Source: Hysterium pulicare CBS 123377
Lineage: Eukaryota > Ascomycota > Dothideomycetes > Hysteriales > Hysteriaceae
DNA: 64,000 nucleotides
Assembly: GCA_000467715.1 (NCBI GenBank)
Contig: AJFK01000618.1
Location: forward strand, 53,423-117,422
Direction of reading: 5' to 3'
In this document: positions 1 through 64,000 of the stretch, piece after piece
Layout: every line of letters begins with the position of its first letter
Numbering within the stretch: position 1 is the first letter of the stretch
The notes under the pieces: generated by a model
Databases searched by the model: none
The model's input: only the letters and a program-made list of their open reading frames with translations
What the model was told of the DNA's origin: nothing
Made by a program: the position numbers and the translations under genes

Positions 1-1354
1 GCGAGTTGTCAATAATCTCAAGGATGAGAGCGAAGCCTACCGAAAGATGACAGTCGAGACCATCGACAAAGTCGTTGGAAGCTTAGGCGCGGCAGACATT
101 GGAGAACGACTTGAAGAGCGATTGGTCGATGGTATTCTCTCCGCATTCCAGGAACAGAGTATCGAAGACCCCGTTATGCTAGACGGCTTTGGTACCGTTG
201 TCAACGCGTTGGGCATTCGATGCAAGCCATACCTTCCGCAGATCGTCAGTACCATCCTCTGGCGATTGAACAACAAGTCTGCTTCTGTTCGCCAACAGGC
301 AGCCGATTTGGTGTCTCGTATCACCATGGTCATGAGCACTTGTGGGGAAGACGCGTTAATGGGCAAACTTGGAACCGTTCTCTATGAATATCTCGGTGAA
401 GAATACCCTGAAGTTCTTGGTTCTATTTTGGGAGCTCTCCGATCGATTGTCACCGTCGTTGGTATCAACCAAATGCAACCACCAATCAGGGACCTGCTAC
501 CTCGGCTCACGCCTATTCTTAGAAATCGCCACGAGAAAGTGCAGGAGAATACGATTGACTTGGTCGGTCGTATTGCCGATCGAGGTCCTGAGAGTGTCAA
601 CCCTCGCGAATGGATGAGAATCTGCTTCGAGCTTCTCGACATGCTTAAGGCACACAAGAAAGGTATCCGACGAGCTGCCAACAACACTTTCGGTTACATC
701 GCAAAAGCTATTGGCCCACAGGATGTTCTTGCCACTCTCCTCAACAATCTTCGTGTGCAGGAGCGTCAGTCTCGTGTTTGTACAGCTGTAGCTATTGGTA
801 TCGTAGCCGAGACGTGTGCGCCTTTCACGGTTCTTCCTGCCCTCATGAACGAATACCGAGTCCCCGAACTCAACGTTCAGAATGGCGTGCTGAAGAGTTT
901 GTCCTTTATGTTCGAGTATATTGGAGAAATGGCAAAGGATTATGTCTACGCAATCACACCGCTCCTGGAAGACGCCCTTATCGATCGTGATCAGGTCCAT
1001 CGCCAGACGGCTGCCTCAGTCGTAAAGCATATCGCTCTTGGCGTCGTCGGCCTTGATTGTGAAGACGCAATGGTGCATCTTCTCAATCTTTTGTGGCCCA
1101 ATCTCTTCGAAACTAGTCCGCATGTCATCGACCGTATCATCGAGGCTGTCGATGCGATTCGCAATGCAGTCGGTACACCGCTAGTTATGAACTATACTTG
1201 GGCTGGCCTCTTCCATCCTGCACGGAAGGTGCGGCAACCCTATTGGAGGTTGTACAATGATGCTTATGTGCAATCCGCTGACGCGATGATTCCGGCATAT
1301 CCTCATTTCGAAGAGGAGAACTTGAGGAGGCATGAGTTGGAGATCTTTATTTGA
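1..1354 (+). CDS. SF3B1/HSH155: Splicing factor 3B subunit 1 (SF3B1/Hsh155), C-terminal part
   Basis: The frame is open from base 2 and the 5' part lies outside the window. About 450 residues are visible, all HEAT-type helical repeats, including [16 protein letters not shown] and [18 protein letters not shown], and ending in [10 protein letters not shown]. This is the C-terminal HEAT superhelix of the largest SF3b subunit of the U2 snRNP, which clamps the branch-site helix and the intron during spliceosome assembly in the nucleus. No intron is visible in this part, and the TGA is at 1352-1354. Family assignment rests on recognised sequence conservation; nothing unusual is seen. Confidence 0.95.
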
Positions 1355-2432
1355 GGAGTTGATCTGCTCGGGCCTCCGACGCCCCCAATAATTCCAAAGG
1401 CAAGTTCACATTTCTCTTATTGTATTAGAAGCAAAGGGCATGTTTTCATGGCGTAGCGGTTGGATGTCTTTTTCAAGCGCAGCGTCCAGGCTGCCGGGTA
1501 TGAGGGGCCAGTTAGTGCTGTATTTTGGGATGAGATGTCGGTCGGTATTCTGGCTGAGAGAATTTGGCGACAGGTCTGGGTGGACAGTCAGGACATGCAA
1601 AAAGCTGCATCCGGGAAGTACCTCAGTCCGTATTATGAACGATTGCAGATTGTCTAACCACCTTCTTCAGCGAATCCCATGGTGTTTCGACGAATGACCT
1701 TTCTTGCCCAGAGCGCTATGGCCGGATGTCTCAGATTCCTCTGCTTATTGACATGTTGATATGCAAGTAGGCCTCCAATGCGCGAAATCGTGAAGTTCTA
1801 AATTTACACACAGCTAGAGCATACCAAGGTACCAGTCTTGCCATGTGATCGCATTAGTGAGAATTCCCTCCTGGCTCTTGAACACTGGGTGATGACGTCT
1901 CCAAGCCCTCTACATTCCCCAACAGCAATGCCATATGGTCAGCCAATATATTACCCCTCTGCTGTAATGTGGGCGACTAGAACTTGCAAGCCCTATCATG
2001 GCGGTCAGCTTGCCCGAACAAGGCTGAGTTGGCTCGTGCGACTCCATCACCCACTTCAATGCCTCACCTTCAACCGTGTTCCCAGCCATCACAATTGGAA
2101 ACGAGCACTGTTTGTATGGCTTCGACCACAACTCTTCTATCATGAGTAACAATCACGGCATCATATCTATTTTCCATGACAACTATATTTGGCTACGGCC
2201 CGAGACCAGGTGGGGAGCCAAGTGCACAAGAAAATACGAATCATACGTAGATATGCATCGTACAAGGCCATCACCTTGGGCTTACCTGCTTGGACATTGG
2301 TCCATAGCCAAGCCTCTCCCGCGGTATGTGAAATACGATACTGTAGACCGAGTTTAAGTCTTTCACACGTCTGCCTTGCCCGGGCCTCGTATTTTCGTAT
2401 CGATAGTCTCTTATTACCTCTAAGATATCATC
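1355..2432. other. Intergenic, SF3B1 to RBR ligase
   Basis: About 1.1 kb. It should hold the SF3B1 3' UTR and the promoter of the downstream ligase. Short open frames such as 1460-1657 on the plus strand match no motif I know. No tRNA-like sequence or repeat is evident. Confidence 0.5.
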
Positions 2433-4396
2433 ATGTCTTGTTCAGACAACTGTATTTTCTGTCAACATCATCCTTATGATTATGGATACTTGGTCTCTCA
2501 AATGGCTTCCGTCGCTGAACGAACCGTCCCGAACTCTCCTTACCTTCCGGGACCATGGCCTCAACAAGATTTACTGACCCCCTCAAGTTACGAATGGCTA
2601 AACGTTCCCTTTTCAATACCCCCACGACCTCCACCTTTGCATGAATCAAGAGCTAGACATGCAGCTCGGCTCGAGGTTGTGACCGCTCGCCATAATGACG
2701 AAGAGCCTTCTTTTCCAGTTAGCGCTGGGTTCGTCCGATCATTGAGTCGTCACTCCCGTTCTCCGATCCGGCAGCGTGATAACCCGGAAAACTCAGCAAT
2801 TAAAAGGGTCCCGTCAACCGCGTTGCCAGGACTTAGACCACGACCACTTACCGGGAGGGGTCAACATGGAGCACGTCTCGCTTCCTCACGCGGGTTGAGA
2901 TCTAGCCGTCAACCCAATGTTCCTACGCCTCAAGCACAGGCTACGCTTCGACCAATACCCGGAGAATTACTGGAACGTGAATCGGAGCTTCATCAAGGCG
3001 GCTACAATGCCATTGAGCGACTCTACGAATCTGGATTGGATGAGACAATGGAAACGTTCGCTTTCCACGGGATTGCACCAAGTGCATATGACACCGGCGA
3101 TAACGCAACCATTGAAGAGGTTGAAACGGCACATGTCGAACTATCACCACCACAGGATTCCCAATTTCTCGCTGTCCCTCAGGTATCACATGGGGTCGCT
3201 CGAATGATACCACCACCGCGTTCACCCTTTACATCTTCTAGAGATACTTACTTCACAGAGTCGTCTTTTGAATATCTAGAGCGACCTGGAAATGATCCAC
3301 CCATTCATGCTGAAATGACGCAACTCTCAAATTTCGAGGTGGTGCCCTCAAGAAGGAGGCGAAATGGAATCCAAGAGAGTTTGGCGCAGCGTGCGCAGCA
3401 TAGACAAGCTTTGGCAAATCAATCATGGGAAGCATTCCTACAAGCAAATGTCGCTTCAGGCTCTACACAGCGAGACGTAGCACTAAATCGTTGGGAGAAT
3501 TCACGAACACACCGAGACACTCGAAATGGAACTCCGGCGCCACGAACCTTCTTCATATATTCAGATTGGCACGACCATGGTTTGGGTCCTGCGGCATTAG
3601 ACGATAGGCCAGAAAACGCGAGAGCTGGTTCTTCTTTATTTCGGTTATCAAGCATACCGCATATAACCTGTATCGTATGCGATGAGTCGAAACCACTCCT
3701 TCAGACTCTATCCTCCGTGGCAACACGCTGCAACCATCCCCCTACCACGTGCATTGATTGCCTCCAAAAGTGGATTGCTTTACGTCTGGATGGCCAAGGC
3801 TGGGATCAGATAGCATGTCTTCAATGCAAGAGAAGATTAGGTTACGACGACATGAAAGACGCTGCCAGCCCTGAGGTGTTCGCAAGGTAGGAAAATGATA
3901 CATACTATTCCCCGCAGGACTATGTATTAATCACTCTATCAGATACGATGTTCTCTCTACACGGTCAGCATTATCAGCGATTCCAAACTTCCATTGGTGT
4001 CAATCACCCCTCTGCGACTCCGGCCAAATACATGAAGGTGGAACTGATACGAGCCCCATATTTACTTGTATTTCATGTTCCTTCGTTCACTGTATTAAAC
4101 ACCCAGACGCACCCTACCACAGCGGCGAGACGTGCGAAGAGTACGACTTGCGGGTGGCTCTAGTCACTATCGAAAAGCAAAAGCAAGAGAAACTCAGCAA
4201 GAGAATGATTAGGCAGACAACGAAGAAATGCCCCGGTCCTGGATGTGGATGCAACATTGAGAAAAACAGTGGATGCGATCATATGACGTGCTTGAAGTGT
4301 GGGTTTGAGTTTTGTTGGCTGTGCCTTGCGGCTTATGATCTGATTAGGAGATTTGGGAACGTGAAGCATGAACTGGATTGTCTATATTGGGGTTGA
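2433..4396 (+). CDS. RBR-type (RING-IBR-RING2) E3 ubiquitin ligase
   Basis: Two exons, 2433-3886 and 3943-4396, joined across a 56-nt GT-AG intron, give 635 aa. The first ~410 residues are low-complexity, rich in Pro, Ser and Arg. RING1 starts at C413 (CIVCDES, then RCNHPPTTCIDCLQKW). The IBR lies at the start of exon 2 (FHWCQSPLCDSGQIH, FTCISCSFVHC, HSGETCEEYD). RING2 starts at C581 and carries IEKNSGCDHMTC; by analogy with Parkin and HHARI, C596 would be the ubiquitin-thioester cysteine, with CGFEFCWLC following. The family passes ubiquitin from E2 to this cysteine and then to substrate; the substrate here is unknown. The protein ends soon after RING2, so no C-terminal autoinhibitory domain is seen. 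The start is uncertain: an in-frame ATG at 2502 (MASVAER) is an alternative. Confidence 0.88.
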
Positions 4397-4580
4397 CCTA
4401 AAAAAGAAGTATGTACAATGATCAGAAACCGTTTACTGAGAATGATAGATGGAGCCTTCGTTTATCCTGCATATACTTCCTACCGATAGCGGACTGTGCC
4501 TAACTCGTTATCATGGCCCGTGTCGCATTCCGCCGTGGTCTTCTTCTTCTCCTTGTGCAATCGCAATCTAAGCAAGTCGT

Positions 4581-5177
4581 TTACTTCTTGATCACTTTAT
4601 CAAACTGCTTCCAATAGTCTGGCTTATAGCCATCGACATTCTTGGTGAACTTCTCCCCCGCCTTAACCCATCCTTTGATTCCACCTGCCAGCGTGAACGC
4701 CTGCATGGAATTATCGCCTTTCTCGACGATGTAGTCTGCAAACCAGGCTGAACAGTGGGGCCCCCTTCCATTGGAGGAACCTGCATGGTTTTTAGTGCTA
4801 CTCTATGGAGTCACTTCATCTCTTCACCTCCACCAGAGAGAATACCATCATAACATAGAAACATGAAAGACCCGAGGATCGCCAAATAATCAGATAAACT
4901 CCTGCAACTCACCACAGTAGAACGCAACCTGTCTCACGCCCGCCCTCTTACAAAGATCATAAAGCACAGCTCTATTCAAATAGAAACTATGCGCCGGCAG
5001 ATTCAAGCTCCCCTTAATCGTGCCCCCCTCAAAATCGGACCGGCGGACATCAATCAAAAGCAGTTCAGGAGAAGAGAGATCTGCTAGAGCCAGTTCCCGG
5101 GGTAGGAGGGGCGCCGTATGTTTTGGTGCAGGGTAGCCGGCGTGCCAGAGAGGAGGGCTGGAGGTTGCTTGGGGCAT
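4581..5177 (-). CDS. Rhodanese/Cdc25-fold CX5R protein (Ych1/Acr2-like)
   Basis: Exons 5177-4913 and 4780-4581 around a 132-nt intron (4781-4912) give 154 aa. The rhodanese core shows LLLIDVRRSDFEGGTIKGSLN, then VAFYCGSSNGRGPHC, whose C88-GSSNG-R94 is a CX5R phosphate-binding loop. It continues with AWFADYIVEKG and the closing AGGIKGWV. A CX5R loop in a rhodanese fold is typical of Cdc25, Acr2 arsenate reductase and yeast Ych1, rather than the six-residue loop of sulfurtransferases. A small cytosolic phosphatase or arsenate reductase is therefore inferred; the substrate cannot be told. The intron falls inside the codon after the catalytic Cys, so an unspliced mRNA would stop about seven codons later. 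The ATG at 5177 is the first usable start. Confidence 0.85.
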
Positions 5178-5852
5178 GTTCAATTGTAAAATCCCTTTAT
5201 GTACAAGTGTTTCTTCCTCCTATATACAGTTACGACGTAATAGTATGTTTCTAGGCCATTTGCATGTGTGGAGACGGAATGTGGTTTTTGTGGCACCTGA
5301 AAACACGAGGCGAGATTCTTCAGCCCTACCGGGGCGGCATCGGTCCGCGTGGGCAATTCGGCGTTACGCCACGCTATTCTAGGCACTGCAAAGCCCGTCC
5401 CTGAAAGGAGAGGCCACTTTGCACCCGACGTCCATGGCGAGATTTCAGCGTGATTGCAACTCACACTTGACTCCTCATACATAAGCCACCCTCCGCACGC
5501 CTACTAATCTACAAATCCGTCCATCCGCCCACTCCGCCTCGGCGTCCTCCACTCGTTGTTCTCTTTCAAATTAATCTTTAATTTGTCCTTTCTTTGGGCG
5601 CCACACCTCATGCTCCATTAAGCGTTTCAATCAAATCTGGCCTCTTTGATACCCTCGTCTCAAATCGCTCGGCGGCCACAATTGCCGGCCAAGCTACCAC
5701 GGTACATCACTTTAGCTCAGCGCTTTATATACGTGTAAGGAATCCCAGTACCCCTCCCGTCGAGAGCTCCTCAAACTGCACTTGGACACTGGATGGACCT
5801 GTACTGATACCTGGAGAACCACCGTAGGACGATTCCCTAGATCGAGTGAACG
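5178..5852. promoter_or_regulatory. Divergent intergenic region, rhodanese protein and ERO1
   Basis: 675 bp between two divergently transcribed genes, so it must contain both promoters. The half next to ERO1 (about 5480-5850) is rich in C and T, typical of fungal promoters and 5' UTRs. I could not pick out a convincing unfolded-protein-response element by eye. Confidence 0.45.
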
Positions 5853-7845
5853 ATGCGGACAGCAGCGCAAGTATTCTACCTAGCAGTCTTCTCGCTGCTG
5901 GGTACTTCACATGCGTCTGTCTCGCAGCACCCAGCCCGAGAAGCGACCAAGTCGAAGTCTCAACCTCCCAACGTCTGCGAAGTAAGCAATTCATCGTCTG
6001 CATGCGCAGCACAGTCTCAGGACCGAGAATACCAGAGTCCTAAATATTCCGTGCAGTTTGAACCAGGAGCTATTGTCTCTGATGCTTGTGCCTCTTTTTC
6101 TACCCTCGAGAGCCTCAACGAAGCCATACACCCCTACCTGAACTCGATTACGAAGGACACCGACTTCTTCTCACATTACCGGTTGAACCTGTACAATAAG
6201 AAATGCCCGTTCTGGTCGGATGAGAACGGAATGTGTGGGAATATCGCCTGCGCTGTAAATACTTTGGATAATGAGGAGGATATCCCGTTGGTGTGGAGGG
6301 CAAAAGAGCTGGGAAAGTTGGAAGGCCCTACGGCACAACACCCGGGAAAGAAGTTGCAAGAGGAGAGAAGGTCAAGACCGCTTCAAGGCGAGTTAGGTGA
6401 GAATGTTGGAGAGAGCTGTGTGGTTGAATACGATGACGAATGCGACGACCGAGACTACTGCGTGCCGGACGACGAGAGCGCAACAGCAAAGGGCGACTAT
6501 GTAAGTCTAGTCGACAACCCGGAACGATTCACTGGCTACGCAGGCCCCGGCTCTCAGCAAGTCTGGGAAGCCATATACCGCGAGAACTGCTTCGCCAAAC
6601 CCCCCAAGAATGATCAAACCGTCAAGATAGGAAATACACCATTTGGCGGCTTCGGAAGCCAACAACAAGTCAACGCCGCCAACGAACTCCGCAACGTAAT
6701 GAAAGAGCAAGGCGTCCAGCAAAGCGTCAAATCCGCCATCGCCCACGGCTCCGGCGCAACCGCCCGCGTCGACCCGGTCGAATTCGACGACGAATGCCTT
6801 GAAAAACGTGTCTTCCACCGCGTCATCAGCGGCATGCATGCATCCATCTCCACGCATCTCTGCTGGGAATACATGAACCAGACGACAGGACAATGGTCCC
6901 CCAACCTCGCCTGCTACGAATCCCGCCTCCACAACCACCCGGACCGAATCTCAAACCTCTACTTCAACTACGCGCTAATCCTACGAGCGGTCGGAAAAAT
7001 CAAGCAGCACGTCAAGGACTACGAATTCTGCTCCGCGGACCCGGATCAGGACATGCGTACCAAAAACATGGTCCTACGCCTCGCATCCGCCATCCCCTCG
7101 GGCCCCGAGATCTTCGACGAGAGTATCATGTTCCGCGAACCAGGCAACGGGCTCTCGCTCAAAGAAGACTTCCGCAGCCGCTTCCGCAACGTGAGCAGGA
7201 TCATGGATTGTGTGGGTTGCGATAAATGTCGACTGTGGGGAAAGCTGCAGACGGCGGGGTACGGGACTGCGCTTAAAGTGCTCTTTGAATTCGACGAGAA
7301 GGATTCGAGGAGGGACCCGCCGCTTCGGAGAACGGAGTTGGTGGCGCTGCTTAATACGATGGATCGGTTAAGTCATTCCCTGAATGCTATTAAGGAGTTT
7401 AGGGACATGATTGATGAGAGGGATGGGGTTGAGAAGGTGGAGCTTGTGCCTGAACCGTCGGATTCGGCTTTTAAGACGAAGATGTTGTTAGAGGAAGAGA
7501 AAGAAGAGTCGGGCTTGGAAGAGGATGGGTTTGTCGAGGAGGAAGAAGAGGAGGAGGAGGAGGAGTACAAGCCGCCTACGGTCGCGGATGCCTTTTGGGA
7601 GGAGTTCGAGGCGGTGTGGAAGGCTTATATCTACGTTCTCAGGAGCTGGGTTAACTTCCCGGGGAAAGCGTAAGTTCTTATCCATGTTGCTTCCCCAAAG
7701 CATGCACTTTGACGAGCAGTACTGACGAGCTTTTAGGATCAAGATATTGATTATTGAAACTAGTCGGCTTTGGGATTGGTGGCTTGGTCTGCCTGTTAGA
7801 CCTCGGAGCTGGGAGATCCGTTTGCCGAGGAGGGAGGAGTTGTAG
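5853..7845 (+). CDS. ERO1: Endoplasmic reticulum oxidoreductin 1
   Basis: Exons 5853-7669 and 7737-7845 (67-nt intron) give 641 aa. A signal peptide (residues 1 to ~21, hydrophobic FYLAVFSLLG) leads to the ER. The shuttle cysteine pair is the CX4C at 128-133 (MCGNIAC), after the conserved HYRLNLYNKKCPFW. The flavin-proximal active site is CVGCDKC at 453-459, followed by RLWGKLQTAGYGTALK. Ero1 is an FAD enzyme that reoxidises protein disulfide isomerase using oxygen and so drives disulfide formation. The C-terminal part carries a strongly acidic stretch with a run of ten Glu, just before a hydrophobic and aromatic membrane-facing tail. The last exon adds about 36 residues, including ETSRLWDWWLGLPV. 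Confidence 0.95.
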
Positions 7846-8496
7846 AAGGGAGTATATATGAATATATACTATACTATACTATACTGCTTGGTGCAGGGGT
7901 TTGGATTCTGCATTGGTGGCGCTTTATTTTTTGGGTTTGGGTAGATGCATGGCATGGGCGGAGTCTTTAAGACATAAACCACAGATATAGCTTCACAGTA
8001 TGATAAAGCATATCCGATATAAATATACATACAATCGAGTTATCAACATAACATGACACTTTGATCGCGGGCGAAGTTGAGATGAGAAGGGTTTGATGTT
8101 GTCAGTACCATGCTGATGTTAATGATACAGCCAACTCCACCACTGTTTCCAGGTTCCTCGAGATATACTGTGGAATCAGGCAAACGCCTTGATACCTTCC
8201 TATGGTATTTCGCTATCTCGAACGCCCATTGGTGTGAAGGTTGCATTTGCTTCCAAATCATGCAATTCTGCACGTGAAAGCAACAAAATAAAGCCCCGCT
8301 GTCGTCATCTTCCACCCCCGCGCTAAGGAAGCATCACAGTGGATGTTTACACTATCAAGCTGAAGAACAAGAAGGATATATAAGCATCCATTGAACCATC
8401 CGAACCCATCCGAATCCTTTCAATCTCTCATATTCTCAATCCTAACCTCAATTCCAACCCAACCCAAGCAAAACCCTCCACGCCGCAAAAACCACA
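7846..8496. promoter_or_regulatory. Intergenic, ERO1 3' UTR and promoter of thioredoxin-like gene
   Basis: 650 bp. The first part is the ERO1 3' flank, with a TATAC microsatellite. Near the distal end TATATAAG (8377-8384) lies about 115 bp before the next ATG, followed by a C-rich, A-rich leader, so this is a plausible TATA-driven core promoter. Confidence 0.45.
7865..7884. repeat. TATAC x4 microsatellite
   Basis: Four perfect copies of a 5-bp unit lie about 20 bp after the ERO1 stop codon, within its probable 3' UTR. Confidence 0.9.
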
Positions 8497-9246
8497 ATGG
8501 CACTCCCACCCAAATTCGCCGGCCAAAAGCTCGCCAGCAGCTCCATAACCCCCAAAGCCATCCACACCATCGAAATCTGTACGTCTACCACTCCTCCCTC
8601 TCCTAACCATACCCCCATCCTCCAACCCCAATCCCATCAAATCCCCCTCCTCTCACCAAACAAACCTAACCACGCCCTCTCTCGGCCCGCAAAAGACCTC
8701 GACTACGTCTGCCCCTTCAGCGCCAAAATGTTCAAAACCATCTTCACGGGCCCGCTCGCAAAATCCCTAACCGCGAACCCACGCGTCCAGGTCCTCTTCC
8801 GCCAGCAAATCCAACCCTGGCATCCATCCAGCACGCTCGCGCACGAGGCCGCAGCCGCGGTTCTGCGCCTGTGCCCCGGGAAATTCCTCGCGTTCAGCGA
8901 AGCGCTGTTTGCGGAGCAGGACCAGTATTTCGACGTCAGCGTCGTTAACGAGACGAGGAATGGCACGTATGCGCGGTTGAGTGGGGTGGCGGGGAGGGTG
9001 GGGGTTGAGGCGGGGAAGGTGTTTGAGTTGTTGGAGATTGGGGAGAGGCCTGGGGAGGATGGGGCGCTGAATACGGGGAATAAGGTTACGGATGATGTTA
9101 AGTTGATGGTGAAGATGAATCGGATGGCCGGGGTGCATGTTACGCCGACGGTGGTGTTTGATGGGGTTGTGGCGGGGGAGATCAGTAGTGGGTGGAGTGT
9201 GGAGCAGTGGGAGGAGTGGTTGGGGAAGAATGTGACGGAGGAGTGA
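8497..9246 (+). CDS. DsbA-like thioredoxin-fold protein with CPFS motif
   Basis: Exons 8497-8578 and 8696-9246 around a 117-nt intron give 210 aa. The junction creates HTIEIYLDYVCPFSAKMF, the first strand and helix of a thioredoxin fold. An all-helical insertion follows (AAAAVLRLCPGKFLAFSEALF), then the cis-Pro segment VHVTPTVVFDGVVAGEI and WSVEQWEEWL at the end, the DsbA/2-hydroxychromene isomerase layout. Only the first cysteine of the usual CxxC is present (C33-P-F-S36), so it cannot form an intramotif disulfide; a glutathione-type or non-redox role is more likely. No signal peptide is seen. The intron is a multiple of three and has no stop, so the unspliced message would also be open. Confidence 0.8.
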   Translation: MALPPKFAGQKLASSSITPKAIHTIEICTSTTPPSPNHTPILQPQSHQIPLLSPNKPNHALSRPAKDLDYVCPFSAKMFKTIFTGPLAKSLTANPRVQVLFRQQIQPWHPSSTLAHEAAAAVLRLCPGKFLAFSEALFAEQDQYFDVSVVNETRNGTYARLSGVAGRVGVEAGKVFELLEIGERPGEDGALNTGNKVTDDVKLMVKMNRMAGVHVTPTVVFDGVVAGEISSGWSVEQWEEWLGKNVTEE

Positions 9247-9608
9247 CTGGGAGAGTTGAGAGGGATGTTGTGATGGGTGGGGGTATGGGGTTAGAGAAGG
9301 GGAAGGGAGGAAGGCTGCAAGGTAAAGGCTACTGGGTGGTAGGTGTAGGAGTAATGGAATAGATGTAAGGGCATTACTCTCTGCAAGGTTGTTCAGTCGT
9401 TGTAACATATCTTATGGTAGAGCTCCAAAGGTCAACGATAGGGAAAGACAGGATGCTATCCCCCGCAGCCTAATTTTCGAGTTTTACTCTCAGCTTTTCA
9501 GCAAGAGTCTATGCATTAGCACTTAAGCTTGGACCCTCTTTGGGCTCACAACTATAGACTCATTATATTTTATTCTACCTCCCATATCTCCTACTGACTC
9601 CTCCCCGC
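9247..9608. other. Convergent 3' intergenic region
   Basis: 362 bp between the stop codons of two converging genes (thioredoxin-fold gene and GH31). It can only hold 3' UTRs and terminators. The bases next to the GH31 stop are A/T-rich. Confidence 0.6.
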
Positions 9609-11759
9609 TCAAAACAAACACTCCACTCCCTCCCAAACCATCTCCCCCTCCCTAATAACCTCCTCCTCAACACCCCCCTTCAAATAAACCCTGACCTTCC
9701 CACTGACCCCCAAATCCTGATACCTCAACCTCACAACCCCATTCTCCTTCTCCGTCGTCAGACTAATCCCGACCTCCCTCCCCTGTGCCCCTTCCCCATC
9801 ATAGTACGTAAAACTCGACTCCGGGACTTCGAAACTAGGGAAAACCTCGAGCATAAGACCAGGCGACCAATCTTCCGTCCATTTATTGTTCCCCTGATAG
9901 ACATCCCCACGCGGTACAATGGCGCCTTGCGTCACGTATACGGGCATGGAATCCCAGCCTACAGAAACGTTGGTTGTGGAACCGGCTGCATGGACAGAGG
10001 TTTTATTGAAGTATTCGAGGTACTTTGTGGAATTTATGGCTTTAGGGAAATAGACTGAGCGCACACCGCCTGCGTTCACAATCGGCGCGACGAGGAACTC
10101 GGAGCCGAAGAAGTATTCGTCGTTAGTCGTCCATGTGCTTTCATCGTTCGGCGCTTCGAGGAATAATGCGCGGATGAGGGGGATGCCTGTCTTGGATGCG
10201 GCGTATGCGTGGGATTTGATGAAGGGCAGGAGGTCATGATGCAGGTTTGCGGTTTGTTTGAGCACGTCTACGGTTTTGACTGTGTAAGGCGGGTACCATG
10301 GTGTATGGTTCGTTCCGAGCATTAGTTCGTATACGGGGCTGAAAGCTGAGAACCACATCCATCTTGCCCAGAGCTCCTCGGTCGGGGAATTGACGTCGCG
10401 GACGTAGCCGCCTGTGTCGGAGCCCCAGATAGGGAAAGAGAGGAGGCCGGCGCGGATGCCGCTGGCTACGGTGTATGCGAGTCCAGTCCAATTCGAATGC
10501 GAGTCGCCGTTCCAGACTGCAGTTCTAGCGCGAGATCGATCGACCACGCTACGGGCGAAGGTGAAGAAATTGGACTCGCCCCAGGTTTCGTTCATGGTTT
10601 CGTAGCAGAGCTGTTCGAAAAGTGTCATTTGAATGTTCTGTTCCCACACGGGCATTTCTTCTTCCTCGCCCCGATCGATTTTGTAGCCTTTCACGCCTAC
10701 AGAGGGGAAGTACATCATTTTCTCTTTGAAGTACTTGTATGCTGCGGGGATAGAGAGATTGAGTGCTGGGCCGAGGAATTTGACAGGATCGATGCCGGGG
10801 AAAAGCCAGCCGTTGGTAGTGGAGGTGTTGAAGAGTTCGGTGTTGAGGAATGCGCGGTTGGCTACCCACACTTGGAAGTCGAAGCCGTATGCCGATAGAT
10901 TTGCTATGAATTCTTTAGGTGTAGGGTAGAACTTTGGGTCGAAATCGAAATTGCCAAATGAGCTGTTTCCGGTGCCGTAGGGCCGATCAGCGAACATAGA
11001 GGTCGCGCGAATCTGATTGTAATACAAGTGATTGATGACATCGTAGTAGTTCTCCTGAGCATTGCTGACGTCCCCATGGAAGTCTTGCTCGAAGTCATCA
11101 GACCAGAACGTAGGCCCAAGTCCGGATGTAGGTGGCATTTCCGAGCGCGTCGAAAGGCTGGTATAAGTTTCAATGATTGATTTGATATCCCCTTTCGACT
11201 TCGGTAGAATGATGTAGTAATCCAAATGAGTGCTATTGAAGATGAACTGTGCTTGTCCAGGTGTCTTGAAATCATAAGATCCCATATCAAGAGTATCCGT
11301 GTAGACACCATATCCGGCGCTTGTGAGGAAGAACGGAGCTCGAGCATTGACCCAATTCATACCATCCGCATTCCCAACTCCTTTTAGATCGAACGAGACG
11401 TTGGCATTCGTTATGCTTTCAAACCACGGATACTCCCAAACTCCATAGTAGTGGTCTTGCGACCCAGTCAAGAAACGGGCTCCGAGGAATGGCGATGTAG
11501 AATTGATCTGAATCTTGGCCACAGTTGGAGTGATCATGCGAGCACTGAGTTGGAAACTCGATCCATTGACGGATTGGTTGATAGGTAGAGTCGTCGAGTT
11601 AGTTCTGCCACTCAAAACCGCTGTGTTGTCCACAACAGTTTTATTTCCATCTTTAACAGCAACGGCATAGGGTCCGGTACGGGAAATCTCGAGCGTATAC
11701 TCTGCCAATGAAGCAGGTATCAAGGCACCAAAAAGAGAAAAGACACGAAGGACCAACAT
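9609..11759 (-). CDS. Secreted glycoside hydrolase family 31 (alpha-glucosidase/alpha-xylosidase type)
   Basis: A single exon of 716 aa. It begins with a signal peptide (MLVLRVFSLFGALIPASLAEY), so the ATG at 11759 is preferred. An N-terminal beta-sandwich is followed by the (beta/alpha)8 barrel. The nucleophile region is GYKIDRGEEEEMPVW with D362. The acid/base region is VWNGDSHSNW with D419, then FPIWGSDTGGYV, a GH31 hallmark. Many NxS/T sites fit a secreted glycoprotein. GH31 enzymes release alpha-linked glucose or xylose from non-reducing ends. The KIDRGEE form of the nucleophile motif differs from the usual WxDMNE and points to a less studied subfamily, so the substrate is left open. A second glycosidase gene lies about 3 kb away. 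Confidence 0.9.
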   Translation of the reverse strand: MLVLRVFSLFGALIPASLAEYTLEISRTGPYAVAVKDGNKTVVDNTAVLSGRTNSTTLPINQSVNGSSFQLSARMITPTVAKIQINSTSPFLGARFLTGSQDHYYGVWEYPWFESITNANVSFDLKGVGNADGMNWVNARAPFFLTSAGYGVYTDTLDMGSYDFKTPGQAQFIFNSTHLDYYIILPKSKGDIKSIIETYTSLSTRSEMPPTSGLGPTFWSDDFEQDFHGDVSNAQENYYDVINHLYYNQIRATSMFADRPYGTGNSSFGNFDFDPKFYPTPKEFIANLSAYGFDFQVWVANRAFLNTELFNTSTTNGWLFPGIDPVKFLGPALNLSIPAAYKYFKEKMMYFPSVGVKGYKIDRGEEEEMPVWEQNIQMTLFEQLCYETMNETWGESNFFTFARSVVDRSRARTAVWNGDSHSNWTGLAYTVASGIRAGLLSFPIWGSDTGGYVRDVNSPTEELWARWMWFSAFSPVYELMLGTNHTPWYPPYTVKTVDVLKQTANLHHDLLPFIKSHAYAASKTGIPLIRALFLEAPNDESTWTTNDEYFFGSEFLVAPIVNAGGVRSVYFPKAINSTKYLEYFNKTSVHAAGSTTNVSVGWDSMPVYVTQGAIVPRGDVYQGNNKWTEDWSPGLMLEVFPSFEVPESSFTYYDGEGAQGREVGISLTTEKENGVVRLRYQDLGVSGKVRVYLKGGVEEEVIREGEMVWEGVECLF

Positions 11760-12954
11760 TTTGACGTGTAATGAGGCCAATGGTCTGTCCCTCTGAGCTT
11801 CTAAAGTCACATTTCCTTGAGACTTACATCATATATGAATGTAGTTCCTGATCGCCGGACAGGTACATGCGCGGTAATTAATATACCGATACTATACTAG
11901 GTTGTTGCTAGATTGCAAATGATCTACAAAACCGAGCTTCATTGACTTCATCGTAATTGTCCATGTCGGTGATAGTCATACCGGCATCCCATGGGGCGTA
12001 CCAATATTTTGACGGCATCACAAGTGTGCCGTGTTGTCTTGAACTGAGATTTGGAGCTCAGAGCGGGACGTCCCCGCTCCTCGTGCGGAGAAGAACCGTA
12101 AGATCTCCGGGGAATAGGCTAAATGGTGCAAAAATATTCGTTTGAAGGTCAAATTCCTTGGTCTTTAATAAATGAAGATTCAGCGGCTGCTGTTGAACTG
12201 CTTGAGTGAATCTTGGAGGTGACAGTGAAAATGGAAGGATAGGAGTAGGAAGTTAAGCTTTGCGTGTCGAAGACGCTAGTCCCGTTTCGATCATTCGTAC
12301 TTCTTATTGACCTTCAGGTTATCATGGTGACTTTGAAACCAACTATCACTATCAGCGCATCCAGAATACAAGATTTTGAATTGTGTCAAAGGTTAAACAA
12401 TTACTACCCTTGGCTATACGTTTGCTAATACTTAGTGACGGCTCTGGGAGACTGCCTCAAAGGGACGGCCCGCGGAATGTGAAACGAAAGGTGCTCGCCC
12501 AGTAGAAGGCAACCTCAATCAATACGAGCTTCCCCATAGAACGGCTTTGAATGCCAAGCTGAATGCTTCTCGCCAAGATCCATAACTTACGACATTAGAT
12601 CACTATGCCAGGACACCGAAGTTTTATAATGTTGAAGCTGTTACAGGAGGATACTTCTTGAACCACCAAAGATATAGGCACGATGCCTGGGTTTCCGGAA
12701 GCTCTTATCACTTCCTCTCGAAAACCCTGACGATAGGAAAGCGAGGCAAGGTACCAATGCCTATTGGCACGTTTCAGCTGACTCTCAAGCCACTGCAAGG
12801 TTGACACGAGCTGCGCCCTGTCGGTCAGCCTCACTTACCACCCAGTTCATCAAGATCCAAGGAACCTGCGATAAGCAGACAGCGGGAAACACAATGGATA
12901 AACACCATAGGCCTCAATGCTTCCTTTCCTCCTTTCCCCACCCATTCAAAGCCC
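11760..12954. promoter_or_regulatory. Divergent intergenic region, GH31 and HeLo-like gene
   Basis: About 1.2 kb holding the promoters of two divergent genes. I see no coding exon, tRNA or clear repeat. No clear carbon-response sites could be assigned by eye. Confidence 0.45.
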
Positions 12955-13929
12955 ATGGACGGCCTATCCATCACCAACAACTGCGTTGGTCTGATCAAAG
13001 ATATTCCAGATGGCTGCAACACCATTTTCCGCTTTATCCGAGATGTTCGAGATTCGCGCAGCGATCTGGATCAAGTTTCATCGGAACTGTCGAGCTTGAA
13101 GACGATCCTAGAGTTACTGGCTGAGGATGCTGCGGATCCGGGGGCCAAAACTTTCCCTCCTAAGATTGAGGCACAGACATCTGGAGTTATTACTAAATGC
13201 AAGGATGTTGTTAAAGAGATGGAAGCGCTTTTGAAAGGCGGGAAAGAAGGAGGATTTGATAAAGCGGTGTATTGGAGCTTAGTAGGGAGGGAAAGCATGG
13301 CTAGGCTACATTGCCGTCTGGATGGTTATAAGGCTGCGCTTGAGATTGCTCTAGAAATGGCCTCTCTGTGAGTCCAATGGTTCTAGAGAGAATCCGCCTA
13401 GATTGACTCTCTATCCAGGTCCTTATCCAGGGACATCCATCAAGACACTCAAGAGCTCAAGAAAAGCACTGCGGCCATCGAAAAAGATATAGACGAACCG
13501 AAAAGCAATGCATTGTCGACAAAACAAGATACGTCACAAATTCTCCGAGAGATAGCTCTATTGCAAGCGCAACTACCCCGAAAAACAGATGGAATGCTAT
13601 CCGAGTACCTAGAGGGTCTTTCTGATTACGCTGAGAGCGTCTATGCGGACGAGCAGATGATCGAATGCGGATCGTCTCATACGGATGTAGCTCAATCACG
13701 GTCTTCCAAGGATTGGATATCCTTTACTGATACACAGAGTCCGCCTCCATCGCCTACATCTCAGGGATTAGGATACCAGCATGCATTCGGCAACTTAAAA
13801 GCTCCTTTGCGTAAGCTTCAGTGTCGATGCGACAACCGGAGTCTGGCTTCAGCTACCGACTCTAGAAAAGCGTACCGACCAATAACAGCCCACCTCGAGT
13901 CCCATATAGATCCTATTCTAGATAAATAG
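12955..13929 (+). CDS. HeLo-like fungal N-terminal domain protein
   Basis: Exons 12955-13367 and 13419-13929 (51-nt intron) give 307 aa to a TAG at 13927-13929. The start MDGLSITNNCVGLIKDIPDG, with the following helices (IRDVRDSRSDLDQVSSELSS, LKTILELL), looks like the Helo_like_N family. That family sits at the N-terminus of fungal STAND and death-related proteins, where the helical bundle acts in signalling or membrane attack. A coiled segment (LKKSTAAIEKDIDEPKSN) and a Ser-rich linker follow. The sequence after the TAG stays in frame and continues as plausible protein, so the real product may be longer (see next entry). Function is inferred from the domain only. Confidence 0.65.
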
Positions 13930-14678
13930 TGTTTGCCTCAATACCGACGCAAAAACCCCCAAAAATGTCTTCGGAACCTGTGCAAGGAGATAAGAAATCT
14001 GCTGTTCTGGACAAGTTCGAGTATACTCAGGCGAGAAGCCCATGTATCAAGAGAAGCACACTCTCAGAGCATTGGACAAATAGCCAATGTAATGCGCGAA
14101 GAGTCCATTGAGTTACTTCTATGGAGTTACGAAGCAGTATGTTCATATCGACTCCCCCCTAAATCTCCAATATTTCAGTTTCTAACTCCAAAAAATCTTA
14201 GATCACACCCCCAGTACTCCAGCGAATAATAAAATCATCCCGCCACATCTCCCTTTCAAACCCCGCTACTCGAAGCCCAACCTTACCCATTCACAAGAAC
14301 AACTCTCCCTCACCTCCTCCTGAACCCCTATCCCTAATCAAAAGAGCAATAACCAGCATCCCTCTCCTCCTCCTCCCACTTTCCATCCTCCTCCACCTCT
14401 CCGGCTTCTCCGGCATCTGCGCCATCCTAACTATTGCGTGGATAGCAGCATTTCTCGCAGCAAGGAAACTGCTGACGGGGCCATGGCGCTTCGAAATCAT
14501 GCTTCTAGCTGCCGCGTTGGCGTGCTGGTCTTCTCTTCTCATGTCCGATGGATCTGAGACGCGTTACGGAGCTAGTGAGTCGGGGAGCATGATGGCGCCT
14601 GGTGTGCAGTTGAACTGGACGATGTCGTTCTCCGGGAGGAATACTTCGCGGTTGTATTCTAGTGCTTTTGTTGCGTAG
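13930..14678 (+). pseudogene. In-frame continuation of the HeLo-like gene: two-TM C-terminus beyond a TAG
   Basis: Directly after the TAG the same frame stays open to 14136, is joined by a 65-nt intron (14137-14201, with a CTAAC branch) and runs to TAG 14676-14678. Ignoring the first TAG, the three exons total 1608 nt and 535 aa with all phases matching. The tail has a hydrophobic hairpin (LLLLPLSILLHLSGFSG, ICAILTIAWIAAFLAA) and a second segment (FEIMLLAAALACWSSLLM). No GT-AG intron with good sites and the right phase removes the TAG. Options are a recent nonsense allele, a sequencing error, readthrough, or a separate gene starting at ATG 14092 (173 aa). Confidence 0.5.
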
Positions 14679-14997
14679 GACGTCGGAAGTCCACGATGCG
14701 TGTAGTGGCTCGATGGAATTGGGGGTGCGCATTAACCTCGTGACAAGTCTGCTTGGCTGGGCGCATCTTGATGTTATGGTTCTAGAGGGGTATCTGGCTC
14801 TCAGCGGATGCTGCAGTTGTCACCGGTATGGGCCTCTGGTTTTGGTTGTGTAGGAAAAGTGAAACTGAAGCTATGGAATTATTACGCCTATTGCGGTCCT
14901 CAAGGTCTACTTGGAAGAAAATAAGCTATTTCTTTCCGCTTTGAGATCTACATTAAATACATCGCTTCAAAATCCAAGAAAAACTCCCTTCCAATAA
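14679..14997. other. Convergent 3' intergenic region
   Basis: 319 bp between the HeLo-like C-terminal exon and the GH43-like stop. Nothing coding or repetitive is seen. Confidence 0.5.
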
Positions 14998-16209
14998 TCA
15001 CCGTCCCTGATAAAGCACAGTCCCATGCCTCACTCTCCCCGCAACTCCATCCGGTAAATCTTTCATCTGCGTCCAATTCCAAAGATCCTCGCTCTCAGCG
15101 TACATAACATGGCCATGATAATCATCCGCCAACCTGGCAATATCAATTAGTAAAAATCCTCCATGTCCCTCGAAAAATCGATACTCACATTCTCCAGCCT
15201 TTCCCGCCCGGCAATTCCACAACCGCCGGCCCCTCCGTAACGCCCCATCCCGCAAAATCCCCCCTCTGCACAAACTCCCATGGTCCGGAGATATCGGGGG
15301 CGACGAGATGCTCAATGTACTTATTGACTTCGTCTTTCATGTAGCCGTAATATGGCGTTTGCGGGTCGTCAGGGTTGTAGATCACGAACATGTCGATGTA
15401 GCTTTGGTTCGAGTTCGTAGAGAGACTGGTTGTGATTTCAGGGATGTCGAGGCGTTTGCCGGGAGACCAGGATTTGAGGTCGGAGGAGGTGGCGGTGAAG
15501 AGGTAGGGGAAGAAAGTTGTTTCTATTGTGGGGTTGGGCGTTGGGGGGATTTCGGAGGGTTGGCGCAGGGAGACGATTACGTGGATGGAACCTGTTTTGG
15601 GGTCTCGGAAGAATTCCTGGGTGGGTATTAGTTTTCCATTCTCAATTATTTTCAGGACTGTTCTAGCATTTCTCAAGCGTGAGAAATGTAGCCTCCATAA
15701 AGGAGAATTTGTTGCTGGGGACTAAGACTTACCGGCGCCCATGTTTGAGCAACCGCAAATACCTTAGTACTCGTCTTGACTCTAGTCACTTGTTCCCAAT
15801 TCTCCAAGTCTTTACTTTTGATAATAGCAAAACCATCTCCATTCCAGCCTGTCGTATGTGCAATATAATACCACCCATCCTCATGGACCATGAGACTCGG
15901 ATCCCTCAGCAAACTATCTTTAGGTTTATACGCGCCCATCTTAAATACCTTCCAATGAATCCCATCATCGGAGGTGTAGATGTCAAGTTCTCTTTCATTG
16001 CGGCCGTTGGTACCACCAAAAGTGGTGAAAACGTATGGGAAGCAGGTTGGCGTGTTGCATGTCACGGGTTCCTTCTCTTGGGAGGATGTGGCGAGAGAGA
16101 GCGGTGAGAGCGGCGAGTCACGGAAGGAGATTGTAAGGATGGAGAGGATGGCGAGGACTTTAGATTTTATGAGCCTGATATACGGCTGTAGAAAGACGAA
16201 GGGAACCAT
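14998..16209 (-). CDS. GH43-like five-bladed propeller glycosidase, secretory type
   Basis: Exons 16209-15733, 15616-15189 and 15133-14998, with introns of 116 and 55 nt, give 346 aa. A hydrophobic N-terminus (KVLAILSILTI) suggests a signal or anchor. Propeller-like motifs include LDIYTSDDGIHWKVF, LLRDPSLMVHEDGWYYIAH with the RDP characteristic of GH43/GH32-type enzymes, EFFRDPKTGSIHVIVS and WGVTEGPAVVELPGGKGWRM with a candidate acid Glu. The family mostly cleaves arabinose- or xylose-containing plant polysaccharides; substrate is not resolvable here. It lies near the GH31 gene on the same strand, which fits saprotrophic or plant-associated nutrition. The second intron has a clear TACTAAT branch. 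Confidence 0.75.
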
Positions 16210-17035
16210 AGTAGAAAATCGAAAAGCAATAGACGTCTAAGAGAAGAAATTGAGAAGCAGTCACAGAGAAGAACTCACGGAGTAAAGTAGCAGGGAGAAT
16301 CAATCTATACGTTCGTCTTCTTATTTTCCACATGTTCTCTTTCCAGCGCACATCCGAAGTCTTCGTTTGTGGGGCGCGTGCTGCATTCCTGTACCTGTTC
16401 TGGTAGGCCGCGTGATAGCTGTCGGCGGCTGGCTGGCTTCGGGGGAGTCTAGATACATCCGGACCCATTAAATCTGTAGAAACGAGTCAACGGGATGCCA
16501 TTGTGCTGCAGTAGTCATGGTGGAAGAATCCAATCGTGCAGGGTCCATTGCATTGCCGACAGGAGGATGCATCGTGTTCTCCGTGCGTACTCCGAATTCG
16601 CTTCTAAACGACAAGCAATGTGGGTGGCGTTTGATGTTTCCCGATAGTTCTAGACGTCTTGTCAACACTTACAGCAGATAGCATCGTACGTAGATTATCC
16701 AACGAGAGTAGAGAATACAATCAAGACAACATCATTGCAAGTGTATATTGATGGCGTAGATGGATGTTGTGAGATGAGGTTGGAAGCAAGGCCGCCGCTA
16801 ACAGGGGAAGCTCTTCATGCACGTGAGACAGCTGAGAGCCGATTCAATCTCATTGGCTAAAATGCTTCATCAGCCAGAAACAGCAAAACTGTCCCAAATG
16901 ATCTTTTCAAGCTGCTTGCAGCCATCCATTCATGCTCTAATGCAGATTGTGTGGTATTGATGTTATGTGGTAAATATCAAATATAGGTATATCTGACCCA
17001 AAGGCCCAGTAGTGGCGAAGTCCTTAGATGCGCCC
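16210..17035. promoter_or_regulatory. Intergenic: GH43-like promoter and MPH1 3' flank
   Basis: 826 bp upstream of the GH43-like gene and downstream of MPH1, both on the minus strand. No gene, repeat or RNA was recognised. Confidence 0.45.
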
Positions 17036-20000
17036 TCATTCATCTTCATCCTCGTCGTCAACAATCAATCTCCTCGCCCTCACCCTAGGTCCAGCAACAG
17101 GTTCTGCTTCCTCATCCTCATCCTCATCCTCGCTTGAGTCCACCGCAAAAGGTTTTGTCTTGCTGGTCACGCGTTTACCCACAGACTCAATCTCATCCCC
17201 ACTCATAGTCCTCCTCTCACTGCTCACAACGAAGTCGGGCATCTCCTCCACCCCATCACTAGTAAAAAGCTCACGCGCCCTAACTCGCTCCCTCGACCCT
17301 GCGGGCAAACTTGAGCTGAACACTTGAACAGGCTCTTCGTCATCGGCAATGAAACTTCTCAGGTCAGAATCTAGTCTTGGGTCATCGTTATCGTATCCGC
17401 GTTCAGACCCCGAGGTATCGTCTGACCCGAGAGAGACCGCTTGAGAAGCAATACGCATGCGAGGATCGGTAGGTGGAGGACTGCTTGATGCGCCCTCGTC
17501 AACTAGATCGGAAATTCGAAACGATTGAGGGCGCGCTGTTGTTTGCGCTTTGTTGCGTCGAGCGGGAGTAGTTGTAGCTTTGCTGACTGTGGTAACTGCA
17601 GGACGAGAGCGCGGCTGCGCAGCCTTGGCTTTTGGCGTAGGCTTGGATATAGGTAGAGGTTCAGGTTGTGAAGGAGGAACTTCGTCGTCAGTATCAGAGA
17701 AGTCCGGCATGGCGATGTTAGTTAATTTACTCGGGGTTTTCGGGTTGGACTTGGACCTCGGAGCTGGCTTTGGTCGAGCCAGAGAAGCTTCGTCTTCGGA
17801 TTCTAGGCTTGAAATATCAGACACGATGAAGTCGTCTGTGCCTCCTTCCTCCAAGTCGGAGTGATGGAGATTATTCTTGAGACATTCAAGAGAATTATCA
17901 TCTATCGCATGTATGCGGCGAAGCATTTTGACCATAGACACAGAAACACGTCCTGGTCGCCCAAACTGTTCCGTCTTGGACACGATGCGTTGCCGATGTG
18001 GATGAGCTGCAAGATTGAGCGCTTCGACCATAGGTGATTCATCGTCGTCGAATACGGTCTGATATCGACGTTCTAAATCTTTTGACTCTTCTGCATTGAG
18101 AAGAACAGTCTCAAGTGGAGCCCACACAACCGGTTCTTCACCTGGACGCACTGCTGGTGCCTTCTTCCTGGCGCGCGAACGAGGTGCTACAACTCCACCA
18201 TCTGGATCACCCATCCGTGACACCTGCACAAACCCTGTAATGACATTATCTGGCATGTGAAACTTCTTTGGCGGGCGTTTTGGCGCTCTGCCATCTCTTC
18301 TTTTTGGTTCTGGTAGTTCAAGCTGAGAGTTCTCCAATGGAATCTCGACTGCGCGCTTGTCCACCACAGGCTGAACATCTTTGGGAATGATCTTGCGTGA
18401 GCGGTCCTCGTGGAATGTAAATCTAGATCCATTCGCAATCATCTCTTGCATCTTCTCATAATTATCCTTGGCTTTCGTTGCGTCATCCTCTTCCTTGCCT
18501 TTCATTTGAAGAAGAACGATTTTGCCTTCTCGCTTTCGTCCCGTTCGACCCATGCGCTGAAGCATGCGGATGGGGGAAGCTTTCGAATCATAGCAAATGA
18601 TAAGATCGACCTCGCCGATGTCCAGACCCTCTTCACCGATAGAAGTAGCGACGAGTGTGTTGAAGACACCCTTCTTGAATTTCTCGATGACTTCCAACTG
18701 CATCTTCTGATCCATTCCATCCGAATTCTTCGTACCGGCTTGACCAACGAAGACATGGGGCCGGATCATTGGTTGGTGACGTTTCAGAATTCGCACAATC
18801 TCTTCGGCGCTGTCTCTGAAATGCGCAAATACCATAATGCGGGTTTCTGAAGGTGGTGCGCCGTCAGGTCTCCTCCCTTCTGAAGCATTGACAAAGTGAT
18901 CAAGGATTACTTGCTGAAGGAAATCAAGTTTTGGATGTCCGATGAAGTGGTCGTTGTTCACCCAGGTATGCAGCCTAACCATGAGTTTCGAGAAGTGCTC
19001 GCTATCGCATATTTCCCTCTTGTATTTTGACTTGCTCTCCTCGTTAGATTCCTTGAACTCACGCAGCTTTGTGTAGAAAGGTCCCATGCTGTGGTATTTG
19101 AGCAACTCCATGCTATGCGAAAGACTAGCCAGAATGGTAAAGATTGTGTTGACCATGCTCTTGATTGGGAAACTCGCTTTGCGCCCAGCCTCACTGGCCA
19201 TCCACTGCTGCCGAGCTATCGTGCACCCATATGGAGTCAGATCCACCGGATCCTTTTTCCAATATACGTTCATACCATTCAGCTTACCCAGGACGGGCTG
19301 AACGGCTTTCGCGTACAAGCCCATGCACATCTCCATCTCTTCAGAGTTCTCGAAGACATGCTTTTCGATCTTTCTTTTGTGCACGTAACCACGAATATCC
19401 AGAGAGTTCTCAGTTCTGATTTCGACCCTCGAAATGTCTAGTCCGTCTATGACTTTCTGAACTGATTCGACATCAGATCCAGGTGTAGCGGTAAGCGCTA
19501 GTACCCGAAAGCTTTCATTGAAACGTCGAATGAACTTAACGACTTCCACGTATGCGTAGCCGCCGGTTGCTCGATGGGCTTCGTCGACCACAATAAGTAC
19601 AATTCTTTTCGGGTCACAAATACCAGTCTTCAAGTCATTGATCATCGTTTGTGGTGTCATGAAGAAAACCCTCTTGTCCGCCCATTCTTCAGCTCTGATA
19701 CCTGGCGCGACCCCACCGGTGAGCATAGATGTATACGAACGAGGGATACCAGCAATGCCAAAGCATGCCTCCACCTGCTGAGAAACAAGTGGTTTGGTAG
19801 GGGCCACAAAGACGATTTGAGCGTCTTTGGTCCAGCGGAACCAGTTCAGCATGATTGTTGCGGCGATGAAGGTCTTCCCTAAACCTGTTGGCAATGCTAC
19901 CAGAAGGTTATGGAAAAGCCCTCGAGCCACGATGTTGAATTGGTAGTCTCTTATTGAGCCGAGATTGGTTGGATAGACCCAGGTCTTCATTGCTTCGTTG

Positions 20001-21148
20001 TCCAGTTTGTGATGTGTCGGAGGCTCCTGCTTTTGGGACGAAACAAAATTGTAGCGCTTGTTGACCTGTGATGGTCGAATGGCCTCTCCCGCTCCTCTAC
20101 CGAACAACGTTGTCTGACGCAGTCCAGCCTGGGGAGCTACCAATCGCCCGCGTATTCCAGGAGACGCCTGAGAGGAGATGGAAATCACTTCGTCGATCTG
20201 CTTCTGGGGAGACGATGAAGAAGACGCGAAAGCATCTGATGGAAGATCAGCCAGTTCCTGAGCAGCGTCAAATGCTGACGCATCTCTGTTTGGCGTTGGA
20301 AGATTTGGTGTCGTAAAACTTTCAGTCGCTGCCCTTAATCTACCATCTGGAACTGGGAGAAAATCTTCGCCTTCGATAGTTTGCGGAGCTTGATCTAGAT
20401 TTGACGGTTCAGGCATTTGTCTGAGGCCGATGCTTCTATCATCTGCTGGAGACTTCACTGGCTTCTTCCATATCGGTCCTCTCAGTTGTCCAGGACTCGA
20501 ATCAAGTGGCGGGGGTTGCGTACAGAATACATCTCGTAGATCCAATGTCTTGCTCGGGACATGAATCCGATGCTTCGACTTCTTCTCGGACTTTTTAGAT
20601 GGCGATGCTGATTCTGGCCCGGGAGTCTGATTCTCTTTACCTTTTCGAGGACGCCCTCTCTTCCTCTTTGCGGTCGTACTGACTGATGTGGCGGTTGTCG
20701 ACTGACCTAAATCAAGATCTGTTGATGATTGACCAGCTTTGCTATTCTTCCGCCGCTTTGGAGTGAAAGCCGATGCAAACGGTGCAGGATCTATCTCATC
20801 TTCTGCGATGGTGTGTCGGTTCTTCTCGCGGTTGAGTGAAGTTGCAAATGGGGCAGGGTCCAAGGCGTCTTCATCCGAGTCGTCGTTCACTCGGGTAGAA
20901 CTCCGGCGCTTCTTAGAAGTGAGAGGACGATCATCTTCACTCTCGCTGTCGGCAATCACCTTTTGTTGATTTTTGTCCTTTCGAGCTTTGCTTGGCGGAA
21001 TGTGGAGATTTTCATGGGATGGATCGATTCTTCGCCTCTTCTGCGGCCTGGGTGATGGCAGGAATGAGGTGGTTGCCTGCTCAACCTGTGTAGCGACCTC
21101 CAGAAAGTCATTATCGTCAACTTCCCCGAAGTCCTCGCTGTCGGACAT
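17036..21148 (-). CDS. MPH1: ATP-dependent DNA helicase Mph1 (FANCM family)
   Basis: An intronless gene of 1370 aa. The start ATG at 21148 gives [18 protein letters not shown]. The N-terminus is long, basic and disordered. The SF2 helicase core follows: [11 protein letters not shown], motif I PTGLGKT (K425), DEAH at 522-525, motif III ALTATPG, then the family insert and the C-terminal half with [22 protein letters not shown] and motif VI [12 protein letters not shown] from Q864. Mph1/Fml1/FANCM remodels stalled forks and D-loops in the nucleus and limits crossovers. The C-terminal ~400 residues are Ser/acidic-rich and end in DDEDEDE, with repeated GAD codons. The gene is divergent from a small secreted-protein gene. 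Confidence 0.94.
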   Translation of the reverse strand: [1370 protein letters not shown]

Positions 21149-21655
21149 TATGTGCCATTGACAGCACAATAAAGCTGTAAATGAAGTTGGAAGGTTTTAG
21201 TGTCGTTGTGTTGGCTCCGACGCGTGACTTCACCTGCGCCGCGTTCTGGTCGTGGCGCGTCAGAGATGCAGAGCTAATTCCAAGGTTGGCGGAAGATGCC
21301 GAGGCTGCAGGGTCCGGTTTGTAAACAAGGGTGATGATCTCGGGTATGGGCGCTAAGCCCTAAGCGGTATCGGCTGCTTCTGTCTTTGGCGAATACGAGC
21401 CAATGGCGTCGGTCCCGTCCCCTGTGCCATTTCCGCAATAAATTGGTACGGCCCCAGCATCTCCTCATGCATCCTCCTTTGACTGCGTCACCTTTTGTAC
21501 CTACACTCCTTATACACTCATTATATCTTCGTTTACCATTTGAATTTGATTCACACACTCGCTACAATTTAATTAAGCATATTCTTTAATCTAGCTTTAT
21601 CACTATCCAATAGCATTCTTTACCATCTACCTAGATCCTATCATCACAAGCAAAA
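21149..21655. promoter_or_regulatory. Divergent promoter region, MPH1 and GPI-type protein
   Basis: 507 bp between the two start codons. The part nearest the plus-strand ATG (21530-21655) is A/T- and C-rich with CAAAA immediately before ATG, a favourable fungal start context. Confidence 0.5.
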
Positions 21656-22338
21656 ATGAAGTACTCAGTCATCATCCTCGGATCTCTTTGCTCGGCTGCT
21701 TTCGCAGCTCCTCAGGTTTCAGCTACCGTCACCCAGGCTCCCTCCGTCGTCAGCTACTCCATGTCTCCCCAACAGACCTGCCTTAATAAGTGCGATGCTG
21801 GCGATGTCAACTGCGAGGCTGCATGCGTTGGTGTTGCGCATCCCAACGCCTCCCAGGTCAACGACACCACCCAATGTGCCATGAAATGCGACCAAGGTGA
21901 TGGAACCCCAGCTGCTACTGAGAAGTACAGCCAGTGTGTCCAGGCCTGTATTTCCAGCCATTTCCCCACCAGCCAAACTCTCGAAGGAGCGGTTGCATCA
22001 GTTGCCTCGAGCGCCGCTTCCAATGCTGCAAGCGCTACTGGATCTGCTGCTGCCTCTGGTAAGTCCATTTTGTTTTCCGCTGTGTCGTTTTCATGGGTGG
22101 TCTCTTGCGGGAGCCTCATGGTCCATCCTTTTCTGAAACATTCCCCTTGCTTTGGAGTACCAAATTCTAACTTGAACTTTTAGGTGCCTCCAAGACTGGC
22201 ACCCAAGCCACTGGGTCAGCCACTGGTACTGCCTCAGGCGCCGCCGCGTCCTCTTCCAAAGGTGCCGCATCGGTCAACAACGTTCAGATGGGAGCTGCTG
22301 GGTTGGCGGGTCTTTTCATGGCAATCTTCGCTATGTAG
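21656..22338 (+). CDS. GPI-anchor-type secreted protein with four CX3C motifs
   Basis: Exons 21656-22058 and 22184-22338 (125-nt intron) give 185 aa. Residues 1-18 are a signal peptide (MKYSVIILGSLCSAAFAA). The mature part has eight cysteines in four CX3C pairs (CLNKC, CEAAC, CAMKC, CVQAC) within about 60 residues. An Ala/Ser/Thr/Gly-rich stalk follows, then a C-terminal hydrophobic tail (MGAAGLAGLFMAIFAM) of the kind replaced by a GPI anchor. It is likely a cell-wall or plasma-membrane protein; such small Cys-rich surface proteins are common in fungi and sometimes act at the host interface. The paired cysteines suggest a compact disulfide-bonded helical domain. I do not recognise a named family. 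Confidence 0.82.
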
Positions 22339-22936
22339 ATATTCTGTCTTTGGTTGAGTGTGGAGCAGTGATAGTGGCAGTAGTTGGAGGAGTCTGTTGG
22401 AACGGTACCAATAATTAATGATAATTTGGGATGTGCTGAATGGCGGGTTGGTTAGTGAAGGTCGCACTGAAGGGTCGGGACGGAATACGCAAAATCATGT
22501 ACAACCGTATGTTGTACTTGGTAGCATTTTGCAATATTGTATAATGGGGGTTGAATTCTGGGGATGACGGGTGTATTAAAATAAGCAAGCCGCGCGAAAC
22601 TGGCTCTTTTCAAGATATTGAAATCAAAGTTCGAACTATTCGGTGTAGCGAAACAGAAGAAAGTATGCACACCTTAAATATGTCGTGATAACAAAGCCAG
22701 CTGTAATCGAAATCAGTTAATCTCGCGTGGAGAATGTTTCTTGTGAGATTGTTCGGCGACTATGGTTGCTTGCTCATAGTGGTAATTGCAAACTTCCGAA
22801 CCAGTTATCGGGGCTGGATGACAATCAAAGAAGAATCTACATGTTCGCTGCCAATAACTGGAAAGTTTCCAATATCGAATTGTGGAATAGTAGCATTAAC
22901 TGTTAGAGTAGTATCTCGTTTGCCGAGAGGGAACTG
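22339..22936. other. Convergent 3' intergenic region
   Basis: 598 bp between the stop codons of the GPI-type gene and the unknown minus-strand gene, so 3' UTRs are expected. No other feature seen. Confidence 0.45.
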
Positions 22937-24412
22937 TTAGTGAATTTCGAGATCTTCTACAGACAATTCAGTAAATGGGGCGCTGTTTGTCCATACGATG
23001 GAATTGGCGGACTCGAGGATTTGGTTGATGAGAAGGTCAACCCCGGAGAACCTTTCCCAACTTGCCATCCAAGCTGAATATCTGATACTATCGAAAGGGA
23101 TAGTTCGCACAGCTGCAGCCTCACAGCTTGAGTTGAAATACCAGAGGTGTTGGTAATGAGCCTTTGGCGGAAGACCAGCGTGACAGAAAACGTAGGTCGC
23201 ATCTGAACCAAGGATGACAGGGTTGTGGGGCAATATCTTTTCGAGTTTCGGGTAACGTTGCCCATATGTCCCTTGAAAATGTCTCATTTGTCTATTGGCT
23301 ACTGCGTATTCGGGCACGCGAATGACCTGACGGGATGAGGCACGTCCCTTTGGCAAGCAGATAGGAAGGACTTCAGAGATCTTCGTATTTATTAGTAAAG
23401 TAAGCTTAGACCCTAGTAAGAACTTAAACTTACGTGTTTGCTGGAGAATAGAAGCTCCCTTGCAATCAGTGTAGCTGCGTCTCTATCGCATTGACATTGG
23501 TATAGAAGTCGGCTCACATCCGCGACGTGCCTGGAGGTAGTGTAAAACATGTCGCTTTGATAGGTAGAGGGCAAAGCGGCGTCAATAGTAAGAGGTCCTG
23601 CAGGGATTTCTGGATCCAGCGCTCCAGCGTGGTAGGTAATGAACAAGGCTAGTACTGCATCGTTGTACGTTTTTGACTGAGTGCTTCTTCCTGATCCCAG
23701 GAATGGGATAGGTTGCACCGCTGAGTGGAGATCGGTCTGAGGATAATTAGCACAGCTGAACCTCCTAAACAGCTGAGCATGACATTACCCAGTGGTGCTG
23801 AGAGAGTTGTAAAGGTAGTGGAATTGACGATGGCTGTGATAAAGGATGCAGGTAAAGTACTTACTCTACTCCGATCAACGCTGTAGCCGAACATCTCTAG
23901 GTCCTTGAGGATTACTCGTACATTGTTTCGTAGGTTCTGTGACGGAAGAGCGGCGTCATCATGAACGTCCTCGATTGCTGTCGGCGCAGGCCGGGTTGCT
24001 GGAGATGGCTGAATACCCAGCGATGACAGCGCGATGACAGCACGATGATGGGTGAAGTAAAGTTGAGAATCTTAACGATGCCTTGAGTATACATGTCTTT
24101 CACTGCCTCCCTCCAATGTGAAAGGGAAGCTTATAGTCGCTAACAGACTTTACCTTCCCAAAATTAAAAGAGTCCGTTTAATTCCGGAACAAGGGGTTTT
24201 CGGGCATCAGTTAGAGTCTGAAACTCGTGGTAGCTGCTGCTACTTTTGAGTCGCTCAATAGCAGCTAGGGCCAGATCCTGAATGAAATTGAGTTTGTCGT
24301 CCTCGTCGTCAACCTCCTTTGAGAGATCCCAATGACGACGTTTGCGAGAAAGTGGGAGCGGTGAGAGTGTACGGCCAACCATTTTGTCGGAGCACCCTTT
24401 GTCGGAGCCCAT
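22937..24412 (-). pseudogene. Unrecognised four-exon gene with an in-frame TAA in exon 1
   Basis: Exons 24412-24154, 24070-23865, 23736-23434 and 23380-22937 join in phase across introns of 83, 128 and 53 nt, to 1212 nt (403 aa). A TAA at 24166-24164 interrupts codon 83. The three downstream exons are well supported: consensus splice sites, CTAAT branch sequences and sensible protein (ILKDLEMFGYSVDRSR, then TDLHSAVQPIPFLGSG; ELLFSSKH, then ISEVLPICLPKG). Exon 1 begins with an acidic/basic stretch (SRKRRHWDLSKEVDDEDD). I recognise no domain and no membrane segment. If exon 1 is wrong, the true start lies elsewhere upstream, since exons 2-4 offer no early ATG. Either a nonsense allele or a mis-modelled first exon. 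Confidence 0.5.
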
Positions 24413-26797
24413 CTTGTTGGAGCATTTCTAGTGAAACAGCGGAGTAGATGTATATAAGACATTGACAAGAAAGAGATAAAAGTAAGGATGTGGGCATAGA
24501 TAGAAGTAGTAGGAATTGTGAGCAGAATTTACGATATTGGTAGAGATGGAAGTAATAGTAATGACGTAGACAGAAGTAATAGATGGACAGAAGTAACGAT
24601 AAGGACGGAAGTAATGATGATGTGGTTCGACGGCGAAGTCCAAAAAAGAGAAGCATTCTTGCTTTGGGTCTACTCTCAAGTCTCCAAGACGATTTCTTCT
24701 TTGCCCTCACGGGTGTTCTCCTATAGAACTTAGCGTTGACGGACTCACGAGGCGAATCCAGATGTCTTTTGCTCTTATGCGCCTCTTCCTCCAGAATTCG
24801 GGCGACGAGAGTTCGCACCTTTCCTGGGTGTCGGGGATAAGTAATAACCAAAGTGTGAAATCAGAACGAAGTCAAACTAAGCGCTGATCCGTCAGTGGCA
24901 TGAGCAACTTTGTGCAGCTCTCGTCTTCGAGGCTCATAAGATTCTTGTGAAACATGTCCTTTACCAGAGCAAAGCGTCAGCCACTCTGTTGCTTGAATTG
25001 CACCGGTCTGAAGGTCGGAGCAAAATGAGTTTTCGGTTGTAAGTACATACATGGAGCGTGGACCTGAAAACGAAATATAAATAGAACATGAGAAGAGGTA
25101 CGAAGAAAGGCTGCAGTCTATTTACGCGAGCGAAGAATGCGACATGAAAGGTGTTGGACGGAGGGATTCCAGTTGTTGGTCGCGCGCGAAACGTCAGTTT
25201 TCGATTCGCGCTAGTCTCCAAACAGTTAAGCTCAAGACGCTGGGATAGGTTGATTAACCAATGACGAAAGCAGTTGGGTGCGATGCGGTGGTCGCGGAAA
25301 GAAAACCAAGACAAGCCTGAAATATGGCGAATGGCGCCCAAGATAGAGTGTTCAGTATGCCGGGATGCAGATGCGTGCGGCCTGGCGATAGGCTTCCAGA
25401 TTGCGGTGCCAGTGGAATTGGATGTCGAAAATGAACTACGGCTCTGGAGTCATCTATGATTAACGGTCGCTTGGTAGGAAAGCTTGAAGGACGTCAATCG
25501 TTACGAAATGATCTCTCCTCGGGCACAGGTAGTCTGCTAATGGCAGCGAAATTCGAGGTCGGAGACATGCTGCGATGCGAAGTCTGACCCGGAAAAGCGC
25601 ACCGCAGACAAGTGCCGCAGCAACTCGCCTTGTCGCGGTGGATCATTTTGCGCTGTTAGCCGATGGTATGTGTAAGTCAACCAAGCGTAACGAGACATCA
25701 AGGAGTTACCCAGGTAGGCAGGGCAATCTTTGTTCGTTCCAGTTGTTACCGTGACGTCTCTCTCCAACTAAGCCCAGGGCTTAACTCGGCCCGCTAATTC
25801 AGCCGCTAAACCAACTTAAGCGCCAGCGATACTCCAACTCCTAAAATCATCGCCATGTGCCGAGCACAGAAGTCTGGATCAGGCTCCGACTTGGATTGCG
25901 GTCTTCCAGAAGGACACGTTGTCGGCAGAGACTGAAGCATATGTGATGATTAAGGCGTTGATCAGCCCCCCCACGTTGTGCAATCGTCGCAAGGGATTTC
26001 CTTCTATCCTTCTATCCTTTAATCCCCTTCTCTTTCCTACTAGGCATTGCAGCTGCACGAGAGGGAGTGCAACATCGCGGGCGGGGAGATATCTCGTCGT
26101 GCGCAGCTGGGTTGTGATGGGAATTCGCTTGGCCCGAATTGGGGCGCCTGCCGCACATCGATCTCGACGATTGACTTCAACCCTATGTCTTGTGGGAATT
26201 TTGGTCACGTTCAAGACAACCGCATCAGAAATTAATCTATGTACAATGCATACAGCCATCTCAGCTCCATTCCCTACATCAGAGCGCAATGAAATCATAT
26301 CTGCCCTCTGAATGCATGTTGACCAGTCCCACGGCGCCGCCAGTGGTTACTATTAGACCCTGTGGCTCCAGCGGCGGAGTCTCGTCTCGGCTGCTTGCCC
26401 TGCTTGGGAGTTCTTTGGTAAGGCACGTCGACGGTGTAGCTCTCTTGGCCTCTGCTCCTCGTCAAAGGAACTCTATCTTCCGCCGCCCACCCTCGCATCT
26501 CTTCTCTAATTCCTCAACGCAGCCATCAACCCACACTTCAACGATTTCACTGACACACGGCGGGTACGGCTGCATCACCTTCCCGCCCCATAAATTTGAA
26601 TCCACCTACATTTCTACCACTTTGCACTCCAACATTCGCCCTTTTTCCATGTATACGCCGCTGGGCCCTCCCATGTTGCCTTGATATTCGGCCTGTACGG
26701 GCAGTTCTTCACGAGCAGCTCTGACGACAGCCCGCATCCGCCTCCTGGGTCTCTGCGGCCATCTATCTGAATCCTCGATCGTGGTGGATAGCCCATC
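24413..26797. promoter_or_regulatory. Long divergent intergenic region
   Basis: 2.4 kb between the unknown minus-strand gene and the Snt2-like gene. It carries the degenerate GAAGTAA repeats. Its last ~350 bp, C/T-rich, probably form the Snt2-like promoter and leader. Short frames on both strands (for example 25879-26298 minus and 25919-26311 plus) overlap each other and show no domain. Confidence 0.4.
24502..24616. repeat. Degenerate GAAGTAAT-core repeats
   Basis: Five copies of a RGAAGTARY core occur at about 24502, 24548, 24571, 24588 and 24607. The last four are spaced 17-24 bp apart and separated by GA-rich sequence. A decayed minisatellite or a cluster of protein-binding sites, upstream of the unknown minus-strand gene. 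Confidence 0.5.
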
Positions 26798-29700
26798 ATG
26801 GTCGATGTACGGAATGGCGGAGGCGAGGCGTCGTCCTTCAGAGCTGTGAACCACCCTCACATGGAGCCTGCGCGAGAAGAAGAACACGCGCAGGCCAACA
26901 CTCCAAACCCCACTGCAGCTACTGAGGATGCATCTTCGTCTAAAATGCCTTCCAAGTCATCCAGCACGAGGACCTCGACTCCGGCAACGTCCTCCGACCT
27001 CCGCCAACCAGTACAGTCAGCCACGACCCCTTCTGCTACTGAACAGCCACTGCAATCACAGCCCATGACGGCGACCACATCGGCTTCTTCGCATGCTTCT
27101 GCCAAAGAACCCAACGCTGCTCCCGCCGCGCCGTACGGTACGCGCTCGCGCAACCGTCCAGGTACCTCCCGAATCAATTACGCCGAGGATGTCGAGATGG
27201 ACTTCGAGATGGCTCAGGGCCCCGCCAATGGCACAATATCTGAAGCTCCATCGCGGGCTTCACTCGCGAGCGAGGGTCGACAATCTCCTGGTGCGAGTGA
27301 GATGAAGAGTGCTGGCTCAGGCAATGCATCGTGGGGCACGAACACCCCGAACCCAAAAGACATCACCCCAAATATTCCCGGCACCTCGACGTTCTCTGCG
27401 AACCCCAACATCAATAATCCTGCGCCTCAACCAAAACGTCGCAAAAATGCTGCGAACTATGGAACGAATGGAAATCACACGACTTCGTACGTAACGAACC
27501 AAGCTTCTACTAGGCGATCAACCACCATGATAGCATCCAACAACTCTCGCGAAACCAGTATGATGACATTTGAAAAGTCTGGTGCAATATTGAAGGACGG
27601 CAGATTGGAAGCAGATGACGGCACTTCGCTCACAAAAAATGGTAAGTGATTGTTTTTGCAGATCGATCCTTAATGTTTACATTTGCGTCCAATTGAACGT
27701 ATCTTTCCTAATCCCACGCGCGATAATCCTAACATGATTTTTAGACCAAGTCTATCTTATCTGCGAACCACCAGGGGAGCCATATTATCTTTGTAGGATC
27801 ATGGAATTTCTTCACAAGGATAATATCCCGAACGGGCGGGTAGATTCAATGCGTGTAAACTGGTATTACCGACCACGGGATGTCCAACGATACAACAACG
27901 ACACGCGACTTGTCTACGCCACGATGCATTCAGATATCTGCCCCCTGACTTCTTTACGGGGACGATGCAAAATTCTACATCGGAGCGAAATTGGAGATCT
28001 TGATGACTACCGAAAGACTAAAGACTGTTTCTGGTTCAATCAGGTCTTTGACCGATTTATTCATCGGTGGTACGATGCTATCCCAACGTCTCAGGTCATC
28101 AACGTACCGGAAAAAGTAAAGAAGGCTCTCGATGAACGGTGGAAGTACGTTGTTGTAGAGACCAGCCGCGTCAAAGAACTGACAAGCGCTGTTAAAACCT
28201 GCAAGCGTTGTGTAGGTTACTGCGCAAGGTGAGTATTTCTAATTCTACATCTTCTTGAAACTAGCTAATCACTTATACCATAGTAATGACTCCGTGGAGT
28301 GTGCAGTTTGCCACAACACCTACCATATGACTTGCGTTCGTCCACCTCTACTCAAAAAACCGTCCCGTGGTTTTGCATGGGCTTGTGGACCATGCAGTAG
28401 AGCTCAGGAAAAGAAGCTTGAGGCTCGCCGGACGCCTTTAATGGGTTCTGCTAATGAAGAAGCGGACGAAGAAGAGATGGTAGACGAAGAGGAAGATGAT
28501 GCCGGAGGTGCTACGAGCGCGCCAAGCCCAACCGGTTCGGAAGCTCCGGCAGACCTACATCCTGCTACTCAAGCAGAAATAGCGCTAGCAAAGATGTGGC
28601 CTATGCGATATCTTGGCATTCACTGTCGAGTCGAAGACGCTTTGCAGTACGATGATAGAGCTATTTATCCTCGAGCCAGCTCTCGTTTAGGGCCGAGACA
28701 CCAAGCAAATGTCAATGTTTGGCACGGGCGGCCTGTGGAATTGGTGAAACCAGCGGAGATCAAAAAACGATATGTCAAAGGTCCTGGCCATAAGAAGGAA
28801 ACTAAGTTATCAAAGGAGACAGTGGCGGCTATGGAAGCCGACAGGGCGGAGAAGGCGAAACGTCCAAAGTGGGTGCAAGATGAGCCGCCCGGCTACGTTC
28901 ATCGAGGTGAAGATCGTCCCAACAAGGACACGAAGAATTCGGCTGAGCTTATGTTCAAAATGCCGCCTATGGGTGTGCACTCTTCGAGAGGCCAGGATGA
29001 CTCTCCCTGCGCTACCGAAGAGCAAGTGCAGGCTTATATGAATCGCGCAAAAGCCCTTGCGGAAGGCATCGGAGTGAAGGAGTATTCAACAAATTTCCTC
29101 GACAAGTGCTTGCAGCTTTTCACGAAACACAATTACGACGCCGAAGCAGCTCTAAAACAAGTAAAGAAACTTGAACGGCGGAAAGATCTCCACGAACCGG
29201 AATTAACGAAGGAGGAAATGAAAAAATGGGACGAGGGTGTTGCGAAATATGGATCCGAGATAAGAAACGTTCGATTGCACGTAAAGACGATAAATCACGC
29301 CGATGCTGTACGCTACTACTATATGTGGAAGAAAACTCCCAAAGGCCGTGAGATCTGGGGCTCGAACAGTAATCGAAAAGGGCGAAGTAAAAAAGCTGAA
29401 GCTGATACTACCACAAGACTCGTTGATGATATTGCGCATGATTACGACGATTCGGCTTTCGATAACGAAAAGGCCGAACAGCGGAAGCGGGGTTTCCAAT
29501 GCAAGTACTGCTCTACTCGATCTTCACGACAATGGAGGCGTGCACCTGGCGTGACCCCAGGCCAAATGGTCTCAGCGGACGGCAAAAACCACGCGAAAGA
29601 AAAACCCGGTGGATTTGTGGTTTCATTGTGCCAGCGTTGCGCAAACTTATGGCGGAAGTATGCTGTGAAGTGGGAGAATACCGATGAGATAGCCAAGAAG

Positions 29701-32111
29701 GTTGCGCAAGGTGGCGGGAAAGCATGGAAGAGGAGAATCGATGAGGAGCTTCTTAGAGAGGTATATGCCGCGAGTGCAGCTGCGGAACTAAACGGGGCAT
29801 CCGAATACTCAGACCCACCATTGGCTGCTTCCCAAGCCACTACAGAGCCACCTCGAAAGAAACAGAAGACTACTGTTATTGATAAGGACAGTGGAACATT
29901 GACTCCAAATACGGACTTGGCGCCCAAGAAGAAGGAGAAGGAGAAGGTTGTGCCGCCACCGAGAGCTCCGACTCCTCCCCCAATTCCAACACTGCCAAAG
30001 CTACGGACCTTGCCATGCGCTGTCTGTCAGCTAGTAGAACCCAACGATCGACTCCTCCAGTGCAACGCATGTCGAATGTCCGTTCATCGTGCCTGTTACG
30101 GTGTGGATGATATTCGCCAGGCTAAGTGGTATTGCGACATGTGCAAGAACGACAAGAAGGAGAGCGTATCCTACGTAAGTCCTTCCGAGATAGATTTTCG
30201 GCTTACGCTAATATCTTGTTTAAGAATTATGAGTGCGTGCTGTGTCCGATTAAAGTAACAGAACAAGACCTATATGAACCACCCAAAGTCTCACATAAAA
30301 AGAAGACCGACCGGGAGAGGGAAAAGGAGCGACTTGAAAAGGAACTAGTAGACAAAGCCAGAGAGGAATTCCGCCAACAGCAACGCGACAAAGGCCGACC
30401 AGAACAGCCCCGCGAACCTCTCAAACGGACCGCCGATAACAATTGGGTGCACGTCTATTGTGCTGTTTGGCTACCAGAACCTAAATTCAGCAACGCCCGG
30501 ACTCTAGATGTGGTGGAAGGTATCGGCGCGCCGACACTGCGCTATGACCAAACGTGCAAACTCTGTAAAACGACCAGAGGAGCATGCGTATCGTGCCAAC
30601 AATGCCATACCAACTTCCACGTGGGCTGTGCTCATGATGCTGGTTATACTTTTGGATTTGACATCAGTCCAGTCAAGGCCACCAGAAGAGATGCAATACC
30701 TACCTTCACAATTGGAGGAGAGACAGGGTCAATGACCGCAGCAATATGGTGCAAGGAACACACCCCGAAGACTATCGTTCATTATATGAGCGAGGAGGTG
30801 GATGAGACCGGCTTGAACGCTCTACAACTCTATACACGTGAATATAAGCAAGCTGATCTCACACTGACTGGGACCGCCCGCAAGGCAAATTTGGTCGACC
30901 AATCAACTAGAACGCTGCCTCCCACAGCACTTCCAGCACAAAGCAACCGGAGAACTTCAATTACTAACCCAACACCTACCTCTGCAAGGGGAAGGCCTTC
31001 AAATGCCGGTATTGCAATCAAGGAAGAAGATGCGAGCGAAGATACAGCACCTTCACTACCGGAAAGGACTTGTGCAAAATGCCAAATTGATGCAAGTCCG
31101 CGATGGTGGAAGATTGAAGAACCAGCCCCACAGGTACAAAATCCAACCCTTTCAAACCGGGTTGTGGACGGTGTTCCTCCGCCAAATGGTGTTGATAGCG
31201 ATCGGGATGGCGTAACCTCTTCGGAGCATCCCGCACATTCGGACGGTGCCCACGTCGTCAACGGCTCCCTTGATCATCAAATGTCCGATGCACCACCAGT
31301 AGGCCCGGTTGAACTAGCCAGCCGTCTCAGAGTAGACACTGACGTGTCTGTCACCCGCTCCATCTCCTACTTGTGCCAAAAATGCCATTGGAAAAAGCTC
31401 AATGCCCCAGAAGAACCACCGGAGCCTGAACGATCGCAGTCCCAACTCCCGGAACCTCAGCAACTTCCTCTCCGATCACCGCCTGTGCAGCCGTATGTGC
31501 CAGCTCCTCTACCAGGAACCTGGTTACCTAGTGCTGTCTCCCTTCCTCCTCAGCCACCTCACATGGGAGGCTGGCCAATCCACCCTCCGCAACTCGCCAA
31601 CGGGATTGGACATCCCCCGCAACCTCCCATACCGCCTCATCATCAACATTATCACGGTCCTCCTCCATATCCCATGCATCAGCCAAATGGATATCCACCT
31701 TTAACAGGGCCGGGCGTTCATTCTATACCTCCTGCCCCCCACCTTCGATCACCCTATCCGCCGGTGAGCGCACCTCCGCCCGCACCGCTTCACCTGAATA
31801 ACGCGGGAATGATTGGAGCACTCACAAATGGCATGCACTCACCTCGCTTGCCCTACTCGCCTACCCATCCACCACCTGGGCTACCGCCACGACAAACTGA
31901 CAGCCCGTACTCTGGCCCTCCACAACATTTGCAGTATCCAGGACATCACGGGAGCCCTGCACCTGGCCCGCCACCAGGCGTATTGAACAATCGACCGTCA
32001 ACTCCGAGGGATACCGCAATGAGAGATGTACCTCTGGGGAATGCTCCCAGTGAAAACCGACTGCCGGGAGGTGCAAGCGCAAGTCCCTCGTTACGAAACC
32101 TGTTACATTAG
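26798..32111 (+). CDS. SNT2: Snt2-type BAH/PHD/SANT/GATA-like chromatin protein
   Basis: Exons 26798-27641, 27745-28228, 28284-30174 and 30225-32111 (introns 103, 55 and 50 nt) give 1701 aa. In order: a disordered Ser/Thr-rich N-terminus; a BAH domain from about residue 283 (VYLICEPPGEPYYLCRIMEF); PHD1 from C434; an ELM2/SANT region with a SANT-like helix set near 749-795; a GATA-like finger (C849, C852 with C892, C895); an extended PHD from C1021 (CAVCQLVEPNDRLLQCNACR, then CVLCPI and the CKLC..CVSCQQCH part); a second GATA-like set (C1356 ... C1457); and a Pro/His-rich tail. Yeast Snt2 works with Ecm5 and Rpd3 in a histone-reading deacetylase complex with ubiquitin-ligase activity. Nuclear chromatin regulation is inferred. 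Confidence 0.88.
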
Positions 32112-33363
32112 GCTTTTTTTTCTTCGCTTCTTCTCCTGGTGTATTTATGGTCAGTTTTTTCGTCGCATGTAAGCGGACGGCACGGGTCGGAGTCTATATT
32201 CGTTGCAGAACAAGCTGGGTGTATGATCTGGCATGCGAACTGATTGCGTTCTAAAGCATGATTGAGTGCCTCTATCCGGGGGGGGTAGGGTTAACTCGGG
32301 ATAGGCTTGGTCGGTTTGGGCTGGCTTGGTATGTACGCCACGGCACGGGGCTGGATATATGGAGTTTTCACGGACACGATACCACAACTTCACATTGTTC
32401 TTTCGCTTCACTTCGCATCTGCGCCGCTCTAGAGAGGGATTAGGTGCGGTGTATCTCTTATTACTGCATCGGAAGCAAAAAATAGTTCCGCAGCGAGTCA
32501 GGTTCAGCCATGACTTGGCGCTTCTATGACGTGCCGAATAGGTGGCATGAGAGTTTAAGAAATTGATATGTAGAAACAAACTCATAAATAACCTCAGAAT
32601 TTCTTCGGTGACTGTGCAACTTAACATCCTTATCTAGCCCTCTAAGAACGGGCCCTCGAACTACACCACCATCTAGATGTACTTGAAAAAAGACAACCAG
32701 CTTGCAGTGTCTCGCTAGGTGTAAATAAATTATGTAGAACATTAGCACCGAGGTTGCAAGGGCAGGCGTTTGTGATGCAGACTCTGGAACCCTCCGAGTG
32801 TTGTTCTGAAATGCTGTGGCTGGAATGAGTGGCGGCGGGTGCGCTAAGCTTTGGATCCGCCGACGGTGCGCTGTTCCTGCATGGCTGTCATGTGGACCCT
32901 GCGCAATGCCCAACCTCAAGTTCCACTCGACCTTCTGGCATTGCTCGCCTCCTCGCGTTGCTGTGGTGCCACCAACCACCTACACATCTCCCTCATTACC
33001 TTCGAGTTTGATTCTTCCGCTCGTTTCTTTTCTTCCGAAAACCTCCTCTGCTTCTCCCTCTCTTATCGAAAGCAATAAACGCTTTTCCCTGCGACACGTC
33101 ACAATACAAAGGGGTGAAACCGGCTCGAAACTCCGCATGTTGGAGGGCTAGCAACTGTAACGGTCCCACACGGAACTCGAATATCCACTGCACAGCCTCA
33201 GCCTCAACTCTCCCTTGCGTCAAACCCATATACCCGCCCTGAATCCTTTGTCCCTGCTCTCTTTTTCTTGGCCGATTCGATCCTACACTACCTAACCACC
33301 GACTGCTTACCGACTTCAAAATTTTGTTTCTTGGTTTGACTCACTTCATATCTTGTTGTAATT
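32112..33363. promoter_or_regulatory. Intergenic, Snt2-like 3' flank and RCR-like promoter
   Basis: 1.25 kb. The last ~350 bp are strongly C/T-rich, typical of a fungal promoter and leader. No gene or RNA recognised. Confidence 0.45.
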
Positions 33364-34223
33364 ATGTTCTTTGCAAAGCGTGAGTGCTTTGAGAGGTTCG
33401 ATGGGAGCATTGAGTGCTTCAATGATGGATTTTGGTACTCGAGAGTGAGTAAACTCCCACCACTCAATGTTGTCTTTCGATCTACTCAAAAACGATGAAA
33501 GCTGACCTCTTCTTTGTAGACGGGCGAAATAATTAAATGGGCTATCTTGGCCGGCATCTTCTTCTTCTTCATGGCCTGGTTTATTGGCGGGTACATGCAT
33601 GCCAAACGACGGATGCGCAAAGGATTACCACTCCTCGCATATCACAGAGTATGTTTGCTCTTCCCTCCTCGCTGCATCGCACGGGAAACTCCTATCAATT
33701 CAACTCCAACGGTCTCGTCTCGCCGATTGTCATCGCAAGAGACCGACAATTTGGAGCAATTGGTTTGCAGTGTTCCAAGTCATCAAATGATACTTTAAGA
33801 TTTTCAAACTAACCATTACCACAGTGGCTCGTCCCATACCGTGAGCGTCAGAGATATGGAATGACGCCAGGGGCTCAAAATCACTTCACCTTCTATTCCG
33901 CCCAGCCATACGGAGCACGTCCAGATGGCTCATACCCTGAACCTCCACCCCTCTACGACAACAATGCTCCACCGAACTACGTTCCACCTCCCGGAGCTAC
34001 AAAGGTTCATCCGACCCAAGGTGCCATGGAGATGCAGCCACAATACGGCATTCCCCCACAATATACAGGGGGGTCCAACGTCCCGGAGCATGCTGGATCG
34101 GGACAAGAATCCGGCGTCCTCAGGGGTCCCAATGATGTCGAGAACCAGAACTCTGAGCTGCCTCCTCGCCCGCAACGAGCCAAGTTGGCCTTCAGTAGCC
34201 TCGTCGATCGGGTCAGGCGATAG
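33364..34223 (+). CDS. RCR-like single-pass membrane protein
   Basis: Exons 33364-33444, 33520-33648 and 33825-34223 (introns 75 and 176 nt) give 202 aa. A short Cys-containing luminal segment (ECFERFDGSIECFNDGFW) precedes one membrane span (WAILAGIFFFFMAWFIGGYM) and a basic stop-transfer (HAKRRMRKG). The cytosolic tail is rich in Pro and Tyr, with PEPPPLY and PPNYVPPP. The layout fits the Rcr1/Rcr2 family (chitin deposition, Congo red resistance, endosome-vacuole sorting). The Pro-Tyr tail contains PPLY-like sites that could recruit a Rsp5-type ubiquitin ligase. The family call rests on topology and tail composition. Both introns are phase 0 and flank the membrane exon. Confidence 0.72.
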
Positions 34224-34593
34224 GCGGGGAAGGGTGTCGACAATGGGACTGGAATCAAAACATACACACGGCGTTTCGGGATAGAATGAATAACTCGGTT
34301 CTCTGGAAATGGACTCTTGCATGACTGGATCATGCCTTTCTCTGGTACAGATTTAGCACATTGTTCCGTGTGCACTTGCCTCTGGGAAAGTGTACAGGTC
34401 TTAGGTCTTAGCAGTTTAGCATTCTGTATAACAGCGATTACTGTGCAGCGGTACTTGATAGGCTCAAGCAAGGTCGGCAAATCATTTTTGGCAAAGAAGG
34501 GGAGCTCGGAAGTGAGTAAGCCTCGATGTAGTTAATGACATGGACTTCTCGTCCAAGAATGGAATAGTATTACCTATACAAATAGTGTTGTGA
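34224..34593. other. Convergent 3' intergenic region
   Basis: 370 bp between the stops of the RCR-like gene and the acidic protein gene. Only 3' UTR sequence is expected and nothing else is seen. Confidence 0.5.
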
Positions 34594-35403
34594 TTACAGA
34601 TCATCTATCTCCATCGCATCTGGGTCGTCCACGTCTCCCACATCTGCTTCCTTACCAGGTTGTGAATAGCCTTCCACCAGCTTCTCCCCACCACTAATTC
34701 CATTGCCGCTTTCAGGTTCAGCAACACCACTCGCTTGGTTATCGCGCATCCTCGCTCGTGCTTCCACAATAGCTTTCCGCACATTGTCCTGTTCTTCTGG
34801 GATTGAGAGGGAGGAAGGGACATTGTAGAGGACGATTTGGTTATGCTCGGTTGGCTTCGGCTCGGGCCCTATCAAGACATGCTTGGGGATCTTGCTAAGA
34901 TGCTTCTCGATGTCGGACAAGAAGATCGGGTTCTCCTCGTCAGATTCGATATCCGAGAGTTCGGCAGCAAGATCGTGGATGTATATCCTGTTCGGCGTGT
35001 CTTCTACTTGCATGTCATCGTCGGCGGGTGGTGGCCGAGGTTTCTTCTTTTTCGCATCTTTCTTGCTTGCGGGTGAGGTAATTGGTCGAGCTGGGATTGT
35101 AGAGGAAGGAAGCAGAGGATCAGAGGACCCAGAGACGGGAATGTAGAGACGTGTGCCATTTGGGTCGACTATTGCGGATGTTAGCAAGCTCGAGCTGATA
35201 CAGCCAGGGAATTAGAGCGCATTACCTAGGTTCAATAGATCAAATCTCTTGCTCAACCGCTGTTCATTCTCCAAACCACCATCCGCCGGCCTCTTCGTGC
35301 CATGAGGAACTTGCGCTTGCTGTTGCTGCTGCTGTGAACTCTGCTGTAGATTTGTTTGAGCTTGGTGACCCGGAGCTACGACCGCCGTGCGACTGGTCGC
35401 CAT
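34594..35403 (-). CDS. Conserved-looking acidic protein of unknown function
   Basis: Exons 35403-35226 and 35168-34594 (56-nt intron) give 250 aa. The N-terminus has a Gln-rich run and a KRPADGGLENEQRLSKRFDL segment that leads across the junction into LLNLVDPNGTRLYIPVSG. A Lys-rich patch (KKDAKKKKPRPPP, possible nuclear signal) is followed by an ordered-looking acidic part (RIYIHDLAAELSDIESDEEN) and a predicted helix (EEQDNVRKAIVEARARM). The tail is Gly/Asp-rich and ends DAMEIDDL. No enzyme motif and no membrane span are visible. It shares a short divergent promoter with alanyl-tRNA synthetase. I do not recognise the family; a nuclear or regulatory subunit is possible, not shown. Confidence 0.8.
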
Positions 35404-35594
35404 CAATCCATCCCACCTCGTCAAAGCGCAAGCCCAAAGTTCGATCGCTTTTTTATCAAACCCTTTCGTTCCGGAACGTCCTTTTTGAACTGGTCACCGT
35501 TTGCTGCGCAAGCAACAGCGTTGTGTGGCTATCCGCATTGAAACGGCGAAGAAAGATCTGGAAAGGTGAAGAAGGGAGGGGTCGCTTCGGTTGA
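35404..35594. promoter_or_regulatory. Compact bidirectional promoter of acidic protein gene and AlaRS
   Basis: Only 191 bp separate the two start codons if AlaRS uses its upstream ATG. Both transcription start regions must lie here or overlap the neighbouring coding sequence. Confidence 0.55.
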
Positions 35595-38500
35595 ATGTCG
35601 TTGCGGTGGTCGAGTTGCACCTCTAGTCTGAGTCACTCAATTTGGACGGAGAGCTTCACGACTTTCACCACACGCCAGGTTCGGAGCAAACAATCTCGCT
35701 GCGGAGGTTTCAGACATCGTCAAACGACCAATTTCACCTTCTACGGAGTTCGCAGGTACACGCGGAACGCAGTGAGCGCCAGAGGCCTGCGCACCATGGC
35801 CGAGTCTTCTGTTATGGAGGAGAATCACAAGTGGAGTGCCTCCAGGGTGCGGGAGACGTATTTGGAGTATTTCAAAGAGAGAGGGCATACTTTCGGTGTG
35901 TATATTGTCATCTAACCCTCTATTGCTTCAAAATCTATCCCTCTACAATCTCTCCTCACCTTCTACAGTACAATTATGAAAAGAACCTCAATTAACCCTC
36001 CCAGTTCCCTCCTCGTCCGTCGTTCCTCTCTCCGATCCAACCCTTCTCTTCACCAATGCCGGCATGAATCAGTACAAGTCCATTTTCCTAGGCACAGTAG
36101 ATCCAGCTTCCGATTTCGCCTCGCTCAAACGCGCCGTCAATTCTCAAAAGTGCATTCGTGCGGGTGGGAAGCATAATGATCTGGATGATGTAGGTAAGGA
36201 CAGCTATCACCATACGTTCTTTGAGATGCTGGGGAATTGGAGCTTTGGGGACTACTTCAAGAAAGAGGCAATTGAGTTCTCTTGGAACTTGCTCACCAAG
36301 GTGTACGGAATTGACCCCGCGAGATTGTACGTCACATATTTCGAGGGCTCGGAGGGCTTGGATCCGGATCTAGAAGCTAAGGAGCTGTGGAAGAAGGTCG
36401 GGGTGCCGGAGGACCATATCTTGACTGGAGACATGAAAGATAACTTCTGGGAAATGGGAGACCAAGGACCCTGTGGGCCCTGCTCCGAGATCCACTACGA
36501 CCTCAGGGAAGTCCCGGAGGGACAGAAGATGCGGAATGCCGCAGATCTAGTAAACAAGGACGATCCTGAAGTCATTGAGATCTGGAATAATGTTTTCATC
36601 CAATATAACCGCGAATCGGATCGCTCGTTAAAACCTCTGCCGAATAAACACGTCGACACGGGTATGGGCTTTGAGCGCTTGGTCTGTGTGTTGCAGAACA
36701 AGAAGTCGAATTATGATACGGATGTCTTCACGCCGCTGTTCAAGAGGATACAGGAGATCACAGGGGCACGAGAATATAGGGGCAAGTTCGGAGAGGAGGA
36801 TCCAGATGGTATCGATACCGCGTACCGCGTTGTCGCTGATCACGTCCGCATGCTCAGTTTCGCCATCGCCGACGGTGGCGTTCCTAATAATGTCGGTCGA
36901 GGTTATGTCGTCCGTCGCGTGCTGAGGCGAGGAGCGAGATACGCTCGTAAATATTTCAGCACGGAGATCGGTGACTTTTTCTCGAAAATTGTCCCGAGTC
37001 TAGTCGAACAGATGGGAACTATGTTCCCGGAAATCAAAAAGAAAGAAACGGATATTAAGGAGATTCTAGACGAGGAGGAGAAGTCTTTCGCTAAGAGTCT
37101 AGATCGAGGCGAAATCATGTTCGAGAAATACGCACAGAAAGCGAAAGTACATGGCTCGAAAGATCTTCCTGGCACGGATGTTTGGAGGTTATACGATACG
37201 TACGGTTTCCCTGTCGACCTAACGAAATTGATGGCGGAGGAGCGCGGGCTTAATATCAACGACGAGGAGGTTGAGGAGGCACAAGAGAAGGCTAGAGAGG
37301 CGAGTAAAGGTGACAAGAAAGCTGCGGCTGCGCTTGTCAAGCTGGATGTGCATGACCTTGGCGCGCTGGAGAACATGCATGAGGTACCGAAGACAGATGA
37401 TTCTGCGAAGTTTGGGCGAGAAAACATCACTGCGGTCATCAAGGCTATATACCACGAGAAGAAATTCTTACAGAGCACGACTGAGATCCCAAGGGGTGAG
37501 CAATTCGGTGTACTGCTTGATAGGACGAACTTTTATGCCGAGCAGGGTGGGCAGGAGTATGATACTGGACGGTTGGTGGTAGACGATGGTCCAGAGATGA
37601 GGGTAGAGAATGTACAGGTGTACGCAGGGTATGTCTTACATACGGGAGAACTCAAATACGGAGACCTCAGTGTAGGAGATGAGATCATCTGCGAGTACGA
37701 GGAAGTAAGTCTACCAACTCTCTTCTCTATCCAATCTCCCAATATCTCTTCAGCCTACTAACCCAAATTCTGTTATAGCTCCGCCGCCATCCAATCCGCA
37801 ACAACCACACTGGAACACACATCCTCAACTATGCCCTCCGAGAAGTCCTTGGCAACGAAATCGACCAAAAAGGCTCCCTTGTTGCCCCAGAAAAACTCCG
37901 CTTCGACTTTTCTCACAAATCTGCCATCTCCGATTCCGACCTCTCCAAAATCGAGGTCATTTCCACCTCCTACATCCGCCAGAACTCTGAAGTCTACGCT
38001 CTTGATGTGCCACTTGCGACCGCGCGGCAGATTCGAGGCGTCCGTGCTGTTTTCGGCGAAACATACCCTGACCCCGTGAGGGTTGTGTCCGTAGGCGTGC
38101 CAGTCGAGGATCTATTGGCTGATGTGAAGAACGATGGATGGGAGAAAGTCTCGGTCGAATTCTGTGGCGGAACTCACGTCAAACAAACAGGTGAAATCAA
38201 AGAACTCATCATCCTCGAAGAATCCGGTATCGCGAAAGGTATCCGACGCATCGTTGCCGTCACAGGCCAAGAAGCACACGATGTGCAGCGCATCGCGTCC
38301 GACTTCTCAGACGAGCTCTCCAGGCTCGGAAAACAGGCATACGGACCTGAGAAAGAGGCCGAAGCGAAGAAGATGCAAGTCAGACTGAATCAACTCTCCA
38401 TCTCCGCGATCCAGAAATCCAAATTCCGGGATCAGTTCGCTAAGATCCAGAAGAGTATCTTGGATGAGCAGAAGACTGCTGCGAAGGCGGAGAATAAGCG

Positions 38501-38994
38501 CGTGTTGGATGCTGTCACGGGTTTTTTCAAGGAAGACGGGAATAAGGCGAAGAGCGTGCTTGTTAAGAAGGTGGACTGGAGTGGGAATGTTAATAAGGCG
38601 ATCAGTGAGGCGATCAAGAGTGTCAGTGGCGCGAAGAGCGAGTGGAAGGATAAGTGCGTTTATCTGGTGAGTGCGAGCGGAGAGGAAGGGAAGGTGGTGC
38701 ACGGATGTTATGTTCCTGAGGTAAGTTCTTCTTCTTTTCTTCCCCAATCTCGACCAATCTTCGTCATCTTCTCTTCCTTTACTTGCAGTTAAGGAGATTG
38801 GTTACTAATTCATGGAACAGCAATTCTCCACCAAAGGGGCCTCCGCGGCCGACTGGTCCAAACAAGTTGCCGGCATCATTGGCGGCAAAGCTGGTGGTAA
38901 AGGGGCTACGTCTATCGGCCAGGGCACTAATGCTGATAAGGTGGATGAGGGTGTGGAGGAGGCGAGGAAGTATATTGAGAAGTTCACGCTCTGA
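35595..38994 (+). CDS. ALA1: Alanyl-tRNA synthetase, with possible mitochondrial presequence
   Basis: Exons 35595-35895, 36005-37704, 37779-38720 and 38821-38994 (introns 109, 74, 100 nt) give 1038 aa from the first ATG or 971 aa from the second (35796, [13 protein letters not shown]). The class II core shows [52 protein letters not shown] and DTGMGFERL. The editing domain has HTGTH (677-681) and FCGGTH (C796, H800) for hydrolysing Ser- and Gly-tRNA. The C-Ala domain ends with [15 protein letters not shown]. The 67 residues before the second ATG are rich in Arg, Ser and Thr with few acids, like a mitochondrial presequence. The second ATG has the stronger context (CACCATGGC), so both cytosolic and mitochondrial forms from one gene are likely. 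Confidence 0.95.
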
Positions 38995-39568
38995 TATATT
39001 CGTTAAGAGCCATGGGACTTCTTAGTAATACATCTGGCTTCGACTAGGCTTGGGTCATCAGGGTAGAGAGCAGCGCTAGCTGAAGAGCGTGTAGACCGGC
39101 ATGGTGGATAGGGTATCGTGTTTAGGAAGTGTGTGGAGTTCGATGGGCCCAGTTGTTTTGTTTTCTGGACTGGAGCGGACTGTTTCTGAGGTCTTGTATC
39201 TGGCTTCGATGTGTGCATTGCAACTTTGTTTCCCGAGCAGCAAGATCTTTGGCTTGAAAGCCGGATCTTCTGTGTGCCTGTGTAGAAAATAGAGGCTTCT
39301 GAAGAAATAATATATTCCAAATAACTTTGCTTTAGAAAGAGGACTATCAGAAGTATTGAACTCGGCTGAGATCGGATGAAATAAACAGACCCATATACCT
39401 ATTCCGCAGGCCGGCCACCGCCCTGCCGCTCTAACTCCCAAGGCGGTGAGCAGAGTCAAAATATTACATAATCCACAAATATTAATTTATGACTCCCGAC
39501 ATGAACCCGCTCATCACCACATCACCACCAACCTCCCCGTCGCACCCGCACGGCATTCGAGGCATGGG
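38995..39568. promoter_or_regulatory. Intergenic, AlaRS 3' flank and DUS2 promoter
   Basis: 574 bp between two plus-strand genes. No TATA box or repeat stands out. Confidence 0.45.
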
Positions 39569-41061
39569 ATGCTTCGAACACTTACACACTCACTGAGAAG
39601 AGTCATGGCTTCACCACCACTCCCACCCGCAGCAATACAACCAAAGCGCGTGCCGATTCCAAAAAATGGCGTCGATTATCGAGGCAAAGTGGTGCTTGCG
39701 CCAATGGTTCGATCTGGAGAATTACCGAGTCGATTGTTAGCGTTGAAGTATGGTGCGGATCTAGTATGGGGTATGCATATCTTCTCATTTCCTCTCCATC
39801 CATGCACCAATTCCCTCCACACCCTTCCACGAGCCCAATTGAAGGTAAATACTAACTCCTGGGGAACAACACAGGTCCCGAAACAATCGACCGCGCCCTA
39901 ATCGGCACAACCCGCCGTCTAAACCCCCTCACCTCGACCCTAGAATTCTCCCGCCTCCCCTCCTCCAAACGGCAAAACCCATCCCTCGACCCCTCGAACC
40001 GCGAAAGCATCATCTACCGCATCCACCCCGCTCTCGAATCCCACCGCCTGATCTACCAACTCGGCACCTCGTCCCCCACGCTCGCCGTGCAAGCCGCCAA
40101 ACTAGTCGCGGCGGACGTCGCGGGCATAGACGTGAACGCGGGTTGTCCGAAGCCGTTTTCGACGAGTGGAGGTATGGGCGCCGCGTTACTCCGGACGCCA
40201 GACCTGCTGTGTGAGATTTTGGAGAGCCTGGTTAGGGAGGTGGGGCGGGTGTTTGAGATTGGGATTTCGGTCAAGATAAGGCTGTTGGAGAGGGCGGAGG
40301 AGACGGAGGCGCTGGTTAGGAGGTTGGTGCGGACGGGGATTACGGGGTTGACGGTGCATTGTCGGACGACGCCTATGCGGCCGCGGGAGAGGGCTATTAG
40401 GGAGCAGTTGAGGATGGTCGGGGAGGTGTGTCGCGAGGCCGGGGTCGCGTGTGTTATGAATGGGGATGTGGCTTCTCGCGCTGAAGCGGTTGCGCTTATG
40501 GAGGAGTTTGGCGTCGATGGCGCTATGATTGCTACGGCGGCTGAGAAAAACCCTTCGGTTTTCTGCCCTGAGGGTCCGTTGGCTGGGAAGGAGGCTTGGA
40601 AACAGGTCGTTGGGGAATATGTCCAACTTGCCCTTGAAGTCGAGAACCGATGGGGCAACACGAAGTATCTCCTTGGCCAGATGATCCCCGGCCGGGACCC
40701 CGTTTATAGGGAGATGAATCGGTGTAAATGCTATTTGGATGTTGTCAAGGCTTTGGAATTAGAAGAGTTGGAGGAATTGGCCGGGAACGTGGATCTAAGG
40801 TTGGGGATTCCGCAGGGAGAGTCGAGGGCGGGGAAGAGGGCGAGGATTAAGGAGAATGGGAAGGGAGAGGCTGTTAGCGCTGCTGTGGTGGCGAAGAGGG
40901 AGGAGCAGAGCGGGAGGCAAGACGGGAAGGAGAATGAAGTGCTGGAGGTGGAGGACGGAGGTAGTAAGAAGAGAGTCAAGTTGCCGCAGCAGCCTGAGGA
41001 GGATTTCGAGTCTTTGATTGAAGCGGCTCCCCCTCCAGCTCAAGCTACGCTAAGTGTGTAA
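39569..41061 (+). CDS. DUS2: tRNA-dihydrouridine(20) synthase Dus2/Smm1
   Basis: Exons 39569-39770 and 39875-41061 (104-nt intron with a perfect TACTAAC branch site) give 462 aa. The FMN-binding TIM barrel starts at KVVLAPMVRSGELPSRLL. The catalytic segment is DVNAGCPKPFSTSGGMGAAL with C158 as the general acid. Later come VKIRLL, LTVHCRTTPMRP, CVMNGDV and GAMIATAAEKNP, the Dus2 signature set. The C-terminus continues with a helical tRNA-binding domain and a Lys/Glu-rich tail. Dus2 reduces uridine 20 in the D-loop of cytoplasmic tRNAs using NADPH. The start ATG at 39569 gives MLRTLTHSLRRV, which looks like a weak mitochondrial presequence; an alternative start is 39605 (MASPP). Confidence 0.9.
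39850..39856 (+). promoter_or_regulatory. Perfect TACTAAC intron branch site in DUS2
   Basis: The yeast-consensus branch sequence lies 18 bases before the 3' splice site of the single DUS2 intron and supports that splice model. Confidence 0.8.
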
Positions 41062-41791
41062 AGGATGGGGGCTTCTGGTGCTCGTTGAAGTGGGTCTTTC
41101 TTTTCAGGAATGCATATGCTGGCGTCTGTAGCATTTATGTTAGCGGGGATCTTAGGAGGATAGAAATGGCATGGGTTCGATCATTCAATATCCAAGACTT
41201 CACGTAGAACATGCTTTGGAAAAGCTAAGTATGATCATCAGATTTCTCATTCCATTCTGATTATTAGAGAATTATAGGTGGTAACCAATCTGGGCTACAT
41301 ATGAAGATGCAGTTGGAATTGGTATCACTGTAGTGAGAGAAGGAAGGTAAGCAAGAAAAGAGAAGAAAAGAAAAACAGGAAGTGAGGACCCCCGGGTATT
41401 CCCGAAACCCTTCTGATATAGAGCAAAGCATATATCCCTCTCAATGTCCGCCATCCATTTGATAATCCCGGAACCGTGCCTAAATCAGAAGGTATCCATA
41501 TAGCTATAACCGTACCCAGAGTATCCAGATACCTTTCATCCATGTGTGTGAATGGAATTAGATGTAACTAACCATAACCGTACTGCAAGACCAGTCTGTG
41601 TATAAAGGAATCTGTCAAGAAAAGAAAAGGAAAGAAAAGGAAAGAAAAGGAAAGAAAAGGAAACTCCAAAACGCCAAGTGAGAACCCAACCCAACAAAAG
41701 CTATTCCCAGAAAAGCCATCCATTTTGTTGAGTGGCATGTCAAGTAGCAGTGAGAGTGTCCAGCTACCATGTCGATAAGAGCTAACACATA
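41062..41791. other. Convergent 3' intergenic region
   Basis: 730 bp between DUS2 and the F-box-like gene, both of whose 3' ends face it. It contains the AAAGAAAAGG tandem repeat; otherwise nothing is recognised. Confidence 0.5.
41621..41660. repeat. AAAGAAAAGG x4 tandem repeat
   Basis: Four perfect head-to-tail copies of a purine-only 10-mer, in the 3' intergenic region between DUS2 and the F-box-like gene. The unit is identical in all copies, so copy number may vary between strains. Confidence 0.95.
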
Positions 41792-43150
41792 TCACGTAGC
41801 GATGCTCCCGGCCGTTTCCGTTGGGTCTTCATCATCGTCCCAATACCGGAAAACAGCTTCAGCATAAGCTGGTGGGCTGAGCACTGCATTCGGAGCGGCT
41901 TCATAGAGGAGCTTGGTTGGAATCATGAGGTTGAAACGGCCGTGCTCGGATTCGTAGGAGTTAGGATTGTTGAGTTCGATGTGTATATGGGTCAGCTTGA
42001 ACCAGTCCACGAGGAAGTAGAGAACGTTTTCCCAGGGCATGATTACGCTGTCGCGGAATGTGACAGAGCGGAGTGTATGGCGGAGCTTCTTCATGAAGAT
42101 TTCCCACTTGTCACGCTCCATGACGCATTTGTCGAAGGTGATATTCGTCAGGGCTGGGAAGGAGTGGCTGACTCCTCGAGCAGTAAGCCAATAACGTTTG
42201 TAGACGAAGAAATGGGCAAGTTCGAGGTGCTTCAGCTTCGACGTCACCCATTGGACTTCATCAAGATACAAGTTTGCGCAACCCTTCAGTTTTGGCTCGG
42301 TGCCGTGTTCTTGAGTCAGATTAATGCGTTCGGTATTGAAGAAAAGAGATTCAAGGACCTCAGAATCCATGAATGCTGTGATATGTGATTGCCAATTGGT
42401 CGGAGCAGGAAATGAGAAGTCTTGAAGAAAAGTCTCTGATTCGTGGAGGGCAGTAAAAAGGAGTCCGAGGTCCGATACTTCGCTGAGGCAGTCGTGAAAT
42501 ACGTGTTCGGGGCCGAAGAGTTCATCGAGCTTTACCATGCGTAGCACGTCGAACAGTTTCGTGTACTTCGGAGAGATGTATTGATCGCGGTATGTGAAAG
42601 TTCGGAGGTTTTTGAGGCCTGAGAAGCATCTAACCAGCGTCTTGATGGAAGATACGCTGTGCTCTTCACGGTACCAGTTCGTTATTTGCTCGGTTGTAAT
42701 GGCCCAGCCACTACATTCATTGTACAGCCCACTGCCCCGGACGTTTTTTATATGACCAATAAGATCAAGGAGAGCAGGACCGGAGATCCGACCACACCCA
42801 AATATTAAGCCCTTGACATACCGGTTGACTTTATGGTTCTGGGCAACCTTCCTAAGATTCCGCATACTCTTTCGGCTACGGACATCAAAGGTCGTAAACT
42901 CGAGTCGCTGGCCGAATGCTCTCCAGGAGGAAACATAGAAACTCCGACAGACTAGTCGAATGTTCTGTATGTCGTTTGGTACATCCCTCCATACCATCTC
43001 GCGTAGACTCAGAACCGTTGAACGAATACAGGTTGGCGCAAGCAACTCAACAATATCCGTGATAAGTTCATGAGGTAAGTTGTCCATAGTCTTCGCAGAC
43101 GGGTTTGCTGGGGGCATTCGATCCTGAGGATCCAGACGTATGCCGCCCAT
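41792..43150 (-). CDS. F-box-like protein
   Basis: One exon of 452 aa, from ATG 43150. An F-box-like motif spans about residues 23-75 (MDNLPHELITDIVELLAP, then NIRLVCRSFYVSSWRAFGQR). The rest lacks regular leucine-rich repeats but has repeated LxxLxF-type strands and helices (SGLKNLRTFTYRDQYI, TSKLKHLELAHFFVYKRYW, FPALTNITFDKCVMERDKW), as in many fungal F-box proteins with degenerate LRR-like folds. Such proteins link substrates to the SCF ubiquitin ligase through Skp1. The substrate is unknown. The Pro-Xxx-Glu-Leu-Ile opening resembles the LPAEIR motif of the cluster 13 kb away but is followed by a different domain. Confidence 0.8.
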   Translation of the reverse strand: MGGIRLDPQDRMPPANPSAKTMDNLPHELITDIVELLAPTCIRSTVLSLREMVWRDVPNDIQNIRLVCRSFYVSSWRAFGQRLEFTTFDVRSRKSMRNLRKVAQNHKVNRYVKGLIFGCGRISGPALLDLIGHIKNVRGSGLYNECSGWAITTEQITNWYREEHSVSSIKTLVRCFSGLKNLRTFTYRDQYISPKYTKLFDVLRMVKLDELFGPEHVFHDCLSEVSDLGLLFTALHESETFLQDFSFPAPTNWQSHITAFMDSEVLESLFFNTERINLTQEHGTEPKLKGCANLYLDEVQWVTSKLKHLELAHFFVYKRYWLTARGVSHSFPALTNITFDKCVMERDKWEIFMKKLRHTLRSVTFRDSVIMPWENVLYFLVDWFKLTHIHIELNNPNSYESEHGRFNLMIPTKLLYEAAPNAVLSPPAYAEAVFRYWDDDEDPTETAGSIAT

Positions 43151-45016
43151 CGTCAGATACTAGCTTGAAAATCGCCGGCAGCTTCGGCAGATAGAAGTAA
43201 AGAGAAGAGATGAAAGAGGTGATAATTGGTCTCAGAGCTTAAGAAGAAACGATCTTGTAACAGGTTTGTCTATCCAGAAAAACCTTGTTGTTGATGTAAG
43301 AAAGAAGAAGAATCGGATTGAAGGACAAGATATAAGGAAATTGGTCACTTTCAATAAGCCAGCCTTAGTATTGTTGTCTATTGTTGTCTATTGTTGTTCT
43401 GCGTTCAATAGCGCTAGGACCACACCGAGTCACATGTAGTCAACTGCTAGTTCTATCCCAAGTCAAGGGGCGGTGAAGTCATTGGGAGGAGAGCGACAGG
43501 TGAAAGGTGAGCAAATCCGGGGGTTGACAAAAGTCTAGCGCTTCAGTGTCGAAACCGTTGTAGCATTCAAGAGAAGTAGTGGCCGATGCAAGAATTCAAA
43601 AAGACAGAGATGTATATGGCGGATGTAAGTTGGGGAGAAAGGGAGGCTTGAAGCGTCTGTGAAGTGAGAGAGGAAAGAGCATGAGCGGGAAAGACTTGGC
43701 AGTACTTTAGTGCGATTTGGATGACTGGTCCTCCTATCTTCTTGCCTATGCCGAAACAGGTATGGAAGATGTCGCCGTGAAAGAAGTTGATGCGATTGTG
43801 TCCTTCACAAAGCTTGAGAGTCTATGTGAGACAAGTCGTCAGCCAATGCTGAAGCCTCCCACCCAGCGTCATTGCCAGAGTATCAGTAATTCAATGGGTC
43901 GTGCTTGCTCACGCAGGTAAGGCCATCGTCAGCCTTCAACTCTCCCAGCGCGATATCTATGATCAGACAAAGTATTTCGCCGTCAATGGAAATAGTTGAC
44001 TATAGGAGCCTACCTAACTTCCTCAGATCGCTTAACGAAATCAATAGTAGAAAGGTATATCATGAACCACGTACATGTACATAGAGTGGTTCCGAAGCCG
44101 AAGCGTAAAACATTCACGAGTAGTGCCAGACAAACTGTATGTGACCTCAATGGTGTGCGATAAGATTCTCTCCCATCTCAAGCAATTTATACTATTCGGA
44201 TTCATCCTTACTGTCTCTTGTTTCGACATGATTTATTGTGGCTCCCTCTAAAATGCAACCGTGAGTAGCGCAAACAAACCAAGAAATGAACATGAAGTGA
44301 TGTACTATCAGCATGCAGAATAGAAGACCACACAATCTAGATGACCTAGGAAGGAGCTTTGCTGTGCCAAATATATTAACATGACTCGCAATTAGGGTTT
44401 GATAATCGAGCCCATAGTGCATAACTTGCTGCCAAGTTGAATCCTTCCAAGCTTGTGGACCTGGGATCGTTTGATCCTTTCAGCCGGGATTTCGGGTTGG
44501 CGATACGTGAGTTGGCGAGCACATTGCTGAGTCTGGTGTGTATGGTAATTGGAGATCTCGATGAGTAACGAGTTGCATATAGAGCCATTATATTACCTGC
44601 CCATTGCTATATTAAGATCGACGCCAGGATATCTGATGATAGATAAGCGTTAGCCATAACGCGTGAGATGCTTTGGAAGGTTTCATAAAACCTAACCACC
44701 AAAAATGAGCCCATTCTGTTTCGTTTGTGAAGTTGTAGCCGCTTTTATACCGATCGTCCGGACTTCCGAGAATACGGAGTAATGGGTGGTAATGCCAATC
44801 AAACGATTCCAAGGTAGAGGAACCAAACAACACATATGAGAAGGATCGAAAATTGGAACACTAACCATTTATATAGGCCTAGCTACCCTGTCTTGACGCC
44901 GCCCAAATGCACTCATCTCGTCATACCAAATATGAACCCTCAAACTTTATAATATGAAATTACCCTCCGCATATAATTAATCTTCTGCTGCCCAAAAGTG
45001 AACAGCGTCAGGCTTT
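43151..45016. other. Gene-free intergenic region
   Basis: 1.87 kb upstream of the F-box-like gene and downstream of CIA2. The part at about 44.2-45.0 kb is A/T-richer. Short frames exist but carry no domain. No tRNA or transposase signature noted. Confidence 0.4.
43371..43397. repeat. TTGTTGTCTA x2.7 repeat
   Basis: Two perfect and one partial copy of a 10-mer, about 220 bp upstream of the start codon of the F-box-like gene. Confidence 0.85.
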
Positions 45017-45673
45017 TCATTCACAGGTTGCGAGCATTTTCTGCAACACGCCCATTAGTGTTCCATTTTCGAGAGCTGCTGCCACCCTCTCCTTGTCTCC
45101 GAGTTGCTTATTTACAGCTTCGTCTGTGCTGTGCGTGCCTTTCTTGATGCGGACGTCTACGCGATATCGAGGGGGAAGGGCCTGCTCTAGACGGACGCGG
45201 ACACCCAATCCAATAACTGTGGCAAGAGAGCAATGCGTGATTGTAGGTGTGATCTCTACTTCCACGGTACTGATTGACGAACCAGGGGAAGTGGGAGGTA
45301 TAATACGAATGTCTTGCAAATTTACGACGGCAAGGGAGCCGAGGGAAAGCGGATGCTCCGGGTCAGAGATAGTGGATATGAGGTCTGTTGGCGGAGAAAT
45401 GTTAGCCAGGTAAGATTCCAGAAGTGACGGGGATACGGAGGACGCACCGTAGACTTCCTGTTCGTCCATGTCGTCCACAGAATCATCATCCGACTCGCTA
45501 GACGACACAGGCTGGTCAATGGGGTGACTGAGATCATGGTATGCTGGTACAAGATGGTCAAACAATCCGGTGCCTCCATCTTCGCGCTTTTTCACGGACG
45601 AGTCTCGCCGTCGCGATGGCAAGTCTGAAGGGTTCAGAATGGTTGGATTTGCGTTGTCCTTGTCAATCTCCAT
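45017..45673 (-). CDS. CIA2: MIP18-family Fe-S cluster assembly factor Cia2
   Basis: A single exon of 218 aa. The first ~95 residues are charged and Ser/Asp-rich. The MIP18/DUF59 domain then shows ISDPEHPLSLGSLAVVNLQD, VEITPTITHCSLATVIGLG with the reactive Cys C148, and RVDVRIKKGTHSTDEAVNKQL near the end. In the cytosolic iron-sulfur assembly pathway Cia2 pairs with Cia1 and Mms19 to deliver 4Fe-4S clusters to apoproteins such as DNA helicases and polymerases. The insertion between the DPEHP segment and the ITHC strand (PPTSPGSSISTVE) is a little longer than minimal homologues. The start ATG at 45673 is the only reasonable one. Confidence 0.93.
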   Translation of the reverse strand: MEIDKDNANPTILNPSDLPSRRRDSSVKKREDGGTGLFDHLVPAYHDLSHPIDQPVSSSESDDDSVDDMDEQEVYGASSVSPSLLESYLANISPPTDLISTISDPEHPLSLGSLAVVNLQDIRIIPPTSPGSSISTVEVEITPTITHCSLATVIGLGVRVRLEQALPPRYRVDVRIKKGTHSTDEAVNKQLGDKERVAAALENGTLMGVLQKMLATCE

Positions 45674-48600
45674 TGTAGCGCAAGGGTGTCAGACGACGAG
45701 AGATGAGAGGTCAAGTGTCGAGCTTCCTCAAGTGGAATGTGTATCCTTTGCAAGGCAGGACACTGGGCGGAGTGTCATGCGTTAATAAATTTTGTGGTGA
45801 AGAGGCGATTGGAAAAGGTGGGTTGCCTCCAAAATCAACCCCGCCAGCTTATCTCATCATGGCCGCAACATCACGAATCATTATTGACCACACTTTAATT
45901 CTCGCTGGAGCTGTAAGATACTGAACACTCACAATTGCCTGTTTGCAAATAGAAGCCAGGAGAACCCTCACCACTATGTACGCGGAATCTCTGCGTCAAA
46001 GGTACGCGGTACGTGTCATATCGGAAAGCTCCTCCTGACTACCTTAGTCATGATAGACTCTGGGACGTCCTGCAGGTCATCCCGTCACAGGCATTTTGCT
46101 TAACCACTTTGAGCCAACAGGCGCGATGCATGGAACCTTCTTTTGCTCCGGAGTGTCGCCTCAAGGCTCTCTTGTCGCATCTTTAAAAACAGGCTGCGCT
46201 CGTCGTCAGCGGCTGACGCGGGACGTTAGAGAACACCAGGTTTCAACCATCTCTTATGACCAAAAGCTGTCGGTCAAACAGGAAGACGTTGTTAGCTGAA
46301 GCGCCACTTGGCTGCCTTATCTGCATACTGACTAGTTAGCCAGTACGACAATAACGGCGTGAGGATATGCAAGCATTCATGGGTGGTAACCAAAGCGCTA
46401 CACCGCATGCAAGCTCCAGAACAGTGGCTCATCATCAACAGGTCACTGTCCAGGCTTGTTTGGTTCTATCTTTACCACGAATCCAGGGGCTTTTATTACT
46501 CCGTGCAGTTCTTGATTGACGTTCGTGGATGGGAAGGACGAAGCGATTATGCACGGCAAGTTGCTTCGTCACCGATGATCCCTCCAGCCCCCTTGCCCCT
46601 GCGCAACGCTCAGGCACGCGGCATCACCGACACACATCCCTCCGCTTGGTTGAACCAAGGGTTTGGAACCGTCTCTTTTCATACAGATGCCGCCGGCGCG
46701 GTTGACTTGCGTATGTGCCGAATTCGCCATAAGGAGTGTGGGCATCTCCTGCTGCGGGAGCAGCCGGTAAGATATCGGGCCGGTCCCAGACTGTTGCTCG
46801 TTTTCCAGTCCTGAGACTTGGGATTTGAAGTTACTGGTGGGTCGTACAAATACGTGGATGCGGTTCCATATTGGATGTTTGGGTCCTTGTTCCAGCCCTA
46901 CGTCTACATCGTGATAACTGTCAAGGACACCCTTCCATAGTATATTTATTAGCGCCACGGGGACAGCCATGCCTCAGACTTGCAGTGACGTTGGCTCGGA
47001 AGCAAAGTCATCACCTTTCGCCGGTTGATTGCTACAGGTATTGTTCCGACTTGGCAGCTATAGGTTTTACCGCAGCTCCAAGAGGGCTGGAATCGTTAAA
47101 GTCCACATTCCACCGCCAAGGAATCAGCTCGCTGAATGTCTTGAAAAACAAGAAGGTGTCGCGTGCAGAAGAGATAGCCACGGCGGCCGCAATCATGGCA
47201 GCACGTTCCGAAGGCGCCGTAGGATTGGAGCATTACGTTTCCCTAGCCTTGTCCCACAAACCCGGGCCAGCAGACGCGGTGTCGCTGAGGTTATTGGGCC
47301 TCGTGTCCAGTTCATGCGTCGACAGCCAAAGGGCCACTTCATGAGATTGGCAATATCGCAATATCGAAGCGCTCGAGATTGTTTCATGCGAACCGCGATG
47401 GACCTGATGGATGGTGTTGCACGGATGGTCTGAGCTCTGGATCCATGGTAACTGCAGCCAATGGACCCCAGTCCTTCCACCGAGGCATCTTCTGGAAATC
47501 CAAGGATGGCGGAGAGGATGTCGCTGAAGCTTCACACGGACCTGGGTCTGGGATGGCCATTCTTCGGCCACATTATCAGCGCCCAACTAGGAAACCTACA
47601 AAACATTCTACTAAGTACAATGGTAAACGTCATGCAAATCCAGGCGCTGGCAGCCGTGCCGCTCAACCCTCGAATCTGCTCACGGCCTAACTAAGACGAA
47701 CGGTCAAGCAAGAGGCGCAACATGATTACTCTCCTGCCCTCCAAGGCAAGGCTTGTAGTTGAAGATGGTGTGTGTGCTTGTCACCACCATGCACCATTTG
47801 GCGTCGTCGAAATAGAGTGCTAGCTGCCCCTTTCCAGGAAGCTGCTCTTGATCAGATCTATTATGCACATGGAGGAGCAATAGTGCCTCGTCATCATGGC
47901 TAGCCAAGTGTAAAGCTGTAATTTTACGAACGCGGGCTTCCATGATGGGAACCATGTGGGCATGAGGCAGCAAGGAGCTTCTTGGAGCAATGGCTGTGGA
48001 ACTCTAGGTAAAGGAGCACGTTAATCGGCAGTCCAGCGTTGCACCGTCCCTCCAAAACAACGAGCTTGGTCGCGTGTATGAGAAGGGTGAACGGGCGGCA
48101 GGACGTAGGTATTCGTGGCACTGTGGCATTCGACTCCGTTGTTTTTCCTCATTCGGCTCCAAATTAATGCTGCCGGCACGGGTACGTACCATGTTGAAGT
48201 GCGGATTGACGTTGGCGTTGGTCGTCTACAACTTCTATCCAGTAGGCCTCAGAGACGCGAAGGCGATGCGTCTCCTCCTCGATTCGGGGGTTGAGACTCT
48301 GCTGTGCCGCTTCGAGACAGTCGTACGACTCGCCCGAGCTTTCAGGACCCCCTCCATGAAACGTGAAGACTGAGAGTGATGGGGATCTCGATGTTGCAAG
48401 CCTTGCGAGGGGCTCTCCCAGCACCGTCGGTCCCTTCTTCGACCCCCTTGACTCTGTGCGAGCCCCCACTGCGACGGCAGTTCCCATGCTGCAGCCGTGC
48501 CCTCACACGCTCGGGTGCGCTTACGGAGTAGCTCTCTGCGAGGTCCTGACTCTTGGTGGGCGTTGCAGGCTCACTGGCTGCTAAGTTAATAATGCTGACG

Positions 48601-49039
48601 CTGGGCCTTTTGCGTCTAGGGACGCCCAGGCAGTCTTGATTACTGCGCTCAGGAGCCCTTCTACGCCACCTGCTGCACGCGAAGACGCACAAAAGCAGAG
48701 GCCTCAGCACATGCCATATCAACGTCCCCACATCTCATCTCCAATGCGTCCTGATCTGCTAACACCATCCGGCCTTGCGGAGAATTCTTGGGTTGTGCAG
48801 CAGCATACTTAGCAGCGCGGTCACGCATCTTCTGACGGGGCTTTCTGCTCTCTCAGCGTCATCCGCCCGAAAGGTGGAGTCCGAGTCCGAGTCCTCGTTA
48901 TCGATTGGATTGGTGGTCTGCTCCACCCAGACCGCCTAACTAAACCAGACTGGCAGCAGACCGGTCCGCTACAGACAAGAACAAATAACGCCCCGACGAA
49001 GCCGAATCTTCTTTCAACGACATCCTGCAAGTCATTGCT
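45674..49039. promoter_or_regulatory. 3.4-kb gene-free region upstream of the Zn2Cys6 factor
   Basis: Overlapping open frames of 100-150 codons occur on both strands (for example 46569-46970 minus, 46871-47344 plus, 48342-48731 minus), but none has a recognisable domain, codon pattern or splice structure that I would call a gene. The most likely content is the CIA2 promoter plus a long promoter and leader of the transcription factor, possibly with non-coding transcripts. No repeat or mobile element was recognised. Confidence 0.4.
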
Positions 49040-52000
49040 ATGACCGGCGAAGCCAGCGGACGGCCACTGCTACCGCAGACCGCCCAGATGCAGAGCTTCA
49101 CCTTTGCGCCACCAACCCTGGCCCCGCGTGAGAATCAGAGGAGTGAGAAGCGTCCATCGCTGCGGGGTTGCATAGCATTGCTGACGAGAATCGCACAGAT
49201 TATGTCTTTGTGGATGAGCACAATCGGCACAAGCGCCTCAAAGGTGCCTCAAGTCATTGCGCACAGTGCGATATCAAAGTTGCTGACACGCCTTAGTGAT
49301 GCGCGCCTGTGAAGGATGCCGAAGACGGAAAATTAAATGCGACGCCGCGACGACCAATGCATGGCCGTGTGCGGCTTGCATTCGATTGAAGCTGAACTGC
49401 GTACCGCCCACTGTGAGCTACGACAAAGACTACACCCCAGGATCAAGCGCATTCGAATTAGAACGACCTCAAGAGTACGAGAACCCGGCAGTCAGCGGAC
49501 AGGATGAATATCAGCGCCATCACTCTCTGCACCATCTTCCTGCGGAAATGGCGCCCGCAGTACCACCGACGATCCCAGCAACGTATGCAGATGGCATGAG
49601 GATGTATCAAACAGCGCCCTACATTGACCAGCAGACTCATCAAGAGCACTTGCAATATCCGCCCATGCCACAACCACCTGTAGTCGGCCAGGACCTCAAT
49701 TACCAGCCTCATCCGATGTATTCGGGAGCTCCAGCGCCACCATTGCACACCTCAAGTTCCGATGGTTCTTGGAAGAATGAGAGTTCTCCAGATCTAGCGG
49801 ATGCGCTCGGGGAGTTGAAGATTGACCATACAGCAGTTGGTAAGATTGTCAATCATCCGGAACGGATTTCTTGGGAGAGCTGACATGTGAAGCACCTTAC
49901 ATTGCAAACCAGAGAAAAAACCTTGCGCAAACGCCCGCTCAAGAAGAATTCGAGGTCCAATTGCCCCTATCGACCAGTCTAGATCACACAATCCGCATTC
50001 CACCCGAAATGATGCCGCCAGAACAACAAGCTCTGCACTACTTCAATTACTTTTTCGATAATATCCACCCGTATTGCCCTGTGATTAATCGAACTTACTT
50101 TTATCAACAGTGGCAAACAGCGCGAGATTCTATCTCTCCGCTCCTTCTTGAGGCCATCTTTGCTTGTGCTACCTTGATGTTGGAAGGAGCCTCGCAAGGA
50201 AGTAAATGGCTGGCTCTTGCATCTAGTCAGTACTATTTTCGTATCCTATCTTTCAGTCCACTAACAATCTCTAGAACACGAGGATAGTTTCAAAGACGTG
50301 CCTCGTCTTAGTACAATCCAGGCAACTATATTACTGGTGAAAGCGCGAGAATCCGCTCCGAAGCGAGGATATTTCTGGCGCTCATGGATGACAGTCGTTA
50401 ACTGTGTGGCCATGGCGAAAGATCTCGAGATTGACGATCACTTCGAAAACCACCAAATGGGAAAGCCTTGCGGTTCTTCTTTTCATGATTGTATAACCAA
50501 GACGCGAGTGTGGCATACGCTATTTTTACTAGAAGTCATGGTTGGAGGTCCTCAAGGTACGTGGTTATGACATCTCTCGTCAAATGGCTATACTGAGGAA
50601 GAATAGGTCGGTTTGATTTCGGCGTGACCCTTGATACAGTGGACCTGAGCATGCCGATGCGGATCGCGGGACTCGATGATGCTGAATATCAGGTTTCACG
50701 GCAATTTACCCAGTATCTGCGAATCGTAAACAATATCCAGAGGACAACGCTTCTCCATGCATCTTTACGGAAGAAGAAGAAGGATTGGGCGTTAGACATC
50801 GAATTCGTCCAACACAATGGCAGCTTTCCTATATGGCTGAGGGACTTACCGGAAGACATGCAAATTGTGTATCCGCCTGATGGATCTGCACCGTGGATTC
50901 CTTCTCATTTTATCGCGAACATGCACTGCTATCACCATCTCGCGGTTATAATGCACCACAGGCCACAGTTACACAGTCTATCCGACTCATTCGATGGGGT
51001 TTGGAAACAGCATATGATCATCTGCTATTCCGCGGCAAAACATATGTGCAAGCTTCAAGAAGCTATTCTGAAGACGTACGGACTTCCGGGCCTATTGTGC
51101 ATGCAGAGAGGCATCAGCTTCACTGTTTATGCTGTGTTAACATGCACTATGCTACATCTCGTAAGCTCAATCACGATGAACATTCTAATCTACAATATCC
51201 GTCTGACATTATTAGGTCGCAATTACTTGCCCGGACCCAGAACTCAACAGTGACGCGAGAGAATTCTTTGTTCGGCACATGCGCATCTTAGAGACCTGTA
51301 CGCCATCGTGGCCCATGCCAGAGATGCATCAACAAGTCAATACTCTCCGACAGGCGTTCTCTGCGGATACCTCGAAGCCCTTTGAGCTGAAACCCAGCTT
51401 TCCTTTTGGAAGCCCCCCAATCCAGAATAACGCTAGTCCGCTGAGCAATGAGGATACCTACCGGTCTCGGGTTCCAGGCCAGCAATCACCTTTGGAAACA
51501 CCAGGTCAAGTCCACTACCATACCCATCCCATCTCTCCGCCAATTTCAGCGAGCGACCAGGACCCCAAGACTGACTCTCCCGTAGTTCAGTCTCTGGTTA
51601 TGATGGCAGCTGGACAAAGGGCTCCTCAGACATCAGCCGCTGTTCATATGCAAGAACCTGTACAATGGAACCCAAATAGGATCTTTGAGTGAGCGACTCC
51701 CTCTCCTCTTCAATAAGCATAATTTACTGATTTGGAAAAGTCACTGGAACACAGCCTTTGGTACGCCCCCTCCCAGCACTTCGTCTCAATCGTCTCCGCC
51801 TCTAAGACCACCACCCCCAGGAAACTTCGAGGCCCGAACTCCACAGGAAACGAATCCTTCAGCATACCAACTCCCCAGCGTATCACCAAGTTCGAACACT
51901 CTTCAGAATTCACAGGCACAACTGCCACCGCCCGTCAGCTATGCTACCCCTAATGTCACCCCAAGCATGTGGCAGGATGTTGTAGCCAGTTCTTTTGGGG

Positions 52001-52077
52001 ACGGCCTCAAGCGACGATGGGATTATGGCAACGCTTCGATTATGGATCAACCACAAATGTACAAACGGGCACGCTAA
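49040..52077 (+). CDS. Zn2Cys6 fungal transcription factor
   Basis: Eight exons: 49040-49142, 49199-49243, 49297-49839, 49893-50225, 50275-50556, 50607-51160, 51216-51688 and 51741-52077, with introns of 49-56 nt, giving 889 aa. The binuclear zinc cluster has C54, C57, C64, C74, C77 and C84 (CX2CX6CX9CX2CX6C), starting MRACEGCRRRKIKC. The linker is rich in Pro, Tyr and Gln. The fungal middle-homology domain begins near the HPYCPVINRTYFYQQW segment and includes RSWMTVVNCVAMAKDL. The C-terminus is Pro/Ser/Gln-rich, probably activating or disordered. Exon 2 is a 45-nt microexon encoding VFVDEHNRHKRLK just before the cluster. The exact donor of intron 1 is the weakest call. Target genes are unknown. 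Confidence 0.87.
49199..49243 (+). other. 45-nt microexon before the zinc cluster
   Basis: Bounded by a CACAG acceptor and a GTGCCT donor. Encodes 14 full codons (YVFVDEHNRHKRLK) and supplies the first base of the valine before the MRACEGC zinc-cluster start. It would be easy for automatic annotation to miss. Confidence 0.7.
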
Positions 52078-53832
52078 TATCTTGCTTTCGGATGGATTAC
52101 AATCTCATGGGACCGCTGATCTCCTTGATGTCCCGGGCAGACAATCACATGCAGGCTTTGTACTTGTCGCAAAAAGTTATTTGTGCAATAGCTACGCGTC
52201 TCAATCTTTCTCTTCATGGGAGCACGGGCTCTAGCCTCAAAGGATACCAGATGCATCGCGCTAACCGGCAAACCGGTCACAGAATGATCATTTCCGTCAC
52301 CTCCTAGGAACTGGCCACATTCCTCTTCGACTGATCCGGTCGCCCGCCAATATTCAGCCCATTTAGGGAAGCCTATTGCCTGAGGCTCTGGAATATGACG
52401 AAAAGCCTGGATTCTGATCCACGCAGAGGGATCGCATTTTTTGCATGGATCTGTGGAACATGAATGAGGAGGCGTGTCCAGTCTGGCTACACGCGGCAAT
52501 GCTACACAATCAATGCCACAAAGCTTGATCAGCGCGAGAGACGGCACCCGAGTTCGTCTTACGAAACACAAAACCATTGTCGAGATTTGGAATACTTTGG
52601 TCTCACGGCAGAGGTGAATTTACTGAAGGCTGACCCCTGGCTTGTCGCACAGTGCGAATTATGGGAAATGTTATGGTCACGGCCGAAGAAAAAGAACTTG
52701 AAATCACAACGATTCACTCAAGGCTTCCCGCAAGCTACTCTCACGATAAACTGACATGAATGATTTTGATCTTCAGCGCCTCATACGGGCGTCACTGTAC
52801 TCTACCATCTTCGAGCAAGCGTGGTGCTGTACTACTTTGAAGGAACGCTTACAGCCCTGCTTTTTCCGAGCCCCTATTAGCATCCATCATCTTTGAAAGA
52901 AATGGTGCAAGGGCCTCAATACCTACCTAGTCAATTCAAACATGATTTGCCGCGATCTGCATGCGTAATCGTCTACACGTCTTTTTCTCCTGACGATCAG
53001 GGATCCTTCATTAGTTTTGCAGACGGATCAGGGATCCCGTCCTCTGACAATCCAACTTTTCGTTTCCTTCGGCGGGCTGTATGTATGCTACCTTGTCTAT
53101 AACATCTACAGTGCTATAAGCAACTCGTGACGAAATGAAAAACCTAGGCAATAGTTCTTTAGTAGTTCTTCCGCGACCCCCAAGTCTCTTAGCTGCAGAT
53201 AGAAGTCCAACCGTCCATCTCTAATCTACAAAGCCTAAACTTACCTTTTTGGAAGCTTCAAACAATATAATCCCACAAATCATCCCTCGTTCTTCTACCT
53301 CGGCTTTTCTACACACTTTTATGTTTTCTATAGCCCTTCGGTCCTTCTGCCATACCATACCCCTCTTCCCAGGTCATGAGCAGACTCGGTATATTGTTTT
53401 CTTGAAAAGCCTGTCTGCCGTGTCTGTCGGTCCGGGATATACAAGTCCAGGAGCTAGCCGTCGCACATGTGGCTTCTACGAGCTCCGTTCCCAGTTCGGA
53501 AGACAGAAGGTAGTAGAAGGCGGGTTCGGTGCATTCCTCTTCACATGTTAAAAGCGGCAGAATCGTTCACGGGGTGGTTGGGGGGAAAAGGCTGAGAGGG
53601 ATGAGAGCCGCGGTAGGTGGTGCACAAAGTCAAGACCTGAACCTTGCAAAGTGTCAACGTCGACCGTTTTCTCTAGTCTGCGAAGCTAGACATGGGCGTG
53701 TTGTGCGTGGGGTAGGTACCCGGTGATGTGATGTGATGTTTACACGATAACGACGCCATTGTAGCCTGGTTGCATCTACCCTACAAACCAGGTCCTGGCA
53801 TGCAGGCTGCAGGTGTCGGGCAGGGCAAGCGG

Positions 53833-53850
53833 CCGCCTCCGCCTCCGCCT
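53833..53850. repeat. CCGCCT x3 repeat
   Basis: Three perfect copies plus part of a fourth of a GC-rich hexamer, in otherwise non-coding DNA. Confidence 0.85.
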
Positions 53851-55280
53851 CCGCTGTGAATTTTAATCTACGACTGAATCGATAAATGCAGCCCTGCTTA
53901 GTCGGCGTACAAGGCTTGACGAAAAGGCATGGAACGAGCGTGCAAGCGCTTTTACCGTGTTCAACGGGTTTTGCTTTTCTTCGGCTCGGCTTGCCTGGGG
54001 ATTTGCGACGGGGACAGGGATGGGGTGGGAGAGGCGAATGCTGCAACGGGGATGTTTAGACGAGGACTGGGTCGGGGCTTTGGATTGATCGACTTGATGC
54101 TGGTTGGTGATGCGGAGGAGTGCGAGCTTCCCTGGTACTGTACATACGTCAACTGTAGGTCGGAGCTTGGTAGCATCTGTTGAGCGGGAGGGTCGAAGTG
54201 ACATGTTGGAGTGGAAGAGTTCCGTGTAGCTTAGAATACAGTATGACAGCAGAACGCGGGCTGCACGTAGAGTACATAGAGAATAGAGAATTTCCTGGTG
54301 GATAAATGTCCCGACTCTGCCTACCGAAGCTGAGAGCGATGCAGCACGTGCAGGTAAATCTGCATGCATGGAGTAGCTCTGCATAGGTGCGTTATGTACT
54401 GCACTGCACCTGCTCCACTGTTTTCCAGAAATGCGGGACTTTAGGCTGTCTTGCGTGTAGGTACCTCTTTTGCTTATGCAGGTGCGCGAGCTCTGGTGAA
54501 TTGTGATGTACCTAGGTATATTTGTTCCCTGGTTCCTTTTACGTATGTATATTTCTTAAGTCTAAAACGAGCTGTTGTGGGGACGAGTCTGTACCGTGGT
54601 ACCTTGCGGTGGGGCCCGTTCCAGGAACCTTGGAACCTGCATGGAGGGTAAAACATCACAATATGCCCATCGATAGCCAGTCAACCGCTGAGTTGTGACT
54701 GGAGGCTCTTGAGTGCCGTTTGTGGAGATGAAAAGTATCGTGAGATTTAAAGAGTGTTATTAGTTGGCGAGCGATGAGCGGAGAAAATGCTCCGTTGGGC
54801 TTAGTGTGAGCGAGGGATGAGTAAGCGGGGCTGGGCCTTTGGACAACTTCATGTTTCGTCTTTTGCGACAAGTAATTGGGGTGGTCTTCTCCAAGTCAAG
54901 TAGTGAGCGTCGAGAATGTACAGCTCAAAGATGCTATCCATCATGACAGTATCTAGAGGAAAGGATGTGGCTGAGCTGTTTTCGGCCTTTCAGTCCATGT
55001 ACCATGGATTTTGCGATGAGTCCTCCGTTTCTGGCTGTGCTTGGGGGAGTTCGTATGGAGGGGAGTCATACTTCATCATTTTTATATCTTCCTAATTGTA
55101 TCTATGGTTCTATCTCTGATCTTCTTTAACTTTAAACTTTCTAGAAAATCTTTACGTCCCAATACGTCATTTTCATATCTCATCATGGTAGAGGTTTAAG
55201 GGTTTTCACTTTCCACATCCGTGGAATCAGTAGCGGTTCCATTATTATTCACTATGGTGCTCTCACGGCGGCGAAAGCCA

Positions 55281-55289
55281 TATATAAAG
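55281..55289 (+). promoter_or_regulatory. Candidate TATA box of LPAEIR gene 1
   Basis: TATATAAAG lies about 240 bp upstream of the ATG at 55527, with no other gene between. Position and sequence are compatible with a TATA-driven promoter with a leader of about 200 nt. Confidence 0.4.
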
Positions 55290-55526
55290 CGTCTTCTGCC
55301 TGCGTAGACCGATGCTAATAGAAAAAGCACCATCGACGTACCCTTCACCAACGTTCAAGTCCAGACCCCTAGTTCAGCTTAAAAAGATTAGGTGAATAGA
55401 TTCACCACCAAGTACAAGAGACGGTGAATCGGGATCTCATGATTTAATTGGTCTGAGCGTCACGATAACTTGCTTCAATCCTCTAACCTCTCCCTTCAAT
55501 TCCTCACAAAACCTGCATAATTCGCC

Positions 55527-56437
55527 ATGGCGTCCATTGAGCAACATCTGGCGATGCTGGAAGAGCGAAAATGCAATGAACCTTCTCTCGCCCTTCATAC
55601 ATATACGTCCGGAAAATTGGCTAAGCGGGATCTGAGCCCTCTGGCCCCAATGACCGATGCGGTCATGCAAGAAGCCCAGGGCTTGACGATTCATCCAACC
55701 CGACGTTCGGCATCAGAGATGGGGAGGGTCAGGTGGCACCCATGCGGCCTTTTGGACATGGTTACTCCCGACGATGACTGGCGAACAGTTTTGTGAGTGA
55801 TTATGCTACTACCAATTTACCTTTCTGATGCCGTCTCAGTTCAACTCGCAACGCGAAAGAATCTCCACTCCTCCGTCTCCCGGCGGAAATCCGCAACATG
55901 ATCTATAAGTACGCCATTGGCGACCAGCACATTCACGTCTTCGGCTCTAAACGGGATGGATTTGGCCGTCTGACCAACACGTCTCACTTCAGCTATCCTA
56001 CCGACGTCGCACGCTCGCGGGCAGGGCTTGTGACGTACCGACACAAGGGACGTCGTGACTGCATTCCCCAAAGACACACCATGGTCCAGACCGTCTGCCG
56101 GTTCATCTACCACGACACAGCCCTCCTAGTCTACTCACTCAACGCCTTCTCTTTCGAGTCCTGCGAGGTTCTAATGCTCTGGATGGATCAGCGCTGGAGC
56201 ATTCAGAAACGAGCTGTTCTGTGCCTGTACACCGAACACATCCCGGCCTCCGCGAGGGCTACGAGCTTTTGGGAGGAGTTTCCGAATTTGAAATCTTTAC
56301 GCATCTCCAAGAGCATGGTTATGAACGAGTACGAGCCTGGGAAAAGAAAGGGCTGGATGAAGGATGCCATTGAATCTCGAAAGGATCGCTTCAAGATCGT
56401 TACCAAGTATGAGATTCTTATCGAGGTTGTGCCTTAG
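55527..56437 (+). CDS. LPAEIR-family protein 1 (DUF7730-like)
   Basis: Exons 55527-55792 and 55840-56437 (47-nt phase-2 intron) give 287 aa. Exon 1 (MASIEQHLAMLEERK and on) is unlike the first exons of its paralogues. Exon 2 opens with the family core ESPLLRLPAEIRNMIYKYAIG, then IHVFGSKRDGFGRL, the VQTVCRFIYHDTALLVYSLN block with the conserved Thr-Ala-Leu-Leu, FSFESCEVLMLWM and a Lys/Arg-rich end. The family looks like a degenerate F-box or LRR-like helical protein; it is common and expanded in filamentous fungi and has no established function. First of five related genes in 7.3 kb. The splice junction creates VFSTRNAKE. Confidence 0.82.
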
Positions 56438-56873
56438 TTTTCTTAGCTTTGGCGGCTTGTTTGCTTTCTATTCGGTCGTTGAATGTGTTGCGAGAATGAA
56501 AAGTCGGGTAATTTGGGACGAACCGAAAAGTTTCGAGAGATTGAGGTGGAGAGTTGGCGAGCAGAGCGAATAACGGCTTCTGAGAATACCTGGCGAACTG
56601 ACTGGAGAAAGCTTTGGCGTTGGTTTTCTATTTATGCGTACTTTGAATATTTGCTGGACTCACAGGATGGCGCGTAGATATCCAGCACTCGGCACATGTC
56701 TGCATGAAAAGTCTCGGGCTTGCGTCACAAACTATTTGGGACTATGCCGAAGAACAAAGGCTTTCATTTCCGAATAATAACAAGGACTCTATATCTATCC
56801 TGCAATGCCCACTTTCTTATGAATAATTCTCAACTAGTATCAACCCCCCCCCCCGGGTCCCGGGTACACTCCA
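56438..56873. other. Convergent intergenic region with a 12-C run
   Basis: 436 bp between the 3' ends of LPAEIR genes 1 (plus) and 2 (minus). It includes an uninterrupted run of 12 C at about 56843-56854, just past the gene 2 stop. Confidence 0.55.
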
Positions 56874-57918
56874 CTAGTCCACGAACTCAATTCTCAAAAT
56901 TCCTCGCCTCCTCCTAAAATACCACATCAGATCAGATTCAAAATCGTCCTCCAAACCCTTCAAGTACGGCGCCACCTGATTCCGTCCCCATCTCGCCTGA
57001 TCCCACGCCTGCACCCTCTTCATCGTCAATCTACTAACCTTGATCACTCTCACTCCAGTCAGCTCGCTCAACCTGTCTTTCCAAATCTTCAGCCAGTCTC
57101 GCCATTCCAGGTCACACCAAAGAGCCTCAAGCGCCCGTCTCTGACCCAGAACGCGCTTATCGAGCCAATACCGCATCGTAGGCGGGTCTTGGAAGGAGAA
57201 CTCATTCAATGCGTAGGGGAGGAGCGCCGTCTCGCTGTAGATCTGACGACAGGTGGCTTGAACGAGCGTCAAGTGGGCTGGTATCGATTTTACGAAGCGG
57301 TTATCTGGGTCAGGTCGAATATACGGGTATTCGTGAATAACTGGCTTGACATCGTAGTGCTGCCTCCAGTCTAACGGGTACATGTAGTTGCGGAATTTCG
57401 AAGGTACGTCGAAGGACCACCTCGTATCTCTGGGCTTCTCGAGTAGCGTGGGTGGGCCTAGAAGCCATGTCATGAAGCGAGTGACTGGTCCAGGGGGTGG
57501 TGGTAGTGGAGACGTTGTGATGTGGATGTGATGCCCACCCATCGCGTGTTCGAAAATCTTATTGCGGATTTCCGCTGGAAGCTTGAGAAGGGGTGAGGTT
57601 TCGCTATTTCGGACGGATCTGCGGGATCTTTGTCAGTGATGGTTTGACGAACGGGTGAAGGCTTACTTACATTACTAGTCGCGGATCATTCTTGTCAAGC
57701 TTGACGTTAACTAGACGGTTGCGATGGAATTTTACGGGAGGTGAGGTATTAGGTTGAGGGGTAGCTACTTGGAGGACCGTGGCCGTGGCTTGGGAGGCTT
57801 TGGATATACGTGCGGGCCGGGTGAGCGTCACTTTCTTCTGCTTCTTCTTCTTCCTCTGGGGACTGAGTGAGCGAGGAGGGGAGACTGGTCCATTGGCACG
57901 CGTTGCGTAGCGTCCCAT
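56874..57918 (-). CDS. LPAEIR-family protein 2 (DUF7730-like)
   Basis: Exons 57918-57671 and 57618-56874 (52-nt phase-2 intron) give 330 aa. Exon 1 is basic and Pro/Ser-rich (RKKKKQKKVTLTRPAR), so perhaps nuclear. Exon 2 opens ETSPLLKLPAEIRNKIFEHA and carries a unique Pro-rich insertion (SPLPPPPGPVTRFM), then LVQATCRQIYSETALLPYAL and FSFQDPPTMRYWLDKR. The tail is aromatic/basic (MWYFRRRRGILRIEFVD). Two acceptors would keep frame; the CGCAG one is chosen because it makes the spacing to the LLRLPAEIR core equal that of gene 3. The only member on the minus strand, convergent with gene 1 and divergent from gene 3. Confidence 0.82.
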
Positions 57919-58610
57919 GATATTTTTTACTGGTTATGGACTGTTCGGTTGTCGAAGTCGTTGGTAGGAAGGAGTTGTGCTTGCAGGGGCTATGTTGAAA
58001 TGGAAAGTGTTCATAGTGGGAATTTATTTGGAGGATATTAATTGCTTCCTGAGAAGGTCTGTGAATTAGGCTGAGACAGACTCCATGCCCGGACTGCTTG
58101 AAAACAAAGAGTTTGTGATTATGTCGGTCTATGAATCATAAAGGAAAGTGGACTGACTTGCTCCCAAAAACCATCACCAAAGTTGATGTTGTGAACCATA
58201 CCCACGATAGAGCGTGAATGTGGCACATCAGTTGATCGCTGCCAGTGACCTCCTTCTCTAGGAACATTGAAATGAATGTCCGCTATAGTGAATTGCTTTA
58301 GATGCTCCGAGCACTAGAACGGGAGTGAATCACCTTCATTCGCCGTATCCATACCTCTCGCATCAAACCATATCAGGTTGACCAGGCTTTCTAATATCAT
58401 TCTACTTTACTTTCTTTAGCCTTTCTGATCTCTACAAACTCATCTTTCAGCTTCTTCCACTAATCTTTCTACTTGTTCCACTGATCCTTCTACTTCTTCG
58501 ACTTACCTTTCTACTTCTTCGATTGGTCTTCGCTTCTTCAATGAACCTTTCAAGCTTTCAAATTCATCTTCCGACTTCTTCCACAACCATCAACTGTCTT
58601 TCAACAAACC
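57919..58610. promoter_or_regulatory. Divergent promoter region of LPAEIR genes 2 and 3
   Basis: 692 bp between the two divergent starts. The 3' part holds the 21-bp degenerate minisatellite upstream of gene 3; otherwise nothing recognised. Confidence 0.5.
58451..58554 (+). repeat. Degenerate 21-bp minisatellite, five copies
   Basis: Five head-to-tail units, each starting CTTSTTC, at 58451, 58472, 58493, 58514 and 58533, with lengths 21, 21, 21, 19 and 22 bp. The consensus of the first three is a CT-rich CTTCTTCNACTNATCYTTCTA. They lie 57-160 bp upstream of the ATG of LPAEIR gene 3, in its promoter or leader. Confidence 0.8.
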
Positions 58611-59425
58611 ATGGCCGCGACGAAGGATCCAAGCCACCGCTCTTCGAAGGCATCCAAGGTCAAGAAGTCCTCTAAAGTTAAGGGGGGCAGAGTTAGCAAG
58701 ACCGAAGCTAGAATGAGAGCGAAGGAATCTTCCAAGGTCAAGCTCACCATCAATCGACTGCTCAATGTCTACGCTCCCAAGGGAGATGAGCGTGTAGCGA
58801 TGTGAGTGTGCTGGTACCTTTGATACATCCAATATGCTCACACCTAAACAGCGTCAATCGCAACCGTAAAGAATCTTCACTTCTCCGACTCCCAGCTGAG
58901 ATACGAAAATGGGTCTTCGACTATGTCTACTCAGAAGTCGACGTCTATATCCACGCAACCGAAGATATCCATATGTCCCTGCTTGGAGGCCGAACGCTCG
59001 TGAAAACAATTACCTTTGCGCTCCTAGACGGCAAGAAGCCGGCCCCTTGGGCTCTCCCATATCATGCTAAGAAGTTCACCCTTCTCTCATCCGTTTCCCG
59101 CCAACTTTACGATGAAACGGTGCTTCTTCCGTTCAAGCTATGTCACTTCCACTTTTCGAGCGTGGATGCCCTTCACAGTTGGATGAGCAAGCGGCTGCCG
59201 GTTCAGAGACGATCGATCACAATCTTGCACGCTCCCGAGTTTATTCACCAGCCGGAACATTTGAGGAAGATCCCGAAGGATTTAAGCTCGCTGAAGTTGG
59301 TATACGCTCCAAACTTCAGGAACTCAATCATTGCAAAGGATGAGTGGAGGAGGAAATCGACTGCAATTAGAACGGCGGTGTTTCTCGCAAATCACTTCCT
59401 CGTCAAAATCCTTGATGAGCCGTAG
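58611..59425 (+). CDS. LPAEIR-family protein 3 (DUF7730-like)
   Basis: Exons 58611-58801 and 58852-59425 (50-nt phase-2 intron) give 254 aa, the shortest member. Exon 1 is Lys/Ser-rich (SKASKVKKSSKVKGGRVSK). Exon 2 opens with KESSLLRLPAEIRKWVFDYV, then SSVSRQLYDETVLLPFKL, FHFSSVDALHSWMSKRLPVQRRS and a short end (NHFLVKILDEP). The same positions are conserved as in the other paralogues: LLRLPAEIR, the RQ(I/L)Y-D/S-E-T-(A/V)-L-L-P segment and the (R)LPVQR turn. Function unknown; any chromatin or ubiquitin role would be a guess. Confidence 0.82.
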
Positions 59426-60130
59426 GCTTTGCAGCATCAGCGTTAGCTCATCCCAAAGAGCTTGGGGAAAGGAAAGCACATGGGAATAGCTACGGGCTAA
59501 CCTTACATTGAATGGGATGATACGGTATACCGGACACTTGGTGAGGTCAAGTTTGGGGCATGGATGGATTTCGATTACCACACAACTCAATGGTGACATG
59601 TATTAAGGAGTTTTGCGGATATTGCGGTCCTAAATAAGCAGTTTTTGCTTTTGCACGGGAATCCCTTTTTTCGATTGGTCATATGTGGAAGTCTCCTCGG
59701 GTTGAATTTCAGCATTCTGAACGGATGCAAAGTTGCTGGGACTGGACAGTAACGCATCAAATACTTTAGTTAGGCTTCTAGGCTAGAGAAGTCATTGGGT
59801 GCAATAAATGACCTTTTCACTTACCACTATCAGCCATTCCTTGTGCTGTCAGCTCTCCGAGCTATAAATTCTCCCCCTTCCTCCATCTTCACTCGTTCCT
59901 ACTCTTCCCTCACCACCTCCGTGTATCGGTTCACGGTTCATACTTCGTTTTTGTCCATTTCCTAAATCTTTCACCTCAGCTGTCCAAGTTCTCACTCGAG
60001 ACTTCACCGCCTTTCACTATAAAGCCGCCAAGGAAGTCTGCAGGCTCTATTTAACCTTTCCAATCTCTTCCGTCTTCAACCTTCCTCCCTCTTACTACAC
60101 GCTTCGTTGGTTTCATCTGAGGCACCCAAG
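59426..60130. promoter_or_regulatory. Intergenic, LPAEIR gene 3 to gene 4
   Basis: 705 bp. A TATAAAT at 59873-59879 lies about 250 bp upstream of the gene 4 ATG and is followed by a strongly C/T-rich stretch, so it is a good core-promoter candidate. Confidence 0.45.
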
Positions 60131-61070
60131 ATGGCGCCACTGAAACCCAAGGCAAAGAAAGCATCCAAGGAAAGCACCAAGACCGGCAGGGTCCAAAAGT
60201 ACAAGGCGAAACCGGCTCTCAACCTGAAGAAGCCATGGACTCCGGGCACCAAGTTCGGCAAGCTAGAGCTTGCTGAGGATGGGCTCATGAATCTCAATGC
60301 TCCGCTTCACTATCCGCGTATGGTCAAGTACGATAGCGGCATCCGTAGAGAATGAGAGGTTGCATGATGCTAACTTTGGTAGGGCCGGTCAGAACCAGAC
60401 AGATTCGCCATTACTGCGATTACCGGCAGAGATTCGTCAGGTCATCTTCCGCTATGTCCTGGGCGGCCGGTTCATCTTCATCTACAGAGCCAACGACGGC
60501 GCCACGCGCTATTGCCGACTCTTGAAGAAGTGGGTACCGAAGATGAACTCGATGAGCTTTCACGACAAAGATATGGGTGAAAAGAGGGGAATATTCTGCT
60601 ACAGGAATATAAAGATCGAGAAATCTGCACGGCTCTCATCAGTCTGTCGCCAATTATACACGGATACTGTGGCTTTGCCTTACGCTCTGAACACTTTCGG
60701 TTTTGAGAACGATTTTGCCATGGAGACATTCCTGATGTGTCGGTTGCCAGTGCAAATGAATGCTATCAAAGCCATTCAGCCGTCTCCCGAGTACATGTTT
60801 CGATATTACCATTCCGATGAGCCAGAATTCTATCAGAAGTTCTCGAACCTAAAGTTTCTATATGTCACCTCAGACTTATTTACCTCGCTTACATCGCTTA
60901 CAGAGCTTTTCAATAACCCGAAAGTCAATCCTATGGATGCAGCGAAGATTAAATTCGAAACTAAAGAAATGGGGCAGGTTAAGGTCCTTCCTACCTATGA
61001 CTTCTCCTCATCGATATCGAATTGTCTCATGAGGGCGGTCAGATGGCATTTGTACCGAAAAGCAAAATGA
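60131..61070 (+). CDS. LPAEIR-family protein 4 (DUF7730-like)
   Basis: Exons 60131-60327 and 60383-61070 (55-nt phase-2 intron with a GCTAAC branch) give 294 aa. Exon 1 is basic (KPKAKKASKESTKTGR) and ends LMNLNAPLHYPRMVK, clearly related to the LLDLNAPATYKRMK of gene 5, so these two are closest relatives. Exon 2 opens with DSPLLRLPAEIRQVIFRYV, then GGRFIFIYRANDGAT, SSVCRQLYTDTVALPYALN, FGFENDFAMETFLMCRLPVQ and a Ser/Ile tail. The conserved Thr-Ala-Leu-Leu reads TVAL. Transcribed in the same direction as gene 5, about 0.8 kb away. Confidence 0.83.
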
Positions 61071-61890
61071 TTGGCAGAGGACGAGCAATCGAACGGGATA
61101 ATCCTCTAAGTTGGAGTGGATCTCGCAAGTTTAGGTCACAAGGAAATGCGTCGATGGCACCTACTCCGAGCCAGTTTCGAGTCAATTACAGTATCGTAGG
61201 CTCTGCTAGGGAGAAAATGGAGGGTTGAGGTCTCTCTCCAAGTATGGCAAACAGCAGTAACCTTGATATGGATCAGCAAACGTATTTCGAGATAGCTCCA
61301 AATCATGTCGTTCGTTGAACGACCTTATTATCGGGCGCGGATATACCTGAGTCTGCAGGGTATACAGAGCATCATATGCACCATCAACTACCCAATCTCG
61401 GTTTTATGGCAAGCGCCTATCAAAAGCATCAGCATTCTTTTATCGGCCCATTATCGATCATGATACGGAATACTCACCTAACCCCTGGCGTTCTTTGGTT
61501 TATTTCATTACCAACATATTCTACAATCATGCGATTCATGAACAGAGCATTGAAAACCCCCCACAAACATTCACTCTTATATAGAATTGCATCAAAGGGA
61601 AATGGGACTATTCAATTGATCATACCAAACCAACCTTTTCACACTGAACCGTAATACAAACAGTGAAATAGACGTGTGGATCGAAGTGACCAATCATGAC
61701 CTGATACGGTGAGACCAAGCGGACAAGAATGATACCACTTTATTTCGACACTTCACTTGCTCTTTCTATGAAGCATTGACCACTTCGAGTTGTTGTTAAA
61801 CAAAGACCTTTTCCACCTTGTCCTCTCTTCCTTCCAGTGCTTCCGTCCTCACATCATTACCACGGTGCAACCTCACCTCTGCACCCAGCA
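61071..61890. promoter_or_regulatory. Intergenic, LPAEIR gene 4 to gene 5
   Basis: 820 bp. The first part continues the gene 4 3' flank. The region just before gene 5 is C/T-rich. A weak CTTATATAG-type sequence lies near 61577. No other feature. Confidence 0.4.
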
Positions 61891-62820
61891 ATGGCCCCAA
61901 AAAAGCCAGAGGGTGCTCCACCACCCAACCTACCAGCAATCAAGATCCCAACCGCTCAAGACAATGCCGCCTCGAAAGTCAAGAAGCCATCAACTCCAAA
62001 GACTCCCAAGTTCCCTCGAAAGCGCCTGGATGAGAACAAGCTGCTCGACCTGAATGCTCCAGCTACTTACAAGCGGATGAAAATGTATGTCAGACATTCG
62101 GAAAGCATGAGAGTAAAGAAACTAATCGTTCGTTTCAGAGCGGAGATCAACCGTACCTCATCCCCACTCCTCCGTCTCCCAGCCGAAATCCGGAACAAGA
62201 TCTTCGGGTACGTGCTCGGCGGACACAACATCCACATCAAATTGATAATGCCTTACACAATGCTCGTGCACCGGAGGATCGTGTACAAAGTGAGCGCGCC
62301 TGCATATCGAGAGAGCGATTTCGTGGCTTGCCCGGTCACATACCACGAGCCAGTTATGGCGCGATATCGGACCATCGCCGGTGTCTGTCGTCAGATCTAC
62401 GACGAAACAGCTCTGCTTCCCTACGCCCTCAACATCTTCAGCTTCGAGACTTCGGAGTGCTTTGATCAATGGATGATATGCCGTTTGCCCATGCAAGTGT
62501 TTGCTATCACGAGGGTTTCGGCGAATCACAACCTCCACAGGTACATTAATTGCAGACATTTTGGTTTCCCAAGCGAGTTTCCGGGTCTGGAGGTGCTTTA
62601 TCTTCCGCTAGGAGACCTTCTTTGGCACGAGAAGCACAAGGCGAATGTCAAAAAGGCTGCTGAAGACTTGGTAGCTGAAATTGCGAGGGGAGCAGAAGGT
62701 AAGTTTCGAGTCGAAGTCGTCCATCAAAATGACCCCGTGCCCATAGCGCACCAGACCGGGATGGGAGTCTATTACACTCGGCCTCCCCACCCAGCGCAGC
62801 AGCCCAAAATCGGAGCCTAG
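61891..62820 (+). CDS. LPAEIR-family protein 5 (DUF7730-like)
   Basis: Exons 61891-62084 and 62139-62820 (54-nt phase-2 intron) give 291 aa. Exon 1 is Pro/Lys-rich (PSTPKTPKFPRKRLDENK) and ends LLDLNAPATYKRMK, as in gene 4. Exon 2 opens with TSSPLLRLPAEIRNKIFGYV, then GGHNIHIKLIMPYTML, AGVCRQIYDETALLPYALNI and SFETSECFDQWMICRLPMQ. The C-terminus is longer (RVEVVHQNDPVPIAHQ, and Pro-rich to the end). The intron is a multiple of three and has no stop codon, so retaining it would insert 18 residues between the two exon-encoded parts. Best conserved member. Confidence 0.84.
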   Translation: MAPKKPEGAPPPNLPAIKIPTAQDNAASKVKKPSTPKTPKFPRKRLDENKLLDLNAPATYKRMKMYVRHSESMRVKKLIVRFRAEINRTSSPLLRLPAEIRNKIFGYVLGGHNIHIKLIMPYTMLVHRRIVYKVSAPAYRESDFVACPVTYHEPVMARYRTIAGVCRQIYDETALLPYALNIFSFETSECFDQWMICRLPMQVFAITRVSANHNLHRYINCRHFGFPSEFPGLEVLYLPLGDLLWHEKHKANVKKAAEDLVAEIARGAEGKFRVEVVHQNDPVPIAHQTGMGVYYTRPPHPAQQPKIGA

Positions 62821-63280
62821 GAACAGTATCAGCTGGCTTTCAAGACTCCAGCACAATTTAGGCGGGAATGAACTTAAAAAGGCTTCACCCACAAATCCAA
62901 TGTCTTCCCAGGCCCCCTTCATTGGCACTATGCTGTCGTTTGTGATATTGGGCGGAAACAGTTCTATGAGGAAGTTGACGGAATGTTTTGGCAACCCCCC
63001 CATTTTAAAGGTAGAACCCCAAGTAATGCCATAGCAAAACCAAACGAGAGATTACGACTCACAGTTCTCGATGAGAATGGATTCCCAACTGTATGAGATA
63101 ATGGAATTGAACAGAGATTGCCCGCCCTTATTTCTCAATCAAAGGATATCGCCACACGATACAACAGAATGACATTAAAAAAAAGAACCATGATGGCTCA
63201 AAAACAGCGTGAAAGTAGACATACAGACTCAAACCCATGCCAGGCCCGAACGCTCTTCAAAACTCCCACGGAAACGAGAT
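62821..63280. other. Convergent 3' intergenic region
   Basis: 460 bp between LPAEIR gene 5 and the Vps8-like gene. Only 3' UTR sequence is expected. Confidence 0.5.
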
Positions 63281-64000
63281 CTATACACAAATCGGACACT
63301 TGAATCTCCTCCCACCTCTCCTCTCCTGCTCATTCTCACTTCCATCTGCAGGTTGAACAGCCTTCTCAAGACATCGTTGATGCCACAAATGCCTACAAGC
63401 AAAGACAATCAAAGGTCCCGACTCCTCTTTCTTCCCTATCTGCTCCAATCCCTGTTCTTGCTCATCCCCCTCCTCTTCGTCAGTACCTCCTCTCCCTTCG
63501 GCCCGTCCCTTCCCCCTCTCCATCTTCCTGAGCGCCTCCTCCCCACTCCTACCAATAACCCTCCTCTCCTCCTCCTCGAGTCTCCTTTCTTCCCAGGCCT
63601 CCCAAATCCCACCACCAACTCCTGGTCCCCAAGCCCTCTTCCTACACCCCTCGCAAACCTGCCCTCTGGGTCTCCATCCTCGTTGTCTGATCTCATGCAC
63701 CTCAGCCACATGCTCAAAGGCGTCTTTATCCAGGAAGCGGTTTGCGAGGCTGAGGATCGTTTCTTCGAATGTGTAGGCGGAGAAGATTTCGGCGAGGACG
63801 GTGCGTAGGTCGCGGAGGGACGGGGAGGAGTGCGAGGCGCGGGTTAGGAAGGCGCGGAGGATTTTGAGGAAGGAGGGATGTTGGACCTGGGATTTTCGAC
63901 GAGAGAGTTGAGGGTTTGGTGTTAATGTGGATGTGGATGAGGTTGTAGTCGCGGTAAGTTCTTTGGATTGTGGCGGGTTTTTGGGGGGGGGCGGTGGCGG
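63281..64000 (-). CDS. VPS8: Vps8-like CORVET subunit, C-terminal RING part (partial)
   Basis: The frame is open from the right edge of the window to TAG at 63281-63283, so only the C-terminal ~239 residues are present. A helical segment (HPSFLKILRAFLTRASHSSP, then LRTVLAEIFSAYTFEETILS) leads to a split RING: QVCEGCRKRAWGPG, then after a Glu/Arg-rich insert IVFACRHLWHQRCLE and KCPICV at the very end. This matches the C-terminal RING of Vps8, a subunit of the CORVET endosome-tethering complex that binds Rab5-type GTPases. The RING has long inserts between cysteine pairs. Vps41 is the main alternative, less likely given the linker sequence. Confidence 0.7.
   Translation of the reverse strand, partial: PPPPPPKNPPQSKELTATTTSSTSTLTPNPQLSRRKSQVQHPSFLKILRAFLTRASHSSPSLRDLRTVLAEIFSAYTFEETILSLANRFLDKDAFEHVAEVHEIRQRGWRPRGQVCEGCRKRAWGPGVGGGIWEAWEERRLEEEERRVIGRSGEEALRKMERGKGRAEGRGGTDEEEGDEQEQGLEQIGKKEESGPLIVFACRHLWHQRCLEKAVQPADGSENEQERRGGRRFKCPICV

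What the first reader, a model, noticed from the sequence alone, without database searches (positions are those of the whole stretch)
12955..14678. HeLo-like protein and two-span membrane tail in one frame, split by a single TAG
Seen in sequence: the frame continues without another stop from exon 2 through the TAG at 13927-13929 to 14136, then across a good 65-nt intron into a 159-codon exon. The total without the TAG is exactly 536 codons. The tail encodes two hydrophobic segments. I checked GT-AG introns that could remove the TAG: the only consensus donor (GTAAGC, 13811) is out of phase with nearby acceptors, and phase-compatible alternatives have poor sites. Established knowledge: HeLo domains in fungi are linked to membrane-targeted cell death. 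Inference: this could be a HeLo-membrane fusion architecture, silenced by one base change. A CAG to TAG change fits a CpA-to-TpA mutation as made by RIP.
Basis: partly seen in the sequence, partly recalled or inferred. Interest (0 to 1): 0.72.

Follow-up and report, generated by a model that had tools for sequence, protein, structure and literature searches.

The report
Interrupted HeLo-like gene with membrane tail
A fungal gene from a family tied to self-inflicted cell death looks as if it once ran on into a membrane-spanning tail but now has one stop signal in the middle, most likely an ordinary, recently broken gene copy.

Summary
The frame described is real. Exons 1 and 2 (12955-13926) encode a 307-aa HeLo-like (Pfam PigL_N) plus coiled-coil protein whose first intron keeps the position and phase seen in three paralogues of the same genome. 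Past the TAG at 13927-13929 the frame stays open for 69 codons, crosses a strong 65-nt intron, and enters a 158-codon exon with three (not two) hydrophobic spans. These resemble, below Pfam's cut-off, the membrane end of DUF6594 proteins. The whole pattern occurs at 0 of 117 control ORF ends, so the two halves were probably one gene. Two corrections: 536 codons includes the TAG and the final stop (534 sense codons), and one good in-phase intron does remove the TAG (13811-14214, 404 nt). RIP is not supported. Against the one-gene reading, codon usage in the 165 nt after the TAG looks non-coding, so a short separate downstream gene remains possible. Best reading: a young nonsense-interrupted copy of a HeLo-like/membrane-tail gene. 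Rivals: separate gene, long intron, sequence error, edited stop. Premature stops in HeLo-type genes are documented (het-Vb, Neurospora). No other fungal genome, read or RNA data could be searched, so the cause of the TAG stays open. Interest is modest.

The parts
12955..13367 (+). Exon 1: HeLo-like (PigL_N, PF17111) domain, starts at ATG
   Evidence: Pfam 25.9 bits for exon 1 alone (cut-off 27.2), 28.8 bits for the spliced 307 aa; four paralogues at 39-44% identity; codon score fits coding
13368..13418 (+). Intron 1, 51 nt, phase 2
   Evidence: GTGAGT..CAG; same position and phase in paralogues L057, L058 and L059
13419..13926 (+). Exon 2 up to the TAG: coiled-coil region shared with three paralogues, then a Ser/Pro-rich linker
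   Evidence: 13420-13659 scores as strong coding, 13660-13926 weaker
13927..13929 (+). In-frame TAG
13930..14136 (+). 69 codons open in the same frame after the TAG; in-frame ATG at 14092-14094 could start a separate gene
   Evidence: coding statistics weak before 14092
14137..14201 (+). 65-nt intron, phase 0
   Evidence: score 20.5; 0 of 44 control positions inside true ORFs offer a 43-120-nt intron that good
14202..14678 (+). Terminal exon (158 aa plus stop): membrane tail, DUF6594-like
   Evidence: Pfam PF20237 20.1 bits, E 6.8e-4, cut-off 30; three hydrophobic spans
14334..14390 (+). Hydrophobic span 1
   Evidence: KD 1.71; model helix 42-66
14406..14462 (+). Hydrophobic span 2
   Evidence: KD 2.19; model helix 70-88
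14490..14546 (+). Hydrophobic span 3
   Evidence: KD 1.74; model helix 96-114
13811..14214 (+). Alternative 404-nt in-phase intron that would remove the TAG
   Evidence: score 15.0; 3 of 44 control positions reach that by chance

Best explanation
One ancestral gene: HeLo-like four-helix domain (PigL_N) - coiled coil - Ser/Pro-rich linker - short helical stretch - three-span DUF6594-like membrane tail. In this genome it is interrupted by a single in-frame TAG after codon 307, most likely a recent nonsense mutation (a loss-of-function allele or very young pseudogene). Shown: the frame, the introns, the HeLo-like family match, the three hydrophobic spans. Inferred: the halves were once one protein, the TAG is genomic and is not removed, and the function. 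The working protein would have been tethered to a membrane by its tail, with the HeLo-like bundle and coiled coil on one face as an oligomerising, membrane-perturbing module held where it acts. The interrupted copy would give at most a soluble 307-aa HeLo-like/coiled-coil fragment, or little if its mRNA is decayed.
For: Same-frame continuation, then a strong in-phase intron, then a long open exon: 0 of 117 control ORF ends. Intron 14137-14201 scores 20.5, reached at 0 of 44 control positions. Intron 1 is conserved in position and phase with three paralogues. In the paralogues exon 2 runs on into C-terminal domains (WD40 in L058 and L059, ankyrin in L060, no Pfam match in L057), so a C-terminal domain after the coiled coil is usual in this group. 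The tail frame is by far the best of its three frames (+0.3 against -80 and -38 bits). One stop in 534 codons means little decay. Literature: het-Vb, an MLKL/HeLo-domain gene, is polymorphic for pseudogenised and full copies in some Neurospora lineages, with taxon-specific premature stops (PMC9262711, passages).
Against: Codon usage after the TAG (13930-14094) is non-coding-like, at the 0.3% point of true coding stretches, -4.1 bits against +1.0 for another frame, and two of the three frames are open there. The tail too is weak (1.8% point). The tail and the 69-codon stretch have no second copy in the genome and no relative in the viral or prokaryotic contigs searched, so conservation could not be tested. 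The DUF6594 likeness is below cut-off, and 27 of 2000 block-shuffled tails score as high on a local profile, 31 of 500 on an earlier, shorter one.
Confidence: 0.5

Rival explanations
1. The TAG is the true end of a complete 307-aa HeLo-like/coiled-coil protein. The membrane exon belongs to a separate short gene (ATG 14092, 173 aa, one intron), or is not a working gene.
For: Coding signal falls away around and after the TAG. ATG 14092 gives the best second-gene model (17.6 bits). 307 aa is a plausible size for a HeLo-like effector (recalled).
Against: Needs the downstream exon chain to be in frame and open back to the TAG by accident: 0 of 117 ORF ends show that. Only 162 nt would separate stop and start. 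The downstream protein's start has no independent support.
Confidence: 0.22
2. The TAG lies in an intron: 13811-14214 (404 nt) is spliced out, giving an intact protein of about 421 aa with the HeLo-like domain and the membrane tail.
For: Canonical GTAAGC donor, CAG acceptor with a CTAAC branch site, in phase, score 15.0 in the normal range. It also explains the poor coding signal of 13930-14094.
Against: 404 nt is far beyond the training introns, although these were sought only up to 120 nt (43-119, median 57). 3 of 44 control positions give an equal score by chance. It swallows the much stronger 65-nt intron 14137-14201. Gene finders are known to place unsupported introns to avoid stops in HeLo-type genes (PMC9262711, passages).
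Confidence: 0.13
3. The TAG is an error of sequencing or assembly and the gene is intact.
For: A single base separates the two halves; only one assembly is on hand.
Against: Nothing else points to poor sequence: the one apparent frame break in a conserved gene that was checked (alanyl-tRNA synthetase) is a good intron, score 22.1.
Confidence: 0.08
4. The stop is overcome in the RNA or by the ribosome: sexual-stage A-to-I editing of UAG, or stop readthrough, makes the long membrane form only at some stage.
For: Over 70 genes of Fusarium graminearum need such editing; it prefers U at -1 and A or G at +1 and +3 (PMC11156358, parts 1-2 of 3 read). Here +3 is G; U at -1 and G at +1 hold for any UAG and tell nothing.
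Against: The A is in an unpaired stretch, not a hairpin loop, in the 61-, 101- and 146-nt folds; it is in a loop only in a 29-nt fold of -0.1 kcal/mol and in a stem in the 41-nt fold. The editing is reported from Sordariomycetes and a Pezizomycete and was not found in Botrytis or A. nidulans; the class of this fungus is unknown. UAG-U is not the UGA context described for fungi in PMC4207609 (start of abstract seen in a listing; the exact context is recalled).
Confidence: 0.05

Closest known systems
Fungal HeLo-like (HELL / PigL_N, PF17111) multidomain proteins
   Same: N-terminal PigL_N match over cut-off, four predicted helices, coiled coil after it, modular C-terminus; four paralogues in the same genome.
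   Different: C-terminal part is a membrane tail instead of WD40 or ankyrin repeats, and the frame is interrupted.
het-Vb of Podospora/Neurospora (MLKL/HeLo plus TUDOR)
   Same: HeLo-type N-terminus with a different C-terminal domain, and copies broken by premature stops (PMC9262711, passages).
   Different: C-terminal domain is TUDOR, not membrane; het-Vb is tied genetically to incompatibility, this locus is not.
DUF6594 (PF20237) fungal proteins
   Same: Three hydrophobic spans in order, and an LLT..xRxEI motif between spans 2 and 3.
   Different: 20.1 bits against a cut-off of 30; no match to the N-terminal two thirds of the family.
HET-S / HELLP cell-death executors
   Same: Helical-bundle N-terminal domain family linked to membrane-targeted death (PMC12881547 and PMC3531502, passages).
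   Different: No PF14479 match, no hydrophobic N-terminal span by Kyte-Doolittle (maximum 0.78 in the 307 aa), no amyloid motif seen with one simple pattern.

Membership tests
PigL_N / HeLo-like (PF17111) | Profile match over the curated cut-off | tested here: met
   28.8 bits against 27.2 for the spliced 307 aa; exon 1 alone 25.9, below; 29.7 in the six-frame genome search
PigL_N / HeLo-like (PF17111) | Domain at the extreme N-terminus | tested here: met
   Profile position 1 aligns to residue 1
PigL_N / HeLo-like (PF17111) | Four-helix bundle like MLKL/HeLo | tested here: inconclusive
   Four helices in a single-sequence model, pLDDT 60.6; PDB matches are assorted helical bundles, none at E 0.001 or better, mostly receptor sensor domains and designed proteins in the second look
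PigL_N / HeLo-like (PF17111) | Induces cell death at membranes | not testable with these tools
   Needs experiment
HeLo (PF14479) HET-S type | PF14479 match | tested here: not met
   Not listed at E up to 1
HeLo (PF14479) HET-S type | N-terminal segment predicted to span the membrane | tested here: not met
   No 19-mer above 0.78 in the 307 aa (one simple hydropathy scale only)
HeLo (PF14479) HET-S type | C-terminal amyloid signalling motif and a neighbouring NLR gene | tested here: inconclusive
   One RHIM-like pattern only; 20 of the 61 window ORFs of 150 aa or more scanned, none NACHT or NB-ARC
DUF6594 (PF20237) | Profile match over cut-off | tested here: not met
   20.1 bits against 30, 20.0 with the upstream 69 codons added
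DUF6594 (PF20237) | C-terminal hydrophobic spans collinear with the family | tested here: inconclusive
   Collinear alignment, but 27 of 2000 and 31 of 500 block shuffles score as high
DUF6594 (PF20237) | N-terminal region of the family (profile 1-160) | tested here: not met
   Match covers profile 165-234 only
RIP-mutated sequence | RIP dinucleotide signature and a repeated sequence | tested here: not met
   Indices 0.70 and 1.39; one DNA copy
Pseudogene | Uninterrupted homologue elsewhere plus a lesion here | not testable with these tools
   No other fungal genomes on hand; no relatives in the two contig collections searched

The most novel reading that the evidence does not exclude
The TAG is a regulated switch: a soluble HeLo-like/coiled-coil form is made when the stop is obeyed, and a membrane-anchored form carrying a DUF6594-like tail when it is overcome (edited UAG in the sexual stage, or alternative splicing of 13811-14214). 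The fungus would thus choose when a cell-death-type domain is tied to a membrane.
Probability: 0.05. Interest if true: 0.75.

Novelty: new member of a known kind. Interest (0 to 1): 0.3.

Why it matters
If the joined reading holds, it joins a HeLo-like domain to a membrane tail resembling a fungal family of unknown function (DUF6594; no paper in the library holds that name), which hints at where DUF6594-type membrane ends may act. If the copy is simply broken, it is one more case of loss in fungal HeLo-type genes, as already seen in het-Vb. Either way it is a caution: an automatic gene finder could hide the stop with an intron or report two genes.

Tried and rejected
RIP as the cause: rejected on indices and copy number. 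Consensus GC-donor introns spanning the TAG: one consensus GC donor in the stretch searched (13563), too far upstream, not pursued. Donor 13929, which overlaps the TAG: donor score 2.4, near the lowest of the training set. Two-intron chains that skip the TAG: the best, 13811-14083 plus 14137-14201, scores 26.9 bits against 30.7 for the reading that ignores the TAG, but its first intron scores 8.5, below the training minimum of 10.6. The scores are close and the weights are mine, so they decide little; the top chain of all (27.0 bits) ends at the TAG.

Relatives outside the genome: none for the tail in genome contigs or viral contigs, none for exon 2 in viral contigs (prokaryotic and viral collections, so little weight). 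PDB by sequence: nothing below E 0.8 for exon 1, one hit at E 1.3 for the tail. Fold search of the exon-1 model: MLKL or HET-S chains do not appear among the 50 rows shown of 365 Foldseek matches or the 50 shown of the second look; helical bundles match widely, so this says little. A membrane tail in other PigL_N loci: 27 loci of about 3.4 kb plus 10 longer regions overlapping some of them were scanned; the best match to the local DUF6594 profile was E 0.043 at L044, which on reading is a separate membrane ORF after a stop. Five of the 37 sequences had an ORF of 90 aa or more with two or more hydrophobic spans (L044, L048, L057, L060, L066); only L044 was followed up. A tail match at L065 (E 0.0073) aligns outside the spans and lies upstream of that gene, so I took it as chance. 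NCBIfam: nothing.

Limits of the controls: training introns were picked partly by consensus and some overlap; the codon training set is 62 ORFs from held sequence.

Full report
What is there. The window lies in a fungal-type genome of 37.2 Mb in 596 contigs whose name is not given. An ATG at 12955 opens a frame that loses a 51-nt intron at 13368-13418 and ends at a TAG at 13927-13929, giving 307 aa. The intron's position and phase are the same in three paralogues (L057, L058, L059), so the gene model up to here is firm. The 307 aa match Pfam PigL_N (PF17111, also called Helo_like_N in PMC9815663) over the cut-off. The genome holds 28 matches to that profile at E 0.01 or better, 17 of them marked over the cut-off. 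The four closest paralogues (39-44% identity) continue after the shared region into WD40 repeats (two), ankyrin repeats (one) and a part without a Pfam match (one).

Past the TAG. The same frame is open for 69 more codons to 14136. There a 65-nt GT-AG intron with a CTAAC branch site leads, in phase, to 158 codons ending at 14678. This intron scores 20.5 on a model from 66 introns of held sequence, whose median sum is 16.6. Inside true ORFs, 0 of 44 test positions offer a 43-120-nt in-phase intron that good. Among 117 ORF ends with enough sequence downstream, none shows the combination seen here (open past the stop, in-phase intron scoring 18 or more, then 100 or more open codons). Openness alone is weaker evidence: 8 of 135 ORF ends stay open for 69 codons, 15% (383 of 2552) of all 207-nt stretches of the window are open, and 1.4% of sequences generated from the same composition.

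Counter-evidence. Codon usage is clearly coding in exon 1 and 13420-13659 and weak after that. For 13930-14094 only 0.3% of true coding stretches score as low, for the tail 1.8%. With a Markov score the tail's frame is neutral (+0.3) but far above its other frames (-80, -38), while 13930-14094 is -4.1 with another frame at +1.0, and that other frame is open too. So the region between the TAG and the ATG at 14092 may not be coding, which keeps the two-gene and long-intron rivals alive.

The tail. It has three hydrophobic spans, also three helices in a low-confidence model (pLDDT 55.7). Pfam lists DUF6594 at E 6.8e-4 but 20.1 bits, under its cut-off of 30, over its C-terminal end only. The alignment to genome DUF6594 members is collinear, with LLTGPWRFEI against LLTNARRhEv-type sequence between spans 2 and 3. 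On local profiles the tail beats most but not all block-shuffled copies: 31 of 500 shuffled and 29 of 500 reversed-and-shuffled score as high on the first profile, 27 of 2000 on the second. I call it DUF6594-like, not a member. The tail and the 69-codon stretch occur once in the genome.

Why the TAG? RIP is not supported. Sexual-stage A-to-I editing of UAG stops is a real process in some ascomycetes (PMC11156358, parts 1 and 2 of 3 read), but the predicted hairpin preference is not met in the longer folds and the class of this fungus is unknown. A plain nonsense mutation has precedent in this kind of gene: het-Vb, an MLKL/HeLo protein gene, is polymorphic for pseudogenised and full copies in some Neurospora lineages, with different taxa bearing their own premature stops, and annotations there insert unsupported introns to avoid them (PMC9262711, passages).

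How it would work. From the family (PMC12881547, PMC3531502, PMC9815663: passages only), HeLo and HeLo-like bundles target membranes and execute cell death when triggered. By inference, an uninterrupted version of this gene would hold such a bundle at a membrane through its tail, with the coiled coil for oligomerisation. The present copy would yield at most the soluble N-terminal part. None of this function is shown here.

Verdict.

Noticed in passing
window 17039-21196 (-): 1386-aa ORF with ResIII/DEAD and Helicase_C domains; no RNase III or Dicer match in this ORF, so its identity (for example an FANCM/Mph1-type helicase, recalled) is open.
   Followed up: no
window 60291-61067 and 61780-62817 (+): Two neighbouring ORFs both match DUF7730, a possible tandem pair.
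   Followed up: no
window 35980-38789 (+): Alanyl-tRNA synthetase split over two frames; a 74-nt intron (37705-37778, score 22.1) explains it.
   Followed up: yes
window 13932-14110 (+): Second open frame across the stretch after the TAG, with an ATG at 13965 in a CCAAAAATGTC context; the best splice from it to the tail is weak (6.3 bits).
   Followed up: partly
own genome, DUF6594 matches: 54 matched stretches of DUF6594 (several are pieces of one gene), many with stops inside the hit; these may be introns or broken copies.
   Followed up: no
L044/L071 (C577): A short N-terminal-domain gene (428-aa ORF) followed by a separate multi-span membrane ORF.
   Followed up: partly
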